From NCBI RefSeq assembly GCF_900100335.1, contig NZ_FNFE01000001.1, positions 186,001 through 250,000 of the forward strand: DNA of 64,000 nucleotides. Reading direction: 5' to 3'. Shown piece after piece: positions 1 to 64,000 of this stretch. The position numbers and the translations under genes are program-made. The notes below the pieces were generated by a model. It was given only the letters and a program-made list of their open reading frames with translations. It made no database searches and had not been told where the DNA came from. The first letter of the stretch is position 1; each line of letters starts with the position of its first letter. The DNA is from Natronorubrum texcoconense. GTDB lineage: Archaea; Halobacteriota; Halobacteria; Halobacteriales; Natrialbaceae.

Positions 1-627
1 GGCCGCGAGCGCGACGAACAGGACGAGTACCGCCACGAGCGCGATCAGTCCGGCGACCACCCCCGCACCGGTCGCCGCCAGCGCGATCACGGCGACGATG
101 GACACCATCGTCCCGATCGTGAGCAACACCGCAATCCACGCCAGAAACTCGAGTACGTACAGGCCGAGAAACCGCAGCCAGTAGCGGCGCGCACCGGCGA
201 TGCCGGCGGTCAGACCGCGCCTGTCGATCAGTCGGGCGCTACAGGCGGTGAGCTGCCCGGCGCTGACGATCGGGAAGAGGACGAGAAACAGCAGGATCGA
301 GAGCACGATCGTCACGAGGACGAGCGCGGCTATCCCGGGCGTGAACACCTGTTCGAAGACGGGTTCGAAGCCGCTCACCCACTCGTCGAACGCCTCCTGG
401 TCGGCGTCCGGGTCCGGCGGCTGGCTGTCGATTCCGTGCAGTTGCTCCTGTATCGTCGCGAGACGGCCCGTCGCCTCGAGGTAGACGAATCCGACGGCGA
501 TCGCGAGAAACGGAACGAGGCGAACGATCGCGGGAACGGCAGCCCCGAGCAGGTACCACGGGAGAAGATCCGACGGCCGGCGACGGAGCGCGGCGATAGC
601 GGCAGTGACCGAATCGGAGAGGGACAT
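1..627 (-). CDS. Multi-pass membrane protein, 3' end outside the window
   Basis: An open frame of 209 codons starts at ATG 627 and runs off the left edge without a stop. The product begins MSLSDSVTAAIAALRRRP. It has a hydrophobic stretch at about residues 20-50, a polar acidic loop (about 60-90), and at least three further strongly hydrophobic segments up to the edge. This layout, with a short amphipathic start followed by paired membrane helices, is like the uncharacterised haloarchaeal membrane families of the DUF4013/DUF7847 type, but that assignment is from general resemblance only. No catalytic motif is visible. The gene is certain as a coding region; its function is unknown. Confidence 0.75.
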   Translation of the reverse strand, partial: MSLSDSVTAAIAALRRRPSDLLPWYLLGAAVPAIVRLVPFLAIAVGFVYLEATGRLATIQEQLHGIDSQPPDPDADQEAFDEWVSGFEPVFEQVFTPGIAALVLVTIVLSILLFLVLFPIVSAGQLTACSARLIDRRGLTAGIAGARRYWLRFLGLYVLEFLAWIAVLLTIGTMVSIVAVIALAATGAGVVAGLIALVAVLVLFVALAA

Positions 628-728
628 ACTGACACTTCGATCGTCTTTCAGATAAATGAACCTCTATTGGTCGGGGTGGCGGACGGTGGCGGGAGGCCAC
701 GTCGAGAAGTTGGTCGTCGGTCCGTGGT

Positions 729-1007
729 TCAGTTGAACGTTCGGTCGTCGAACGTGTCGTTCGTGTCGTCGTTCGAGCTCCCACCCGAGAGACGCGGGGT
801 GAACCCGCCGGTGAGGATGACGGAGACGACGACCAGTGCGGCCGAGAGGACGACGAAATCCGCGCTCGGATCGTACCCCGCGAGACCGGCGCCGGTCGAG
901 ACGACGAAGATGGCGACGGTGAAGACGATGGTCGCGAGGAGCCCGACGACGACGATTCCGACGACGCTGGCCAGCAGCCCGCTCAGTATGTGGCGAATCG
1001 AGGACAT
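729..1007 (-). CDS. Small membrane protein
   Basis: The product has 92 residues with two long hydrophobic segments (about 8-35 and 48-68) and a hydrophilic, Asp/Asn-rich tail ending DDRTFN. The start MSSIRH fits a helix beginning just inside the membrane. The gene lies 101 bp upstream of the truncated membrane protein on the same strand, so the two may be co-transcribed. Small two-helix proteins of this kind are common in haloarchaea and mostly uncharacterised; I do not recognise the family. Confidence 0.7.
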   Translation of the reverse strand: MSSIRHILSGLLASVVGIVVVGLLATIVFTVAIFVVSTGAGLAGYDPSADFVVLSAALVVVSVILTGGFTPRLSGGSSNDDTNDTFDDRTFN

Positions 1008-1177
1008 TCGTTGTAACCGAATTATTCTCGAGCGAACGTAATCATTATGACATCGGTCTCGATCGAGATATCGCCCTCCGGTCGCTCACGGCGTCGATGA
1101 ACCGGTGTGAGTGCGGAACTGCCAGTCGATAGCAAAGGAGTTGAGAGAACTGCTGCGGTGGGTGGTGTGGCTCACGA

Positions 1178-1711
1178 TCAGCCGAGGAGGTACCGCAGTT
1201 GCGGGACCCGCTCGACGATCGGGTGTTCTTCGATGTAGCGGTCCACGCCGAGGATCCGGCCGGCCGCCAGCGCGCCGAGCGTCAGGAAGACGGCGGCGTA
1301 CACCAACTGATCGTTGACCAGCCCGCCGGCGACGTCCCAGCTGCCGAAGTAGAACAGGACCATCTGGGTCGCTGCTCCGAGCGCGGCCAGTCGGACGAAG
1401 ACGCCGGCGATCAGCGCGAGGCCGATGAGCACCTGCGTGACCGGAACGATCACGTCGATCGCCCCCATCAGCGCGGCGCTCTCGGCCATCACCCCGAAGA
1501 GCCCGCTCGCCGGACTCGCCGGGTCGACGTTCGCGAGGTAGCCGTGGGCGCTGAACTCACCGGTTACCTTCCCCCAGCCCGCCGACAGCATCACCCAGCC
1601 CATCAGCAGTCGAAGGCCCAGAATCGCCCACGCGCTGAGGTGGTGCGGTCGCCCCTCGAGCGTCACGCCACCGAGGCGGCTTTCCAACCGGTTTACCGCA
1701 GTCGTCGTCAT
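1178..1711 (-). CDS. DoxX family membrane protein
   Basis: The 177-residue product has four predicted membrane helices (about 27-47, 78-103, 108-128 and 135-155). The early pattern of a helix with GWVMLSAGWGKV followed by a conserved loop is typical of DoxX proteins. DoxX was named from the small subunit of the Acidianus thiosulfate:quinone oxidoreductase; in haloarchaea the family is often linked to sulfur or redox metabolism, but the exact role is unknown. A ribosome-binding site (AGAGGTGA, 1718-1725) precedes the ATG. The gene is divergent from the rhodanese-MBL enzyme at 1884, which suggests shared sulfur-related function; that link is inference. Confidence 0.88.
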   Translation of the reverse strand: MTTTAVNRLESRLGGVTLEGRPHHLSAWAILGLRLLMGWVMLSAGWGKVTGEFSAHGYLANVDPASPASGLFGVMAESAALMGAIDVIVPVTQVLIGLALIAGVFVRLAALGAATQMVLFYFGSWDVAGGLVNDQLVYAAVFLTLGALAAGRILGVDRYIEEHPIVERVPQLRYLLG

Positions 1712-1818
1712 TGTCAGTCACCTCTTACAGCTAGAGGGTGGCTGGCCATTTACTTGAATACGAATTACGATTCCCGTCACGCTGGAGTGCCGCCGGAGTA
1801 TGCCACTATATGTAGGGT

Positions 1819-1829
1819 CTATATATTGA
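1819..1829 (+). promoter_or_regulatory. Probable TATA box for the rhodanese-MBL gene
   Basis: TCTATATATTG lies 55-65 nt upstream of ATG 1884 and would place the transcript start near 1850. That leaves a leader of about 30 nt and argues against the alternative upstream GTG at 1845. Confidence 0.5.
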
Positions 1830-1883
1830 TGCCGTGACTCTGCCGTGCTGAAGCTTACGTCGTACGGTGGCGTACTGGCGACT

Positions 1884-3029
1884 ATGGTTACGACGCTCTC
1901 TGCGGATCGACTCGCGGAACTTATCGACGACGACGCGGCGTTCACCCTCGTCGATACCCGTCCCGAAGACAGCTACGCGGCCTGGCACATCTCCGGAGCA
2001 CTGCACTTTCCGTTCGGTCCCGAGGAGGAACTGGACGGCCGCCTCGAGGAGTTCGAGGAGCTGGTCGGCGACGCCGATCGCGTGATCACCACCTGCGCGA
2101 AGGGGATCTCCTCGGGGAATCTGGCGATCCAGCTCGAGTCGGCAACCGACGCCTACGACGTCCAGGCGGTCGACGGCGGGATGAAGGGGTGGAGCGGCGT
2201 CTACGATCACGTGACGATCGACGCTGGCGACGACGAACTGACGATCGTCCAGATCCAACGCCGTGCGAAGGGGTGTCTGGGGTACGTCGTCGGCTGTGAT
2301 GCGACGGGCGAGGCCGTCGTCGTCGATCCGACCGGCGACGTCGAGGAGTTCGAGACCGCGGCCGAAGAAGCTGGACTCTCGATTACGGGCGTGATCGACA
2401 CGCACGTCCACGCCGATCACATCTCCGGCGGCTGGGAGCTGGCGGATCGACTCGGGGCTCCCTACTACCTCGGTGCCCGCGCCGCGGAGCGCGGCGTCGA
2501 GATCGAATTCATGCCGCTCGAGCGAAACGAGGTACTGGAAGTCGGCGATCTCGCGGTCAAAGCCGTGATCGCGCCGGGGCACACGAGCGAGATGATCAAC
2601 GTCCTCGTCGACGACGCGGCGCTGCTCACTGCCGACACCCTGCACGTCGATTCCGTGGGTCGGACGGAACTCGAGTTCAGCGACGACGAGGGGGAACGAG
2701 GGGCGAAGCTGCTCTACGAGACGCTGCACCGCACCCTGTTGGCCGAACCGGAGGGGATAACTGTCCTCCCGGGCCACGTCACCGTCACGGCCGACGGCGA
2801 GTTCGAACACGGCGCGCCAGGCGAGCCGATTTCGACGACCGTTCGCGACGCGCGGACGGGGATCGACCTGCTCGGACTCGAGGAGGACGCCTTCGTCGAG
2901 CGGATGGCCGACGCCGGCGAGAAGCCCGCGAACTACGAGGAGATCATCGACCTGAATCGCGGGGTGCGGGAGGAACCGCCCGAAGAGCGAGTCGAACTCG
3001 AGTTAGGCCCGAACAACTGTTCGGCCTGA
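1884..3029 (+). CDS. Rhodanese / metallo-beta-lactamase fusion, persulfide-dioxygenase-like
   Basis: The 381-residue protein has an N-terminal rhodanese domain (about 1-110) with candidate active-site cysteine 71 (TTCAKGISS), followed by a metallo-beta-lactamase domain (about 115-340). The metal motif THVHADH at 173-179, the later histidine in APGHTSEM (H233) and LPGHVTV are those of the ETHE1/glyoxalase II branch, so oxidation of glutathione-type or other persulfides is the likely reaction. Known bacterial relatives fuse the same two domains in either order. I chose ATG 1884 rather than GTG 1845 because of the TATA box position. The C-terminal 50 residues are acidic and end NNCSA. Divergent from DoxX. 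Confidence 0.9.
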   Translation: MVTTLSADRLAELIDDDAAFTLVDTRPEDSYAAWHISGALHFPFGPEEELDGRLEEFEELVGDADRVITTCAKGISSGNLAIQLESATDAYDVQAVDGGMKGWSGVYDHVTIDAGDDELTIVQIQRRAKGCLGYVVGCDATGEAVVVDPTGDVEEFETAAEEAGLSITGVIDTHVHADHISGGWELADRLGAPYYLGARAAERGVEIEFMPLERNEVLEVGDLAVKAVIAPGHTSEMINVLVDDAALLTADTLHVDSVGRTELEFSDDEGERGAKLLYETLHRTLLAEPEGITVLPGHVTVTADGEFEHGAPGEPISTTVRDARTGIDLLGLEEDAFVERMADAGEKPANYEEIIDLNRGVREEPPEERVELELGPNNCSA

Positions 3030-3141
3030 GTCACGATCGGACCGGTTCGTCGATCCCGACGATTCGCGTCGCCCGATAGTCGGCTTTTCCTGAGAACGAG
3101 CTTTATACGATTATGACATAGTATACCACGGTGAACGATCC

Positions 3142-3315
3142 GTGCAGATAACCGCAATACGACAGGTCGAGTGTCCGGAGTGTGCGACCCGAGCAAGCGT
3201 TTCAGTCCCCCGCGGCGACGTCGAGCCGAAACCCAGTCGCTCCGTCGCAGCGTTCGGTGAGCAGACGAAAGTGACCTGTTCGAACGGACACACCTACTGG
3301 GTACAGTTCTGTTAA
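3142..3315 (+). CDS. Small zinc-finger protein (57 aa, GTG start)
   Basis: The frame opens at GTG 3142 and stops at TAA 3313-3315. The product has CPEC near the N terminus (residues 11-14) and CSNGH (residues 46-50) near the C terminus, a plausible Cys3-His or Cys4-type zinc site including the last cysteine of the protein. Proteins of this size with CPxC motifs are abundant and conserved in haloarchaea, with some implicated in regulation. A TATA-like CTTTATACG at about 3101-3109 lies roughly 35 nt upstream. A T-rich run (3322-3326) follows the stop. No in-frame ATG lies between the preceding stop and the GTG. Confidence 0.65.
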   Translation: MQITAIRQVECPECATRASVSVPRGDVEPKPSRSVAAFGEQTKVTCSNGHTYWVQFC

Positions 3316-3366
3316 TTCCTCTTTTTCGAGCCTCGAGCGATCACCTTCGGAGCGCCGACGCTTGAG

Positions 3367-3690
3367 TCACCGCGAGTAGGTCTCGAGCCTGACGATTTGA
3401 CCGTCCGCACACTCGAAGAAATCCGCGAACTCGAACAGCACTCGCTCCCCGTCTCGGACGCGTCCGCGGGCAGCGGCCCGCTCGCCGTCGGCGATCACCG
3501 CCTCGAGTTCGTGACTGGTGTCGGGATTCGGTCGGTCTTCGCGCATGAATCGGACGAACGACTCTCGGGCCTCGAACGTTCGGTCGGGCCGTCGCTGGAC
3601 GAAATCGGGCGCGAGGACGTCTTCGAGGACGCCGTACTCGTGCTGGTCGAGCGCGTCGTAGTACTGCCGAACGAGGGCTTCCGACTCCAT
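3367..3690 (-). CDS. SnoaL-like / NTF2-fold protein
   Basis: The 107-residue product begins with an alpha-helix and the pattern VRQYYDALDQHEYGVLEDVLAPDF, the usual opening of SnoaL-like polyketide-cyclase and NTF2-fold proteins, and ends with beta strands. These small cone-shaped proteins bind hydrophobic ligands or act as isomerases and cyclases; the substrate cannot be told from the sequence. It converges with the small zinc-finger gene and is divergent from the Rieske gene. Confidence 0.8.
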   Translation of the reverse strand: MESEALVRQYYDALDQHEYGVLEDVLAPDFVQRRPDRTFEARESFVRFMREDRPNPDTSHELEAVIADGERAAARGRVRDGERVLFEFADFFECADGQIVRLETYSR

Positions 3691-3815
3691 ACGACGACCG
3701 TTTCGGTGCGACGGTCAAAAGCGTACAGTTCGATCGGCCGCTCCCGTCCGGGATCGAGAGGGCCGATCCGGGAAGCTGTCAGGATCGTTACCGTAACACG
3801 CTTCAGCGAACGCTT

Positions 3816-3827
3816 ACACGTACGTGT
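3816..3827. promoter_or_regulatory. 12-bp palindrome upstream of the Rieske gene
   Basis: ACACGTACGTGT is a perfect palindrome lying 16-27 nt upstream of ATG 3843, where a TATA element would sit if the transcript is leaderless. It may be an operator. No direct evidence of a binding protein. Confidence 0.35.
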
Positions 3828-3842
3828 GTCGACTGGTCACAC

Positions 3843-5651
3843 ATGGCAACGACGGACGACTTTCAGGCGGCCGTTTCGGTGGCCGACTTGGAGGAGACCG
3901 GACGCGAACTGGTAAGCATCGACGGGACGCCGCTGGCCCTATTTCACCACGAGGGCGAGATCCGCGCAGTGAACAACCGCTGTCCCCACATGGGGTTCCC
4001 GCTGGTCGAAGGGACCGTCGACGACGGCATCCTCACCTGCCACTGGCACCACGCGCGGTTCGAACTCTCCTGTGGCGACACCTTCGACCCGTGGGCCGAC
4101 GACGTTCGGACGTATCCCACGGAGATTCGGGACGGGACGGTCTACGTGAATCCGAATCCTCCCCGCGAGTTGCCGCCCGACGAACACTGGGCCGAGCGCC
4201 TCGAGACCGGTCTCGAGGAGAACCTCCGACTCGTCGTCGCGAAGTCGACGATCGGCCTGCTCGACGCCGGCGTCGACTATCGGGAGCCGATGGCGACGAC
4301 GCTCGAGTTCGGCACTCGATACCGAGAATCGGGCTGGGGCTCCGGGTTGACGATTCTGGGTTGCATGGCCAACGTGATCGACGACCTCGAACCCGAGGAC
4401 CGAAAGCGAGCGCTCTACACCGGCGTTCGGCACGTCGCGAGCGACTGCGCGGGCGAACCACCACACTTCGATCAGCCGTCGTTCTCGACCGAGGACGTCG
4501 CGTTCGACCGACTGAAGTCGTGGTTCCGCGACTGCGTCGAGGTTCGGGACCGCGACGGGGCGGAACGCTGTCTCCGTACCGCGGTCGCGTCGGGCCGATC
4601 CGAAGCCGAACTCGCAGAACTCCTCGTCGCCGGCGCGACCGATCACCCCTACCTCTCGACCGGACACGTCCTCGACTTCGCCAACACGGCCTTCGAGAGC
4701 CTCGAGCACGCCGGCTGGGACCACGCCGACCAGGCGCTCGCGAGCCTCGTCGAACCGCTCGTCACCGCCAGCCGAAGCGACGAACGGTCTTCCTGGCGAC
4801 AGCCGGTGGATCTCGTCGCGCTGCTCGAGGACGTCTACGGCGGCGACGTGAGCGAGACGGTCGGCCTCGAGGAACTCGTTCGGGAAGGGGCGGACAGAAT
4901 GTGGGGCTCTCCGGACGACTTTCAGGATACCTTGCTCGAGGACGATCCCGAGGCCATCGTCGACACGCTTGCCGACGCCGTTCGGGAGGGGGCGACCAGC
5001 GAGGCACTCGCCGCCGAAGTCGCCCACGCCGCGGCCACGCGCGTCGCCCAGTTCGGTACCGCGAACGAGTTCAGCGACTGGAACACCGTCCACCACACGT
5101 TCACGTACGCGAACGCGGTCCACCAGTTTACGCGTCGGACGGACGCCCTCGAGTGCTATCGGGGCGTCTTCGACGCGGCACTCAACGTCTATCTCGACCG
5201 GTTCCTCAACACGCCGCCCGCGCCGATTCCGGCGGTCGGCGACAACGAGACCGGCCGCGAACCGGACGCGATTCTCGGGGACCTGCTGGAGACGTTCGAC
5301 ACCGAAGGCGAGGTCAACGAGGCCGGTCGACTCGTCGCCGAGTTCTTCGACTGCGGCGGCGATGCTGCGGCGCTGAAACGGACGCTTGGCCACGGACTGC
5401 TGCGTGAAGATTCGGGCTTTCACACGCTACAGAACCTCGAGGCGGCGTTCCGACAGTTCGATCTCGTTGACGCCGAGGGCGCCGATGGTTCCGGAACGGC
5501 CGTCGACCGCGAGCGTCGACGGCGCGTGCCGATGATCGCAACTGCCCGCTACACGGCGGCACACTTCCCGACGCGTCGGGAGGCCGAGCAGACGTTCACC
5601 ATTGCCTCGCGGCTCAACCGCGGCGAGGCGATTCACGAAGAAAACGAGTAG
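3843..5651 (+). CDS. Rieske [2Fe-2S] protein with large C-terminal domain
   Basis: The product has 602 residues. The first 105 form a Rieske domain with CPHMGF (C47, H49) and CHWHH (C66, H69), the four cluster ligands in the standard CxH...CxxH arrangement. The remaining about 500 residues look mostly helical and contain several histidine-containing patterns, for instance HPYLSTGHVLDFAN and WNTVHHTFTYANAVHQF, so a second metal or cofactor site is possible. No flavin or mononuclear-iron oxygenase signature of the classic dioxygenase alpha subunit was recognised. Rieske proteins of about 600 residues with such a C-terminal region exist in bacteria and haloarchaea, but I do not know a biochemical function. 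No signal peptide, so cytoplasmic. Confidence 0.85.
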   Translation: MATTDDFQAAVSVADLEETGRELVSIDGTPLALFHHEGEIRAVNNRCPHMGFPLVEGTVDDGILTCHWHHARFELSCGDTFDPWADDVRTYPTEIRDGTVYVNPNPPRELPPDEHWAERLETGLEENLRLVVAKSTIGLLDAGVDYREPMATTLEFGTRYRESGWGSGLTILGCMANVIDDLEPEDRKRALYTGVRHVASDCAGEPPHFDQPSFSTEDVAFDRLKSWFRDCVEVRDRDGAERCLRTAVASGRSEAELAELLVAGATDHPYLSTGHVLDFANTAFESLEHAGWDHADQALASLVEPLVTASRSDERSSWRQPVDLVALLEDVYGGDVSETVGLEELVREGADRMWGSPDDFQDTLLEDDPEAIVDTLADAVREGATSEALAAEVAHAAATRVAQFGTANEFSDWNTVHHTFTYANAVHQFTRRTDALECYRGVFDAALNVYLDRFLNTPPAPIPAVGDNETGREPDAILGDLLETFDTEGEVNEAGRLVAEFFDCGGDAAALKRTLGHGLLREDSGFHTLQNLEAAFRQFDLVDAEGADGSGTAVDRERRRRVPMIATARYTAAHFPTRREAEQTFTIASRLNRGEAIHEENE

Positions 5652-5663
5652 GTGGTCGAAGCC

Positions 5664-6992
5664 TCAGTCGCTGCTGATCGTCCCGCCGCCGTCGGGACCG
5701 TAGCGCGAGTCGTCGTCGTACCGAACGCACTTCGCGGTCTGGTCTGACTCTACCTGATAGGTCTCGATCGTTCCGCGCTCACAGGGGGTGGCGAACTCGG
5801 TCTCGAGCCGGTCTCGAGCCGCTTCGCGGTCGCCCGCGGTCACCGTCTCGAGCACGTCCGCGAGGACGCGTTCGGCGTCGGCATCCGTTAGCCGGGCCGG
5901 GATGTCGTAGGAGTCGCGGATCGCTTCGGGGGTCTTCTCCGCCGTGTCGTCGACGAACGTCACGTCGTCGCCCAACAGGTCGTAGCGGAAGTTTGCGACT
6001 GCCCGCCAGTGATCTTGGTCCATCTCGTAGCCTTCCGGCTGGACGAGTTTCGGGCAGCGCGGGTGGAATCGGCAGCCGCTCGGGACGTCGATGGGGTCCG
6101 GAACCTCCCCGACGAGTTCGATTCGCTCGCGGTCTTCGGTGGGATCGATCCGCGGCACCGAGGAGACCAACGCCTGCGTGTAGGGGTGTTTCGGGTCGTT
6201 GATAATTTGGTCCGCCGGGCCGACCTCGACCAGTTCGCCGAGGTACATGATGCCGATCCGGTCGCACATGTGCTTGAGCAGGGAGAGGTCGTGACTGATG
6301 TAGACCGCCGTCAGCCCCAGCTCCGTTTGCAGCCGCTTGAACAGATCGAGGATGCTCGCCCTGATCGAGACGTCGAGCATACTCGCCGGTTCGTCGGCCA
6401 GCAGGAACGACGGCTCGAGGGCCAGCGCGCGAGCGATCCCGACGCGCTGGCGCTCGCCGCCGCTCAGTTCGCTCGGATACTCGTGTGCGTAGGCCTCGGC
6501 CGGTCGCAGCCCCGCCTGCTCGATGGTCTCGTAGACCCGCGCATCGCGCTCTTCGGCCGTGCCGATATCGTGGACGTCGAGCGGCTCTTTGACCCACTTG
6601 TAGACCGTAAACCGCGGATTGATCGACTGGTAGGGGTCCTGGTGAATGATCTGTGCGTCCCGGCGGAACTGGTTCAGTTCGCTGCCGCTCGCGTGGGTGA
6701 TCTCTTTCTCGTCGAAGTAGATCTTCCCACCCGTCGGCTCGAGCAGCCTGATCGCGCTCTTGCCGAGCGTCGTTTTTCCACAGCCGGACTCCCCGGCGAG
6801 GCCGAACGCTTCGCCCTCGCGAATCCCCAGCGAGACGCCGTCGACAGCTTTGACTGCCTTGTTGCTCTCGCCGTGGAGGAGCCGCGAGACGATGCCGCTG
6901 TTGACGGGGAAGTGTTTCTCGAGGTTCTCCACCTCGAGTTTGTACGTTTCGTCCGTCTCAGTCGCCGAGTCGTACTCGAGGGCATCAGTCAT
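5664..6992 (-). CDS. dppF: Dipeptide/oligopeptide ABC importer, ATP-binding protein (DppF/OppF type)
   Basis: The 442-residue ATPase has Walker A GESGCGKT (67-74), the signature [15 protein letters not shown], and Walker B followed by [11 protein letters not shown]. The OppC/DppF C-terminal motif GCRFHPRCP marks the peptide/nickel transporter subfamily. It energises peptide uptake together with DppD. About 110 residues follow the usual end of such proteins, making it longer than the typical 330-350; this tail contains two cysteines and ends GGGTISSD. The start overlaps the stop of dppD by 8 bp, so translation is coupled. Last gene of a five-gene minus-strand operon. Confidence 0.93.
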
Positions 6993-8061
6993 CGGACTCC
7001 ACCTCGGCTGTCGCTCGATCCGCGGTGGGATCGTCGGGCCGACCGATCTCCTGCTCGAGCCAGGTTTCTTTCTTTCCAGCTTCCGTCTGTAGGAGCTCGA
7101 CCTCGTCGGCGCGGTGACATTCGACCTCGTGCCCGTCGCCGTACGATTCGGGTTCCGGCGTCACCTCCCAGCAGGCCTCTTCGGCGAACGGACAGCGCGG
7201 AGCGAACCGACAGCCTTCGCCCGGATCGACGAGTTCAGGTGGCGTGCCCGGGATGGAGATCAGCTCCTGATCGTCGTCGTTGATGTCCGGGAACGCGTTC
7301 CGGAGGCCGAGCGTGTACGGATGGCGCGGGTTCGTGATGATCGTTTCGGCGTCGGCGATCTCGATGATGCGACCGCCGTAGACCACGGCGATGCGGTCGC
7401 AGGTCTCGCTGACGACCGACATGTCGTGGGTGATCATGATCATCGCGCTGTTCAGCTCTTTTTGCATCTTCTTGATCGTCTCGAGGATGCGGTCCTGGAT
7501 CACCACGTCCAGGGCCGTCGTCGGCTCGTCTGCGAGCACGAGCGACGGCGAGAGCGCGAGTGCGAGCGCGATCATCGCCCGCTGGGCCATTCCGCCGGAG
7601 AACTGGTGTGGGTAGTCGTCGACGCGGTCAGGTTCGATTCCGAGTTCGTCGAACAGCGATCGTGCCCGTTCTCGAGCCTCGGCTTTCGAGGTGCCGTCCT
7701 CGTGATACCGGATGACCTGTACGATCTGCTGGCCGACGGTGTAGACTGGGTCGAAGCCGTTCATCGCGTTCTGGGGAATCATCGAAATCTCGGACCAGCG
7801 GAGCTGTTTTCGCAGTTCCGAGTCGGTGAGCTCCGTGATTTCGGTGCCGTCGAACGCGACGGAGCCGTCGACGATTTCGGCGTTGTCGGGCAGCAGGCGG
7901 ATGATCGACTTGGCGAGCGTCGTCTTTCCGCTGCCGCTCTCGCCGACCAGGCCGACGGTCTCGCCCCGCTCGATCGAGAGCGACACGTCGTCCGTCGCAC
8001 GGACCCAGCCGTCCTCGGCCCGATAGTACGTCTTCAGATTGGTGATATCGAGTAGCGTCAT
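6985..8061 (-). CDS. dppD: Dipeptide/oligopeptide ABC importer, ATP-binding protein (DppD type)
   Basis: The 358-residue protein has Walker A GESGSGKT (40-47), signature [17 protein letters not shown] and [11 protein letters not shown]-type Walker B ([11 protein letters not shown]), plus the C-terminal GCRFAPRCP motif of the peptide transporter ATPases. I placed the start at ATG 8061 ([10 protein letters not shown]), because the open frame upstream is only the antisense shadow of dppC. The ATG overlaps the stop of dppC by 4 bp and the stop overlaps dppF by 8 bp. Confidence 0.93.
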
Positions 8062-8999
8062 TCTTGATGTCTGAGTTCGGGATTGACCACTTCTTCGAGC
8101 GTGCGACCGATGAAGAACACCGACATCACGAACAGCATGATGCAGATGCCGGGTGGGAAGACCCACCACCAGGCCTCGCGGATGGCGTTTGCGGTGTACA
8201 CGTTGTAGATCATCTCTCCCCACGAGAGCATGTTCGGGTCGCCGAAGCCGAGGAACGAAAGGCTCGCCTCGGCGATGACCGCCCAGCCGACCGCGAACGC
8301 CGCGTACAGGAACGTAAGCGGCAACACGTTGGGGAGGATGTGTCGGTACATGATTCGCAGGTGACCGGCACCGATGGCCTGTGCGCTCTCGACGTAGGGC
8401 CGTTGCTTGTGACTCAACACCTGCGAGCGGATCACGCGGGCCGTCGATCGCCACAGAATCAACACGATCGCAACGATGATGTTGACGAGACTGTTGCCGA
8501 GAATCGCCACGAGAACGATCGCGAACGGCAGGAACGGGACGCCGTAAACGATGTCGGTAATCCGCATCAACACGTCGTCGACCCAGCCGCCGAAGTAGGC
8601 GCTGACGAGGCCGACGTTGGTCCCGATGAAGACGGCCATAAACGCCGCGAGGCTCCCGACGAGGAGCGTCACGCGAGTGCCGGCGATCACCTGTGAGAGG
8701 ACGTCGCGGCCCATGTCGGTCGTCCCCAGCGGGTGGGCGGCCGACGGAGACTCGAGACGGCCGCCGACGGCTCGCTCGCCCGGATCGTGAGGCGCAATCC
8801 CCGGAATCGTCAGGTTGAGGAACTCGATCGTCGTCGGCCGAGCGAAGATGCCGATCACGAGGAACACGAACAGCGTGGCTAACCCGATCTGGCCGAGTCT
8901 ATCGCCTTCGAACACCTCGAGTTTGGTTCGAACGTAGTCGATCCCGTTGCCGATGGTGCTTGTCGCGCTATCGATTGGAGACGTCGTGCCAGTGCTCAT
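8058..8999 (-). CDS. dppC: Dipeptide/oligopeptide ABC importer, permease (DppC type)
   Basis: The 313-residue permease has an N-terminal helix (about 40-57), a long extracytoplasmic loop with HPLGTTDMGRDVLSQ, the hallmark of the DppC/OppC family, and five further helices. The EAA loop that docks the ATPase is at ESAQAIGAGHLRIMYRHILPN. It overlaps dppB and dppD by 4 bp on either side (ATGA overlaps), so the three are translationally coupled. Confidence 0.94.
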   Translation of the reverse strand: MSTGTTSPIDSATSTIGNGIDYVRTKLEVFEGDRLGQIGLATLFVFLVIGIFARPTTIEFLNLTIPGIAPHDPGERAVGGRLESPSAAHPLGTTDMGRDVLSQVIAGTRVTLLVGSLAAFMAVFIGTNVGLVSAYFGGWVDDVLMRITDIVYGVPFLPFAIVLVAILGNSLVNIIVAIVLILWRSTARVIRSQVLSHKQRPYVESAQAIGAGHLRIMYRHILPNVLPLTFLYAAFAVGWAVIAEASLSFLGFGDPNMLSWGEMIYNVYTANAIREAWWWVFPPGICIMLFVMSVFFIGRTLEEVVNPELRHQE

Positions 9000-9976
9000 T
9001 CGTACTCAACCCTCGGATCGAGGTAGACGTAGGCCAGGTCGGCGACGAAGTTCATGAGGATCACGACCGATCCCATGAGGAAGAACGCCGCCATCGCGAC
9101 CGGGTAATCGTTGTTGTTCACCGCACGAACCATCTCGCGTCCCATGCCGGGCCAGTTGAACACCGTCTCGATGACGACCGAACCGCCCATCGCGGCGCCG
9201 GTAGCGATCGCCGCCACGGTCACGAGCGGGAGGATCGAGTTCCGCGCGGCGTGCTTGTACAGCACGGTCCGCTCCGGAAGCCCCTCCGCCTTCTTGATCT
9301 CGATGAAATCGGCGTTGAGGACGTCGAGCATCGTACTCCGCATCAACAGGGTCGGCGTCGCCAGATAGACGATCGCCCCCGTCAGTGCCGGAAGGAAGAG
9401 GTGTCTGAGGAAGTCGAGCGAGCCGTACCTCGCGACGAAGCCGCCACCGAGTTCGCCGCCGGTCGTCCGCATCCCACTCGAGGGGAACCAGCCGAGCCAG
9501 AAGACGAACACGGACAGGAGCACGATGCCGACCCAGAACTCCGGCGACGAACGGGCCATCAGCGTCACGATGATCCCGCCGCGTTCGAACCGCGAGTTGC
9601 GCCACCAGCCCATAAGGGCGCCGAACGTAACCCCGATGAGGTACGCGAAGACCAGTGCCGTCCCCATCAGTACGATCGTGTTCATGAACCGGATGAGGAT
9701 GATATCGGTCACCGGCTCACGGTAGATGAACGATTGACCGAAGTCGCCGGTGAGCAGTTGTCTAATGTACTCGACGTACTGGACGTACAGCGGCTGATCC
9801 AGGCCGAGTTCTGCGATCCGCTGCTCGCGCTGTTCCGGGGTCATCCCGTCGAGGATGAACATCGAGGTCGGATCGCCGGGCATCATCCGGAAGAGAACGA
9901 ACAGGAGCGTAAAGAACGCCCAGAAGGTGACGATGAGCTGGAGAAACCGTCGGACGACGTACTCCCTCAGTCCCAT
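8996..9976 (-). CDS. dppB: Dipeptide/oligopeptide ABC importer, permease (DppB type)
   Basis: The 326-residue permease starts MGLREYVVRRFLQLIVTFWA, the typical first helix of DppB/OppB proteins, followed by the FRMMPGDPTSMF motif. The EAA loop IKKAEGLPERTVLYKHAARN is present near residue 225, as expected for contact with DppD/DppF. Six membrane helices are apparent. It lies 78 bp downstream of the substrate-binding protein gene on the same strand. Confidence 0.94.
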   Translation of the reverse strand: MGLREYVVRRFLQLIVTFWAFFTLLFVLFRMMPGDPTSMFILDGMTPEQREQRIAELGLDQPLYVQYVEYIRQLLTGDFGQSFIYREPVTDIILIRFMNTIVLMGTALVFAYLIGVTFGALMGWWRNSRFERGGIIVTLMARSSPEFWVGIVLLSVFVFWLGWFPSSGMRTTGGELGGGFVARYGSLDFLRHLFLPALTGAIVYLATPTLLMRSTMLDVLNADFIEIKKAEGLPERTVLYKHAARNSILPLVTVAAIATGAAMGGSVVIETVFNWPGMGREMVRAVNNNDYPVAMAAFFLMGSVVILMNFVADLAYVYLDPRVEYE

Positions 9977-10054
9977 CGCACCCTCTCCCCCTTGGTTGTC
10001 AAATATGTCATAGTATTGCAGTCAAATACGCTTGTAACGGTCGATCTGTACTGG

Positions 10055-11719
10055 TTACTGATCTGCGCCGTAGTGGAGACGTCCGTCGTCGTCCCAACCG
10101 TAGCCACCTTCAGCCAGTTCCTCTCTGGCAGCGGTGAGGTCCTCGTAGAACTCCTCGACGTCGGGGTTGTGCCAGAACTCGTTGTGTTCGGAGATCGTCG
10201 AGTGCGTCACCGTCCCCATGCCGTCGCGAACGAACTCGACGTACTCCTCTTTCGGCACGCCGTACGACAGTGCACGCCGAAGGTGACGGTCGTCGAACGG
10301 CTCACGACGCATGTTGTAGGCGATCTTGACGTAGCCGATGTCTTCGAACTCCGCGAGATCGAGATCTTCGTCGTCCCTGACGCGGTCGACGGCCGTCGGC
10401 TGCGGGACCGTTCCGACCATATCCAGCTGTCCCGACTCGAGGTCGCCGATGAGCTGTGCGGTGTTCGAACCGGGAACGCGGATGAAGTTGTCGGCGTTGG
10501 GCGTCTCGAAGTGATCGTCGAACGCCTCGAGCTGCAGTTCCGACTGGCGCTCCCAGTCGACGAACTGGAACGGTCCGCTGCCGATCCAGTTTTCGTCCTC
10601 GAAGTCGGCGAGATCATCCGGATCGACGCCGCCCCAGATGTGTTCCGGGAAGATGTACACCTGGCCGAGGACGTTGGCCGTAAACGGTGCGTACTGTTCG
10701 TTCAGGTGGAACGTGATCTCGTTTCCGGAGGTTTCGATCTCCTCGATGTTGTCGACGAGCGAGCCGTAAGTCGGCGAGTCGGCGTACAGCTCGTACGTGA
10801 ACTCGACGTCGTCGATCGTGAGGTCCACGCCGTCGTGGAAGGTCACGTCGTCGCGGATCTCGACGGTGTAGGTCATGCCGTCGTCTTCGATCTCGGGATC
10901 GTCCGTCGCGAGCCACGGCGTCGGGAGCCCGTCCTCACCGATCCGGAACAGCTGGTCGTAGATGAGACGGACGAACTGGCGGTCCGGCGTCGCCAGGTCG
11001 AGCATCGGGTTCAGCGAGTTGATCGCTGCGGGATAGCCAAAGCGGACCGTATCGCTGTCGGTTGGCGTCGCCGAGATCATGTTCCAGAACGAGTTGAGCC
11101 CTTCACCCAGCGTCGGTTGGATGTCGGTGACTCGAGCGCTCGCGTACGGGTGATAGCCGCCCTCGTTCGCGATGTACGTTCGGGGTTGATCCCGAGCGAG
11201 GATCTCCTGGGCTTCGTAGACGGTTTGCTGGCGTTCGTCTTCGTCCGGCTGTGTCACTTGCAGCTCCGCCAGTTCGTCGTACTCGTCGTTTGCGTACCCC
11301 GGCGTGTTTCGACCACCCTCTTGCGTGTTCGCGGAGTGGTGCATGTCGTATGTAAATGTGTGAGGGTCGATCCGTTCCGGCGTCCCACCCCACCCGAGGA
11401 GTGACGCGTCGAAGTCCTGCTGTACGACTGCTTGATCGACGTGAGCGCCGAACTCGAGTTCGTCGAGGTCGACCTCGAAACCGATCTCTTCCCAGTTTTC
11501 GGCGATCATCGAGGCGAGCTCGTTTCGGAACGGGTTGACGCCTGCAGTCGGTGCAAGCAAGTGAATCTCCGGTACTTCACCGGCGAGTTCCTCTGCTCCT
11601 TCGACATCCGTTCCGTCGTCCGTGCCGAGACAGCCGGAAATGCCCATCGTGAGTCCGACGACTCCACCAATCCCCGCACCTTTCAATACCGTTCTCCGTG
11701 ATGTGTTGTTCGCTGCCAT
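10055..11719 (-). CDS. dppA: Dipeptide/oligopeptide ABC importer, substrate-binding lipoprotein
   Basis: The 554-residue protein is an SBP family 5 solute receptor. ATG 11719 gives a Tat signal with RR at 8-9 (SRRTVLKG) and a lipobox ending in Cys30 (ISGC), so it is exported folded and lipid-anchored outside. Family 5 features include DVTFHDGVDLTIDDVEFTYE and the downstream FVDWERQSELQLEAFDDHF region. The frame extends 36 codons further upstream, but that would bury the Tat signal. A TATA box at 11745-11755 supports this start. First gene of the dpp operon; peptides are the inferred cargo. Confidence 0.93.
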   Translation of the reverse strand: MAANNTSRRTVLKGAGIGGVVGLTMGISGCLGTDDGTDVEGAEELAGEVPEIHLLAPTAGVNPFRNELASMIAENWEEIGFEVDLDELEFGAHVDQAVVQQDFDASLLGWGGTPERIDPHTFTYDMHHSANTQEGGRNTPGYANDEYDELAELQVTQPDEDERQQTVYEAQEILARDQPRTYIANEGGYHPYASARVTDIQPTLGEGLNSFWNMISATPTDSDTVRFGYPAAINSLNPMLDLATPDRQFVRLIYDQLFRIGEDGLPTPWLATDDPEIEDDGMTYTVEIRDDVTFHDGVDLTIDDVEFTYELYADSPTYGSLVDNIEEIETSGNEITFHLNEQYAPFTANVLGQVYIFPEHIWGGVDPDDLADFEDENWIGSGPFQFVDWERQSELQLEAFDDHFETPNADNFIRVPGSNTAQLIGDLESGQLDMVGTVPQPTAVDRVRDDEDLDLAEFEDIGYVKIAYNMRREPFDDRHLRRALSYGVPKEEYVEFVRDGMGTVTHSTISEHNEFWHNPDVEEFYEDLTAAREELAEGGYGWDDDGRLHYGADQ

Positions 11720-11744
11720 TCTACCCCAATAGGTCTTTACCGAT

Positions 11745-11755
11745 ACTATATAAAT
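11745..11755 (-). promoter_or_regulatory. TATA box of the dpp operon
   Basis: Read on the minus strand the sequence is ATTTATATAGT, centred about 31 nt upstream of ATG 11719, giving a nearly leaderless transcript. Confidence 0.6.
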
Positions 11756-11887
11756 CTCTCGTAGAAGATATACAATCGGAATTATTACAGCAGGTATTTT
11801 GAACAGGCAGCCAACAATTAGGTCCACAATTCGTCATAGTTTTATCACATCATCAATCACGTAAAACGGCCGTCTCGAGGAAAACCG

Positions 11888-11896
11888 CTTTTATAG
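11888..11896 (+). promoter_or_regulatory. TATA box of tsr3
   Basis: CTTTTATAG is centred 25 nt upstream of GTG 11917, the spacing of a leaderless haloarchaeal transcript; it supports the GTG start. Confidence 0.55.
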
Positions 11897-11916
11897 TGGG
11901 GCGTCACTGAAACCGT

Positions 11917-12459
11917 GTGGAGTGTCACGTCTACTACGAAGGCGACGACGATCCGAAGAAGTGCACCGCGCGTCGCCTCGAGAAGTTCGATAAGGCCACC
12001 CTCTACCGACGGATGGAACAGGTGCCCTACGGCGTCGTCCTCAACCCCCACGCCGACCAGGCGCTCTCGCCGGCCGACGTCGCGGACGGACTCGGAACGG
12101 TCGTCGCGCTCGACTGCTCGTGGGAGTCCGCCGAAGCCGCCTCGTTCCGAATGAACGGCGTTCACCGGGCGCTTCCCTTTCTCGTCGCCGCGAACCCGGT
12201 CAACTACGGCCGGCCGTTCCGGCTCACCACCGTCGAGGCGCTGGCCGCCGCCTGCTGTATCTTCGACGCGTACGACAGCGCCGAGGACCTCCTCGAGCCG
12301 TTCCGCTGGGGCGAGACGTTCCTCACGCTCAACGAGGAACCGCTGCGCCGTTACAGCGAGTGTGCCGACTCGAGCGAAATCGTCGCGGTACAGGACGACT
12401 ATCTGGCCGACGAGGAACCGAGCGATGAACTGCTAGACGAGGGCGCGACGGACGAGTAG
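11917..12459 (+). CDS. tsr3: Tsr3-like rRNA aminocarboxypropyltransferase (DUF367)
   Basis: The 180-residue protein matches the DUF367/Tsr3 family: [15 protein letters not shown], then LDCSWESAE and the block [32 protein letters not shown]. Tsr3 transfers the aminocarboxypropyl group of S-adenosylmethionine to a methylated uridine in small-subunit rRNA (final step of the m1acp3-psi modification in eukaryotes; archaeal homologues act on the equivalent position). The GTG start is supported by the TATA spacing. It sits just upstream of L40e, so both neighbours are ribosome-related. Confidence 0.88.
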
Positions 12460-12532
12460 GACGCGGCGAACGGCGACTATGCACTCCCGTTCTTACATCG
12501 ATCTCGAAGGCACCCAGTCACAGGACCACAGC

Positions 12533-12542
12533 GGTTATATGT
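12533..12542 (+). promoter_or_regulatory. TATA box of the L40e gene
   Basis: GGTTATATGT is centred about 25 nt upstream of ATG 12563, which decides the start of the short L40e frame against the in-frame ATG at 12479. Confidence 0.6.
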
Positions 12543-12562
12543 GCGACCGATCAACGACCGGT

Positions 12563-12712
12563 ATGGCCAGTTTCGACGCCGCGGAAAAACGAACGCTCGA
12601 GAAGATGATCTGCATGCGCTGTAACGCTCGCAACTCACAGAAGGCCAAACGCTGTCGCAAGTGCGGCTACGCGAAGCTTCGACCGAAAGCGAAAGAAGCC
12701 CGCGCCGCATAA
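12563..12712 (+). CDS. rpl40e: 50S ribosomal protein L40e
   Basis: The 49-residue product has the zinc motif CMRCNARN...CRKCGY and the basic tail [12 protein letters not shown]. Length and sequence are typical for archaeal L40e, which in eukaryotes is the part fused to ubiquitin. The open frame extends 28 codons upstream, but family length and the TATA box set the start at 12563. Its own promoter separates it from tsr3. Confidence 0.95.
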
Positions 12713-12767
12713 TCGACCCGGCCGGAAACGGCTTTTCGATTCTATCCATTTCACCCAGCGAGAGCAC

Positions 12768-13217
12768 TCAGTCGGTGGTAAACGGTGTCTCCTCCAGTTC
12801 GGCACAGCTGTCGAGTAGCGTCGTCAGCCGGGCTGACGGCTGTCGATAACGAACCATCCCGCTTCGGCGGTCGTACTCGACGATATCCCTCGCCGTGAGC
12901 TTCGGCAGGTCGACGTGTTTCAAGGCGAGTTTCGTCTCTTCGATCCGTGCGTCGATATCCGTCGACTCTGCGGTGGAACTGGGTTTCTCTGCGACGAGCC
13001 TCGCCACCTCGTCGACCGTGGCGACCTCGAGTTCGCGCAGATAGTAGAGTGCGTGCCGGCGGCGGTGTGTCGCGAGAAGACCCAACAGCCGATCCACCTC
13101 CTCCCGGTCGCGACCGTCACTGGAACCACCGTCGGTTCGGATTCTGCACTCGGCGCTATCGCTCCCGTGTGCGATATCCGGAACGACCCCCACGTCGTTA
13201 GACATACGACTAGACAA
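12768..13217 (-). CDS. Winged-helix regulator (haloarchaeal DUF7344-like)
   Basis: The 149-residue protein has the pattern REEVDRLLGLLATHRRRHAL YYLRELE at about 40-65, then a helix-turn-helix, and a KLTARDIVEYDRRSGMVRY wing, typical of a large haloarchaeal family of small transcription factors. No ligand domain or metal site is visible. The start may be Met1 or Met5 (13205). It is divergent from the region carrying the duplicated MBL tail, and its own promoter region (13218-13275) is unusually A+T rich with several TATA-like stretches. Targets unknown. Confidence 0.8.
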   Translation of the reverse strand: MSSRMSNDVGVVPDIAHGSDSAECRIRTDGGSSDGRDREEVDRLLGLLATHRRRHALYYLRELEVATVDEVARLVAEKPSSTAESTDIDARIEETKLALKHVDLPKLTARDIVEYDRRSGMVRYRQPSARLTTLLDSCAELEETPFTTD

Positions 13218-13318
13218 TTACTATAGCAAATTAGTTGTTATGGCCAGCAGGCGACCACTCTATAATCGTATATAATCAAACACAACTACGCTCGAACGAA
13301 TGACTATCGTTCGCGTTG

Positions 13319-13373
13319 CTACTCGTCGGGATACTTCGGCTCCCGCTTCTCGGCCCGCTCGAGCGCCGTCTCA
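13319..13373 (-). repeat. Partial duplicate of the 3' end of the MBL gene
   Basis: These 55 bp match 13483-13537, the last codons of the MBL hydrolase, at 51 positions. Read on the minus strand it encodes TALERAEKREPKYPDE followed by a stop, against PKYPNE in the intact gene. There is no start codon for it, so it is a remnant 164 bp away from the intact copy. Confidence 0.75.
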
Positions 13374-13482
13374 GACCCACCTTTTTCTCGTCGGGTTCGC
13401 ATCGCGGTGCTCGCTCACCTCTCCTCGAAAAATCTGGACCAAAAAGCCGCTCGCTCCCGACGGTCGCTCGCGGTACAATCAC

Positions 13483-14094
13483 CTACTCGTTCGGATACTT
13501 CGGCTCCCGCTTCTCGGCCCGCTCGAGCGCCGTTTCGACCACGTCTCGCACGTCGCCGTGGAAGACGCTGCCATGGCCCGCGTACAGGTGTTCGACGCCC
13601 TCGGGCATGGCCTCGAGCAGATCCCGAATGCTCTCGATGAGTCGCTCGCGGGACTGGCCGGCCATGTCGGTCCGCCCGAAGCTTCCGTAGTCGAACGCAC
13701 CGTCGTCGTGGACGACGACGTCGCCCGAGAACAACGACGACTCGGAGACGAACGAGACGTGGTCCTCGGCGTGGCCGGGCGTGTAGACCACGTCGAACGA
13801 CTCGCCGCCGATCGTCACCGTATCGCCGTCGGCGAGTTCGTGGGTACCCGTGGGGTGGTCGTCGTAGGCGTAAACGTCGGGATCGAACGCGTCGACGACG
13901 GCCTCGAGTTGGGCGACGTGATCGCCGTGCTGGTGGGTCATGACGACGGTGTCGACGTCGTCGGTGTGGGATCGAATCTCGTCGACGACACCATCCCAGG
14001 CGCCGGCGTCGACTAGCGTGGTTTCCTCGCCGACTGCCAGGAACGCGTTGCAGGTGAACGTCTCCGCCGCCTCCGTGACGTGATGAACCTCCAT
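13483..14094 (-). CDS. Metallo-beta-lactamase fold hydrolase
   Basis: The 203-residue protein starts MEVHHVTEAAETFTCNAF and carries the zinc motif HQHGDH (54-59), GHAEDH and the later GHGSVFHGD, all needed for a binuclear MBL site. This size and layout is the hydroxyacylglutathione-hydrolase-like group; the true substrate is not known. The open frame extends far upstream but without coding character; the ATG at 14094 gives the family start. The last codons are duplicated downstream. Confidence 0.88.
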   Translation of the reverse strand: MEVHHVTEAAETFTCNAFLAVGEETTLVDAGAWDGVVDEIRSHTDDVDTVVMTHQHGDHVAQLEAVVDAFDPDVYAYDDHPTGTHELADGDTVTIGGESFDVVYTPGHAEDHVSFVSESSLFSGDVVVHDDGAFDYGSFGRTDMAGQSRERLIESIRDLLEAMPEGVEHLYAGHGSVFHGDVRDVVETALERAEKREPKYPNE

Positions 14095-14307
14095 AGACGA
14101 CGACTCGAGGGCCGTCCTCAAAATGGTGCCGTCCGAGACTGTGAGCGCGTGCGGGGTCCGTCGTACGGATGCTGGTGGAATCGTCGGACAGCGAGCCGTT
14201 TTCGGCGACAACGGGTCGCACAGACCAGAGGTCGGGCAGCTACCCACGTTCACCTGATTCGTCACACAACAGCTATAGCGACAGCCTGCCGAAACGCACC
14301 TCAGCAT

Positions 14308-14499
14308 ATGCCCGATGGAGCGAGCGAACGAACAGTCGCGATCTGTACTTCCTGTGGGTCCGCGTACGCGGCTGAGGTGTGGGACGATGAAACGATTCAA
14401 CCGATCGGAAAACGAACCGGCTGTGATTGTGGCTCGACTGAGTTCCACGTTACAGCGGAGTCAGCTGATACCGCTTTGGGAGATGAGGAACCCGGGTAA
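14308..14499 (+). CDS. Small zinc-ribbon protein (63 aa)
   Basis: The product has CTSC (13-16) and CDC (39-41), making a compact four-cysteine zinc site, and an acidic C terminus. I chose ATG 14308, which leaves one methionine before the first cysteine pair; the longer frame upstream has no coding character. It is a haloarchaeal small zinc-ribbon protein of unknown function, possibly RNA- or protein-binding. Confidence 0.6.
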   Translation: MPDGASERTVAICTSCGSAYAAEVWDDETIQPIGKRTGCDCGSTEFHVTAESADTALGDEEPG

Positions 14500-14606
14500 C
14501 AGTCAGTGCGTGGATAGCGCGTGACTCGAGTATTCCAACCAGACCGGAGACGCGCGGTATACCCACCAGAGCGTGCCGGAGACGAACCCACTCGAGAGAC
14601 CACGAG

Positions 14607-14615
14607 ATTTTTTAG
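14607..14615 (+). promoter_or_regulatory. TATA-like element of the DUF5786-like gene
   Basis: ATTTTTTAG is centred about 29 nt upstream of ATG 14640. Confidence 0.45.
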
Positions 14616-14639
14616 CGGGAAGGTCGTACGACATCCCGT

Positions 14640-14810
14640 ATGGGATTCGGGAGCTACGACGAATCCGAGCAACAGGAAGTCGACGCTGATTTTGACGACG
14701 ACACGGTACAATCCGGCGAGAACAGCCACGACGGATCGATCGAGTTCGAGAACGGCGCCTCCAGCGACGAACTGCTCGATCGACTCCAGGAGATCAAAGA
14801 CGAGGACTGA
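14640..14810 (+). CDS. Small acidic protein, DUF5786-like (56 aa)
   Basis: The product begins MGFGSYDESEQQEVD and ends ELLDRLQEIKDED. This N-terminal MGFGSYDE pattern and the C-terminal helix are those of a conserved haloarchaeal small-protein family (DUF5786 in my recollection). Its function is not known. Its TGA stop overlaps the ATG of the endonuclease dU gene at 14810 (ATGA), so the two are translationally coupled, which ties this small protein to DNA repair by context. Confidence 0.75.
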   Translation: MGFGSYDESEQQEVDADFDDDTVQSGENSHDGSIEFENGASSDELLDRLQEIKDED

Positions 14811-15382
14811 TGAAGCCCGGGGTGCGGGCGCTGGGCGTCGCCGAATCGGTTCGCGGTGACGCGAATCGCGACCGAAGCACGCTTGCCGGTGCCGTCGTCC
14901 GCGCCGACCGCGTCACGGACGGACTCGCGTACCGCTCGTGTACCGTCGGCGGCACCGACGCGACCGACGCCCTGGTAGCGCTGCTCGAGGACCTCGGTCG
15001 GCCCGACGTGCGGTACGTGCTGCTCGGCGCCATCGCCCCCGCCTGGTACAATCTCCTCGATCTCGCTCGAATCGAGGCGGCCGCCGACCGGCCGGTGATC
15101 GCCGTCACGTTCGAGGCCAGCGACGGTCTCGAGTCCGGTCTGCGAGACGCCTTCTCGGACGCTGCCCTCGAGCGCCGTCTCGAAATCTATCGGTCCCTAC
15201 CCGAGCGACGAGCGCTGTCGATCAACGACGAGACCGTCTACGTGCGACACGTCGGCTGCGATGCCGAGACGGCCGCGGCGGTCGTCCGGGCGTTCACGCC
15301 CGAGGGCGGTCGGCCGGAGCCGATCCGGGTCGCGAAGGTCGCGGCTCGAGCCGGTGATGCGTATCTCGACTCGCTCGAGTAG
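14810..15382 (+). CDS. DUF99 family protein, endonuclease dU
   Basis: The 190-residue protein matches the archaeal DUF99/UPF0215 family: opening KPGVRALGVAES, then STLAGAVVRADRVTDGLAYRS, and RYVLLGAIAPAWYNLLDL. The family is annotated as endonuclease dU, an RNase-H-like relative of endonuclease V thought to cut DNA at deoxyuridine. The start overlaps the stop of the preceding small gene by 4 bp. A uracil-DNA glycosylase follows 82 bp downstream on the same strand, so two uracil-repair enzymes sit together. Confidence 0.85.
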   Translation: MKPGVRALGVAESVRGDANRDRSTLAGAVVRADRVTDGLAYRSCTVGGTDATDALVALLEDLGRPDVRYVLLGAIAPAWYNLLDLARIEAAADRPVIAVTFEASDGLESGLRDAFSDAALERRLEIYRSLPERRALSINDETVYVRHVGCDAETAAAVVRAFTPEGGRPEPIRVAKVAARAGDAYLDSLE

Positions 15383-15464
15383 CGCCGTGCCCGGAAACCC
15401 TCGCAGATCGATACCAGCAACTGCGACCCGAAAGACGTAGTAGTCGGCCGTTTGATCCTCCGAT

Positions 15465-16073
15465 ATGGGAACGATGGACGAGTCAGGGCTCTGTGTCAGC
15501 GAGTGTTCGCGCTGTCCGGCGCTCGTGGACTCTCGCAGCCGGATCGTCAACGGAACCGGACCCGAGGACGCCGACATGCTGTTCGTCGGCGAAGGGCCGG
15601 GGGCACAGGAGGACAGCGAGGGCGAACCGTTCGTCGGTCGCAGCGGCTCTGTTCTCGACGACGGACTCCGGAGCGTCGGTCTGCTGCGCGAGGACGTTCG
15701 CATCACCAACTGCGTCCGCTGTCGACCGCCCGAGAATCGCGATCCCACCACCGAGGAACTCGAGAACTGTCGGGGCTACCTCGAACGGGAGATCGATCTG
15801 CTGGACCCGGAGATCATCGTCACGCTGGGGAAAGTCCCCAGCGAGCACCTCCTGGGTCGGTCGGTAGCGGTGACCAAAGAGGCGGGCTCGATCGAGGAGG
15901 TTCGGATCGACGGGACGCCGCGGCGCGTACTGCTCTGTGTCCACCCGGCGGCGACGTTGTACGACCGGAGTCAGGAGGATACGTTCACCGAGACGCTCGA
16001 ACGAGCCGCATCCCTCGCCGGCGTCGGCGGGGGCGACGGCGGAAGCGGGCAAACCAGACTTGACGGCTTTTGA
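15465..16073 (+). CDS. udg: Uracil-DNA glycosylase with [4Fe-4S] cluster (type IV) and C-terminal PIP-like motif
   Basis: The 202-residue enzyme has the four cluster cysteines C14, C17, C86 and C102 (ECSRC, CRPPEN, NCRGY), motif A GEGPGAQE (43-50) and motif B HPAA, as in family IV uracil-DNA glycosylases. It removes uracil arising from cytosine deamination. The extreme C terminus is QTRLDGF, which fits the PCNA-interacting peptide (Q-x-x-hydrophobic-x-x-aromatic), after a Gly-rich linker. That placement is known for archaeal repair enzymes that work at the replication fork. Alternative start Met4. The PIP function is inferred. Confidence 0.9.
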   Translation: MGTMDESGLCVSECSRCPALVDSRSRIVNGTGPEDADMLFVGEGPGAQEDSEGEPFVGRSGSVLDDGLRSVGLLREDVRITNCVRCRPPENRDPTTEELENCRGYLEREIDLLDPEIIVTLGKVPSEHLLGRSVAVTKEAGSIEEVRIDGTPRRVLLCVHPAATLYDRSQEDTFTETLERAASLAGVGGGDGGSGQTRLDGF

Positions 16074-16224
16074 GAATTTGTTCGGCTAGTAGCCGCCTTT
16101 CCTCATTACTATTTCAGACAATCCGGTTCAGTGGTGTGGGCATCTGACGAAAAACCAGCCACATGTGTTCATACAGACTATTATGGCACGTATCGATGGA
16201 CGACTACGTAGCTAACATAGAAAC

Positions 16225-16237
16225 TACTAAATAAATT
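16225..16237 (+). promoter_or_regulatory. TATA box of the phnDCE operon
   Basis: CTACTAAATAAAT is centred about 24 nt upstream of ATG 16255, giving a leaderless transcript. Confidence 0.6.
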
Positions 16238-16254
16238 CATGCATAGTCCCTGCT

Positions 16255-17325
16255 ATGTCCGATACCGATCGGTGGGCAGCGGATCGACGAACGGTTTTGA
16301 AAAGTGCCGGGGCGGTGGGGATGGCGGGTCTCGCCGGCTGTACAGGTGGTAGCGACGACTCGAACACGATCTCGTGGGTCATGAACCCCGCGGAGGAGAG
16401 CGTCGACATCGAAACGCAGTACCAGCCGCTGTTCGAGTATCTCGAATCGGAAGCCGACGTCGAGATCGAGGGCATCCAGACGTCCGACTACAGCTCCACC
16501 GTCCTGGAGATGCAGCGGGGAAGCGGCGATTTCGCCGACACGTCCCCGGGCGCCGTCGCTCAGGTACCCGACGACATCGACGTCGTTGGAATGCGTCTCG
16601 CGTTCGGTGCCGAGCAGTACTTCTCGCTCATCACGACGACTCCCGACAGCGACGTCGAGGAGCTTGCGGACCTCGAGGGTGAAGAGATCGCGACCGCGGC
16701 GTCGACGTCGGTCTCCGGGACGCTCGTACCGATGCTGATGCTCGAACAGGCCGGCCTCGACACCGGCGGCGCTCCCGACGGCAACCCCGTCGACTTCGAT
16801 CTGGGAACGCACGATCACGACGGCGCTCGCGAACAGCTCATCAACAACCCGGACGTCGTCGCTGCAGGGACCGGTGCGTTCTCGACGGGGCCGCACGTCC
16901 CCCAGGAGCAGTTCGACGAGATGTCCGAAGACTACGTCGACATCTCCGTCGAGTACGACGACGCCGGCTCTCGAGAGCCGGAGCTACAGCTGCTGGCGGT
17001 GTCGGATCCGATCCCCCGCGCACCGATCGTGGCCCGCGCGGACTGGGACGATCCGATCCGCGAGGAGCTCGAGGAGCTGATGCTCGAGGCCGACGAGGAG
17101 GTCTTCCGACACGACCCGGACGAGCTTGCGGACCAGCTCGGCATCGATCCGGAGATCCTCGACAAGGACGAGGACGAGCTCACGGAGGAAGAGGAGGACG
17201 ACCTCCAGCAGTTCGAGGACCACGAACTCTGGTTCGACGGCATCGAGCCGGCGACGGAAGACGACTACGAACCGATCGTCGACCTCCTCGATGAGCTCGG
17301 GCTCAGCCCCGAGGACGTCGAGTAA
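16255..17325 (+). CDS. phnD: Phosphonate-type ABC importer, substrate-binding lipoprotein
   Basis: The 356-residue protein has a Tat lipoprotein signal (RR 11-12; lipobox ending at Cys29) and then the PhnD pattern: WVMNPAEESVDIETQYQPLFEYLE, a DFADTSPGAVAQV-type ligand loop and a PIPRAPIVARADWDDPI segment near the C terminus. The last third is rich in Glu/Asp. PhnD-family receptors bind phosphonates, phosphite or hypophosphite. No C-P lyase gene is in the window, so the cargo is open. First gene of a three-gene operon. Confidence 0.88.
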   Translation: MSDTDRWAADRRTVLKSAGAVGMAGLAGCTGGSDDSNTISWVMNPAEESVDIETQYQPLFEYLESEADVEIEGIQTSDYSSTVLEMQRGSGDFADTSPGAVAQVPDDIDVVGMRLAFGAEQYFSLITTTPDSDVEELADLEGEEIATAASTSVSGTLVPMLMLEQAGLDTGGAPDGNPVDFDLGTHDHDGAREQLINNPDVVAAGTGAFSTGPHVPQEQFDEMSEDYVDISVEYDDAGSREPELQLLAVSDPIPRAPIVARADWDDPIREELEELMLEADEEVFRHDPDELADQLGIDPEILDKDEDELTEEEEDDLQQFEDHELWFDGIEPATEDDYEPIVDLLDELGLSPEDVE

Positions 17326-17353
17326 AGCGTTGACCGAAACGTCTCAACATAGT

Positions 17354-18133
17354 ATGAGCAAGGTTGTAGTCGACGGACTCACCAAGCGGTACGGAGATGT
17401 CCTCGCATTAGACGATGTCTCGTTCGAAGTACCGGCCGGTGAGTTCGTCATCATTCTCGGTGTGTCGGGGTCGGGGAAGTCGACGCTCTTGCGGTGTATG
17501 TCTGCGTTGACGCAACCGACAGAAGGCGAAGTGCGGATCGAAGGTGAGCCGATGATCGCCCCGCGTCCGGAGGTGGCGATGATTTTCCAACAACACAACA
17601 TTATCGGCGACATGTCGGCGTATTCGAATGCGCTGTCCGGTAGTATGAATCGCAGTTCGTTCCTCGAGAGTCTGTTGCAGCTCCAGCCCGACGAGGAAAA
17701 GTATCGGGCGCTCGACGCGCTCGATACCGTCGGTCTCTTGGACGAGGCCGAACAGAAGGCGCGCCGAATGAGCGGCGGCCAGCAACAGCGGGTCGGGATC
17801 GCCCGCGCGCTGGTTCAGGAACCCGAGGTGTTGCTCGCCGACGAACCCGTCGCGAGTCTCGACCCCGGAAGCGCACAGGAAGTGATGCGCTACCTCCAGT
17901 CGAGTGCGACCGAACGGGAGCTGTCGACGTTCATCAGCCTCCATCAGGTCAACATCGCTCGCAAGTTCGGCGAGCGGTTCATCGGCCTTCGCGACGGTGA
18001 GAAGGTGTTCGACGGCTACCGCGACGAGTTGACGATCGACGCCATCGACGAAATCTACGGCGACATCGACACCGAAGGCATGTTCGTCGGCGTCGACTCC
18101 TCCGACGAGAGCGGATCGGAGGTGGCACCGTGA
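17354..18133 (+). CDS. phnC: Phosphonate-type ABC importer, ATP-binding protein
   Basis: The 259-residue ATPase has Walker A GVSGSGKS (36-43), the signature [15 protein letters not shown] and Walker B VLLADEPVASLD. The motif MIFQQHNIIGDMSAYSNALSG is typical of PhnC. Start ATG 17354 follows phnD by 28 bp; the longer open frame upstream is a shadow of phnD. Its stop overlaps the GTG start of phnE. Confidence 0.92.
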   Translation: MSKVVVDGLTKRYGDVLALDDVSFEVPAGEFVIILGVSGSGKSTLLRCMSALTQPTEGEVRIEGEPMIAPRPEVAMIFQQHNIIGDMSAYSNALSGSMNRSSFLESLLQLQPDEEKYRALDALDTVGLLDEAEQKARRMSGGQQQRVGIARALVQEPEVLLADEPVASLDPGSAQEVMRYLQSSATERELSTFISLHQVNIARKFGERFIGLRDGEKVFDGYRDELTIDAIDEIYGDIDTEGMFVGVDSSDESGSEVAP

Positions 18134-19224
18134 GCCACCCCGACGCATCCGACGACAACGAGGCCGAGACACCCGACGAAAGCGACGTCGACGCGGTCGT
18201 TTCGACCGACGGCGGGACCTCACCGGGTGACGCCGCAGGCGGACTGCAAACCGACGAGCGACTGACCGAGAAGTTCGAGAGCATCCGACAGGCGAGGCGA
18301 CGCCGGGCGATCGGTGGCGGTGTGGTTTTGGCCTTCGTCGGGTTCATCTTCGTACAGGGGCTCAACGCGATCGAGATCTTCACCGAGTATCTGAACTGGG
18401 GCTTCTTCGGCGAATCTCTGCGAAACTTCTTCCCGATGCGGGAGTACTTCGGCACCATTCCGTTCGTCGACGTCGGGCGGTACTTCGCCTACATTCGCGA
18501 CGAGAACCTCCTGTTCAACCCCGAATTCGGCGGATTTATCGACGGGCTCGGTATCTTCGCGATCTTCGGTGAGGCCGGCATTACGCTCGCGATGGGCGTC
18601 GTTGGAACCATCCTCGGCCTGCCGTTCGCGCTGCTGTTCGGCGTCCTCGGCTCGGAGCGAGTGACACCGTTCCCGTTTAACTTCATCTTCCGCGGGACGA
18701 TGTCGTTTATCCGCTCGATTCCGGCGCTCGTCTGGACGCTGATCTTCATCCCGCTCGCCGGTCTCGGCCCCGTCGCCGCGACGCTGGCGATTATGGTCGA
18801 CACCATCGGAAACCTCGGTCGGCTGTTCGTCGACGAACTCGAGGAGATCTCGGACGGGCCGATCGAGGCGATGGAGACGACCGGCGCGAGCAGACCCCAG
18901 ACCATCGTCTTCGGGATGTTGAGCCAGGTCAAAACGTCCTTTATCGCCTGGACGCTGTACATCCTCGAGATCAACGTCCGGATCGCGGTCACCGTCGGCG
19001 TCTACGGCGCCGGCGGACTCGGACAGGTCGTCGAGGTCCAGCAGAACCTGCTCAACTGGGCGAACATGATGGCGACGCTGCTGTGTATCTTCCTGCTCAT
19101 CATCACCGTCGAACTGTTCAGCCAACGCCTGCGCGCCCGGCTTCGCTCCGACGAGGAGAAGATGGGCTGGCGGGAGCTGATCTTCGGCTTCCCCAACCGG
19201 ATGGCCGAATCGGCGATGAAGTAG
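18130..19224 (+). CDS. phnE: Phosphonate-type ABC importer, permease
   Basis: The 364-residue permease starts at GTG 18130, overlapping the phnC stop by 4 bp (GTGA). It has an acidic cytoplasmic N terminus of about 55 residues, longer than bacterial PhnE, then about six helices. The EAA-type loop EAMETTGASRPQTIVFGML is as in PhnE, and GAGGLGQVVEV near residue 295 is typical of the family. It forms the channel for the PhnC-PhnD system. Confidence 0.9.
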   Translation: MSHPDASDDNEAETPDESDVDAVVSTDGGTSPGDAAGGLQTDERLTEKFESIRQARRRRAIGGGVVLAFVGFIFVQGLNAIEIFTEYLNWGFFGESLRNFFPMREYFGTIPFVDVGRYFAYIRDENLLFNPEFGGFIDGLGIFAIFGEAGITLAMGVVGTILGLPFALLFGVLGSERVTPFPFNFIFRGTMSFIRSIPALVWTLIFIPLAGLGPVAATLAIMVDTIGNLGRLFVDELEEISDGPIEAMETTGASRPQTIVFGMLSQVKTSFIAWTLYILEINVRIAVTVGVYGAGGLGQVVEVQQNLLNWANMMATLLCIFLLIITVELFSQRLRARLRSDEEKMGWRELIFGFPNRMAESAMK

Positions 19225-19411
19225 CGACGGTCAGCCATCCACACCGTTTCGGGAACTCGTTTTCTTCGGCGTTGTTTTCCTTCGTGTGGTCCGATAGATT
19301 GCTGTTCTCTGTGCGTGAGCCGGGAGTTTGCTCTCACGTTGGATTCCTCGGGATTTCGCGAAGACTGCGCGGATGGAAACCCACTTGCCGCTCGACTCCC
19401 CATCTGCAGCT

Positions 19412-20062
19412 ATGAATGCGACCCAGCAATCTCTCGCGTCCGTCGTCATCGTCGACTACGGACTGGGGAACCTGCGCAGCGTCACCCGCGGTCTCGAGCG
19501 TGCGGGTGCCGACGTCGAGATCACCGACGATGTCGAGGCCTTCGCCGCGGCCGACGGTGTCGTTCTCCCCGGCGTCGGGGCGTTCCGCGAGGGCGTCGAG
19601 AACGCCGATCCGCTCCGAGAGGACCTCCTCGAGGTCGCCGAGTCCGGCACCCCGCTGTTCGGTATCTGTCTCGGCATGCAGATGCTGCTGACGACCAGCG
19701 AGGAGGGCGAGAACGACGGCGAGTCGGCCGTGCAAGGGCTGGACCTGATTCCGGGCACCAACGTCCGATTCGCGGAGGGCCAGAAAGTGCCCCACATGGG
19801 CTGGAACGAACTGAACGTCGAACGCGACCACCCCCTGGTCGAGGGCGTGGATGGAGAGTACGCCTACTTCGTCCACTCCTACTACGCCGCGCCTGATGAC
19901 GATGATGCGACGGTGGCGACGACCGACTACGAACTCGAGTTCCCCTCGATCGTCGCCAACGAGGACGGAAACGTCTTCGGCACCCAGTTCCACCCCGAAA
20001 AGAGCGGCGAGACGGGACTGCAGATTCTGCGGAACTTCGTCGAGATCTGCGCCCAAGAGTGA
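19412..20062 (+). CDS. hisH: Imidazole glycerol phosphate synthase, glutaminase subunit HisH
   Basis: The 216-residue protein has VVIVDYGLGNLRSV at the N terminus and the triad Cys86 (FGICLGMQML), His194 and Glu196 (QFHPEKS). HisH supplies ammonia to HisF for the fifth step of histidine synthesis and AICAR release. I placed the start at ATG 19412; the frame reaches 28 codons further upstream but homologues start near VVIVDYG. It stands alone here, without other his genes, as in many haloarchaea. It is the left neighbour of the replication origin. Confidence 0.94.
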   Translation: MNATQQSLASVVIVDYGLGNLRSVTRGLERAGADVEITDDVEAFAAADGVVLPGVGAFREGVENADPLREDLLEVAESGTPLFGICLGMQMLLTTSEEGENDGESAVQGLDLIPGTNVRFAEGQKVPHMGWNELNVERDHPLVEGVDGEYAYFVHSYYAAPDDDDATVATTDYELEFPSIVANEDGNVFGTQFHPEKSGETGLQILRNFVEICAQE

Positions 20063-20227
20063 TCTTCAGCGTTTGGGTTCGGCCCTCGGACGGTTCGGGC
20101 GTGAGAGACCTGTCTTCTCGAGGGTGATTGTCACGAGAGGGTGGTTCGTCGGTGGGTTAGGAAATCGTCTCATCGGTGCGTCAGTTCCCCGAGAGCGCGA
20201 TTCGTCGGGACGGATTTTGGCTGGAGA

Positions 20228-20251
20228 CACACCCCACGGTGCCGCTGTATG
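20228..20251 (-). repeat. Inverted origin recognition box
   Basis: Its reverse complement matches 20573-20596 (direct box 2) at 24 of 24 positions. It is the only box in the opposite orientation. Confidence 0.8.
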
Positions 20252-20540
20252 GCTGCGGGAGATCGTTTCTTCTTCGCGTATTCGCCAGGATCGGTAGAAC
20301 CAGTCGGAACAGTTCTCGAACGTATATCGCTCTCGGAACGTCACTACTAAATACTAGTCCTGTGTCACCGACCACTGAGAGTATTGCACGCGGAGCGACG
20401 CCGTCGGTCTTGAACGCGGGTTCGCCGTTCGAGTCGAACTGAACCGTTCTCTTCGCTGGTTTGTATCCGACCGTGACGGATGCTGTGCCGGGTTTTCCAC
20501 GATCCAACGAGGAATTCACCACCCCACATTCCTCCACACC

Positions 20541-21056
20541 GATACAGCGGCACTCCGGGGTGTGTGACCCGACATACAGCGGCACCGTGGGGTGTGAAAC
20601 TATCGGTTCGGCTGCTGTCGAACCCCGTTCGCGCTCATACAGCGGAATTACGGTTTCGCCTCGAGCGGTCCCGACTTTCCTCGTCTATCCCTCGTGGGGG
20701 CTGGCCAGGAGTCGGCTGACGTTGAAACTCAGCAGTACTCCGGAATCGAACCACCACGATACAGCGGCACTCCGCGGTGGTCCCTCCCACAATTTCGCCG
20801 CACCACGACTGCTATCGCCACGATACAGCGGCACTCCGCGGTTGTCGTCGACCCGATACAGCGGAACCGCGGAGTCCGATACGGTTACTGGCAATCGGCT
20901 GCTATACAGCGGAATTGCGGGGTTCGAACGCATTGATACAGCGGAAACGAGGGGTTCAACAGAGCTGATACAGCGGCATCGAGGGGTGTTCGTTACCGTT
21001 CTGAGCAGGGTGAGAGCACCAATAGCATGCTATACAGCGGCAACTAGGTTCCGAAC
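20541..21056 (+). repeat. Array of ten direct origin boxes plus one degenerate copy, phased at about 32 bp
   Basis: TACAGCGG occurs at 20543, 20575, 20638, 20760, 20824, 20857, 20905, 20937, 20969 and 21033. A degenerate copy (CTCAGCAGTACTCCGG) starts at 20728, exactly 32 bp before the fourth clear box. The steps are 32, 63, 90, 32, 64, 33, 48, 32, 32 and 64 bp, mostly multiples of 32, about three helical turns. The sequence after the head falls into two forms, CACTCCGCGGTG-like and AAACGAGGGGTT-like. Confidence 0.85.
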
Positions 21057-21066
21057 AGTTAAGTCG
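21056..21066 (+). promoter_or_regulatory. Probable orc1 promoter element next to the last origin box
   Basis: AACAGTTAAGT lies 28-38 nt upstream of ATG 21094 and directly beside the box at 21033, so Orc1 binding would compete with transcription factors here. Confidence 0.35.
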
Positions 21067-21093
21067 CGACTGTGTGATGTACGTGATAGCTGA

Positions 21094-22293
21094 ATGTCGG
21101 ATTCGATGGACTACTTCGGAAGCGAGAACGAGATCTTTCAGAACAAGGAACTGCTGCAGGTCTCGCACCTTCCCGACGGCGATCGCATTATCGGCCGCGA
21201 GGACGAACTAACGAACCTCGCGAACGCGATCAAACCGGCGACGCGGGGTAACACGCCCAACAACGTCCTCGTCTACGGCAAGACGGGCACCGGAAAATCG
21301 CTGTGCTCGAAGTTCATCACGAACCAGGCCGTCGAACGCGCGAAACGGGACGACGTGACGATCGGCGTCGCCTACGTCGACTGCCTGCAGGAGTCGACGG
21401 AGACCCAGGCCGTCCAGTCCGCCGGGCACCAACTCAACGAGCAGGACGTGACGGGCATCTCGATTCCCCACTCGGGGCTGAGCACGGCCGAGTACTACCG
21501 CCGACTGTGGGAAATCGTCGACAGCCGGTACGACGTCGCGCTCATCATCTTGGACGAGGTCGACAAGATCGAAGACGACGATATCCTGATGCAGCTCTCG
21601 AGAGCGGTCGAGTCCGGCAAACTCACCGAGAGCACGGTCGGCGTCATCGGCATCTCGAACAAGGTCCGGTACAAGGATTCCCTCGACGAGCGCATCAAAT
21701 CCAGTCTCTGCGAGCGCGAGTACGTCTTCTCGCCGTACGACGCGACCCAGATTCGAGAGATTCTGCGCTCGCGCGCCGACGCGTTCCACGAGGGCGTCCT
21801 CGAGGACGGCGTCGTCCCCCGGGTCGCCGCACTCGCGGCCCGCGAACACGGTGACGCGCGCAAGGCGATCGACATCCTCCGGTTTGCGGGGGAGATCGCC
21901 GAGGAGAACGACTTAGAGCGCGTCACGGAGTCCTGCGTCGATCAGGCTCACGAACGCGAAGAGACGAGCCGACTCGCCGAACTCATCTCCAAGAGTCCGA
22001 GCCACGCGAAACTCGTTCTCGAGGCCATGGCGTTGCGCACCCAGCAGACGGGCAACGACGACGCGCCGGTGACGACCAACGAGGTGTACGACCTCTACAA
22101 ACGGCTCTGTGAGCGAGACCAGTCCGAGCACCTGAAACTCCGCCGCGTCAGGGATATCCTCTCGGAACTCGAGTTCCTTTCGATTATTGACCAGGAGCGC
22201 AAGTGGGCCGGGAAGGGGAAGGGAAACTACATGGAGAACCGGCTGATCGACGATCCGGAGGTCATCATCGCCGCGTGTAACGAATCGGACTAG
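21094..22293 (+). CDS. orc1: Orc1/Cdc6 replication initiator
   Basis: The 399-residue AAA+ protein has Walker A GKTGTGKS (62-69), Walker B ALIILDEVDK (149-158), sensor I GVIGISNKV and the C-terminal winged helix (about 295-399) with YKRLCERDQSEHLKLRRVRDIL. It binds origin boxes and loads the MCM helicase. Lying directly beside a repeat array, it is probably the cognate initiator of this origin. Haloarchaea often carry many orc1 paralogues; which one this is cannot be told from the window. Confidence 0.95.
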   Translation: MSDSMDYFGSENEIFQNKELLQVSHLPDGDRIIGREDELTNLANAIKPATRGNTPNNVLVYGKTGTGKSLCSKFITNQAVERAKRDDVTIGVAYVDCLQESTETQAVQSAGHQLNEQDVTGISIPHSGLSTAEYYRRLWEIVDSRYDVALIILDEVDKIEDDDILMQLSRAVESGKLTESTVGVIGISNKVRYKDSLDERIKSSLCEREYVFSPYDATQIREILRSRADAFHEGVLEDGVVPRVAALAAREHGDARKAIDILRFAGEIAEENDLERVTESCVDQAHEREETSRLAELISKSPSHAKLVLEAMALRTQQTGNDDAPVTTNEVYDLYKRLCERDQSEHLKLRRVRDILSELEFLSIIDQERKWAGKGKGNYMENRLIDDPEVIIAACNESD

Positions 22294-22616
22294 CGATCCT
22301 CGTTCAGCCGTTCTCGATTCTGGTTTCGGTAGGAGGTACCCTCGTACAGTACGTACGCATAGTGAACAGGGCTGTTTCGATGCGGATTTGGCCAGAACGA
22401 GTGTTGCTGCCGCTGGCGGCGGTGAGTGCCACGTCCTCCCCAACCGATTCGCTCGCGCCAGAGGCGCTCGCTCATCCCTCGCACGGCTACGAACCGCGGC
22501 TCACTGTCCGTTTGCCGCGGCTCAGCGCGCGCCACCGCACGTGGTTCAGTCGGGCGGTAACGCCTCAGCCTGTACAGGACGTGTCCCCTACGAGAGAATA
22601 GCCGCCAGTGTGGATC
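22294..22616. other. Gene-free stretch with a probable dispersed haloarchaeal repeat
   Basis: No convincing frame. From about 22395 to 22560 the sequence has short internal repeats (CCGCGGCTCA at 22494 and again at 22515, 21 bp apart) and the string CCAACCGATTCGCTCGCGCC. I recall similar strings, read on the other strand as a GAGCGAATCGG...GGGGAGG element, from intergenic regions of several haloarchaea, so a dispersed repeat or MITE-like element is possible. Confidence 0.35.
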
Positions 22617-22973
22617 TCAGAGCAGTTCTCTGACTTCGGAGTACCACATGTCGTGATAGTCAACGTGGCCAACGCGACGGGCGATGGCGACGGCGAGGGC
22701 GTGCCAGCACTGCTCGGTCGGATCGTCGGCGTCGAGGTTGTACTCACTGTCCTTGCAGGTACAGCCGCCGTCCTCGACGATGTACTCGTCGTCGTAGCCG
22801 ACGACGATCGTGAAATCGCGGTAGGCCTTCACCCGGTTCTCCCCGACGGCTTCGATGGCGCGGACCCCACGGTCGCCGTGAATCTGGGAGATCTGCTCGA
22901 CGATCTCGGGCGTGAGTTCGCCCGTCTCCTCGAGGTCTGCCTGCCATCGCTCGACTGGGTTGGCCTCCGGCAC
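22617..22973 (-). CDS. SWIM zinc-finger protein
   Basis: The 118-residue protein has the SWIM signature CxCx15CxH: C71, C73, C89 and H91 (CTCKDSEY...QCWH). SWIM domains bind DNA or proteins and occur with recombination and replication factors. The N terminus is a helical region beginning MPEANPVERWQADLEE. It converges on orc1, with its stop 323 bp from that of orc1. Location beside the origin initiator makes a role in replication or repair plausible but this is inference only. Confidence 0.85.
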   Translation of the reverse strand: MPEANPVERWQADLEETGELTPEIVEQISQIHGDRGVRAIEAVGENRVKAYRDFTIVVGYDDEYIVEDGGCTCKDSEYNLDADDPTEQCWHALAVAIARRVGHVDYHDMWYSEVRELL

Positions 22974-23096
22974 GACCGGAACTGTGTCCCCAACTGTAAA
23001 ATCGGTTTGGTTGTCCGGCCGGGTTCCCTCGGAAGGTCGGCGCCTCGAGTGACAGTACTCGCGACCGTTCGACGAACGGTCGCGTCGATCGACGAC

Positions 23097-23948
23097 TCAG
23101 GACGACGAACTCGAGTCGACCGACGATTCGGCAGCCGACTCCGTCGTCGCGAGATCGGCGTCGACGGTGGTCTCGATACCAGCAGTAACTCCGGCCTCGG
23201 TGGCTCCCTCGAGTCGAACGTTGCGCTGTTCGCGAACGTACTCGAGGAAGTTGTCGAAGAGCCGTTTGGCTTCGCAGGCGGCCTCGTAGGTTTCGGCGTC
23301 GATCCCTTCAAGGACGGCTTCGATCCGTTCGGTCTCGAGCTCACCCTCCTTCCCCTCCGTGACCCGTTTCGCCGTCGTCGTGTCGTACTCGGGGTGAAAC
23401 TGAACGCCGAAGACGCGGTCCCGCTGGAAGCCGTGGATGCCGTACTCGTTTCTGGCGAACACCGTCGCCCCTGGCGGAGCCTCGGCCACCCGATCGGAGT
23501 GCGTCGTAAAGACGGTAAAGCGCTCGTCGACGGCGGTCAACAGCCGATTCGATCCGTCCTGTTCGACGGTTCGGTAGCCGATCTCGTACTCGCCCATCCC
23601 CTCGACGCGGCCGCCGAGGACGTCTGCGAGCAGCTGATGGCCGTAACAGACGCCCAGAAACGGGAGTCCCGCGTCGACGGCCTCGCCGACCCACTCCTTG
23701 AGCGCGCCGATCCAGGGCTCGTCCCAGTAGACGGAGGCGCTCGAGCCGGTGACGACGCAGGCGTCGAACGCGAACGTTTCGGGGAGGTCGCCCGACGGGC
23801 AGTGAAATTCGACGAGACCGGCGTCGAGTTCGCGTTCGAAGTTTTGCTGGGTCGTCCCGCGTTTGTGTGCGGCGTTCAGCAGGGCGATTCGCAATCGCCC
23901 GGTTCGTTCGTTCGAATCGGTTGGGTCGTCGGACGACGGATCGGTCAC
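23097..23948 (-). CDS. Class I glutamine amidotransferase-like protein
   Basis: The 283-residue protein has a GATase-1 domain with nucleophile Cys101 (FLGVCYGHQLL) and the His185/Glu187 pair (VQFHPEYD), so the catalytic triad is complete. It resembles stand-alone GMP-synthase-type amidotransferases of unknown acceptor. About 45 residues at the C terminus are Ser/Glu rich and look disordered. The start is GTG 23948. No partner synthetase lies nearby. Confidence 0.87.
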   Translation of the reverse strand: MTDPSSDDPTDSNERTGRLRIALLNAAHKRGTTQQNFERELDAGLVEFHCPSGDLPETFAFDACVVTGSSASVYWDEPWIGALKEWVGEAVDAGLPFLGVCYGHQLLADVLGGRVEGMGEYEIGYRTVEQDGSNRLLTAVDERFTVFTTHSDRVAEAPPGATVFARNEYGIHGFQRDRVFGVQFHPEYDTTTAKRVTEGKEGELETERIEAVLEGIDAETYEAACEAKRLFDNFLEYVREQRNVRLEGATEAGVTAGIETTVDADLATTESAAESSVDSSSSS

Positions 23949-24288
23949 GAGCGACTCCGCTCCGTGGAACCGGGCGTGTTCGAGGAACCGAGCGTTCGGA
24001 GGCCGGTCCGTGTCAAGAAGTCACAGGGCATCGATATACGAACGGAAGGGCCGCCGGGTACAAAGGGTTTTCTAACGGGTGGCACAATTAGGGGATGATT
24101 TCGACCACTTTCTAAACATCGTTTCGGCATTCGCTGGACGGATGATTTCTCCTACTCGGTCGGGCGAATACCGTCGAACTGCTGGTCTGTTGCCGTAAGC
24201 GACGACTACTCCATTCGAAATACAGTTCGGAGCGGGTGGTGATAGTGGAAAAACGGTTCGCAATCGAGAGCGTCGGCCTCTCGGAGCG
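23949..24288. other. Gene-free stretch
   Basis: 340 bp between the amidotransferase and lipoprotein genes, with moderately A+T-rich segments (for example GGGTTTTCTAACGG at 24067-24080). No credible frame, RNA or repeat was seen; it should hold the amidotransferase promoter. Confidence 0.4.
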
Positions 24289-24726
24289 TTATTCGTCTTC
24301 GCTGTCTTCGTCGTCGTCCGCCGTATCGGGCGTCGCACCGTCGAGAACGACCGTGATCGTCTCGTCGTCCTCGTCCAGCGTGACCGTCTCTTCGACGGTT
24401 TCGAACTCGTCGTCGATGCTCTCGAGGGAGATCGTGTACTCGCCTTCGTACATGAGGGTTGCCATGAGCTGACCGTCCTGAATGTCGTCGCGGTAGTTCG
24501 AGGTGTAGTCTTCCTCCTCGCTTTCGATCGTTACCTCGACGCCGGAGGAGACGGGATCGCCGTCCTCGTTTTCCAACTCGAGCGTGAGAGCACCGGGATC
24601 TTCCGGTTCGAACAGTTCCGAATCGTCGTCCGCTGAATCGTCGTCGGAGCAGCCTGCAAGACCGATCGTCACTGCACCTGTGAGAGCGACACCAAATCGA
24701 CGGCGGCTAAGCGATTGTCGGACCAT
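24289..24726 (-). CDS. Small acidic Tat lipoprotein
   Basis: The 145-residue product has a Tat signal (RRR at 8-10) and lipobox ending in Cys26 (GLAGCSDDD), then an Asp/Glu-rich linker and a compact beta-rich domain (about 45-130) that resembles the carboxypeptidase regulatory/Ig-like folds of secreted haloarchaeal lipoproteins. The ATG is directly preceded by a strong ribosome-binding site, GGAGGTGAT, and a TATA-like ACATTTATC. Function unknown. Confidence 0.8.
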
Positions 24727-24757
24727 ATCACCTCCGAGCCATCAGGCACTGATAAAT

Positions 24758-24774
24758 GTTCAGATATCCTGAAC
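24758..24774. promoter_or_regulatory. Palindrome upstream of the lipoprotein gene
   Basis: GTTCAG-ATATC-CTGAAC has 6-bp arms and lies just upstream of the TATA-like element of the minus-strand lipoprotein gene, at the place where a B-recognition element or operator would sit. Confidence 0.35.
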
Positions 24775-24915
24775 TATCGAGTATTGGTATCACGAATCGG
24801 GCGAGGAGTTACCACACGGAAGGAGGTCCGCAGGCCGCTCGCTCGAGCGATCGGTTTCGGTCCACGGTCGCGCGGAGACCACACCGTTTTTCGCAGTCGG
24901 CCGCCGACAGCCGGT

Positions 24916-26037
24916 ATGCGCGTCACCGAGGGCGGGGTCGAACTCGAGGTCCCCGGCGAGCAGACGGCAGGCGTCGAGGAGTCGGTGTTCTACAACCCGC
25001 GACAGGAGCTGAACCGGGATCTGACGATCGCGACGCTGCGGGCCTTCCGCGAGCGCGAGAACCGCGCCGAGTCGTATCTCGACGCGATGACCGCGAGCGG
25101 CATCCGCGGCGTTCGAGCGGCCGACGACGGCTGGCGAGTCACGTGCTGTGATATCGAGGAAGACGCCGTCGACCTCGCGCGAGCGAACCTCGAGCGAAAC
25201 GGGCTCGAAAACGGCTCCCGGGTCGAACACCGCAACGTCAACGCTCTCGTGCACGAGGCGAAGTTCGACGTGATCGATCTCGACCCCTACGGGACCCCGA
25301 TGCCCTTCGCCGACGCCGCGTTCGCGCGCTGTCGCGACCTGGTTTGCGTGACGGCGACCGACACCGCGCCGCTGTGTGGCGCACACTTCAACAGCGGCGT
25401 CCGCTCGTACTCCGCCGTTCCCAGAAACACCGACTACCACACCGAGATGGGCGTGCGGATCCTCCTCTCCGCGCTCGCCCGCAGCGCCGCCCGCTTCGAC
25501 GTCGGCGTCCAACCGATCTTCACCCACGCGACGAGCCACTACGTCCGCACCTACCTCGAACTCGATCGCAAGGCGACGGCGGCCGACGCCGCCCTCGACG
25601 AACTCGGCCACCTCTCTCACTGCGAGGACTGTCTCCACCGCGAGGCCGAGTACGGCATGACCGCGGATCCCCTCGAGTCCTGTCCCAACTGTGGGAGCGA
25701 GCGGATCCTCGTCGCCGGCCCGATCTGGCTCGGCCCGTACCGCGACCGCGAGTTCACCGCCGAAATCCGCGAGCAGATCCCCGATACGTTCGGAACCGCC
25801 GAAAAGGCCCGCGAACTCTGCGAGACGCTCGAGGCGGAACTCGACGTACCGACCTACTACGACCAGCACAAGCTGTGTAAGAGCTGGGGACTGCCGGCCA
25901 ACGCGATGGACGATTTCTTAGCCGACCTCCGGGACGCTGGATACGACGCCTCGTTCACCCACTACGGCGGCACGACGTTCAAGTCGGACGCGAGTGTCGC
26001 CGAGATTTTCGAGGCGACCGAAGCCAACCTCGAGTAG
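24916..26037 (+). CDS. trm1: tRNA (guanine(26)-N(2))-dimethyltransferase
   Basis: The 373-residue enzyme begins [13 protein letters not shown] and has [20 protein letters not shown], the SAM motif [12 protein letters not shown] and catalytic DLDPYGTP, all diagnostic of Trm1. The C-terminal zinc-binding region has CEDCLHRE...CPNCGSE. It dimethylates G26 of tRNAs. The frame is open far upstream, but the family start is ATG 24916. Confidence 0.95.
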
Positions 26038-26244
26038 CTCAGTCGAGATCGGCGTACAGCCGAACGAATTCGCGCTCGGAACGACGGATACCCTCGTGTG
26101 TCGACGTGTTCTTCATACTGAATGTTCCCACGATAACGACGGTGCCTGAAACCTCGGGGAATCTCGAGAAGAGGCGATTGTCTTCAGATTGCAGGCCTGT
26201 GCCACACGACCGCATATTGTGCTGGCCGCGGACAGTTCCGAGAC

Positions 26245-27561
26245 GTGATCGATCGTAGACAGGGTCTCGAGTTCGCGACCGCCGCCACGGAGCTCGCCCG
26301 AACCCAACAGTTGACGCTGCTGGCGGCCGGCGTCGCCTTCTACGGCTTCATCTCCCTCGTCCCGCTGATGCTGCTCGGATTGGGGATCGCCGCCTCCATC
26401 GGCGGGGAAGCGCTTGCGAATCAGCTGACGGCCGCGGCCAGCGACGTCCTCACACCGTCGGCCCAGGAGGTCCTCGCCGACACGGTCCTCGACGATACCG
26501 GGCGGCAGGGAGCCACCGTGTTCGGCGCGCTGGGGTTACTATGGGGCTCGAGTCGGGTCCTTCGTGGGCTCGACCGCGCGTTCTCCCAAATCTACGGCAC
26601 CGCGGCCTCGAAGTCGTTCGTCGACACCCTCTGGGACGCGATGATCGTCTTCCTCGTCATTTCGCTCGGCCTCGCGCTCGTCGCGGCCCTCGAGTTGCTC
26701 GTTCGGTTCGTCCCGTTTCTCGGCGTGAGCGTCGTCGGCCCGATCCTCGTTATGCTCGGTCTGACGGTGACGTTCCTGCCGCTGTACGTCATCTTTCCGG
26801 ACGCGAACGTCGGTCTCCGGGAGGCCATCCCCGGGACGATCTTCGCCGCCGTCGGCTGGTTCGTCCTGAGTCGCACGTTCGGGCTGTACGCCACCGTTGC
26901 CGGCGATTACGCCCTCTACGGCGCACTCGGTGCCGTCTTTCTCGTGCTCATCTGGCTGTACGTCGGCGCGATCATCCTCGTCTTCGGCGCCGTCGTCAAC
27001 GCCGTTCTCGCCGACCGTGAGGTGGATCGGCAGCTACAAAGTCCCGGCGCACGACAGTTTTCCACAGAAGCGATGACCGACGACGCCACGGGTGCCGACG
27101 AGGGGGCGACCGAGGACCAGGCAGGGACGGGTGCGCAAACGGCGGAGGCGGGGGCGAGCGCCCGCCGAAGCGCCCGGACTCGAGACCGATCCGACGACCC
27201 CGAAGCGCTTCGCGAGGAGATCGAGCGCCTGCGCGATCGGGTCGAGACGTTCGAGGAGGGCGTCGAACGCCGAACTGTCAGAAAGGAGTCCCTCGAGAGC
27301 GAACTCAAACGCTACGTCCGTCGCAAGTACCGCCGCGGCCACGCTCGCGACTGGGGACCGTATCTCGTCTTACTGTACGGGACCGCGATGTCCATCGCGG
27401 CGTTTTACTTCCTCTCGGGTGGCTGGGCCATCCTGGCGATGTTCGTCGTCTGGACCTCGACGCTGGGCGTCTACGCCCTGATGGTGCTGTTCGGCTTTGG
27501 GATCTCCGTGCTCGGTATTCCCGGCCGGATCCGCGACGCGATCGGCGACCGACGCTCCTGA
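26245..27561 (+). CDS. YihY/BrkB family membrane protein with C-terminal coiled coil
   Basis: The 438-residue protein has the YihY/BrkB core (about 1-265): first helix with LAAGVAFYGFISLVPL, then WGSSRVLRGLDRAFSQIYG and five more helices. After residue 270 comes a hydrophilic linker, a charged coiled coil (EALREEIERLRDRVETFEEG, about 315-350) and two more membrane helices. The long tail is unusual for the bacterial family of about 300 residues. Despite the old ribonuclease-BN name, the family is considered a membrane protein of unknown transport or envelope role. The GTG start at 26245 follows a TATA-like GCATATTG. Confidence 0.87.
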   Translation: MIDRRQGLEFATAATELARTQQLTLLAAGVAFYGFISLVPLMLLGLGIAASIGGEALANQLTAAASDVLTPSAQEVLADTVLDDTGRQGATVFGALGLLWGSSRVLRGLDRAFSQIYGTAASKSFVDTLWDAMIVFLVISLGLALVAALELLVRFVPFLGVSVVGPILVMLGLTVTFLPLYVIFPDANVGLREAIPGTIFAAVGWFVLSRTFGLYATVAGDYALYGALGAVFLVLIWLYVGAIILVFGAVVNAVLADREVDRQLQSPGARQFSTEAMTDDATGADEGATEDQAGTGAQTAEAGASARRSARTRDRSDDPEALREEIERLRDRVETFEEGVERRTVRKESLESELKRYVRRKYRRGHARDWGPYLVLLYGTAMSIAAFYFLSGGWAILAMFVVWTSTLGVYALMVLFGFGISVLGIPGRIRDAIGDRRS

Positions 27562-27652
27562 GCCAGTCGGCGCCCACGCCCAGTTTTCCCACCTCGTTCA
27601 TCCTCGCTCGAGCCCATCACGAGCCGCGACTCGCGCCCTCGACCAGCGTCAC

Positions 27653-28459
27653 CTACTGCGGCGGGACGACCCGCTGTCGGACGAAGTTACGAACGCGGGA
27701 CGTGTACGTCTCCGCGCGGTGGAGATTACAGATGTGGCCGACGTCCGCGAGCACTTCGATGCGCCCGTCAGTGGCCGCAGCGGCGTGGTCGCGCTCGCCC
27801 CGACGCATGATCTTGTCGCGTTCGCCGTTGAGAATCAGCGTCGGGCCGGGATACGTCGACAGTTTCGCGCGGAAGTCGACGCCTGCGACGTCCGGCCCCG
27901 CGTCGCCGAACTGCTTCGGGTATATCCCGGCCTCGATGATCTCCCGCTTGACGTCCTCGGGCAGGTCTCGGTTGTTTACCCACCGTTCCCCGAGTCGTTC
28001 GACGACGCGCTTGCCGGCGTCGGGTTTCGTTGCGAGCCGAGAGACGCCGCCGACGGCTCGAGTGACGGTCTCCATCCCCCCGACCGGATTCGCGCTGGAA
28101 CCCGTCAACACGAGTCCGTCGACGTCGCCGGGCTGGCGGTAGGCGTACTCCGTCGCGACGTAGCCGCCCAGCGAGAGACCGACTAGCACCGCCGTCCCGT
28201 CGGTGTGCGTTTCGATCACGTCCTCGAGGAGGTCGATCGCTGGATCCATCCGAAACGTCTCGTCCGCGCGAACGCCGTGGCCCGGGAGATCCGGGGCGAC
28301 GACCCGGTACTCGTCGGCAAGCCCGCGAATCTGGGGCAGCCACATCTTTCGCGTGAACATCGCGCCGTGGACGAACACGATCGCCTGACCGTCGTCGGGG
28401 CCGGCGACGTCGATTCCCGAACTACCGTCGTCACTGCTCCGTCTGGACATAGCCGTCAT
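27653..28459 (-). CDS. Alpha/beta hydrolase
   Basis: The 268-residue protein has the oxyanion motif HGAMFT, nucleophile Ser96 in GLSLGG, acid Asp215 (NGERDKI) and His242 (DVGHICN). This is a complete alpha/beta-hydrolase triad with a cap region between strands 6 and 7. Substrate unknown; close relatives include esterases, haloperoxidase-like proteins and peroxidase-free hydrolases. Start may be Met1 or Met4. Confidence 0.88.
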   Translation of the reverse strand: MTAMSRRSSDDGSSGIDVAGPDDGQAIVFVHGAMFTRKMWLPQIRGLADEYRVVAPDLPGHGVRADETFRMDPAIDLLEDVIETHTDGTAVLVGLSLGGYVATEYAYRQPGDVDGLVLTGSSANPVGGMETVTRAVGGVSRLATKPDAGKRVVERLGERWVNNRDLPEDVKREIIEAGIYPKQFGDAGPDVAGVDFRAKLSTYPGPTLILNGERDKIMRRGERDHAAAATDGRIEVLADVGHICNLHRAETYTSRVRNFVRQRVVPPQ

Positions 28460-28562
28460 ATCACGAGGTGCGACTTAGTACTCCGGCCGGAACACACAGC
28501 GATCCGGTTCACCTCGTCTCTCCGTTGGGCTCCGTCGCGGTCGTTCGACGCCGCTCGCTCGC

Positions 28563-29192
28563 TTACTCGCGGTCGTCGCCGTCTGCGTCCTCGTCGCGAT
28601 CGGTTCGGCGGTCCTCGCGGCCGTTCCCGAGGTCCACGGCGGCGTCCGTCGACCGGTGATCGTCGTCCGGTTCGACGGCAGCGTCGGTTCGGGAACTGGT
28701 GTCGCCGGGATTGAACTCCGCTTCCGGCTCCTGCTGGCCCAGTTCGGTCGGATCGGCCTCGAGCCCGCGGTCTATCTCCCGTTCGCCGACCGACTCCGAG
28801 TCGTCTCGAAGCTCCTCGGCGACGTCGGTCTCCTCGAGACCCGCGGACCCCCCTGCGGGTTCGGTCGCCGGCTCCGATTCGCCGTCGCCGTCGTGGATGT
28901 CGACGCCCGATTCGGTATCGGCGTCAGCTTCGGATTCGTCGCGCGCCGCCGGCAGGCGGCTCTCGAGTCGGACCGCGTCGTCGGTGATCTCACGAACGGC
29001 GTCACTGCTCAGCGGCTGGGTGTCTTCGGCGACGCTGTCCCACCCGATCGAGGATTTGATCGAGTCGACGGCGCCCGTCTCCGGCCTGACGTGGGCGATA
29101 TCGCCTTCGACCGACGTGACGACGCCGACCTTCTCGCCGGCGTCGTTCACGACGGGCTTGCTGACCTCGTCGTCCGTAAACGTAGCACACAT
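28563..29192 (-). CDS. MCATF-domain protein (PRC-barrel-like), soluble paralogue
   Basis: The 209-residue product starts MCATFTDDEVSKPVVNDAGEKVG, then a compact beta domain of about 75 residues and a long acidic, low-complexity tail. The domain resembles PRC-barrel modules (short beta barrel binding partner proteins). It has a paralogue with the same opening at 29311-29895; the two genes are 118 bp apart on one strand. I set the start at ATG 29192, where both paralogues align. Function unknown. Confidence 0.75.
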   Translation of the reverse strand: MCATFTDDEVSKPVVNDAGEKVGVVTSVEGDIAHVRPETGAVDSIKSSIGWDSVAEDTQPLSSDAVREITDDAVRLESRLPAARDESEADADTESGVDIHDGDGESEPATEPAGGSAGLEETDVAEELRDDSESVGEREIDRGLEADPTELGQQEPEAEFNPGDTSSRTDAAVEPDDDHRSTDAAVDLGNGREDRRTDRDEDADGDDRE

Positions 29193-29310
29193 ATCCGATC
29201 GTACTTCCCGTCGGGACAAGCAGGTGGTGCCTGCAGTCGTCAGGGAGTCGAGTGGTCGAGAAATAACTCCGAACCGATAGTCGAGTCGACGCAGCGTTCG
29301 GTTCTGCCGT

Positions 29311-29895
29311 TCAGTGATCGAGTCCGGGTTCCATGTAGACCGCCATGACGAGCGCGACGACTCCGAAGAACGCGACCAGCATGAGACCGGCCGCGCCGGA
29401 GATGATGTTCAGTTCCGGACCGACGGCGAGCAGGCTCGTCTCCTCGTATCCAGCCCAGCCGAACGCCAGCGCGAGGAGGAACAGGACGCCAGAGACGACC
29501 GCACACCCGATCTGGAAGGTGGTGTTGAACGGCCCGATGCCGCCCGACTCGCCGGTCGACTCGGTCGCGGCGGCTCCCGACCCGCTTGCGACGCCGGCTT
29601 CGGCCGCCGATCCGTCGGCCGATTCGGTCGCCGTTGGGGTTGCCGAATCCGCCCTCGAGAACCCGTCTGCGAGGTGGACGCGGGTGTCTGAAATCTCTCG
29701 AACGTCGCTCTCGTCGAGGATGAACGGACCGCCGATCTCGCCCCAGTCGAAGCGGGCTTTGATCTGGTCGACGACGTCGGGTGCCGGTTCGACGTGGGCT
29801 CCCTCCGTTTCGATCGAGGCGACCGTTCCGATCACCTTTCCGTCGGTTCGTTCGACGGGCTTACCGACATCATCGTCGGTGAAAGTCGCACACAT
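29311..29895 (-). CDS. MCATF-domain protein (PRC-barrel-like), membrane-anchored paralogue
   Basis: The 194-residue product opens MCATFTDDDVGKPVERTDGK, aligning with the neighbour at 28563-29192 over about 75 residues including the VREI block. After an Ala/Ser-rich linker it has two membrane helices (about 130-150 and 165-185) that the other paralogue lacks. This suggests a gene pair where one product is soluble and one is membrane-bound. Start ATG 29895. Confidence 0.75.
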   Translation of the reverse strand: MCATFTDDDVGKPVERTDGKVIGTVASIETEGAHVEPAPDVVDQIKARFDWGEIGGPFILDESDVREISDTRVHLADGFSRADSATPTATESADGSAAEAGVASGSGAAATESTGESGGIGPFNTTFQIGCAVVSGVLFLLALAFGWAGYEETSLLAVGPELNIISGAAGLMLVAFFGVVALVMAVYMEPGLDH

Positions 29896-30041
29896 TAGTA
29901 ATTCCACGGCCGGGAAAGCCCGTAAAGGCTCTGATTCGTCCCCGCCGTCTTCCCGCCGTTACCGGTGAACGTCGTCCGTACTGACGGGTCTCGGAGTGGG
30001 GCGATCACCGTACTCCGAGGCGGGACCCGATGGCTGACCGA

Positions 30042-31118
30042 TCACTCGATCGGGAACCGCAACAGCGCGCCCATCCCGTCGAACGCCTCGACGAACCGAT
30101 TCCCGTCGGGGAAGTCGCCCGGAACGACGACGGTTTCGCCGCCCTGTGCTTCCGTTCGGTCGCCGAACTCCTGGAGGTCGGGGCCCTCGAGGGCCGTCGA
30201 GAGCAACAGCGTCTCGACGGCGTCGTACTCGAGTGCGTCGTCGACCTCGTCGTGGCCGTAGGCGACGGGTTCGTCGTCGCCGATCCGCTCGAAGAACTCG
30301 TCGAGCGTCTCGGTGACGGCTTCGCGGTCCCGTTCCTCGATCGCCTCCTGCCCCTTCTCCGCGAGCTGGTGGAGCCCCTGCTGGCTCGAGTATTCGACGG
30401 CGAACTCGCCGACGATTCGATCCTCGAGTCGGTGGTCCAGGTCGGCTTCCTCCCGAAAGGTCTCGACGGTGCCCGTCGTCCCGCCAAGGAGGACGCCGTC
30501 GACGGGGTCGTCGCCGAGGAACTGCCGCTCGGCGCGCTCGGCGACCTCGTCGAAGAACTCGCGTTTCTGCCGTTCGCGGTCGCGTTCGAACCGCTCGGCG
30601 GACTGGCCGCCGGCGCTCGACTTTCCGGGTACCTCGCTCTCGAAGGTGTCGATCGGTTCGACGCCCTCGTCGTCGAGCAGCCCTAACGCAGCGCCGCCGC
30701 GTTCGACCACCAGCAGGCCGTGGGTCGACTCGGGTTCGGTGATCGCCTCGAGCGGCTCGAGGTCGAACTCGTTGGCGTGGCGGTAGACCGAGTCGTCGAT
30801 GGGGACCGGCAGGTCGTCGAAGACCGACGTGAGCAGGTCACCGTCGGCGGCCCCGGCGTAGATCGCGAGGCCGTTCTCCGGGACTTCGTCGTACTCGTTC
30901 AATCGACTCCGGACGCTCTCGAGGGCGTCGGTGAGCGGCTTCGGGAACGATTGTTCGTCCAGCTGACTCGCCTCCGCGTAGTCGGTTTCGACGGGCTGGC
31001 GGGCCTCGCCGATCGACTCGTCTGGCGGGACGGCGAGCGTGACGAGGATGTCGCGGTCGGCCGAGGCCGAGGCGAGTCGATCGAGTCGATCGTGGAGTTC
31101 GTAGTCCGAGAGTGACAT
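30042..31118 (-). CDS. Release-factor-like protein with GGQ motif (Vms1/eRF1 superfamily)
   Basis: The 358-residue protein begins MSLSDYELHDRLDRLASASA and has GGQ at residues 170-172 (KSSAGGQSAERFERDRERQK). The glutamine-bearing GGQ is the catalytic motif by which eRF1 and Vms1/Ankzf1 hydrolyse the peptidyl-tRNA bond. The C-terminal domain (about 210-358) is the L7Ae-like fold typical of eRF1 domain 3. In eukaryotes Vms1 acts in ribosome quality control; a similar rescue role is likely here but not proven. Start ATG 31118; the upstream frame lacks coding character. Confidence 0.85.
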   Translation of the reverse strand: MSLSDYELHDRLDRLASASADRDILVTLAVPPDESIGEARQPVETDYAEASQLDEQSFPKPLTDALESVRSRLNEYDEVPENGLAIYAGAADGDLLTSVFDDLPVPIDDSVYRHANEFDLEPLEAITEPESTHGLLVVERGGAALGLLDDEGVEPIDTFESEVPGKSSAGGQSAERFERDRERQKREFFDEVAERAERQFLGDDPVDGVLLGGTTGTVETFREEADLDHRLEDRIVGEFAVEYSSQQGLHQLAEKGQEAIEERDREAVTETLDEFFERIGDDEPVAYGHDEVDDALEYDAVETLLLSTALEGPDLQEFGDRTEAQGGETVVVPGDFPDGNRFVEAFDGMGALLRFPIE

Positions 31119-31473
31119 GGATACGGTGGAGCGTGTAGTGCCAGACCTGCTGCGAGAGCGGCGTATCGCGGGGTCGGCAAGTACTCCTGCTACGGGGAGT
31201 GTTCGGTTGAGCGACCGGCCGGCGCACTCATGCAAAACGGTGCGCTCGAGCCGCGGTGTTCGTTGATTCTTGAAGCGGACGATAGCCGTGTCTGCACCGC
31301 TTCGGCGTTTCTCGTACGACGACAACTGAAACGAGACTCCCTCCGACCCTCTTTTTAACTACATTTCAGAGTGAAAATACGATTGCTGGCCGAAGAAAGC
31401 GGGTCGCAGTTACGACCGTTGCTGTGAAAAGTAACTACTGCGACCCCCAAACGAGATGTGTTGCGAGACTCGA
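31119..31473. other. Gene-free stretch between the GGQ protein and the DMT exporter
   Basis: 355 bp. It holds the promoter of the GGQ gene on the left and a strong hairpin (31401-31446) at the 3' end of the exporter gene on the right. No frame, RNA gene or repeat was recognised in the remainder. Confidence 0.4.
31401..31446 (-). terminator. Hairpin downstream of the DMT exporter gene
   Basis: GGGTCGCAG(TTAC) pairs with GTAACTACTGCGACCC across a 17-nt loop, with a 3-nt bulge. It lies 28 bp beyond the stop at 31474 and could act as a terminator or 3' stabiliser. Confidence 0.45.
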
Positions 31474-32460
31474 TCAGTCGGATCGGTAGCCGCGCGGTTC
31501 CTCCCTCGCTGGCGACTCTTCGACAGCCGGTGTGCGGACGACCCGCTCGGGCAGCAGCGACCGGACGTCGCTCGACTCGCTGCCGATGACGGCGAAGCCG
31601 GCGAAGATCGTCAGGAAGCCGACGACCGCCAGCGGGGCGATGGTCTCTCCGAGCAGCGCCCAACCGCCGATCGTCGAGACGACCGGAACGACGTAGAAGA
31701 CCAGGTTGGCCTGCGTCGCACCGGTCGACTCGAGCAGCCCGAAGTAGGCGATGTACGCGAGGACGCCGGCGACGAGGCTGACGTACGCGAGCGCGACGAG
31801 CGCTTCCGTCGTCCACGCGATCGATCCCATCGACTCGCCGGCCGACCAGGCGAGTCCGTGACTGAGCGCCGCGGCGATGGGCAGTCCCCACGCGATGCGA
31901 ACGGTGCTCGAGAGCGTGGCATTCCCGCCGGAGCGGCGGATGAGCACGGCCCCCAGTGCGGCGCTTGCGGCACCGGCGAACAGGATGGCGCGACCGAGCG
32001 CGTCGCCGCCGACCAGCATCGCCGGATCGGGGCTGACCACGAGTGCGACGCCGACGAGACCGAGAACCATTCCGAACGCGCCGCGGTGCGAGAGGCGCTC
32101 GTTCGAGAGGAGCACGGCCGCAAAGACCGGCGTCAGGATCGGGTTCAGACTGAAGACGATTGCGCCGACCGCGCTGGTGGCGTACTGCTGCCCGACGAAC
32201 AGAAGCGCGTTCGAGAGGCCGATCACGAGGCCACCGGTTGCGAGGATGCCGACCACGTCGCCGCGCGTCCGTGGGCGAAGCTCCTCGAACGAGGCGGTGA
32301 GTGCGACGTAACCCAGCATGACGAGCGCCGCGATATCGAACCGGATCGCCACGAACAGCAGCGGCGGGAAGTACTCGAGTCCGGCCTTCGCGGCGACGAA
32401 CGTTCCGCCGAAGAAGACACTCGAGAGGACGAAGAAGACGGCCGTTCGACGGTCGATCAC
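31474..32460 (-). CDS. EamA/DMT superfamily exporter
   Basis: The 328-residue protein (from GTG 32460) has ten membrane helices in two EamA repeats, with FGGTFVAAKAGLEYFPPLL in the first and QANLVFYVVPVVSTIGGWALLGE in the second. Such transporters export amino acids, nucleosides or other small solutes; the cargo is unknown. GTG 32460 is preferred to ATG 32559 because a ribosome-binding site (GAGGTGA) lies just upstream of it and the family starts here. It is divergent from the regulator at 32717 and probably controlled by it via the palindrome between them. Confidence 0.88.
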   Translation of the reverse strand: MIDRRTAVFFVLSSVFFGGTFVAAKAGLEYFPPLLFVAIRFDIAALVMLGYVALTASFEELRPRTRGDVVGILATGGLVIGLSNALLFVGQQYATSAVGAIVFSLNPILTPVFAAVLLSNERLSHRGAFGMVLGLVGVALVVSPDPAMLVGGDALGRAILFAGAASAALGAVLIRRSGGNATLSSTVRIAWGLPIAAALSHGLAWSAGESMGSIAWTTEALVALAYVSLVAGVLAYIAYFGLLESTGATQANLVFYVVPVVSTIGGWALLGETIAPLAVVGFLTIFAGFAVIGSESSDVRSLLPERVVRTPAVEESPAREEPRGYRSD

Positions 32461-32572
32461 GGTCTCACCTCGGTTGGGGGCGTGCGCGTCGGGGGTACCG
32501 AGAGCGCGCCGCGCGTCGTGGAGGAACTCATCTTGTATACGGGTACGGGTCCGACGCATATAGTTTAATTCA

Positions 32573-32588
32573 GAAAATATTTCACGCG
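32573..32588 (-). promoter_or_regulatory. Half-matching operator on the exporter side
   Basis: Read on the minus strand, CGCGTGAAATATTTTC repeats the left arm GTGAAAT of the main palindrome and contains an AAATATTTT TATA-like core. Confidence 0.5.
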
Positions 32589-32659
32589 AGGAAACGAAAC
32601 GGTGCCGAGAAAATCGAACTCGCCAAGAAACTCGTTACTGTTTGTGCCATCTTATCGTG

Positions 32660-32678
32660 CCGTGAAATAATTTCACGG
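32660..32678. promoter_or_regulatory. 19-bp palindromic operator
   Basis: CCGTGAAAT-A-ATTTCACGG has perfect 9-bp arms around one base. It lies 39-57 nt upstream of the regulator ATG at 32717, so the regulator probably represses or activates itself, and the exporter through the second, partial site. Confidence 0.6.
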
Positions 32679-32716
32679 TGCGAAAGCACTATCAGGGAAC
32701 GGACGAACACACCCGT

Positions 32717-33514
32717 ATGGAATCGGCACTCGAGGAGATCGAGTTCCTCGCGCTCTCGGCGAACCGCGTCGAGGTGTTGGGACTGCTCGCGGCGGGTGGA
32801 CACTCCCGAAACGAACTGGCCGCGGAGACGGGAGCCTCGCAGGCCACGCTCGGACGGATTCTGAGCGACTTCCGTGAACGGTCGTGGATCGACCGCGAGG
32901 GAAGCGAGTACGTCGCGACTGCGACCGGCCGACTCGTCGCGTCGGGCTTTACCGACCTCCGGGAGATCATCGAGACCGAGCAGCGCCTCCGGGGGGTCGT
33001 GGAGTACCTGCCGACCGCCGAGATGACGTTCGACCTGAAGCGACTCTCCGACGCGACCATCACGATGCCCACCCAGACACGGCCGAACGCGCCGCTGTCG
33101 CGCCTGCTCGAGTTGCTCGAGAACGCCGACGAGGTGTGGACGGTTTCGCACGCGTTCAACGAACAGACGCTGACGGTCGTCCAGGAACGCGCCGAAACCC
33201 ACGAGCAGACGTTTAGAGGCGTCTTTTCGCGGAGCGCGATCGACGCGCTCGCAGCGGACACGGAGCTTCGGAACCGACTCGAGAATCTGCTCGCGGCCGA
33301 CGACGCCTCGGTCCGGGTCCGCGATGGAACCGTGCCGCTCGCGGTCATGCTCCTCGACGACGTCGTCTACATGCTCGTCCGGGACGAGCAGGGCGTCCTG
33401 CGCGCCTCGATCGATACCGACGACGAAATCGTTCGTTCGTGGGCACGGGAGACGGTCGAGGACTACTGGGAACGCGCCGAGGCGCTCGAGGACGCCGGCG
33501 TTTCCCTCGAGTGA
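32717..33514 (+). CDS. Winged-helix transcriptional regulator
   Basis: The 265-residue protein has an N-terminal winged helix (LSANRVEVLGLLAAGGHSRN, about 10-75) and a long ligand domain with DLREIIETEQRLRGVVEYLP and a C-terminal beta-rich part. The type is common in haloarchaea as IclR/ArsR-like single-ligand regulators. A perfect palindrome sits in its promoter. Start at ATG 32717 rather than GTG 32678, which would lie inside the palindrome. Its ligand is probably the substrate of the divergent exporter. Confidence 0.82.
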   Translation: MESALEEIEFLALSANRVEVLGLLAAGGHSRNELAAETGASQATLGRILSDFRERSWIDREGSEYVATATGRLVASGFTDLREIIETEQRLRGVVEYLPTAEMTFDLKRLSDATITMPTQTRPNAPLSRLLELLENADEVWTVSHAFNEQTLTVVQERAETHEQTFRGVFSRSAIDALAADTELRNRLENLLAADDASVRVRDGTVPLAVMLLDDVVYMLVRDEQGVLRASIDTDDEIVRSWARETVEDYWERAEALEDAGVSLE

Positions 33515-33548
33515 ACCCCAGTAGGAGTCGAAAATACGATGCGATCGG

Positions 33549-35147
33549 TCAGCGGCGGTCCGCTCGAACGTAGTCGGCTGCTTTTTCGGCAATCATCGTC
33601 GTCGGCGCGTCCGTGTTTCCGCTCGTGATCGTCGGCATGATCGAGGCGTCGACGACGCGCAGTCCCTCGAGTCCGTGAACTCGTAGGCGGTCGTCGACGA
33701 CGGCCATCTCGCCGTCACCCATCTTGCAGGTCCCGACGGGGTGGTACAGCGTTTCGGCGGTCTCGCGGATGTAGTCGATCAACTCCTCGTCGCTCTCGAC
33801 GTCCGACCCCGGCAACACCTCCTCGCCGCGGTAGTCGTCGAAGGGTTCTGCCTGCAAGATCTCACGAACCAGTTTGATCCCCTCGAGCAGAACCTCGAGG
33901 TCGTCGCCCTCGGTGAGATACCGGGGATCGATGACCGGTTCGTCGAAGGGGTCGGCCGAGCGGAGCGAGATCCGGCCGCGGCTGTCGGGCCGGAGTCGGA
34001 GCGCGCCGAGCGAGAAGCCGTGGCCTTCGGGGTTATCGAACCCGTGTTCGACGAAGAACGTCGGCCCGAAGTGGAACTGGATCTCGGGCACCTCGGCGTC
34101 CTCGGAAACGGTCGTGAATCCGCCGGCCTCCGCGACGTTCGAGGTCAGCGGCCCCCTTTTCCGGAGCAGGTATCTGAGCGTGTTCCACAGCGAGTCCGCG
34201 TCGGCCAGCGTGACCGGCTTCGTCGACTCGTAGTTGACGCCGACCTGCAGGTGATCCTGGAGGTTCCGACCGACGCCGGGGAGGTCCGCGACGACGGGGA
34301 TATCGTGCTCGGCGAGGTGGTCGGCCGGACCGACGCCGGAACACAGGAGGAGGTGTGGCGAGTTGATCGCGCCGGCGGAGAGGATCACCTCCTCAGTCGC
34401 TTCGACCGTCGCGGAACGACCGGTGGCGTCGTCGCGGGCGTACTCGACGCCGACGGCTTCGCGGCCGTCGAACCGAACGGTAGTCACTCGCGCACCGGTC
34501 ACCGCGGTCAGGTTCGGCCGCTCGAGGACCGGCTTCAGATACGCGTCCGCCGCGCTGTGTCGTTCCCCGTCCTTCTGGGTCACCTGGTAGTAGCCGACGC
34601 CCGCCTGGTCGCCGGCGTTGAAGTCCTCGTTGTACGGCAGTCCGACCGACTGCCCGGCCTCGAGAAACGCCTCGGTGAGTTCGTTCGGCGACCGAAGGTC
34701 GGTCACGTTTCGCGGGCCGCCGATACCGTGGTACTCCGAGGGGCCGCGCTCGTTGTGTTCGGCGCGCTTGAAGTACGGTAGCACGTCCTCGTACGCCCAG
34801 CCCTCGTTGCCCAGTTCGGCCCAGCGGTCGTAATCCTCGGGCTGGCCGCGGATATAGATCATCGCGTTGATCGAACTCGAGCCGCCCAGCGTCTTCCCGC
34901 GGGGCCAGTACAGTTCCCGGTCGTGTAGTTCCGGCTGCGGTTCGGTGTAGTACTCCCAGTCGACTCCCGACTGGAACAGTTCCGAGAACGCCGCCGGCAC
35001 GCCGATCTCCCGGTTCTCGTCGGGCTCGCCGGCCTCGAGTAACAGCACCTCTGCGTCGCCGTCGGCCGACAGTCTGTTCGCCAGCACGCAGCCGGCCGGT
35101 CCCGCGCCGACGATCACGTACTCGTAGGCCCTCCCGTTCCTGGTCAT
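33549..35147 (-). CDS. GMC family flavin oxidoreductase (choline dehydrogenase-like)
   Basis: The 532-residue enzyme has the FAD motif IVGAGPAGCVLANRLS (12-27), the GMC signature GKTLGGSSSINAMIYIRG and a second signature GAINSPHLLLCSGVG, and the active-site TLYHPVGTCKMG with SGNTDAPT near the C terminus. GMC enzymes oxidise alcohols such as choline or sugars with FAD. No signal peptide. The exact alcohol is unknown; alkene reductase or oxidase branches have similar sequence. Confidence 0.92.
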   Translation of the reverse strand: MTRNGRAYEYVIVGAGPAGCVLANRLSADGDAEVLLLEAGEPDENREIGVPAAFSELFQSGVDWEYYTEPQPELHDRELYWPRGKTLGGSSSINAMIYIRGQPEDYDRWAELGNEGWAYEDVLPYFKRAEHNERGPSEYHGIGGPRNVTDLRSPNELTEAFLEAGQSVGLPYNEDFNAGDQAGVGYYQVTQKDGERHSAADAYLKPVLERPNLTAVTGARVTTVRFDGREAVGVEYARDDATGRSATVEATEEVILSAGAINSPHLLLCSGVGPADHLAEHDIPVVADLPGVGRNLQDHLQVGVNYESTKPVTLADADSLWNTLRYLLRKRGPLTSNVAEAGGFTTVSEDAEVPEIQFHFGPTFFVEHGFDNPEGHGFSLGALRLRPDSRGRISLRSADPFDEPVIDPRYLTEGDDLEVLLEGIKLVREILQAEPFDDYRGEEVLPGSDVESDEELIDYIRETAETLYHPVGTCKMGDGEMAVVDDRLRVHGLEGLRVVDASIMPTITSGNTDAPTTMIAEKAADYVRADRR

Positions 35148-35351
35148 GTTGAGTTATCACATGTCATGGTATCGGTATAGTCGTATCCCCGCGTTGCGCT
35201 CACGGATACCGGCTCGCCGCGCGTCGCCGTCGGGCGACACCACCGCGGAGCCGTTCCTCGAGTACGTCCGAAACGAGACCGAGCGCGTCGACCGATACCG
35301 CTCGGCTCGAACCCGTCACGGACATCGCGCTGTTATCGGCGCGTGAGTTGA

Positions 35352-37001
35352 TCAGTCGTCGGCCGGCGTCTCGAAGTGGCTGCGACCGCGTTCGACGAAC
35401 TCCTCGCGAGAGATATCGCCCTCGAGTAGCGCCTCGAGGTCCTCACCGACGCGTTCGGCGGCGATCGTATCCGGATAGATAACCCCGGCGACACCGCGTG
35501 CGAGGAACTCGTCGGCGGTCTCGGTCGAGTCGACGCGGACGACCCGCGGAACGTCCGCCTCGAGGTCGACGACCGTTTCGGCGCGGTCGTGCTCCGGCGT
35601 GAGCGAGACGACGAGTGCGGCGTCCTCGAGCCGCGCCAACTCCCAGACGCGTTCGTTCGAGACGTCGCCGTAGACGTAGTTGTCACACTCGTCGCGGATC
35701 GCCTCGAACAGGACGGGGTTGTCCTCGACGACGAGCGTCGGCCGGTCGAGGACCGAGCACGCGTCGAGGACCTGCCGACCGCCGTGTTCGAAGTCGACGA
35801 TGATGACGTGGTCCTCGAGCTCCTCAGCAACCTGCGTGCGATCGCCCAGCGGCTCACCGAGGAGCCGGATCAGGCCGCGCTCGCGCAGCCAGCGGTTGAT
35901 GTCGCCCGCGTGACGACCCGTGTACGTCGCGACGATCATCGTGACGGCGGCCGCGAGGACGATCGCGTCGAACACCGGGGGTGCGATCTGATCGGCCGCG
36001 AACGCCTCGAGCGCGATGAAGAGGCTGAAGATGCTCACCTGATCGAGCGTGAGACCGGTCAAGATCGCCGTTCGACCGTCGAACCCGCTTCTGAGCAGGA
36101 TGAAGGCGACGAGCAGCGGGTTGAGAAGCAGGACCGCGACGACCAGCGTGAAGGTGTAGCCGATCGTCTCGAGCGTCGGAATCGTCAGCAACGCGCCGAG
36201 CGTGACGAAGAAAATCGGCGAGAAGAAGTCCTCGAGGTCGTCGACGGTGTCGACTAGCTCGAGCGAGTGGGGGTAGTCGTCGGCGATGGCGATGCCGGCG
36301 GCGAACGCGCCGACGACGATCGAGAGGTCGGCTGCCTCGGCGAGCGCGATGAACCCGACGACGAAGGAGATGCCGAGCAGCATCATCACCTCCGGGTCGC
36401 CCTGGAGCCGCGCGGTCAGTCGGTGGAAGAGCAGATACCGAATTCCGAGTGCGAGCGCGAACAGGCCGCCACCGACGGCGATCTGCTCCCAGGCGGGAGC
36501 CGCCGTGTAGACGAACGCGCTCAGACCGAGCACGGCGAGCACGCCGAGGAGGTCCTCCGTGAAGTGGATCGACTCCGCCAGCCGTTCGTACGTCGGCTGG
36601 GCGCCGCTCTCGTCGTCCAGATAGCTGGTCGCCACGAGCGACGAACTCAACGCGGCGGCGATTCCCAGATAGCCGGCGTTCAACGGATCGAGCCCGAACG
36701 CGAGTCCGAGACCGAACGTCAGTGCTCCCACGATCGAGGCCTGCAGCAGGCCGACGGTGACGCTGATCCGTCCGGTCGACCGGAACGCCTCCACGTCGAC
36801 GTGGATCCCGAAGAGGAAGACGAGGAAGGCGATCCCCCACTGTGCGAGGTCGAGCAGCTGTGTTTCGTCGATCGCCGCCCCGGCCAGCGCTCCCGCGAGC
36901 AGGTAAAACGGGATCACCGACAGCCCCTTCTGGGCGGCGACGAGCAGCAAGACGGCTGCGAGGACGAAGATGAGCGTCAGTGCGAATAGGATCTCATACA
37001 T
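35352..37001 (-). CDS. Kef-type cation:proton antiporter with TrkA domains
   Basis: The 549-residue protein starts at ATG 37001 (MYEILFALTLIFVLAAVLL) and has about twelve membrane helices of the CPA2 family, including FLFGIHVDVEAF, followed by a cytoplasmic TrkA-N domain (EDHVIIVDFEHGGRQV, about 410-520). Its start overlaps the stop of the upstream antiporter gene by 8 bp. Probable K+/H+ or Na+/H+ exchange with nucleotide gating. Confidence 0.88.
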   Translation of the reverse strand: MYEILFALTLIFVLAAVLLLVAAQKGLSVIPFYLLAGALAGAAIDETQLLDLAQWGIAFLVFLFGIHVDVEAFRSTGRISVTVGLLQASIVGALTFGLGLAFGLDPLNAGYLGIAAALSSSLVATSYLDDESGAQPTYERLAESIHFTEDLLGVLAVLGLSAFVYTAAPAWEQIAVGGGLFALALGIRYLLFHRLTARLQGDPEVMMLLGISFVVGFIALAEAADLSIVVGAFAAGIAIADDYPHSLELVDTVDDLEDFFSPIFFVTLGALLTIPTLETIGYTFTLVVAVLLLNPLLVAFILLRSGFDGRTAILTGLTLDQVSIFSLFIALEAFAADQIAPPVFDAIVLAAAVTMIVATYTGRHAGDINRWLRERGLIRLLGEPLGDRTQVAEELEDHVIIVDFEHGGRQVLDACSVLDRPTLVVEDNPVLFEAIRDECDNYVYGDVSNERVWELARLEDAALVVSLTPEHDRAETVVDLEADVPRVVRVDSTETADEFLARGVAGVIYPDTIAAERVGEDLEALLEGDISREEFVERGRSHFETPADD

Positions 37002-38793
37002 CGGTGTCACCTCCGGTCGTGTCGGCGTCGTCCGATCGGCACGACCCGCTGGACTCCCCACCGTCGCCGGCGTCGTAGTGGATATCCTCTCGGCCGAGGT
37101 CGAGCGTCTCGTCCGCCCGCTGCGAGCGGTCTCGAGCCCGTGCGTTCAGTTCCTCGAGCCGCCGTTCGAACGCCTCGCGGTCGTCGATCGTCTCGAGTAA
37201 GTTCGCGAGTTCGTCGCCGACGATTCCCCGTTCGAGGACGACGTAGTCGGCCCCGTTCTCGAGGAGCACCGCCGCCTCGTCCTCGGTCGTCGCGGTAACG
37301 ATCGAGAGCGTGTCGGGGCTGTCCTCGACCAGACGGAGGTTGACGTCGGCTCGCTGGGCGACGCTGACGAGCACCTCGGCGCCGGAGAGGTTCGCTTCCT
37401 GGCGGATATCGCCGTGTCTGGCGTTGCCGAAGATGAAGCCGTGTTCGGCGTTCATCAGTTCCCCGACGTACTCGGCGCGGTCCTCGACGAAGACGATCTC
37501 GTCGACGTCGTCCTCGAGCACCGCTGCGAGTTCACTGGAGAGCCGACTGTAGCCGATGATCACTGCGTGATCAGCGTACTCGACCGGCTGAGCCTCGACG
37601 GTGTCCTCGCGCTCGAGTCGCTCGAGATAGGGCCTGACGAAGGCGTAGATCTGTCTGTTGTAGATGACGTAGTACGTCGAGATCGGCATCGTGATCAGCG
37701 CCATCAGGCTGAGGAAGCCGAGGATCCCCTCGTCGATGAATCCTTGATCGACTGCGAGCGCGCCCAGCACCAGCGAAAACTCGCTCACCTGGAGCATCGA
37801 GATCGTGCCGAGGAAGGAGGTCTCGATGTCGAAGCGCTGGCTGTAGAACAGCCCGAAGACGATGAAGAAGTTGATCACGATCAGGAGGAACGCCGCGGCG
37901 ATCGCCTCCTGCCAGTAGGCCAATAGCTGGTCGACCTCCATCTGGAGGGCGATGCTCGCGAAGAAGATCGCGATGAAGAAGTTCGTCGCCGGACGCATTC
38001 GTTCCTTGAGCTCCGTGCTGTAGGGAAGCTGTGCGAGCGCGAGGCCCGCGAGGAACGCGCCGATCTCGATGGAGAGGTCGAGGCTCTCGGCGGCGAAGAT
38101 GAAGAGGAACGCCCAGGCGATGCCGACGGTGAAGAGGGTGCTCTTGTTGGCGGCGCTGGCCCGGAGCAGTGCGGGGAGGAGGTAGTTGCTCGCGAGGTAG
38201 GCGACGACGCCGATGACGCCCATCAGGAGGAGGACGCGACCGATGCTGAACGCGATCTCGCCGACGTTGTCGACGGCGCCGACGGAGAGGATCGCGAGCG
38301 CCATGACGAGGTAGATGTCCTGGAAGATGAGGATCCCGACGTCGACCTTCCCGTACAGTTCCTTCAGATCGTCCTTGTCTCCGAGCACTTTAACGATGAT
38401 CGGCGTCGCACCGAACGTCGTCGCGAGCGCGATCATCAGCGACTGATAGAGCGTGAAGCCGAGCAAGAGGGCGACGCCCGTGGATGCGATCGCCTGCAAC
38501 ACGGCCTGCCCGAGCGCGATCGCCCCGACGGGGCGCATGATCTCTCGAATGTCGTCGAATCGCATCTCGATGCCGAGCAAGAACAGCAGGAAGCCGAGAC
38601 CGAGTTCGGCGACGATCTCGATCAGTTGGTCCTCGGCGACGATGCCGAGTCCGATCGGCCCGACGACGACTCCCGTCAGGACGTAGGCGACGATCGTCGG
38701 CTGTTTGGTCAGTCTGGCGGCGTAGCTGAGGACGGCCGCGGCCACGATGAGCAACGCGAAATCCGTTGCCAGTGCGATTCCTCCGAGAGACAT
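36994..38793 (-). CDS. Kef-type cation:proton antiporter with TrkA-N domain
   Basis: The 599-residue protein has twelve membrane helices with LTKQPTIVAYVLTGVVVGP and LGLGFLLFLLGIEMRFDD, and a TrkA-N domain (ADHAVIIGYSRLSSEL, about residue 405-530). It is the first gene of an overlapping pair with the 549-residue paralogue; the two share only domain architecture and moderate similarity and may form a two-subunit system or act on different ions. Confidence 0.9.
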   Translation of the reverse strand: MSLGGIALATDFALLIVAAAVLSYAARLTKQPTIVAYVLTGVVVGPIGLGIVAEDQLIEIVAELGLGFLLFLLGIEMRFDDIREIMRPVGAIALGQAVLQAIASTGVALLLGFTLYQSLMIALATTFGATPIIVKVLGDKDDLKELYGKVDVGILIFQDIYLVMALAILSVGAVDNVGEIAFSIGRVLLLMGVIGVVAYLASNYLLPALLRASAANKSTLFTVGIAWAFLFIFAAESLDLSIEIGAFLAGLALAQLPYSTELKERMRPATNFFIAIFFASIALQMEVDQLLAYWQEAIAAAFLLIVINFFIVFGLFYSQRFDIETSFLGTISMLQVSEFSLVLGALAVDQGFIDEGILGFLSLMALITMPISTYYVIYNRQIYAFVRPYLERLEREDTVEAQPVEYADHAVIIGYSRLSSELAAVLEDDVDEIVFVEDRAEYVGELMNAEHGFIFGNARHGDIRQEANLSGAEVLVSVAQRADVNLRLVEDSPDTLSIVTATTEDEAAVLLENGADYVVLERGIVGDELANLLETIDDREAFERRLEELNARARDRSQRADETLDLGREDIHYDAGDGGESSGSCRSDDADTTGGDTDV

Positions 38794-38931
38794 GATCCAA
38801 CCGATATCGTAGTTGCGACGACTCGACGCCGTTCAAATCGGGATACCCGATACTGTCGGAAAAGCGTTGGCGCTGCACACATCCCGCGTGAAAACTGGAA
38901 TACCGTAGCCCGCATCCCGCCGTCGCGACGT

Positions 38932-40272
38932 CTACGCCGCGCGGGGGAAGTTGTCGATCGTCTCCGCGCGGAACGCCTCCTCGTCGAACTCGTACTCGCC
39001 GTCGAGGAACTCGAGGACCTGCTGTGTGTCCTGGAGCGCGTTTTTCAGACACGTCGACGCGCCCGGCGACGGCGTAATGTTGAAGATGATATCGTCGCCG
39101 ACGAGTTTCGCCTCGCCCATGTCGAGGGACTTCGTCTTCGTGTCGACGATCTGGGGACGGACGCCACCGTACCCTTTGGCGCGCTGAATATCCTCGAGTT
39201 CGACGCTCGGGACGACCTTCTGGACGTGGGGGAGGAACTGTCGCGGGCCGACCTCCGGGACGTCGTAGACGAGGTTTCGCAGCACGTACGGGAGGAGAAT
39301 GCGATCGGAGAGAATGTTCCCGTAGCTGAGAAACGCCGCCGCGTTCAGCCCGAACACGTCGAGGAAGTCCTTCACGGTCGAGATGCGGCCGCGCTCCAGC
39401 GTCGGGACGAGTTTCGCGGTCGGCCCGAATCGGGTGACGCTGGGGTCGTGAACGTCGGCGTCGCCGTGAACCGCGGCGAACGGCAGCTTCTTCATCTGGA
39501 GCGTGTACACCTTCCCGTTCAGGAGATCGTTCGCCAGGAAGAAACTCCCGGCGATGGGGAGCAACACCTTATCCTGCCCGTAGCCGAGTTCCTTCGCGAT
39601 CTGGAGGCTGTGCGAACCGGCGGCGACGACGGTCGTGTCACAGTCGAACCGCCCGTTGTTCGTCTCGATCGTGTAGCCGTCGAGCGTGGGCGTGATATCT
39701 TTGACTTCGGTTCCGGTGAAAACGTCCACGTTCGGTTCCTCGTCGGCCTGCTCGACGAGCGAGCGCGTCGTCTCGCCGTAGTCGACGACGTAGCCGTCCG
39801 AGGTCTGGAGCGCGAGCATCTCCTTCGAGGGATCGCGGCCCTCGACGACCTTCGGTTCGATCTCTGCGATCTCCTCGCGGCCGATCGCTCGAAGTTTCGG
39901 GAAGAGATCGCCGAACCCTTCCGCCTCGAATCGGCGCTCGAGCTGCTCGACCTCCTCGTCACCGACCCCGAGCACCATCTTGCTGCGTTTGTCGTGCATC
40001 TCCCGATCGGGGTCGTGGTTCTCCAGGTAGCCCGCGAGGAGCTCGGCGCCCTCCTTGACGTCTTCGGCCTTCTCGAGCGTGTAGTTCGTCTCGATGTCTC
40101 CGAAGTGGAGCGTCTGAGAGTTGTTCGTGTGATCCGTATTGATCGCTGCGATCGACGGCTCCTTTTCGACCAGCGCGATGGAGTCGATATCGGAGAATTT
40201 TGCAGTCGTGTACAGAAGGGAGGCCCCACTGATCCCACCACCGACGATAACGAGGTCGTATTTGCCAGACAT
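38932..40272 (-). CDS. mqo: Malate:quinone oxidoreductase-like FAD enzyme
   Basis: The 446-residue protein has the FAD motif VIVGGGISGASLLYTT near the N terminus and the Mqo pattern NTDHTNNSQTLHFGDIETNYT with NGRFDCDTTVVAAGSHSLQIAKELGYG and RFGPTAKLVPTLERG. These are typical of membrane-associated Mqo, which oxidises malate with quinone reduction in the TCA cycle. The start is ATG 40272; the frame is open upstream without coding character. A TATA-like run lies at 40320-40336. Confidence 0.88.
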   Translation of the reverse strand: MSGKYDLVIVGGGISGASLLYTTAKFSDIDSIALVEKEPSIAAINTDHTNNSQTLHFGDIETNYTLEKAEDVKEGAELLAGYLENHDPDREMHDKRSKMVLGVGDEEVEQLERRFEAEGFGDLFPKLRAIGREEIAEIEPKVVEGRDPSKEMLALQTSDGYVVDYGETTRSLVEQADEEPNVDVFTGTEVKDITPTLDGYTIETNNGRFDCDTTVVAAGSHSLQIAKELGYGQDKVLLPIAGSFFLANDLLNGKVYTLQMKKLPFAAVHGDADVHDPSVTRFGPTAKLVPTLERGRISTVKDFLDVFGLNAAAFLSYGNILSDRILLPYVLRNLVYDVPEVGPRQFLPHVQKVVPSVELEDIQRAKGYGGVRPQIVDTKTKSLDMGEAKLVGDDIIFNITPSPGASTCLKNALQDTQQVLEFLDGEYEFDEEAFRAETIDNFPRAA

Positions 40273-40583
40273 GATTGGTTCTGTTATATACCCTACCCGG
40301 ACCTCGCGACTCCGCACAGATAACTCATATTTTTTCGAACGGGTTTTCGGTAATCGACGAACGGGGTATCGACACCCTCGATTTCGGCGGCCGAACTGCG
40401 ACCGGTACGAGCCGTTCGACGGGCCGTCGCTGTAGAGTCTGTTCCTTTCGTATATGAACGCAGACATATACACGACGGGTGCTCACCGCGGCCGACCGAT
40501 GCTCCAACACGGTCCCTGCAACCAACCGGCAGTGGTTTCGCCAGTACCGTCTCTCATCCCTGGCGGCACCGGGATCGCTCCGC
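40273..40583. other. Gene-free stretch upstream of mqo
   Basis: 311 bp between mqo and the ABC-2 permease gene. It contains two TATA-like runs for the minus strand (GGGTATATAAC near 40281 and GAAAAAATATGAG near 40325). Nothing else was recognised. Confidence 0.4.
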
Positions 40584-41459
40584 TCAGCGCACGTCCGAAC
40601 TCGAGGCTCGAGAGAGCAGATAGACGGCCACCCCGCCGAACGCGACGCCAAGTCCCGCGAGGACGGCGACGGCGGGAACGATCGTGTCGAGCGCGCCGTC
40701 GAACGCCGTCACCTCGAGGACGGTCATCACGTCTTCGTCGAGCATGATCGCACGCGCCGCGTCGACGCCGTACGTGACGGGGTTGATCCGAGCGAAGAGC
40801 TGGATCCAGTTCGGCAGCACCTCGAGCGGGAGAAAGGCACTCGAGAGGAACAACAGCGGGAACTGTAACAGGTTCGCGCCGATGATCGTCGACTCCTGAT
40901 CGCGGGTCAAGACGGCGAGGGTGTTCGAGAACGCGATAAACCAGAACGAGAAGACGATACCGACGCCGATGATTCCGAGGGCACCGACGACTCCCGTCGT
41001 GATCTCCGCACCCAGAAGCACGCCGAGGCCGAGGATGATCGCGATCTGCAGGGCGATACGGAACACCTCGGCGAGCGTCTTCCCGACGAAGACGGCGGTT
41101 CGGTTCATCGGCGAGACGAGCACCTTCTCGAACATGCCGTTCTCGATGTCGTTGACCAGCCCGATCCCGGAGGTGACCGCCGACGCGAGTGCGACCTGAA
41201 TCGCGATCGCCGGCACGAGGAAGGTGGTGTAATCGATGCCCGGACCCAACCCCTCGCTTACCGCCCCGCCGGCCACGTTGCCGAACACCTCCGTGAATAG
41301 CACGAGGAAGATGAACGGCTGTGCGAGCGAGACAACGAGGACGAACGGGTTTCGGACGGCCTTGAGGTTCCAGCGCTTGAAGTTGACCCAGACGTCCCCG
41401 GCGAACGTGTTGGACGAGCGCGGAATCTCGTGGTCGGCCGACTGTGTCTCGCCACTCAC
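40584..41459 (-). CDS. ABC-2 type exporter permease
   Basis: The 291-residue protein has six membrane helices and the ABC-2 signature NPVTYGVDAARAIMLDEDV. The first part reads VWVNFKRWNLKAVRNPFVLVV, as in the daunorubicin-resistance DrrB family. It overlaps the ATPase gene by 4 bp (ATGA). Together they form a drug or lipid exporter. Confidence 0.9.
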   Translation of the reverse strand: MSGETQSADHEIPRSSNTFAGDVWVNFKRWNLKAVRNPFVLVVSLAQPFIFLVLFTEVFGNVAGGAVSEGLGPGIDYTTFLVPAIAIQVALASAVTSGIGLVNDIENGMFEKVLVSPMNRTAVFVGKTLAEVFRIALQIAIILGLGVLLGAEITTGVVGALGIIGVGIVFSFWFIAFSNTLAVLTRDQESTIIGANLLQFPLLFLSSAFLPLEVLPNWIQLFARINPVTYGVDAARAIMLDEDVMTVLEVTAFDGALDTIVPAVAVLAGLGVAFGGVAVYLLSRASSSDVR

Positions 41460-42550
41460 GACGTCTCCTCCGTTCCAGCGGCGGCTTCCGTCTCGACGCC
41501 ACCGGCCGTCGACTCGATATCGACACGTTCGCCGGTAATCGCGAGAAACACGTCGTCCAGCGTCGGAGCGCGGACGTTGAATCCGGTGACCGTCAGCCCC
41601 GCGTCCCGAAGCGCGACGAGGAGATCCGTTCCGGATTCACGGGCCGTTTTCGCGGTGACGCTGATCCCTGTTTCCGTCCCCTCGACGATCGCATCCTCGA
41701 AGGCATCGAACTTCCCGGCGATCTCGACGGCCCGCGCTCTGGCATCCTCGCCGTCTTGCAACTCGATGTCGAGCACGTCGCCCCCGACCTGCCGTTTCAA
41801 CTCGTCCGGCGAGCCGTCGGCGACGATCCCGCCGTCGAGGATCACCGCCAGCCGCTCGCAGAGCTGATCGGCCTCCTCTAAGTACTGCGTCGTCAGGAAC
41901 ACCGTCGTCCCGCGAGCGTTGATCCGCCGAAAGTACTCCCACAGTCGATTGCGCGCATTCGGGTCCAGCCCGGTGGTCGGCTCGTCCAGAAAGACCAGCG
42001 GCGGCCGGTGAACCAGCGCCGTCGCGGCGTCGAGACGCTTTTTCATCCCGCTGGAGAACCCCTCCGAGCGTTTGTCGGCGACGGCGGTGAGGTCGACGAG
42101 ATCGAGCAGTTCGGCGGTTCGATCGTCGCGCTTACTGCGGGGAACACCGTAGGCCTCACAGGCGAACCGGATGTTCTCCTCGGCGGTGAGCTCCGGATCG
42201 ATGCTCGTCTCCTGGGCCATGTAGCCGATCGACTCGCGGACCTTTCGCGGCTCCGCTCGGACGTCAAACCCGTTGACCCGCACCTCGCCGGCGGTCGGCG
42301 AGAGGAGCGTCGCGAGAACCTTGATCGCGGTCGTCTTGCCCGCGCCGTTAGGCCCCAAAAATCCGAAGAACTCGCCGTCTGCGACCGTCAGATCGACGCC
42401 GTCGACCGCCGCCGTTCCGTCGCCGTAGGTCAACTCGAGGCCGTCGATCTCGATGGATGGGGCCGTCGTCGGCGTCGTTCGGTCCACCGCTCCCTGTCGC
42501 GACTGCTCGCGCTGAGTTTCAGCATCCGCTACCGATCGGTCGTTCGACAT
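41456..42550 (-). CDS. ABC exporter ATPase (DrrA-like)
   Basis: The 364-residue ATPase has Walker A GPNGAGKTT, the signature SSGMKKRLDAATALVHRP and Walker B LVFLDEPTTGLDP. A C-terminal domain of about 110 residues follows the ATPase core, as in DrrA. The first about 35 residues are hydrophilic. It pairs with the ABC-2 permease for export of a hydrophobic compound. It is the first gene of the pair. Confidence 0.9.
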   Translation of the reverse strand: MSNDRSVADAETQREQSRQGAVDRTTPTTAPSIEIDGLELTYGDGTAAVDGVDLTVADGEFFGFLGPNGAGKTTAIKVLATLLSPTAGEVRVNGFDVRAEPRKVRESIGYMAQETSIDPELTAEENIRFACEAYGVPRSKRDDRTAELLDLVDLTAVADKRSEGFSSGMKKRLDAATALVHRPPLVFLDEPTTGLDPNARNRLWEYFRRINARGTTVFLTTQYLEEADQLCERLAVILDGGIVADGSPDELKRQVGGDVLDIELQDGEDARARAVEIAGKFDAFEDAIVEGTETGISVTAKTARESGTDLLVALRDAGLTVTGFNVRAPTLDDVFLAITGERVDIESTAGGVETEAAAGTEETS

Positions 42551-42688
42551 AGCGTCGGTACGGGATCCGAGCTAAAATACGCCTCCCTTCCAGATCAGGC
42601 AGTCCCGGCGAAAACCGACGTTCGGTGTCGCGTTCGCCTATCATCGTCCCATCGGTCCGTTCCCCGACTGAGTCGACGGGAGACCCTT

Positions 42689-44176
42689 TTACGCTCGAGT
42701 TGCCGGTAGCGCCACGAAGAACGTCGACCCCTCGTCGGGCGCGGAGTCGACCCAGATCTCGCCGCCGTGTCGATCGACGACGCGCTGACAGAGCGCGAGC
42801 CCGATTCCGGTTCCATCGTATTCGTCGGGGCCGTGTAACCGTCGGAACACCTCGAAGATCCGATCGTGGTGTGCCGGATCGATACCGATCCCGTCGTCAC
42901 GAACTGCGATCACCCGTTTCGGCCCGTCCGCCTCGGCGGTTATCGCTACTCGCGGACGTTCCCCGCCGTAGGTGATCGCGTTACACAACAGGTTCTGGAA
43001 CACCTGTCGAAGCTGGTCGGCATCGCCGTCCACTCGAGGCAGCGACGACACGGTAATCTCGGCGCCGCGCTCGTCGATCTGTATCGCCAGGTCGTCCAGC
43101 ACGTCGTCGAACAGCGCGTCCAACTCGACCGACTCGAACGAGTCGCCCTGGGTCTCGACGCGAGCGTACTGGAGTAGTCCCTCGATCATGTCCGACATCC
43201 GTTCGGCGCCGTCGACGGCGAACTCGACGAACTCCCGGCCGTCAGCGCCGAGTTCGTCGCCGTAGCGGCGCTCGAGCAATTGAAGGTAGCTCGAGACCAT
43301 CCGCAGCGGCTCCTGGAGGTCGTGGCTGGCGGCGTACGCGAACTGCTCGAGTCGCTCGTTCGACTCCCGCAGCGCGCGTTCTCGTGCCTTGCGGTCGGTG
43401 ACGTCGCGAACGACGCCGATCGTTCCCTCGTACTCGCCGGCGTCCGACGTGAGCGCGGTGAATCGGCTCTCGGCCGGGAGTCGATCGCCGTTCCCTCGCA
43501 GGATCTCGGCCTCGATGGTCGCCGCCTCCTGACCGTCGACCGTCTCCAGCGATCGCTCTGCGGCCTCGGCCGACACCTCGTCGCCGACCACGAGCGAACA
43601 GTGCGAGCCGAGCAGCGTTTCGCGCGGGTAGCCCGTCATCTCGACGTAGGCCTCGTTGACGACGGCGAATCGATACTCCTCGTCGAGCACGTAGATTCCG
43701 TCTTCGACCGTCTCGACGATCCGCTCGTACTGCGAGAGCTTCCGCGCTCGTTCGACGCGAGCGGCGACCGTACTCACGTCGCGGACGACGCCGACGGTCC
43801 CTCGAAACTCGCCGTCCTCGACGAGACAGTTGCATCGTAGTTCGCAGGGCAGCGCGTTCCCAGCCGCGGTCTCGATCTCGAGTTCGAGCGTCGGCGGGTC
43901 GACGTCGGTCTCGAGCGCCCGTCGGATCGCCGCCTCTATGCGCGAGATGTCGTCCTCACAGAGTACGAGCGAAACGTGTTCGCCGAGCAACTCGGCTCTG
44001 GCATACCCGGTCGCCTCGACGATTACGTCGTTGACGGCGACGAACCGTCCCGACGGATCGAGTTGGTAGATGCCGTCGTCGATGGTGTTGACGAGCGTCC
44101 GGAAACGCCGGAGTGCACCGTCTCGGTCCGTTTCCGCCCAAAACCCTGACTCCGTTGTCTCCCTCCGCTCGCTCAT
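42689..44176 (-). CDS. PAS-domain sensor histidine kinase
   Basis: The 495-residue protein has two PAS domains (about 25-140 and 150-265), each with a YVLD/FVAVND sequence, then a HisKA domain with His285 (AASHDLQEPLRMV) and an HATPase_c domain with N box QVFQNLLCNAITYGG and G boxes DDGIGID and GTGIGLALC. No membrane segment, so a soluble kinase. No response-regulator gene adjoins it. The upstream GGGTTTATTTATCCC at 44195-44209 places a TATA element 26 nt before the ATG. Confidence 0.9.
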   Translation of the reverse strand: MSERRETTESGFWAETDRDGALRRFRTLVNTIDDGIYQLDPSGRFVAVNDVIVEATGYARAELLGEHVSLVLCEDDISRIEAAIRRALETDVDPPTLELEIETAAGNALPCELRCNCLVEDGEFRGTVGVVRDVSTVAARVERARKLSQYERIVETVEDGIYVLDEEYRFAVVNEAYVEMTGYPRETLLGSHCSLVVGDEVSAEAAERSLETVDGQEAATIEAEILRGNGDRLPAESRFTALTSDAGEYEGTIGVVRDVTDRKARERALRESNERLEQFAYAASHDLQEPLRMVSSYLQLLERRYGDELGADGREFVEFAVDGAERMSDMIEGLLQYARVETQGDSFESVELDALFDDVLDDLAIQIDERGAEITVSSLPRVDGDADQLRQVFQNLLCNAITYGGERPRVAITAEADGPKRVIAVRDDGIGIDPAHHDRIFEVFRRLHGPDEYDGTGIGLALCQRVVDRHGGEIWVDSAPDEGSTFFVALPATRA

Positions 44177-44194
44177 TGCGTCGTAGTCGCTACT

Positions 44195-44209
44195 GGGATA
44201 AATAAACCC
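44195..44209 (-). promoter_or_regulatory. TATA region of the PAS kinase gene
   Basis: GGGTTTATTTATCCC on the minus strand, centred about 26 nt upstream of ATG 44176, gives a leaderless transcript. Confidence 0.55.
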
Positions 44210-44350
44210 TCGTAAACTGACGGTCGGTTGGTGACGCTATCGTCGCTTTCGGACCGTCAGTCCCTCGGATGGTTGTACCGAGTCGAGACTAGGCTCTCAG
44301 AATTCGGACGGGTCCGACGAGCGTTTACGTGTCCGCCGACGATGTGAGAC

Positions 44351-44980
44351 GTGGATTCGAAGGTAGTTAGTCGACGATGGGCGGAACGGTCCGGAGAGTA
44401 CTCGCCAGAATATTACGCCTACTACGGGCCGAACGAGACGAGCGAGACCATCTGTGACACGCTCGAGCGGTTCGTCGACCGAGACGCGGCTATCCTCGAA
44501 CTCGGCTGTAGCTCCGGTCGTCACCTGGCACACCTGTACGAACACGGTTTCGAAACCCTGGCGGGAATCGACGTCAACAACGACGCGTTCGACGTGATGG
44601 CGGAGACGTACCCCGAACTCGCCGCCGAGGGAACGTTCTACCACGACCGGATCGAAGCCGTCGTCGACGATTTCGAGGAGAACCAGTTCGACGTCGTCTA
44701 CTCGGTCGAGACGCTCCAGCATCTGCATCCGGACGTCGAGTGGGTCTTCGAGGATCTCGCGCGCATTACCGACGACCTCCTCATCACGGTCGAGAACGAG
44801 GGCGAAGCCGAGAGCGATTCAGCGCAGTCGGCCGACCCCGACGTGACTTACGTGAACGACGAGTTCCCCCTGTACCACCGCAACTGGAACCAGGTGTTCA
44901 CCGAGTTCGCGTTCGTCGAAGTCGACGCCGAGTCGGGCAAGCGGGATACCGTTCGAACGTTCCGCTCGACGGCGGAGTGA
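44351..44980 (+). CDS. Class I SAM-dependent methyltransferase
   Basis: The 209-residue protein has motif I ILELGCSSGRHLAHL (48-62), a D after the second strand (AGIDVNNDAF) and a motif with DVVYSVETLQHL. Beginning at GTG 44351, it starts MDSKVVSRRWAERSGEYSPE, as do small-molecule methyltransferases of the UbiE/bacterial-type. Substrate unknown. Two small hairpins follow within 120 bp of its stop. Confidence 0.87.
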   Translation: MDSKVVSRRWAERSGEYSPEYYAYYGPNETSETICDTLERFVDRDAAILELGCSSGRHLAHLYEHGFETLAGIDVNNDAFDVMAETYPELAAEGTFYHDRIEAVVDDFEENQFDVVYSVETLQHLHPDVEWVFEDLARITDDLLITVENEGEAESDSAQSADPDVTYVNDEFPLYHRNWNQVFTEFAFVEVDAESGKRDTVRTFRSTAE

Positions 44981-45608
44981 GCCGGGCGTAACTGGGTGAG
45001 TCCTCACGGCAAACGGTGCGTTCCCGTGTGGCGCCGTCTATCGGCGGTTCAAGGGGTTTCTCGGGCTTCGGCCCTGAGGCAGTTCACACTCGTGTGAGGC
45101 CAGCTTCCAAGACCATTATTGACGCGGTCGACGAGTCAGCGGGCCCGTATCAGTGTCGCAGTATCTGAGGGCGTGAGTTACTTCCCTGGCGACGCAGCGA
45201 TCACGAGAGCGGCGTCCGATCGATGGCTGGCTCTCATCTCGAAGAGACCCGTGCCTACTCATCACCGGTGCGTTCGCCGTGACGGGCGAACACGTCAGTT
45301 GTCGTGACGATACCATTGTGTGCCTTCGGATCCTTGAAACACGTAAAGGGCGACCGAACAGTCCGAGAGATCGCTTCGAGACACAAACCACGACATACGC
45401 CACTGCGACCCACGATAGCCACACCAGACACCGATTTACATCGACCGATGATCACGACCACTGACGACGCTCCACGGGTAACACACCACCTCAACCAGCG
45501 ACGGTCCCGTTCGACGCTCGCTCGACTCGTCGAGCTATCCGACACGCCGACCGTGAGCTCCTCGCTCGACACGGACGAACCGCCGGCGCCAACGGGGCGT
45601 CGGTCACG
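44981..45608. other. Gene-free stretch with two tetraloop hairpins
   Basis: 628 bp between the methyltransferase and the GAF protein. It has GGGCTTCGGCCC (45063-45074) and TCACACTCGTGTGA (45084-45097), perfect hairpins that could end the methyltransferase transcript. GTTCGCCGTGACGGGCGAAC near 45271 is a further stem. No tRNA-like structure, repeat or convincing frame was seen; a 54-codon frame from ATG 45448 overlaps the next gene start by 4 bp but lacks coding signs. Confidence 0.4.
45063..45097 (+). terminator. Tandem hairpins after the methyltransferase
   Basis: GGGC-TTCG-GCCC and TCACA-CTCG-TGTGA stand 9 nt apart, 83 nt beyond the stop at 44980. UUCG and similar loops are very stable. 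Confidence 0.4.
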
Positions 45609-47225
45609 ATGACCGACGAGGGTCCGGACGAGGAGTTCGAGTTGGGGTCGGACGTCCGCGACACCCTCGAGAACGCCGTTCCGGACGACGTCTCGCCACA
45701 CCGGCTCGACCAGCTCTACGACATCGCGACCGGATTCGTCGAACGCTCGACGGAGACTGCCGTGTACAATCACGTGATCGACGGCGCGTACGATCTCTTC
45801 GACGTCCGGTACGTCATCGTCGTGATTTCGCGGGGAGACACCTGGACGACGGTCACCAGTACACAGCCGGATCCGGACGTTCAGTTCGGACAACACCCCA
45901 TCATCTGTGCGGCAGTCGAAACGGCACTGGACCGAAACGAGACCGTCGTGGTCGACGATCTCGAGGCGGCGACCGACGGTCTCGTTCCGCTGGAGAACGG
46001 CTGTGCGCTGTCGACACCGATCGACGACACGACCGTGCTGCAACTCGTCCGAGACGAGGACGACTTCGACGAGATCGACGTTCAACTCGCAAAACTCCTC
46101 GGGTGGACCGCCGGATCGCGTCTCGAGCAACTCTCGCTTCGCGGAGAGGTCGAGACGATGGTGGACACCCTCACCTCGTTTACCGACTTTCAGGAGGACG
46201 TTCTCGAGCAGACGGCACACGATCTCCGGACGCCGTTGACGGCGGTTATCGGCTACGCCGAACTCCTCGTCAACGAGGACGTCGGACCGCTCACCGACGA
46301 ACAGCGAGCGGTCGCAGGGGTCGTTCGGCGAAAGGCGACCGATCTCGACGCCGCGATCGAGGCGCTGACGTCGTCGTTCGACACGGGGCTGGCGAACGTG
46401 CGCGCCGGCCGAAGTGGGGTCCCTGCCGGCGATCCAGTCGCCGTTTCGGATGCCGTCGACGGACCGTTCGTCCTTCTCTCCATCGACGACGGACTGGGGA
46501 CGTCGCTTGCAGCACAGCTCGAGGGGCTGGACTACGACGTGACGATCGCCGACGATCGCGAGGCTGCTCGGGAGGCGATCCGCCGGACGCCGTCCTCGAC
46601 GCTCCTCGCCGAGCTGTTTGCGATCGGCAACGCCTCCGACGCCAACACCGATGCGGAGGTCGAAAACGGCGTCGCCATCGCGGAGACGATCCGTCGTGAG
46701 GCGGGGACCGAGGAGACGACGATCAGGGTGGTGTCGTTCCTTCGCGACGAGCCGGGCGGGCTGATACAACTCGGCGCCTCCGCGTACGTTCCCGAGCGTT
46801 CGACGGCGATCGCGGAGGCGATCGAACTGGTACTCGGGGTGGACGAGGACGAACACCTTCGCCTGCTGGTGTTCGATACGACGGCGTCCGAGGAGCCGAT
46901 AGCCGAGATTCCTGACCCTTGGGAGGTGACGGCACTCGATCAACTCGAGAGCGTCCAGGCCGGCTCGCAGACCGGCCCCTACGATCTCGCGCTGGTTCGC
47001 GTCACCGATCTCACCGATCGGGAACTGGAGGTCGTCCGGACGCTCCGACAACGACAGCGCGGGCGCAGGCTGCCGGTCGTCCTCGTCGATAGCGGATCGG
47101 TGGTGACCGACAGCCAGTACGCACTCGGTGGGAAACTGTTCATCCAGCGTCCGCCGTCCGTGTCGGATCTCGTGTCGATGCTGGTCTCCGCTCCGACCGA
47201 CGACGACCGACTCTCCGACTCGTGA
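45609..47225 (+). CDS. GAF/HisKA signalling protein without an ATPase domain, with two receiver-like domains
   Basis: The 538-residue protein has a GAF domain (about 30-170), a HisKA dimerisation domain with His204 (QTAHDLRTPLTAVIGYAELL), but no HATPase N or G boxes follow. Instead two receiver-like folds come next: about 275-400 (FVLLSIDDGLGTSLAAQLEG) and about 420-530, ending GGKLFIQRPPSVSDLVSML. In the first, the phospho-acceptor Asp position appears lost (LLAELFAIG). It may take phosphate from another kinase or act as a scaffold. ATG 45609 is at the end of a short upstream frame. Confidence 0.8.
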   Translation: MTDEGPDEEFELGSDVRDTLENAVPDDVSPHRLDQLYDIATGFVERSTETAVYNHVIDGAYDLFDVRYVIVVISRGDTWTTVTSTQPDPDVQFGQHPIICAAVETALDRNETVVVDDLEAATDGLVPLENGCALSTPIDDTTVLQLVRDEDDFDEIDVQLAKLLGWTAGSRLEQLSLRGEVETMVDTLTSFTDFQEDVLEQTAHDLRTPLTAVIGYAELLVNEDVGPLTDEQRAVAGVVRRKATDLDAAIEALTSSFDTGLANVRAGRSGVPAGDPVAVSDAVDGPFVLLSIDDGLGTSLAAQLEGLDYDVTIADDREAAREAIRRTPSSTLLAELFAIGNASDANTDAEVENGVAIAETIRREAGTEETTIRVVSFLRDEPGGLIQLGASAYVPERSTAIAEAIELVLGVDEDEHLRLLVFDTTASEEPIAEIPDPWEVTALDQLESVQAGSQTGPYDLALVRVTDLTDRELEVVRTLRQRQRGRRLPVVLVDSGSVVTDSQYALGGKLFIQRPPSVSDLVSMLVSAPTDDDRLSDS

Positions 47226-47344
47226 CGGTACGCCCCTCGAACTGGACTGAGTGGGTGGGTTCATCCACGACTGGGTGAAGGGCGAGCAGTGCGACCGGAC
47301 TGACGGCGGATGAACTTATTCGGCTGCTTCACGAACGGAGACGT

Positions 47345-47800
47345 ATGACTACCTACCGCGGGAGCTGGGGCGCAGACGGAGTCGAGGCGTTCCTCCGAGA
47401 GGCGGAAATCCCGGTCCGAATCGCCACCCATCGGCCCGACGGCTCGCTGTGGCTCGTGACGCTGTGGTATCGCTATCGCGACGGCGCGCTCGAGTGTGCG
47501 ACGCAGGCGAGCGCGGACGTGGTAGGCTTTCTCCGCAACGACCGGGACGTCGCGTTCGATATTTCGACGAATCGGATTCCATACCGCGGGATCAGAGGAA
47601 ACGGAACCGTCACGATCTCGGACGACGACGGCAAGGCGGTCCTGCGGGATCTCGTCGAGCGCTACCTCGGCGGGGACGACCCCTCGCTCGCCAGGTGGTT
47701 GCTGGCAGACGATCGCGACGAGGTCCGTATTCGGATCGAACCGCGGGAGATCTACAGCTGGGACTTTTCGGATCGGATGGGGTCGGACACCGACGGCTGA
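47345..47800 (+). CDS. Flavin/F420-binding split-barrel protein
   Basis: The 151-residue protein starts VEAFLREAEIPVRIATHRPDGSL and continues with the beta-barrel pattern ALECATQASADVVGFLRNDRDV, as in the pyridoxamine-phosphate-oxidase-like family. These bind FMN or F420 and reduce or oxidise small molecules. A second member of the family is at 58586 in the window. Confidence 0.8.
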   Translation: MTTYRGSWGADGVEAFLREAEIPVRIATHRPDGSLWLVTLWYRYRDGALECATQASADVVGFLRNDRDVAFDISTNRIPYRGIRGNGTVTISDDDGKAVLRDLVERYLGGDDPSLARWLLADDRDEVRIRIEPREIYSWDFSDRMGSDTDG

Positions 47801-48193
47801 CCTGGAAGCCGGTCGCCCATCGCTTCGTTCGACATGCAGGTTCGAATCCGCTCGAGTCGCGCTCGAAAACACACCTCCTAGGTGATGAGTACGGCCCGGT
47901 TTCCAGCCACAGCGATCTCGAGACGCGATCCACTGCGGACGATATTCGTCTCTCGAGGGGAGCCCGGAACTCGCTCTCTCGAGGCGGTAGTACCTCGATA
48001 ACAACGGTCGTGTAGGTGCCCCCATATGGGTGTGCAGCGTGCGCTGGTGTACTCCGTGACCTTTGGTAGAGCGACCCAAACAGCTACGGTCGAAACCCAC
48101 CTCTCTCTACAGCGGGGAACTGCCATGCCAGCCGTACATGGCGACCAGCACGCACCGAACGGAAGGGCAAGATCGAACGCTGTAGTCGGTTAG
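47801..48193. other. Gene-free stretch
   Basis: 393 bp. A T-loop-like GGTTCGAATCC at 47841-47851 lacks matching arms and is not a tRNA. A 56-codon frame from 48024 has no coding signs. No promoter or repeat stood out. Confidence 0.35.
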
Positions 48194-49798
48194 ATGCTTC
48201 GAACCATACTCGTTCTCTTCGCGACACGCTCGACCGGCGTTCGAGAGCGGGTGCGGAATTCAACTTACATCGACCCGGGGTGGGTCCGGATCGATACGCG
48301 GTCGCTGGCCGTCTTTCGCATCGTCGCCGGCGCGCTCATCGTCGCGGACATCCTGCTTCGATCGCGAAACTTCGCGTTCTTCTACACCGAAGACGGCGTC
48401 GTTCCCCAGTCGGTGGCGACGGAGCTGACGGTCGACAACGCGTTCTCGGTCTACTATCTCACGACGGATTCGACGATCATCGCGGCCCTGTTCGTCGTGC
48501 AACTCCTGGTCGCGCTCCAACTCATCGTCGGCTACAAGACGACGCTTGCGACCGTCCTCTCCTTCCTGCTCGTCGTCTCGCTGGACCACCACAACCCGTT
48601 AGTGCTCAGCTACGCCGACGTGCTCTTCCGACTGTTGCTGTTCTGGGCTATTTTCCTGCCACTGGGGGAACGGTGGTCCGTCGACGCCCTCCACGCCGAA
48701 TCGGAACTGAGACCGGGGGTCACCAGCCTCGCCTCCGCCGCGATACTGGCCCAGATCGTCTACATGTATTTCCACAACGGCTACCACAAGACGGAGTCCG
48801 AACTGTGGACCGGCGGCGAGGCCACGCCCCTGATTATGGGGCTCGACAACACGACGTTCCTTCTCGGCGAGTTCACGCGAAACTTCCCGACGCTCCTCCA
48901 GTACGGCGGGCTGACGTGGTACTACATGCTGCTGTTCTCGTGGCTCCTCTTGCTCCTCCGCGGGCGGGCCCGAACGCTCCTCGTCGCGATGTTCATCGGC
49001 GGACACGCCTCCTTCGCGATCACGGTCCGAATCGGCGCGTTTCCCTACGTCTCGATGATGGGATTGGTCCTCTTCCTACAGACGTCGTTCTGGGACGATC
49101 TGTCCGCCGTGCGTCGCTCCGTCCCCGTCGATAGCGGTCGATTCGCGTCGCCTCGAGCCGAACTCGAGCGAGTCGCCTCCCGCTTCCCCCAGTTCGGATT
49201 CGACTCCGAAACCCGAACGCGGCTCACGTCGGGTCTCTCGACGCTCGTGCTGGCCATTGCAGTCGTGTCCGTCCTGGTGATTCCGGCGGTGGCAAACCTG
49301 CCGATCGCCGGCTTCGTCGACGACGAGGGCGGTCCCAAGGAGCGAGTCGACGACACCGCGGCGATCATCGGCGTGAATCAGCCGGAGTGGAGCGTCTTCG
49401 CACCCCATCCGCGAACCTCCGACCGGTACTACGTCTTCTCGGCGGCGACGGCCGACGGCGATCCGATCGACGTCTACAACGATCGGGCGGTTACGTACGA
49501 ACGGCCGCACGACGAACTCCAGCAACAGTTCGGGACCTATCGGGAACGGTTCTACATGAACAGCGTCAGGAGCGGCGGTCCCAACGACATCGTCTCGGCG
49601 ACGCTCGCGGAACACCTCTGTACGACGTGGCAGGACGATCACGGCGAGGAACTTACGCACGTCAATATGTACTACGTCGTCGAGGACGTGACGCTCGAGA
49701 CGATCGACGAGCCGGCGGACCGTGACACGGAGATATACCCGTTCTACGCCCATGGCTGCGGCGATAACGAGCCTCGAGAGATCGCGCCGCCTGAGTGA
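48194..49798 (+). CDS. HTTM-domain membrane protein
   Basis: The 534-residue protein has an HTTM (vitamin-K-dependent carboxylase-like) domain with about eight helices: DTRSLAVFRIVAGALIVAD, then LLVVSLDHHNPLVLSYAD, and YHKTESELWTGGEATPLIMG. The C-terminal 190 residues are soluble and exposed. Eukaryotic relatives are gamma-glutamyl carboxylases; prokaryotic HTTM proteins are largely uncharacterised. Location in the window gives no clue to partner genes. Confidence 0.88.
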   Translation: MLRTILVLFATRSTGVRERVRNSTYIDPGWVRIDTRSLAVFRIVAGALIVADILLRSRNFAFFYTEDGVVPQSVATELTVDNAFSVYYLTTDSTIIAALFVVQLLVALQLIVGYKTTLATVLSFLLVVSLDHHNPLVLSYADVLFRLLLFWAIFLPLGERWSVDALHAESELRPGVTSLASAAILAQIVYMYFHNGYHKTESELWTGGEATPLIMGLDNTTFLLGEFTRNFPTLLQYGGLTWYYMLLFSWLLLLLRGRARTLLVAMFIGGHASFAITVRIGAFPYVSMMGLVLFLQTSFWDDLSAVRRSVPVDSGRFASPRAELERVASRFPQFGFDSETRTRLTSGLSTLVLAIAVVSVLVIPAVANLPIAGFVDDEGGPKERVDDTAAIIGVNQPEWSVFAPHPRTSDRYYVFSAATADGDPIDVYNDRAVTYERPHDELQQQFGTYRERFYMNSVRSGGPNDIVSATLAEHLCTTWQDDHGEELTHVNMYYVVEDVTLETIDEPADRDTEIYPFYAHGCGDNEPREIAPPE

Positions 49799-49917
49799 TG
49801 AGGATCGATGCCGACCGTTCGACGATCTGGACCGGCACGGACACTCCCGGTTGGTGAGTGGACTCGAGCCCGAGAACTCCCCAACCGATTCTTGTGCGTT
49901 CGGACACGAACGGGTGT

Positions 49918-50709
49918 ATGGACGCGCCACCACTCGAGCTCCCGTCAGTCGGCCTCGGAACCATGGGAATCGACGACCCCGCGGTGATCGAGACGGCGCT
50001 CGAACTGGGCTACCGCCACCTCGACACCGCACAGATCTACGAGAATGAGGCCGTCGTCGGCGAGGGGCTCGCCCGCGCGCTCGAGTCGAACGTCGTCGAC
50101 CGAGACGACGTCACCGTCGCGACGAAAGTCTGGGCCGACAGCCTCGCGCCCGAGGACGTTCGCCGGACGACCTGCGAGAGCCTCGAGCGACTGGGTCTCG
50201 AGACCGTCGACCTCCTCTACGTCCACCGGCCGATCGACACCTACGATCCCGAGACCACCCTGCCCGCCTTCGACGACCTCGTCGCCGACGGACTCGTCGG
50301 TCACGTCGGGGTGAGCAACTTCACGGTGGACGAACTCGAGCGGGCGCGAGGGATCCTCGATTCACCGATTGCGGCCCACCAGGCCGAGTACCATCCGCTG
50401 TTCCAGTCCGAAGAGTTGCTCGAGCAGGCCCGCGAGCACGGCTCCCCGCTGGTCGGGTACGCGCCGCTTTCGGGCGGCCGCGTTCGCGACGTCGAGGCGG
50501 TCGCTTCGGTCGCGGCGAAACACGAGACGACGCCCGAAGCGGTCGCGATCGCGTGGCTGGTTGCGAAAGAGGGCGTCGTGACGATTCCGAAAGCGAGCAG
50601 TCGATCTCATCTGGCCGCGAATCTCGAGGCGGTCGAATTAGAACTCGAATCAGAGGACATCGGCCGGATCGACGCCCTCGAGCGGGAGGAAGAGCTGTTT
50701 CCGGAGTGA
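49918..50709 (+). CDS. Aldo/keto reductase
   Basis: The 263-residue protein has the aldo/keto-reductase tetrad Asp36, Tyr41, Lys70 and His103 (DTAQIYENE, ATKVWADS, VHRPID) and the nucleotide-binding IPKASSRSHLAANLEA near the C terminus. It reduces aldehydes or ketones with NADPH. Start ATG 49918, chosen over GTG 49858 because homologues start LPSVGLGT. It resembles 2,5-diketo-D-gluconate reductase-type enzymes. Confidence 0.9.
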   Translation: MDAPPLELPSVGLGTMGIDDPAVIETALELGYRHLDTAQIYENEAVVGEGLARALESNVVDRDDVTVATKVWADSLAPEDVRRTTCESLERLGLETVDLLYVHRPIDTYDPETTLPAFDDLVADGLVGHVGVSNFTVDELERARGILDSPIAAHQAEYHPLFQSEELLEQAREHGSPLVGYAPLSGGRVRDVEAVASVAAKHETTPEAVAIAWLVAKEGVVTIPKASSRSHLAANLEAVELELESEDIGRIDALEREEELFPE

Positions 50710-50827
50710 GTGGGCTCTCCCGGCCGGTGGTCTCTCTGGTCGGCCTCGCCGAACGCCGAATCCGAGTCGGCTCGAGGCAGTAAATCAACGAGCAGCCGAT
50801 CGACATCGAGCACCCCACTGCTGGTCC

Positions 50828-51529
50828 TCAGTCGCTCGAGTCCTTCCACTCGCCGATCGCTTCGTCCTCGAACTCACCCTTCGCTTCGCGTTCGTCCCGT
50901 CGGAGGAGGATACCGAGGAGCCCGAGATAGAAGCTGCCGACGATAGCGAGGACGACCGTGCCCGGCAGCGTCCCGATCGACGCCGCCTCGAGAAACGGCG
51001 TCTCGGGCATGAACGCGGTGATACGAAAGAGCCAGGCGAGCAACAGAACGCTGATCAGCGCGAGGTAGATGCGTCGGAGTCGGTGTTCGACCGCCTCGAG
51101 CAGCGTGATTTTCATCGTCGGGTCGCGATAGTCCGCGGCGAGTTTCTCGCGCCAGTCACCGTGCTCGACTTCCTGCGCCGGATCGAGGGTCGTCACGAGC
51201 AAGTTCTGCTGAAAGAGCCTCACTCGCGAGCGGTAGACGTCGTAATCTCGATACCGCCGGGCCTCGATGAGCAAGAACAGCGTCGCGACCAGGACGCCGA
51301 CGAGGATGATATAGTGTGGGTTGTCGGGACTCGAGAACGCCCAGGTGAGGATCGCGGCCATCACCGTCACGCTCCAGGTCGTCGTCTGATCGAGCCGCGA
51401 GCGCCAGGTGGTCTCGCGATCCAGTTCACCGCGGTAGGCATCGCCGAGAGCGGTGCTCAGTTCGGAGACGTCCCGCCCTATCGTCTCGCCCACGTTGGCG
51501 TCAGTCTCCGTATCGGTGTCGTCGTCCAT
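50828..51529 (-). CDS. DUF2270 family membrane protein
   Basis: The 233-residue protein has a hydrophilic N terminus, then two helices (about 60-100), a soluble region with RYRDYDVYRSRVRLFQQN and KITLLEAVEHRLRRIYLA, and two more helices. The RYRDYDVYRSRVRLFQ motif belongs to the DUF2270 family found in haloarchaea and other prokaryotes. The start at ATG 51529 removes a 64-codon N-terminal run without coding character. Function unknown. Confidence 0.82.
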   Translation of the reverse strand: MDDDTDTETDANVGETIGRDVSELSTALGDAYRGELDRETTWRSRLDQTTTWSVTVMAAILTWAFSSPDNPHYIILVGVLVATLFLLIEARRYRDYDVYRSRVRLFQQNLLVTTLDPAQEVEHGDWREKLAADYRDPTMKITLLEAVEHRLRRIYLALISVLLLAWLFRITAFMPETPFLEAASIGTLPGTVVLAIVGSFYLGLLGILLRRDEREAKGEFEDEAIGEWKDSSD

Positions 51530-52018
51530 CTGGAACCACGTGTGATAGACGACCGCTGGGCGGAAATACTCGAGCGGTTGCACTGTGAGTACGGACGGCT
51601 GTTCGAGGGGGACTGTCGAGTCCCGGAGGGGCGTCTGTTCTCGTGCCGACCGGATCCTGCGGGACGCCTCGTGGATACGGAGTTCACACGGCTCTCGTCG
51701 TCGTGTTCGATGGGTCGCCACAGAGCGTGAGACCGTTCCCTACCGACTGATAGTGTGGATCGACAACCGGAGCGATGGACGGAGACGAGAGCGCACTCGA
51801 CGCCAGTCCCGTTCTCGACAGGGGTCGGGAGTTCGTCCGTTTCACGCACACGGTCATTCCGTCTACCGAACGTGTTAAGAGAACAATAGCAACGATCGTT
51901 CCTCCTCCCAGACGTGACAAGGGACCAATAGTAAGTTGCTGTAATCTCCTGATACGATCTACAGTTGAGTGGCAGACGTCGGTTTCTCGAAGCAACGGGG
52001 GCAGTAGCAGGCTGAACA
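51530..52018. other. Gene-free stretch upstream of the gene remnant
   Basis: 489 bp. The longest frame (51775-52029) has no family features. The stretch should contain the promoter of the DUF2270 gene. Nothing else was recognised. Confidence 0.35.
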
Positions 52019-52456
52019 GTGATCTCTAGCTGTGCCTCGGTTCAACCGCCGCCACCGCCACAGAACATCGAAACCAACGTCACCGGCGACCGGTTCCAAA
52101 CGAGGCGAGACGGCGGGGAGTGGACGGATATCCGCACTCGAGGCGTGAATCTCGGCATGGCGAAACCGGGTCGCTTTCCCGGGGAGGCGGCGATCACGAA
52201 ATCCGAGTACAGTCGCTGGCTGAGACAGATTTCGGCGATGAACGCGAACGTGATCCGAACGTACACCCTCCATCCACCGGCGTTCTACGACGCACTCGCC
52301 GAGCACAACGTCGACCGAGAGGAGCCGTTGTTACTCTTACAGGGAAACTGGCTCAACGAGCAGGTGATGGACGAAGCGGGCGATATGTTCGATTCCGACG
52401 TGCTCGAGATTCAAAAAGAGCGGACGGAGAACGGTATCGATGCGGTACACGGAAAC
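52019..52456 (+). pseudogene. Remnant of a glycoside-hydrolase-like gene
   Basis: The frame reads RGVNLGMAKPGRFPGE followed by YSRWLRQISAMNANVIRTYT and FYDALAEHN, a pattern I know from the TIM-barrel region of large bacterial and haloarchaeal membrane or secreted glycosidase-like proteins (several hundred residues). Here it begins at a GTG without a signal or start context and ends after DAVHGN at about 52456, where the match to the family stops and the frame runs into the convergent gene. Both ends are missing, so it is a truncated remnant, not a working gene. Confidence 0.55.
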
Positions 52457-52473
52457 CTCTTTCCAGTGCTCGC

Positions 52474-54039
52474 TCACCGTGGGGGCAGTTCGTTTTGCGC
52501 TGGAATCCAGTTACACTCACAGTCCCGCGAAGGGCAACAGCAGCTGTTATGACAGGGCTCGGCTGCATCAACGCGGACGATTGGACAGTCGAGTGCTCCC
52601 ACCAGACACCGCATATTCTCACCGTCACCATCACCGTCGACGAGTGGGAACCGCATCCGCTCCTGGTGGTGTTGGTGCTCGTCGTCGGTCTCCTGTATCT
52701 CCTTCCCCGTCTGGGGGTTCCGGCCGGTGCGCGCCGAACGTTTGCTGATCGACGCGAGCTGCTGTGGCCCATCTCCCTCGTGGAATGCTGGAGGGAGGTA
52801 GGCGAGTGATTCGCGGTCGAATTCGCCGTCGTAGCAGACTGAACCGAATCCGCCTCGTTCGCGAGTGAATCCTGACTCCGCCGCCCGTCGCATCGCTGCG
52901 TAGTCGTCTCCGTGTTCGATATCGACGATATCGTTCGGGCCGTCGGCGACCAGCATCGTCACACTGTTTACGTAGAGTGCGGCGTCGTCGATGATCCAGC
53001 CACCGACGTAGAGCAACTGGTTGTCGTGACGGATACGCCGGGCGTGAAACAGCGCCGGCATCGGGCAGGGACAGCCATCGGGCTGGACCGTGACCGCACC
53101 GACGAGACAGGAACTCATCGCAGTCCCACCACTGCTCGTCTCCTCGCCCCAGGTTGACGGGAGCGTCGCCGATCCATCGGCGTCGCTGTCACGGTCGCGG
53201 TGGTCCGGGACGGACCGCCACGATGGTTCGTTTTCATCGCTGGGGATCGTACAGACGACGACGCTCTCTCCCGTGCGTTCGACGGCGATACCCCGACCGC
53301 TGCCGTCGGTGTCGATCGCGAGGTGTGTCGACCGACAGACGACGTCGTTGTCGTCGCCCGCCTCAGTGGCTTCCCAGGAATTACCGCCCCAGCAGTATAC
53401 GTTCCCATCGTCGGTCCCCGCCTTCGCCCGGCCCCACGCGTATACGCTGCCGTCGCTATCGAGACGGGACGCCTCGGCGGAGAGGTGGTCGAGTAGAATC
53501 CCCGGTGTGATCACGTCCGCGAGTGACTCTTCACGGCCAGTCACGCTGGCGTCTGGAACGACGACGACGAACCGCTGGGAGACTGTCGGCTCATCGTCGA
53601 GATACTCGTAGAGTTGATCGATCGTGTCCTCGTCGAACTCGTCGTCTTCGTCGCCGACGTCGATTTGGGATCTCCGCTTGTTCGACCGGACGCTGTTGTA
53701 ATCCTGTGCCATCATCTTCGAATCCATGTAGATGCCGTCGAGATCGACCGTTCTGGAGGCGCCCTCGAGCTCACCGCTAGCGGCGATGGGCACGTACTCT
53801 TGGGTGTACTTCGTTTCCACTTGCTGGCGCTCTCCCGTTCGATTTGCTCCACCGGCGTAGAAAAACGACGGGCTCACCGTCGTCGTCGAGACGAGTCTCC
53901 CGACTGCTTCGTCCTCAACCCGACCCCGGATGTCGTCGACACATCCGCCCAGACTGATCAGTCCTACCGCTCCAGCCGCGGCGAGCAACTCTCGCCTCGG
54001 TATCGGTCCATCGCTTCCTCGACGACTGTGTGCACTCAT
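52474..54039 (-). CDS. Secreted Tat lipoprotein, Cys-rich tail
   Basis: The 521-residue product has a Tat signal (RR 15-16) and lipobox ending at Cys33 (ISLGGCVDD). The middle has YAWGRAKAGTDDGNVYCWGG and several cysteines (CLVGAVT, CPCPMP), and the extreme C terminus is Cys-rich (CHNSCCCPSRDCECN). Many cysteines are rare in haloarchaeal secreted proteins; disulphides or metal binding are possible. The last about 50 residues look unlike the rest and may come from fusion with the facing remnant. Family unknown. Confidence 0.75.
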   Translation of the reverse strand: MSAHSRRGSDGPIPRRELLAAAGAVGLISLGGCVDDIRGRVEDEAVGRLVSTTTVSPSFFYAGGANRTGERQQVETKYTQEYVPIAASGELEGASRTVDLDGIYMDSKMMAQDYNSVRSNKRRSQIDVGDEDDEFDEDTIDQLYEYLDDEPTVSQRFVVVVPDASVTGREESLADVITPGILLDHLSAEASRLDSDGSVYAWGRAKAGTDDGNVYCWGGNSWEATEAGDDNDVVCRSTHLAIDTDGSGRGIAVERTGESVVVCTIPSDENEPSWRSVPDHRDRDSDADGSATLPSTWGEETSSGGTAMSSCLVGAVTVQPDGCPCPMPALFHARRIRHDNQLLYVGGWIIDDAALYVNSVTMLVADGPNDIVDIEHGDDYAAMRRAAESGFTRERGGFGSVCYDGEFDRESLAYLPPAFHEGDGPQQLASISKRSARTGRNPQTGKEIQETDDEHQHHQERMRFPLVDGDGDGENMRCLVGALDCPIVRVDAAEPCHNSCCCPSRDCECNWIPAQNELPPR

Positions 54040-54424
54040 ATTATCAACTTATTTATGATACTCTAGAACTTAACAGTATCTGTAATTAGCGTTTCAGTTC
54101 GAGCATAGACCGTTACGAGTGAATTACGTGTGGAAACGCTTCAGGAAGCCTTTCGACATCGATCTCGTCACTCCAAACAACGGAGCGATAGATCAGATCT
54201 CTTCGAAAGTACACTTCGTAGTTCGAACATAAACCCAATTCCTGTCGATCAAAATGGACCGGAAGCCTGTCCCCATTACGTCCACACCGGCAACTACAGT
54301 TCTCTTCATCGCAGCCAGAACAAGGCCGATCTCTGCCGATGTTTGTGGCATCTCATACGGGAGATCGAGCGCTTCGGGAGAGGATTTCTCCAAATAAATC
54401 GGAGAGAACGAAGCGATCTCACCA
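54040..54424. other. Gene-free stretch, lower G+C
   Basis: 385 bp, less G+C-rich than its surroundings and without the usual codon pattern. No frame on either strand looks like a haloarchaeal protein. It may be degraded DNA. Its right end abuts the stop of the kinase/phospho-lyase fusion. Confidence 0.35.
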
Positions 54425-56749
54425 CTACACATCGTCGCCCAGACTGGCAAGTACGTCGTCGAGCCCATATAGAAGGCGGTCTGCGTGTTCGTTCTCGAAC
54501 ACGAGCGGCGGGCGGATCTTCAACACGTTGTCGTGCCTCCCGGACGTCCCGACGAGGATCCGACGTTGCCGAAGCCGATTGACGATTTCCACCGCTTCGT
54601 CAGTCGCTGGCGTCCACGTCTCTCGATCGGAGACGAGTTCCACACCGACCATGAGTCCGCTCCGTCGAATCTCGCCGATACGTTCGTACTCCGTAGCCAA
54701 CTTCGCCAGACCGGAATGGAGATGCTCGCCAACTTCGCCGGCCTGTTCCAGCAACTGTTCGTCTTCGAGAACGTCGAGGACTGTGAGGGCCGCGGCAGAT
54801 GACACCGGATTTCCGCCGAACGTGCTGAATATGCCGGAGCCATCACGGAGCGTCGACAGGATCTCAGATCGCGTCACGACGGCAGCAACGGGGTATCCGT
54901 TCCCCATCGGTTTGCCCATCGTGACGATGTCCGGAACGATGTCTGCCTCCTGAAATCCCCACGTGTTCGAAGCGGTTCGGCCGAACCCTGACTGTACCTC
55001 GTCGGCGATGATTACGCCGTCCGCCTCGCGCACGTGATCGGTCATCTCGGTCAGGTGCTCGCCGTCTGGAGGAAAAATCCCGGTGCTCGTAAACAACGGA
55101 TCGAAGATGAACGCAGCGGGCCCCACGTTTCGGTTTTCGAGCGCATCCAGCGCACCGATCATCGGTTCTGAACGTTCGGTCGTTTCGCTCCAGTGGTGAC
55201 TCGACCGCCGGACTGGCGGTGCGACAGTTTCGACGTGAGCCGGCTGGGTGCCGTCCGACCAGTACTTCGGCGACAGCGACGCTGTCGATTCCGTAATGCC
55301 GTGGTACGCGTGATCAGCGACGATCGCCCCGTCGCGTCCCGTCGCAGCGGTCGCCAGTCGCCAGGCGATATCGTTCGCCTCGCTCCCCGAGTTGACTAAC
55401 AACACCCGGTCGAGCTCGTCGGGCATCGTCTCCAACAGTCGTTCGGAAAGCGTGGTCACTGATTCGTGTAAGTACCGCGTGTTCGTCGTCAACGTCCGAG
55501 TTTGTCCGGCAACGGCCGCCGCGACGTCGGGGTTTCCGTGGCCGAGGACCTGTACGTTGTTGTACGCGTCGAGGTAGCGGCGACCGTCCTGATCGAACAG
55601 CCAGACACCGTCGCCAGCGGCGAAGTGTACGGGATCACGGTAAAAAAGCGGTGCCGGCCCGAGAACCTCGCGGCGACGCGAGAGCAGGTCGGACGTATCG
55701 GTCCGCTGGTACGGAACGTCTCCTTCCAGGGCGGCGGCTTGCAGCAGTTGCCGCATCACATCCGGACCGGTTTCATCGAGCGCGATCAACGAATCCCACA
55801 CTTCGGCGACGTCGGTGGTGTTGTGTTCGTAATTCGCGCCTTCCCGTACGTGCATGATCCCCCTGACGGCGAGTCGTGCCAACACGAGATCGGGCAGCAG
55901 CCGAAGTTCGTCCTCCTCGAGCGGCGTAACGGTCACGTATCCCCTGACAATGGACTGGGCCGCCGACAGCGGGTCGTCCCGGCGAGGCAGTACGTTCGCG
56001 AGCACGACGGCGAGGTCGCAGACGAGTGCCGTGTAGGTGAGGTCACCGAAGTCCGTGATCCCGCTCACTCGGTTGTCGTCGTCGAACAGCACGTTGTTCA
56101 GCCCGAGGTCGTTGTGCACGACCTGCGCCCGGAGCGAATCAAAGACCGGGTCTACGTTCGCTTCGAAACGGTCGAGAACGCGTTCGGCGGTGGCGCGTCG
56201 CTGCTCGTCGTCGATCTGGTCGAGCATCGCGTGGAAATCGGAGGCGTACCGAAGATCCCAGAGTACGTCGTACCTCGCGTCCGGGTGGAAAAAGCCCCGT
56301 AGCGCCTTCCCCATCGTTGCGACGGACTCGCCGTACGCGAATAGCGCGTCGCGCGAGAGCTCCCCGGGCGAGGGGGTCCGCCCCGGAACGAACGAGTACA
56401 GTTGCACAAAGTAGCTGTCGCCGTCCTCGATGAGTGTGGTCCACGGCTCTCCATCAGTCGTCGGAATGGTCTCCATTACCGGCAGGTCGAGGTCGGCCCG
56501 GTGTACGTGCTCAATTGCCTGCGTTCGGAGGTCGATCACGCCGCGGTCGTCCGCTGAATTGACTATTTTGAGGACGAAGGCGTCTCCGCTATCCGCGTCG
56601 ATACGGAAGTTCTGATCCCGCTCACCGCCCAGTTTCGTCGCCGTTCCGGATACCCCGAAGGCACGATCGGCGACCGTCGACGCTCCGGTGGCATCGATTG
56701 GCGGCGGGTCGGTCACGATCGGTTCGGACCCGCGTATTTCGTCGATCAT
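54425..56749 (-). CDS. Kinase / PLP-dependent phospho-lyase fusion
   Basis: The 774-residue protein joins two enzymes. Residues about 20-340 are an aminoglycoside-phosphotransferase-like kinase with Lys61, HND at 212-214, Asn219 and DFGD at 233-236. Residues about 360-774 are a class III aminotransferase fold with Asp583 and the PLP lysine Lys613 in MGKPMGNGYPVA. This block is like the mammalian AGXT2L1/AGXT2L2 phospho-lyases, which act on O-phosphoethanolamine and 5-phosphohydroxylysine. The likely reaction is phosphorylation of a hydroxylated amine followed by PLP elimination. The fused kinase would deliver the substrate. The exact substrate is not known. Confidence 0.85.
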   Translation of the reverse strand: MIDEIRGSEPIVTDPPPIDATGASTVADRAFGVSGTATKLGGERDQNFRIDADSGDAFVLKIVNSADDRGVIDLRTQAIEHVHRADLDLPVMETIPTTDGEPWTTLIEDGDSYFVQLYSFVPGRTPSPGELSRDALFAYGESVATMGKALRGFFHPDARYDVLWDLRYASDFHAMLDQIDDEQRRATAERVLDRFEANVDPVFDSLRAQVVHNDLGLNNVLFDDDNRVSGITDFGDLTYTALVCDLAVVLANVLPRRDDPLSAAQSIVRGYVTVTPLEEDELRLLPDLVLARLAVRGIMHVREGANYEHNTTDVAEVWDSLIALDETGPDVMRQLLQAAALEGDVPYQRTDTSDLLSRRREVLGPAPLFYRDPVHFAAGDGVWLFDQDGRRYLDAYNNVQVLGHGNPDVAAAVAGQTRTLTTNTRYLHESVTTLSERLLETMPDELDRVLLVNSGSEANDIAWRLATAATGRDGAIVADHAYHGITESTASLSPKYWSDGTQPAHVETVAPPVRRSSHHWSETTERSEPMIGALDALENRNVGPAAFIFDPLFTSTGIFPPDGEHLTEMTDHVREADGVIIADEVQSGFGRTASNTWGFQEADIVPDIVTMGKPMGNGYPVAAVVTRSEILSTLRDGSGIFSTFGGNPVSSAAALTVLDVLEDEQLLEQAGEVGEHLHSGLAKLATEYERIGEIRRSGLMVGVELVSDRETWTPATDEAVEIVNRLRQRRILVGTSGRHDNVLKIRPPLVFENEHADRLLYGLDDVLASLGDDV

Positions 56750-57232
56750 CTCACGCCACCTTTCGGACGGAGTTCATACATCGACTGCTCCGAGTGGGCT
56801 GTTAAACATTTTGTGCAGCAGAACATCCAGTGTCCTCGAGATGTCGCTGCTGCCCGTCTCATCGGCGCCAACCTGCAACGGCTCCGTCGTCGGTGGGACG
56901 TGGCTCAGCGAACGCTATCGACGAATCGACTCCTGCTCGCCGAGTCACAGAGGCATCGACCCAAGCACTACTGGAGTACAGCCACTCTCGTTATGAGTTA
57001 GCCATTGCATGCATTTTGTATCGGTCACCAGCAGGGCGAGGGTTCCGACCGTTCTCGACCAACCGTACAGAATCAAGTAGTAGAATGAGGCCTCGGCACT
57101 CATAGGGCTCGTCACCGCCGGGTGCCGAGTCCGGCTCGGAGCGAGTGACTCGTCATCGGCCACTCGAGCATAGCGCACTCTCTCAAAAGACGGTTTGGAT
57201 TACTCGAGCGGGATCAAATACCAACGAAGTTG
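56750..57232. other. Gene-free stretch
   Basis: 483 bp upstream of the kinase/phospho-lyase gene. A plus-strand frame (56813-57001) has LIGANLQRLRRRWDV, which resembles part of an XRE-type helix-turn-helix, but it lacks an obvious start and family length. Otherwise only A+T-rich promoter-like sequence was seen. Confidence 0.35.
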
Positions 57233-57436
57233 CTACGAGCCGCCCGCGAACGCGGTGTTGAACTCGTCGATCAGGTTCTCGAGTCGCGCCCGATTCTGAT
57301 TCGAGAACGTCTGCGGGGCGCGGTCGGTGGCCGTCCGCGGGTCCGTCGTGGGGGTCGTCGTTTCGGCGGGGGTCGCTCGAGTTGTGGTTCGGTCGGGCTG
57401 TCGTTCGGTCTGGGTCTGCAAGTGTTGTGTGCTCAT
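57233..57436 (-). CDS. Small hydrophilic protein (67 aa)
   Basis: The product is rich in Thr, Gln and Arg, with a short C-terminal region (FSNQNRARLENLIDEFNTAFAG) that could form a helix. No motif was recognised. It begins at ATG 57436, which overlaps the stop of a 35-codon upstream frame (ATGA), so it may be translationally coupled. Coding status is moderate. Confidence 0.45.
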   Translation of the reverse strand: MSTQHLQTQTERQPDRTTTRATPAETTTPTTDPRTATDRAPQTFSNQNRARLENLIDEFNTAFAGGS

Positions 57437-57540
57437 GTCGGTCGGATGGATTTTGTGTCGTCGGAATACGATGCTGGGGACTCGTCGGAGAGAAGGGGCG
57501 AGTTTACGCTACTACGTGTACGACCGACATCTGTACTCAC
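57433..57540 (-). CDS. Possible leader or micro-protein (35 aa, GTG start)
   Basis: The frame begins at GTG 57540 and reads VSTDVGRTRSSVNSPLLSDE, ending at a TGA that overlaps the ATG of the following 67-residue gene. A TATA box at 57557-57566 is centred about 22 nt upstream, as for a leaderless gene. There is no recognised family; the case rests on promoter spacing and coupling only. Confidence 0.35.
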   Translation of the reverse strand: MSTDVGRTRSSVNSPLLSDESPASYSDDTKSIRPT

Positions 57541-57556
57541 CCCTACAGGCTCCTCC

Positions 57557-57566
57557 ATTATAAAAG
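57557..57566 (-). promoter_or_regulatory. TATA box upstream of the small-protein pair
   Basis: CTTTTATAAT on the minus strand, about 22 nt before GTG 57540. Confidence 0.5.
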
Positions 57567-57790
57567 TTCATGATAGATAATCCTCCCACCGAAACCCGCG
57601 CGAAAGTAAGTGCTAAGGTAGCAACTAACACAGTCGACTCGAGACGGCGATCCGGCTGACGTGACGGCCACGGTGGCGAACCGGAGATGCGAGCCATCCC
57701 GTCCCGAGAGTCGAGGAAGCCCCGCGAGCGCTCGGGTGCGCGCTCACAAATTAAGGCGGTACGGGTGAGAGCACTCGAGTAGACGCTTCG

Positions 57791-58525
57791 ATGGGTGGTG
57801 ACGACGATTCCGAAACGGACGCAGCGATCGATGACCCTCCGAGACCCGCTCGGCCGGACGTGAGCTTCGTGATCCCGACGCGAAACGAGGCCGACTACCT
57901 CCGGGCCGCACTCTCGAGCATCGCGGCGCTGGACACGAGCTACGGCTACGAGGTGTTCGTCGTCGACGGCGGCTCGACGGACGATACGCAAGCGATCGCT
58001 CGAGCGTACGATGCGACCGTGCTCGAGGCCCCCGACTCGGGCATCGCTCGCGCCAGGAATCTGGGTGCGGCCGCCGCACGCGGTGAGTGGCTTGCGTTCG
58101 TCGACGCCGACACCGAACTCCGGGCGAACTACCTCACCGAACTGCTCGGCTACCTCGAAGCGAACGGGCTTGCAGCCGGCAGCTCCTTCTGTCGGATCAC
58201 CGGCCCGCGACGCGCGAGGCTGATGGAGGTGACGATCAACCACGTCTTCCCGCGACTCGAGTACCCCATCCTCCCCGGTTTCAATTACGTCATCCATCGG
58301 CGCGCGTTCGACGAGTTGGGCGGCTTCCCGGAGGTTCCGAACGAGGATACCGCGTTCAGCCGGCGGCTCGCCCGCCGGTATCCGACGGGCTACTGTCCCG
58401 AGGTGCTGGTCGAGAGTTCCGGCCGCCGGATCGCCGCGGACGGCCTGACCGGCACGCTCTGGCACTACGCGACGCTGGATGTCGCACGAATTCGGCAGTC
58501 GAGACGCAGCGGGTTCACGCCGTAA
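57791..58525 (+). CDS. Family 2 glycosyltransferase
   Basis: The 244-residue protein has the GT-A opening VSFVIPTRNEADYLRAAL, VVDGGSTDDT and FVDADTELR, the usual nucleotide-sugar and metal sites. The N-terminal about 25 residues are acidic. Lacking a membrane segment, it may act on a lipid-linked or small acceptor. A T7 run (58555-58561) follows the stop. A TATA-like ACAAATTAAGG sits at about 57746-57756. Confidence 0.87.
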   Translation: MGGDDDSETDAAIDDPPRPARPDVSFVIPTRNEADYLRAALSSIAALDTSYGYEVFVVDGGSTDDTQAIARAYDATVLEAPDSGIARARNLGAAAARGEWLAFVDADTELRANYLTELLGYLEANGLAAGSSFCRITGPRRARLMEVTINHVFPRLEYPILPGFNYVIHRRAFDELGGFPEVPNEDTAFSRRLARRYPTGYCPEVLVESSGRRIAADGLTGTLWHYATLDVARIRQSRRSGFTP

Positions 58526-58554
58526 TCGACATTTCGGCACCCACAGGGCCACCG

Positions 58555-58561
58555 TTTTTTT
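58555..58561 (+). terminator. Oligo-T terminator after the glycosyltransferase
   Basis: Seven consecutive T residues 30 nt beyond the stop at 58525. Archaeal RNA polymerase commonly stops at such runs. It lies 24 nt before the next gene's start. Confidence 0.5.
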
Positions 58562-58585
58562 GTTGTCGCCGTCGGAGGACCCTCC

Positions 58586-58972
58586 GTGACGATTCCCCCA
58601 GAGGCCGAACGACTGCTCGAGAGCGAGCCGCTGATGGCCCACCTCGGGACCAGCGTCGACGATCGGCCACACGTCGCCCCCGTCTGGTACCGCTACGCCG
58701 AGGATGACGCCGTCGAGATCGTGACGACGGGTCGGAAACTGTCGAACGTTCGCGAGAATCCTCGCGTCGCCCTCTCCGTGCAGGCTGACGACGCGGGACA
58801 GACGCGCTGGATGGTGACGCTGCTCGGCACGGCGACGGTCGTCGACGACGAGGACGAAGCGACCGACGCACGCAGGCGGATCAACGAAAAGTACGGCGCG
58901 GAATCCGAAGCCTACGCCGAGAACACGCTCGTCCGAATCGACGTGGGTTCGGCGAGTTACCAGACGTACTGA
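58586..58972 (+). CDS. PPOX-type split-barrel protein, F420-dependent type
   Basis: The 128-residue protein has LMAHLGTSVDDRPHVAPVWYRY, VEIVTTGRKLSNVRENPRVAL and TRWMVTLLGTATVVDD, matching small F420-binding PPOX-class proteins. These reduce substrates with F420H2. Start GTG 58586. Confidence 0.83.
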   Translation: MTIPPEAERLLESEPLMAHLGTSVDDRPHVAPVWYRYAEDDAVEIVTTGRKLSNVRENPRVALSVQADDAGQTRWMVTLLGTATVVDDEDEATDARRRINEKYGAESEAYAENTLVRIDVGSASYQTY

Positions 58973-59293
58973 CGGTCCCGTTCGTCTCGCCTCGCGATCG
59001 GTATCGGTCGAACCGTTGCTGATCCGGACCGTCAGGCTACGTACAGTGGCCCGTGCTGTTCGTCAGCCGAGAGTCGGTGCGATGGCCGGCGAGACCGATC
59101 GAAATCGAATCGCCCCGTGAGCGCCAGTCTCAACCCGCTGCCACTTTCGCCCTCGAACCGCCGCGTTCGAACGTAGTAGGGAGAGGATACGGACTGTAAC
59201 CGACCCTAACAGGTCTTGTACCGTGATCTATTGTCCCGTATGTGCTGGATTACGATTACTACGTTCGTTCTGTGATTAGTCGAGTAACAGACA
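58973..59293. other. Gene-free stretch holding a possible coding remnant
   Basis: 321 bp. On the minus strand 59032-59205 is an open frame without a start codon (listed separately). The rest is promoter-like sequence before the PadR gene. Confidence 0.35.
59032..59205 (-). pseudogene. Possible gene remnant without a start
   Basis: The open frame reads SPYYVRTRRFEGESGSGLR then LALTGRFDFDR, with haloarchaeal-like codon use, and stops at 59032-59034. A stop at 59206-59208 and absence of ATG or GTG make it a fragment. The family is not recognised. It could also be chance. Confidence 0.3.
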
Positions 59294-59563
59294 ATGGACG
59301 ACCTGACTGGATTCCAACGAGACCTCCTGTACGTGATCGCCGGCGCCGACCAGCCGTCTGGTCAAGATGTAAAATCCGAGATAGAAGCCTACTATAGCGC
59401 AGACATCAACCACGGTCGGTTGTATCCGAATCTCGACACGCTCGTGAACAAGGAACTGGTCGACAAAGGCCAGCACGACAGGCGAACGAACTACTACGAA
59501 ATTTCCGAGAAGGGGAGCCGGTCGATCGACGACCGTCAGCGGTGGATACAACAGTACATCTAA
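59294..59563 (+). CDS. PadR family transcriptional regulator
   Basis: The 89-residue protein has the winged-helix pattern GFQRDLLYVIAGADQPSGQDV, then NHGRLYPNLDTLVNKELVDKG and YYEISEKGSRSIDD, typical of haloarchaeal PadR-like regulators without a C-terminal dimer domain. Targets unknown; it may control the gene remnant or the convergent deoxyhypusine synthase. Confidence 0.87.
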   Translation: MDDLTGFQRDLLYVIAGADQPSGQDVKSEIEAYYSADINHGRLYPNLDTLVNKELVDKGQHDRRTNYYEISEKGSRSIDDRQRWIQQYI

Positions 59564-59611
59564 CCGGTAGCTCGTCCGTCGTCCCGACTGCACGTCCAGC
59601 GTCGCCGCCCA

Positions 59612-60673
59612 CTACTGCGTCTCGAGTCGTTCGAGCGCGGCCGCGACCACGAGCGGCAGCGTGATCGTCGCGTCCGCGTAAACCGAGACGTTCTCGGCGT
59701 CTTTCTCGAGTTTTCCCCACGACCGGGCCTCGTCGAGCGTCGCGCCGGAGAGCCCGCCGGTCTGTTTGGGGTCCATCGTCAACTGCACGCCGTAGTCGTA
59801 GGCCCCTGGTGTGACGAGCATCGTCTGGAGGGTGAAGTTCTTGGGGACGCCGCCGCCGACGACGAACGCGCCGGCCTCGTCGGCGTCGAACGCGATGTCG
59901 GTGAGCGGCGTCATGTCCGAAAGCGCGTCGAGCGAGAACGGGCCAGTCTGGGAGTACATCCAGGCCTGCAGGCCGAGCACGGAGTCTTGGACGGCAGGAC
60001 AGTAAATCGGGACGTCGCTCTCGTAGGCCGCGGCGGCGATACCGGGGGCTTCGTCGACACCGTCCCGCTCGTTCACCTCGGCGTTGGCTCGCCCCAACTC
60101 TTCGGTGAGACGCTGGATCGAAACTGCCCCCTCAGATTCGCACTCAGCCTCGAGCACCGGAAACACCTCTTCGCGAAGGTGGCTTTCGAAGTCGGCGAAG
60201 AACTCCTGTGGGAGGTAGACGTTGTAGATCCGATCGACGCCCTCGTCGCGCAGCGTCTCGTCGTGTTCGCGCTCCGTCTTCCCCTCGGCGTGGACCTGTC
60301 CGTGGTGGTGTTTGCCGCCGATCGCCTCGATGGCGTCGTGGGTGAGGTTCGCGCCGGTCGTCACGAGGACGTCGATGTGGCCCTCGCGGATGAGGTCGGC
60401 GACGATCCGGCGCATTCCCGTGGGGACCATCGCGCCCGCGAGCGAGAAGAAGACGGTCACGTCGTCGTCGAACATCGACTCGGTGATGGCGACGGCCTCG
60501 TGGAGATCGGCTGCCCCGACGCCGGCGCTCCCGTACTCGTCGGCGAGTTCGCCGACCGTCATTCCGGCGCGCGCCTCGGCGTGGCCGATCGGATCGTGCG
60601 AAAACGTCTCGCGCTCTGGGTCGTGATGTCCGTCGTCCCCGTCCGCTGGATCGTCTGCGTGGTCGTTGCTCAT
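59612..60673 (-). CDS. dys: Deoxyhypusine synthase
   Basis: The 353-residue enzyme has VFFSLAGAMVPTGMRR, IDVLVTTGANLTHDA and catalytic Lys278 (GGGVPKNF), the site forming the butylamine intermediate. It transfers the aminobutyl group of spermidine to translation factor IF5A; in haloarchaea, where spermidine is scarce, the donor is agmatine. The start ATG 60673 gives the family length; the upstream frame does not match. An acidic N-terminal extension of about 25 residues is typical of halophiles. Confidence 0.94.
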   Translation of the reverse strand: MSNDHADDPADGDDGHHDPERETFSHDPIGHAEARAGMTVGELADEYGSAGVGAADLHEAVAITESMFDDDVTVFFSLAGAMVPTGMRRIVADLIREGHIDVLVTTGANLTHDAIEAIGGKHHHGQVHAEGKTEREHDETLRDEGVDRIYNVYLPQEFFADFESHLREEVFPVLEAECESEGAVSIQRLTEELGRANAEVNERDGVDEAPGIAAAAYESDVPIYCPAVQDSVLGLQAWMYSQTGPFSLDALSDMTPLTDIAFDADEAGAFVVGGGVPKNFTLQTMLVTPGAYDYGVQLTMDPKQTGGLSGATLDEARSWGKLEKDAENVSVYADATITLPLVVAAALERLETQ

Positions 60674-60966
60674 ATTCTCGAGTCGGCCGGCCAGCGGTTT
60701 GAACGCCGCGATTCGGTGCGCGTCTCGGATCGGAACCAATCATACAGACCGGTCGGCGGAGATGGCACTATCGTAGCCACTGCAAGTCAGTGCACACCTG
60801 ATCGCCAGGCAGGTCGGCGATCAGTGTGTAACCCGTTGCAGTTGGTACTATCTCGCCGCGCCTGCATCGACAAAAAGTGAAGCGACGTCTCTCGTGCGTT
60901 ACGGCGCGAGTGGACCACCGTTCGACGGTCGGCGATCCCCGCTGTGTGCTCGGTTAGCAATCGGAT

Positions 60967-62121
60967 TCAGTAGTCACCATTGCAATCGGTACATTCCGTC
61001 TCCGTATCGGCCTTCTCGGTCGCGACCTCCTTTCCGTCGTGGGCGATCGTGACGTACGTCTTCTGTCCCTCGAGGACGGTGACCCAGAAGCTCTCCGAGC
61101 CCTTGCCGTCGGGGTAGAGTTTGCCGCCCTGTCCGTCGCCGTCGACGGTCCAGTTCGCTTTTACTTCGTGCTTCGTGTCGTTCGTGACGCGGAACTTCGC
61201 CTCTCGGATCGTCCGTTTGTCGGCGTCGTCGTCCTCGTCGGCTGCGTCCTCGCCGTTGTCGTAGCCGTCGTCGTCGTGGCCGTTGTCGTCATCACCGTTG
61301 TCGCCGTTATCGTCCTCGTCGACTTCTTCGCCGTCTTCGATGGTCTCGCCGTCGGGATCGAAGTCCTCGTCGGCTGCCTCCTCTTCGCCGTTGGGGTCGC
61401 CGTTCTCGCCGTTCGTGTCGGTATCACCACCGTTGTAGCCGGCGTCGTCCTTGCGCGTCCGGTAACAGACGGCCTCGAGGTCGAGTTTCTCCGCGATGCC
61501 TTTCGTCTCGCACTCGAGTTTCTCGACGTCCGCGCTGGCGACCTTCTTGCCGTCCGCGTAGACCGTGACCGTCGAGTCTTTCGTGACGGTGCCGACCCAG
61601 AACGTTTCCGAGTCTTTCTCCGGGACCGTCAGCTTCCCTTCGAGACCGTACTCGGCGTCGTCGCCGTTGTCGTAGCCAGTGTCGTCGCCGTTATCGTAGC
61701 CATCGTCGTCGTGGCCATTGTCGTCGTCGCCGTTGTCGTCCTCGTCGACCTCCTCACCGTCTTCGATCGTTTCGCCGTCGGGGTCGAAGTCCTCGTCGGC
61801 TCCTTGCTCGTCGCCGTTTGCGTCACCATTGCCGACCCCGCCGTGGGCACCGTTGTCGACCGTCCAGTTGACCTTCGCGGCCTCCTTGGTCTCGTTGTAG
61901 ACGCTGAGCTTCGCGTTGCCTTTCTCGAAGCAGACGAGATCCAGTTCGAACGCGCCCGTCTTCGGGTCGGTGTCGGCCGCGTTCTTATCGTCCGCCTTGT
62001 CGTCCGAATCGTCGCCGGCCATCACGCTCGAGATACCAAGCGCGCTCCCGCCGAGTACCGTTCCCGCAGCGCCGATACCGAGCAAACTCTCGCGTCGTGA
62101 AAGTGAATTGAACTTTGTCAT
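60967..62121 (-). CDS. Tat-exported acidic protein with two repeated domains
   Basis: The 384-residue protein has a Tat signal (RR 9-10) and no lipobox. Two homologous beta domains follow (about 57-205 and 212-378), each with NWTVD and SExFWV-type blocks. Each carries an acidic insert ADEDFDPDGETIEDGEEVDE at 109-128 and 250-269, but at different places: after NWTVDN in the first copy and before it, near CYRTRK, in the second. Four cysteines are paired between domains. Ca2+ binding by the acidic runs is plausible. Function unknown. Confidence 0.82.
   Translation of the reverse strand: MTKFNSLSRRESLLGIGAAGTVLGGSALGISSVMAGDDSDDKADDKNAADTDPKTGAFELDLVCFEKGNAKLSVYNETKEAAKVNWTVDNGAHGGVGNGDANGDEQGADEDFDPDGETIEDGEEVDEDDNGDDDNGHDDDGYDNGDDTGYDNGDDAEYGLEGKLTVPEKDSETFWVGTVTKDSTVTVYADGKKVASADVEKLECETKGIAEKLDLEAVCYRTRKDDAGYNGGDTDTNGENGDPNGEEEAADEDFDPDGETIEDGEEVDEDDNGDNGDDDNGHDDDGYDNGEDAADEDDDADKRTIREAKFRVTNDTKHEVKANWTVDGDGQGGKLYPDGKGSESFWVTVLEGQKTYVTIAHDGKEVATEKADTETECTDCNGDY
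61265..61377. repeat. Acidic-insert coding repeat, copy 2
   Basis: Encodes residues about 250-288 of the Tat-exported protein and closely matches the copy at 61698-61800 in DNA as well as protein; a short NGD insertion distinguishes it. Confidence 0.6.
61698..61800. repeat. Acidic-insert coding repeat, copy 1
   Basis: Encodes residues about 108-143 of the same protein and matches 61265-61377. Confidence 0.6.
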
Positions 62122-62675
62122 CGTTGGTCTTCTCGACGGACTAATCTCCGTGACCGTCGAGCTCGATCGAGTCTCTTCCCTCCCGAAGTATTGTTACTCG
62201 AGGACTATCGTCCCGAACTGATTTACAGCTATCTCTGATTGTATTCGACGAGAAATTGTTGACCAAATTACAACGTATGGAATAGGGTAGAACGCCGATC
62301 CCCCTGACGATATCGGGCGGAATTCCCTCACTACCCTCAACCTGATTACACGAGGTGCTTCGAGATATCGAGTTCGGAAAAATCGTTGTCGGTACTGAGC
62401 GATCGGGAGCGTGTCAGCCACGGCTCGCGCCCGGAAACGAGCGGCAACCAACGGTCTACGACGGTCGGCGAATCGACTCCGGAGCGATAAAACGTCGGTC
62501 GCGTTGTTCGGCTGAGGCCGCGATTCGACGGGTGCGATCGTTTACTGGCCACTGAGTCGAGGGACTGCTCGTCGGCGAGGCCAGGACGGTGCGTAAGCGC
62601 ACCGTATCGTTCGAACACGGTCGTTTCTGCTGCATACGATTCGACTACGGGGGGTGATCGCGGTGAGCGAACCGG
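62122..62675. other. Gene-free stretch with a terminator-like hairpin
   Basis: 554 bp between the Tat-exported protein and the Nif3-like protein. The left end is A+T-rich and should hold the promoter of the Tat-exported protein. ACGGTGCG-TAAG-CGCACCGT at 62586-62605 is a perfect 8-bp hairpin. No frame or RNA was recognised. Confidence 0.4.
62586..62605 (-). terminator. Hairpin downstream of the Nif3-like gene
   Basis: Perfect 8-bp stem with a TAAG loop, about 70 nt past the stop of the minus-strand gene at 62676. Confidence 0.45.
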
Positions 62676-63443
62676 CTACAGTCCGGTCGGTTCCTCGAAG
62701 TAACTCGTCTCGAGGCCCCACCTTTCGACCAGTTCCTGCAGCGCGCGGACGCCGAACGTCTCGGTGGCGTAGTGACCCGCGAGGAAGACGTGGATACCGG
62801 CCTCTCGAGCTTCGTGGTAGGCCTTCTGTTTCCCCTCGCCCGTAATCAGCGCGTCCGCGCCGGCCGCTTCGGCTTCGTCCAGCCAGTCGGTGCCGCTGCC
62901 GGTGACGATCGCGATCTCCTCGATCTCGTCGGGGCCGAACTCGAGCGCCGGGACGGGTCGACCGCCGGTCTCGAGGCTCGACTGCAGCCGTTCGCGGAGT
63001 TCGTCGACCGTGTAGGACTCGGATGCGGTACCGCGCTGGCCGATGTACTCCGGCCCGAGCTCTCCGAAGGGGGCGCGGTCCTCGAGGTCGAGCACGTCGG
63101 CGACGCCGGCGGCGTTGCCCAGTTCCTGGTGGCCGTCCAGCGGGAGGTGCGAGACGTACAGCGCGAGGTCGTTCGCGATCAGGGGTTCGATCCGGTCGTA
63201 CGTTCGCCCGGTTACCCGGTCGAAGCCGCCCCACGAGAGGCCGTGATGGGTGACGAGCGCGTCAGCGTCGGCCTCGACCGCGCGCTCGAACGTCGCTTGC
63301 ACGCCGTCGACGGCGAAGGCGACGTGTTCGACCTCGCCGGCGTCGGGGCCGACCTGCAGCCCGTTCGCGCTGGCGTCGAGGTCGGCGTAGTCGTCGGTGC
63401 GCAGTTCCTCGTCGAGACGGTCGACGAACGTCGCGAGCTCCAT
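62676..63443 (-). CDS. Nif3-like dinuclear metal protein
   Basis: The 255-residue protein has the metal ligands His66/His67 (THHGLSWGG), Asp103 (PLDGHQ) and the C-terminal GHYATETFG (H224, E228). This is the Nif3/YbgI family, a toroidal hexamer with two metal ions, sometimes annotated as GTP cyclohydrolase I type 2 but of uncertain biochemical role. Length and motifs are complete. Confidence 0.92.
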   Translation of the reverse strand: MELATFVDRLDEELRTDDYADLDASANGLQVGPDAGEVEHVAFAVDGVQATFERAVEADADALVTHHGLSWGGFDRVTGRTYDRIEPLIANDLALYVSHLPLDGHQELGNAAGVADVLDLEDRAPFGELGPEYIGQRGTASESYTVDELRERLQSSLETGGRPVPALEFGPDEIEEIAIVTGSGTDWLDEAEAAGADALITGEGKQKAYHEAREAGIHVFLAGHYATETFGVRALQELVERWGLETSYFEEPTGL

Positions 63444-63599
63444 GCCCCGAGGTTGTCCGGCGAGGTCCTTGTATTCGACTGGTTCCGCGTCGAGTCCGTA
63501 TTCGACTGGTTCTACGACGAGTTGGCCGTATCGAGCCGGCGCAGCGAGCGAGCGCGATCGAATCGAGTGAGCGACGACGGCCGCGACGAGAGCCGCTCC

Positions 63600-64000
63600 C
63601 TACATCAGGTAGAACAGCGGGAACAGGAACACCCAGACGATGTCGACGAAGTGCCAGTAGAGCCCGAAGAACTCGACCGGTCGAGTATCCTCGAGATAGG
63701 CGTCGACGCTCGCGATCCGGTAGAGCATGAAGACGGCGATGAGCAGGCCGAGGAGCACGTGCAGGGCGTGTAACCCCGTCGTGACGTAGTAGATCGTGTA
63801 CTCGAGCCCGTACCACCAGTACTCGCCGTCGGCGAACTTCACGTTGTACTCGTACGCTTTGACGCCCATGAACGTCAGTCCGAGCAGCAGTGTCGCGCTC
63901 AGGGCGCCGAGCAGCCCCTGCTTGTGCTGGCGCTCGGCGAAGGCGAGCGCGAGGACGACCGTGAAACTCGAGGTGAGCAGGATGTAGGTGTTGAGCAGGC
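63600..64000 (-). CDS. coxC: Haem-copper oxidase subunit III, 5' part outside the window
   Basis: The frame runs in from the right edge: LLNTYILLTSSFTVVLALAF, then ERQHKQGLLGALSATLLLGL, and YYVTTGLHALHVLLGLL with WHFVDIVWVFLFPLFYLM at the C terminus. These are hallmark segments of cytochrome c oxidase subunit III (the T-x-HALHVL and WHFVDxVW blocks). It supports the core of the terminal oxidase in the membrane. The start lies beyond 64000. An internal methionine at 63869 is not the true start. Confidence 0.93.
   Translation of the reverse strand, partial: LLNTYILLTSSFTVVLALAFAERQHKQGLLGALSATLLLGLTFMGVKAYEYNVKFADGEYWWYGLEYTIYYVTTGLHALHVLLGLLIAVFMLYRIASVDAYLEDTRPVEFFGLYWHFVDIVWVFLFPLFYLM

Follow-up and report, generated by a model that had tools for sequence, protein, structure and literature searches.

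In the usual description, an archaeal origin has a small number of ORBs around an unwinding element, and each ORB binds a single Orc1 monomer, higher-order assembly not being generally required. The described haloarchaeal origins next to orc/cdc6 genes (Wu et al. 2012, PMC3528665; Haloarcula hispanica oriC1, PMC3936714) share with the locus analyzed here an adjoining initiator gene, inverted boxes around an AT-rich stretch, a G-string ORB, and a family-specific pairing of box and Orc1. An ORB reported for these origins, TAACAGCGGAAACAGTGGGGTGGGGGGGT, is close to the box described below (PMC3528665 and PMC3936714), and the accessible parts of both reports describe no spacing, phasing, or repeated three-box module. 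H. hispanica oriC2D resembles our locus in having about eleven ORBs within 0.5 to 0.7 kb beside an initiator gene, and it controls initiation by box number (PMC3936714). In Natrinema J7, oriC4 has eight ORBs, and its plasmid gave no transformants (PMC5350488). Literature searches of openly accessible main texts returned nothing relevant on ORB spacing or helical phasing.

Boxes upstream of an orc1/cdc6 gene

The window (the whole stretch of DNA analyzed, 64,000 nucleotides) is part of a 4.64-Mb Natrialbaceae genome. It contains an orc1/cdc6 gene whose product is a homologue of 2V1U and 2QBY, archaeal proteins of solved structure, with ten exact boxes packed into 0.5 kb on its 5′ side. The features of the locus are as follows.

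19328 to 20062, hisH, 5′ of the box array
20228 to 20251, minus strand, inverted box R, partner of D1, with its G-string facing outward
20307 to 20356, most AT-rich 50 bp between R and D1 (58% A+T), candidate DNA unwinding element by composition
20542 to 20561 (head 20543), plus strand, distal module box D1; in relatives, its extended consensus, GGGGTGTGTGTCTC, mirrors the R box
20574 to 20593 (head 20575), plus strand, distal module box D2, 32 bp from D1
20637 to 20656 (head 20638), plus strand, distal module box D3, without GGGG, 63 bp from D2
20727 to 20746, plus strand, degenerate middle box, one 32-bp step ahead of its downstream neighbor (matrix score 11.4, 99.2 percentile in the region)
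20759 to 20924 (heads 20760, 20824, 20857, and 20905), plus strand, middle boxes, which vary among species
20936 to 20955 (head 20937), plus strand, proximal module box P1
20968 to 20987 (head 20969), plus strand, proximal module box P2, 32 bp from P1
21032 to 21051 (head 21033), plus strand, proximal module box P3, lacking GGGG, 64 bp from P2, and 61 bp ahead of the ATG
21051 to 21063, plus strand, conserved element CCGAACAGTTAAG adjoining P3, presumably the BRE/TATA of the orc1 promoter
21094 to 22293, plus strand, orc1/cdc6 initiator gene (399 aa; TIGR02928 match, E value 1e-125)
22617 to 22973, minus strand, small conserved gene 3′ of orc1

The ten exact TACAGCGG heads, all on the plus strand, lie where an earlier sequence-only reading of this DNA had placed them. 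Across the entire window and both strands, TACAGCGG has 15 matches, compared with 1.1 expected from shuffles. The degenerate copy claimed in that reading is also real: ACTCAGCAGTACTCCGGAAT, at 20727 to 20746, agrees with the typical full box, ATACAGCGGCACTCCGGGGT, at 14 of 20 positions. A total of 321 boxes give the G-string consensus ATACAGCGGCA-n4-GGGGT, and the strict 19-base consensus, TACAGCGGMANNNNGGNNT, is absent elsewhere in the 4.64-Mb genome. An open reading frame that spans the array on the plus strand (20461 to 21093) was taken as a chance product, since 32-bp steps pass through all three frames.

Both hisH and the small gene at 22617 to 22973 flank the orc1 orthologue in most named relatives. 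Farther 5′ of hisH and the origin, window positions 16255 to 19224 hold phosphonate-type ABC transporter genes (PhnD-like binding protein, ATPase, and PhnE permease). Two smaller motifs accompany the distal boxes: a CGTTTCGAGTCGAC-like motif that relatives share ~30 bp before D1, with a decayed counterpart at 20518 to 20531 of the window, and a CTATAGAAAnnCTTTT element between D2 and D3 that is common to relatives and decayed in the window. Both could be bound by another origin factor.

An inverted ORB pair around an AT-richer stretch

The sequence-only reading had overlooked box R, which forms a 24-of-24 inverted repeat with 20573 to 20596. An inverted box is found 286 to 981 bp 5′ of D1 in 59 of 61 relatives. 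Among 59 species, the interval between R and D1 is richer in A+T than the box array (0.463 versus 0.418; P = 2e-10); in the window itself, the enrichment is modest, reaching 58% A+T at best over 50 bp. Three features of an orc1/cdc6-associated haloarchaeal origin are present, namely, an adjacent initiator gene, family-specific G-string ORBs, and inverted ORBs around an AT-rich stretch. No GC-skew inflection was detected at the locus in 1.2 Mb of a close relative's chromosome, where skew was uninformative. The earlier identification of the repeats as origin boxes agrees with their ORB-type consensus with G-string, the inverted partner, the adjacent Orc1/Cdc6 gene, and the presence of the module in all 19 genomes that have the orthologue. 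Judged from these sequence features, the locus is supported as a putative orc1/cdc6-linked haloarchaeal origin of ordinary layout, with the inverted ORB pair R/D1 around the AT-richer stretch as its core.

Two copies of a three-box module across Natrialbaceae

We scored the upstream regions of 61 nonredundant Natrialbaceae orthologues with a 20-column matrix. Some of these (from L074 to L100) were fetched because they hold the pattern and so add diversity rather than independent frequency, and one added locus (L095) has a doubtful assigned start codon. The 39 loci fetched by protein similarity alone gave the same picture, with the proximal module in 39 of 39 and a complete distal module in 34 of 39.

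Throughout the 61 regions, the array consists of two copies of one module, box-32-box-63-box, the distal copy lying beside the candidate unwinding region and the proximal copy near the ATG. D1 and D2 are 32 to 34 bp apart in 61 of 61 regions, and P1 and P2 are 32 to 33 bp apart in 61 of 61. The longer step measures 63 to 64 bp from D2 to D3 in 54 of 55 regions (68 bp in the other) and 63 to 65 bp from P2 to P3 in all 61, and P3 lies 57 to 62 bp from the ATG in relatives. The module spacings vary by just 1 to 2 bp, while the spacer sequences are largely randomized; across the proximal 63-bp gap, 546 species pairs are at shuffled-level identity, yet their lengths never differ by more than 2 bp. 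The sequence-only reading had named conservation of the 32-bp step in close relatives as its own refutation test; in the modules, the step is conserved. Other distances are variable in the 61 relatives (R to D1, 286 to 981 bp; D2 to P1, 46 to 682 bp), and box number per region ranges from 5 to 20 among species. The middle boxes differ among species in number and spacing and are not clearly phased.

The degenerate copy had been read as a sign that spacing is kept even where the sequence has decayed. This holds for the distal module of several relatives, where relics of the third box still stand at +63; in the Natrinema hispanicum group, for example, D3 has decayed and the relic ATACAGgaGAAA remains there. 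It does not extend to the other empty 32-bp slots of the window, which contain no detectable relic. Hidden boxes in the middle of the 63- to 64-bp gaps or in other empty slots were suggested by eye and unsupported by matrix scores.

Individual relatives show further arrangements. Natrarchaeobius chitinivorans (L055) has the same origin with 20 boxes over ~0.8 kb, and its middle steps are mostly 33 to 36 bp, which are not whole turns. On a 3.8-kb contig of another relative (L098, genome G020; 2180 to 2470) that lacks orc1, the entire three-box module is tandemly duplicated, 121 bp apart; the module can therefore duplicate as a unit. At L085 (genome G113), the sequence after the distal module, AAACCCCGCCCTTCAGGGCGGGG, is similar to the terminal hairpin of IS605/IS1341-type elements, and an insertion may separate the distal from the proximal module. 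In Natrinema versiforme JCM 10478 (L062), the start region of this orc1 copy seems to be disrupted, with no start codon in frame at the usual position, and the boxes remain.

Distribution and replicons

The three-box pattern was found in 66 of 125 Natrialbaceae genomes, mostly in two copies. The genomes sampled from other families lacked it, and the reversed pattern, used as a control, gave no matches. It was present in 19 of 19 genomes with an orthologue at the cutoff versus 2 of 42 without one (Fisher P = 7e-14). One of these two exceptions corresponds to a record with a partial, weaker orc1 match (L069), and in the other the pattern is on a 3.8-kb contig. Complete plasmids of 294 to 768 kb carry an Orc1 that is 81 to 87% identical, with the array checked directly in Natronosalvus halobius. 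Plasmid carriage of Orc1 together with the array fits a replicator role. Ten viral-contig matches, considered as possible viral carriage of the module, were coding sequences or unrelated repeats without the G-string.

A search of the own genome for titration sites elsewhere found no pair of boxes at 29 to 35 bp outside the locus, and 1.2 Mb of a close relative's chromosome held one distant single box. The other origins of the genome were viewed through the flanks of its Orc1 paralogues. Among these flanks, a second dense array, made of a different plus-strand box (AACGACGGAAACGAGGGGG), lies 3′ of another orc1 paralogue (L003, contig C6; 2798 to 3110), a position like that of oriC2D. Its steps are 31, 28, 123, 31, 28, and 54 bp, with a 182-bp unit of three boxes duplicated.

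Helical phasing within modules

Steps between exact boxes in the window are 32, 63, 122, 64, 33, 48, 32, 32, and 64 bp. Seven of these nine differ from a multiple of 32 by at most 1 bp (P ~2e-5 when boxes are placed at random with a minimum step of 29 bp). A helical test at 10.5 bp on the window array alone gave a weak signal (P = 0.08 for steps and 0.39 for absolute positions) since not all steps stay in register. With a turn of 10.5 bp, the 90-bp step (to the degenerate box) and the 48-bp step amount to ~8.6 and ~4.6 turns, and the boxes therefore form three groups on different faces of the helix.

A broader view comes from a wider set comprising distant Orc1 relatives in Haladaptatus, Halorussus, Haloarcula, Halorubrum, and others, together with a Natrialbaceae paralogue family. 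Their box is identical or differs by one base, and the steps near the gene measure 21 to 22, 42 to 46, 63 to 64, 84 to 86, and 103 to 106 bp. The best period within 8 to 14 bp is 10.3 (about 10.3 to 10.4; R = 0.56; P = 0.0005 versus jittered steps). This P value is approximate, since similar steps were collapsed by clade into 38 classes by a grouping of our own that removes relatedness in part. Out-of-phase steps also occur in some relatives (35 to 37, 53, 67, 72 to 76, 94, 100, and 113 bp). That lineages use different whole numbers of turns is predicted neither by a single inherited spacing nor by a steric minimum. No step below 29 bp occurred in the first 40 regions, and a steric minimum was considered as the cause of the 32-bp step; Haladaptatus and Halorussus, whose boxes abut at 21 bp, led to its rejection.

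The sequence-only reading had described boxes phased at about 32 bp over half a kilobase, a spacing that would put Orc1 proteins on the same face of the helix. Steps near whole turns in relatives support same-face phasing within the two three-box modules, whereas the 48- and 90-bp steps of the window break register, and the claim does not hold for the entire half kilobase. Spacing of the kind expected at a phased initiator assembly site is found in the modules and in the wider family and is not clearly present among the middle boxes. The comparative data thus support helical phasing, but within modules.

The third box and the presumed orc1 promoter

The third box of each module differs from the others in its G-string. 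GGGG occurs in 72 to 98% of D1, D2, P1, P2, and middle boxes, in 6% of D3, and in none of 61 P3 boxes; in the wider relatives also, the promoter-adjacent box is without GGGG in 31 of 31. Solved complexes place the AAA+ domain in contact with the G-string (PMC3936714), and boxes that lack it would therefore be expected to bind more weakly. D3 and P3 are accordingly predicted to be weaker Orc1 sites. The CCGAA-n-GTTAAG element directly after P3 occupies a conserved position (−43 to −31 relative to the ATG) in 39 orthologues and is a plausible BRE/TATA of a leaderless haloarchaeal promoter.

Proposed mechanism and alternatives

Fixed spacings with randomized spacers in some sixty species suggest that Orc1 forms an ordered row in two places, the origin and the promoter of its own gene. 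The reading we favor, and consider fairly probable, is that the locus is an origin linked to orc1 and holds two phased modules for Orc1 assembly, the first at the origin core and the second at the presumed orc1 promoter. Each module comprises two full ORBs 32 bp apart (~3 turns) and an ORB without a G-string 63 to 64 bp farther on (6 turns). Orc1 monomers would occupy a single face of the DNA at each module and work jointly as an ordered row, with the weaker third box filling last. The Orc1 level that completes the origin complex would then also cover the orc1 promoter, linking initiation to initiator supply through autoregulation. The middle boxes may provide adjustable extra capacity, for loading or titration. 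Against this reading stand the weak 10.5-bp signal of the window array alone, the out-of-phase middle boxes and steps of some relatives, and the absence of a GC-skew inflection; higher-order initiator assembly is also, according to a review, no general prerequisite at archaeal origins (PMC6742236).

A further claim, which we hold only tentatively and would not bet on, is that an ordered, phase-dependent Orc1 multimer on the three-site module, at both the origin core and the orc1 promoter, might constitute one nucleoprotein switch for initiation and initiator synthesis, and that such a switch, made with an ORC-type protein, might be the archaeal equivalent of the DnaA circuit.

It is also possible, though unlikely, that the like-oriented boxes act as a sink for Orc1 beside its gene, so that their number matters and their spacing is incidental or set by packing. 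There is precedent in oriC2D, which lowers oriC2 activity, probably by binding Cdc6E (PMC3936714), and the range of 5 to 20 boxes among species is what a tunable sink predicts. However, packing cannot set a 32-bp step when boxes in Haladaptatus and Halorussus abut at 21 bp, and a pure sink requires neither a 63-bp spacing kept to 1 bp, nor a third box without a G-string, nor a fixed distance to the ATG. Titration is still plausible as the role of the middle boxes.

The two modules might instead answer to separate constraints, the distal one serving the origin and the proximal one being an ordinary orc1 operator, with similar geometry left by an old duplication and no shared assembly. P3 is indeed anchored to the ATG and to the promoter-like element, the two copies have dissimilar spacers, and the tandem copy at L098 attests to module duplication. 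A mere duplicate, however, would not keep 32 and 63 bp in both places family-wide with randomized spacers, and slot 3 departs from the other slots alike in both copies; we consider this reading improbable. Least likely is that the 32-bp steps are a relic of slippage, the tandem duplication of a 32-bp unit without functional phasing: two boxes at a distance of 64 bp share 97% identity over 29 nucleotides and one relative has 20 boxes at 33 to 36 bp, as slippage would yield, but spacer lengths are fixed despite shuffled-level identity among species, empty slots other than that at 20728 hold no relics, and sister lineages use other whole-turn steps, so that the 61-species comparison disfavors it for the modules while it may apply to the middle boxes.

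Comparison with known systems

The sequence-only reading had called so many boxes unusual, which overstates the case, as oriC2D of H. hispanica has 11 ORBs in 722 bp (PMC3936714). The window likewise has a dense ORB cluster beside an initiator gene, but upstream rather than downstream of it. OriC2D lies 3′ of cdc6E and is without origin activity, whereas the boxes of the window include a putative origin core and the presumed orc1 promoter and are partly phased.

The origin layout, the ORB, the G-string, the pairing of box and initiator, and dense ORB clusters are already known. Not described in the accessible literature are the two-copy module with near whole-turn spacing, the differentiated third box, and the family-wide periodicity. 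Spacing kept family-wide at the base-pair level, together with other near whole-turn solutions in sister lineages, provides evolutionary evidence for face-specific joint action of Orc1. Use of the module in two places, the origin and the promoter of the initiator gene itself, would offer a concrete and easily tested hypothesis on the control of archaeal initiation.

In bacteria, oriC and the dnaA promoter carry ordered, oriented arrays of DnaA boxes, so that boxes also stand at the initiator's own promoter. Autoregulation in the DnaA system is mentioned in the H. hispanica work (PMC3936714). The box and the initiator are unrelated in the two systems, and the likeness of the window to the DnaA system is one of working, not of membership.
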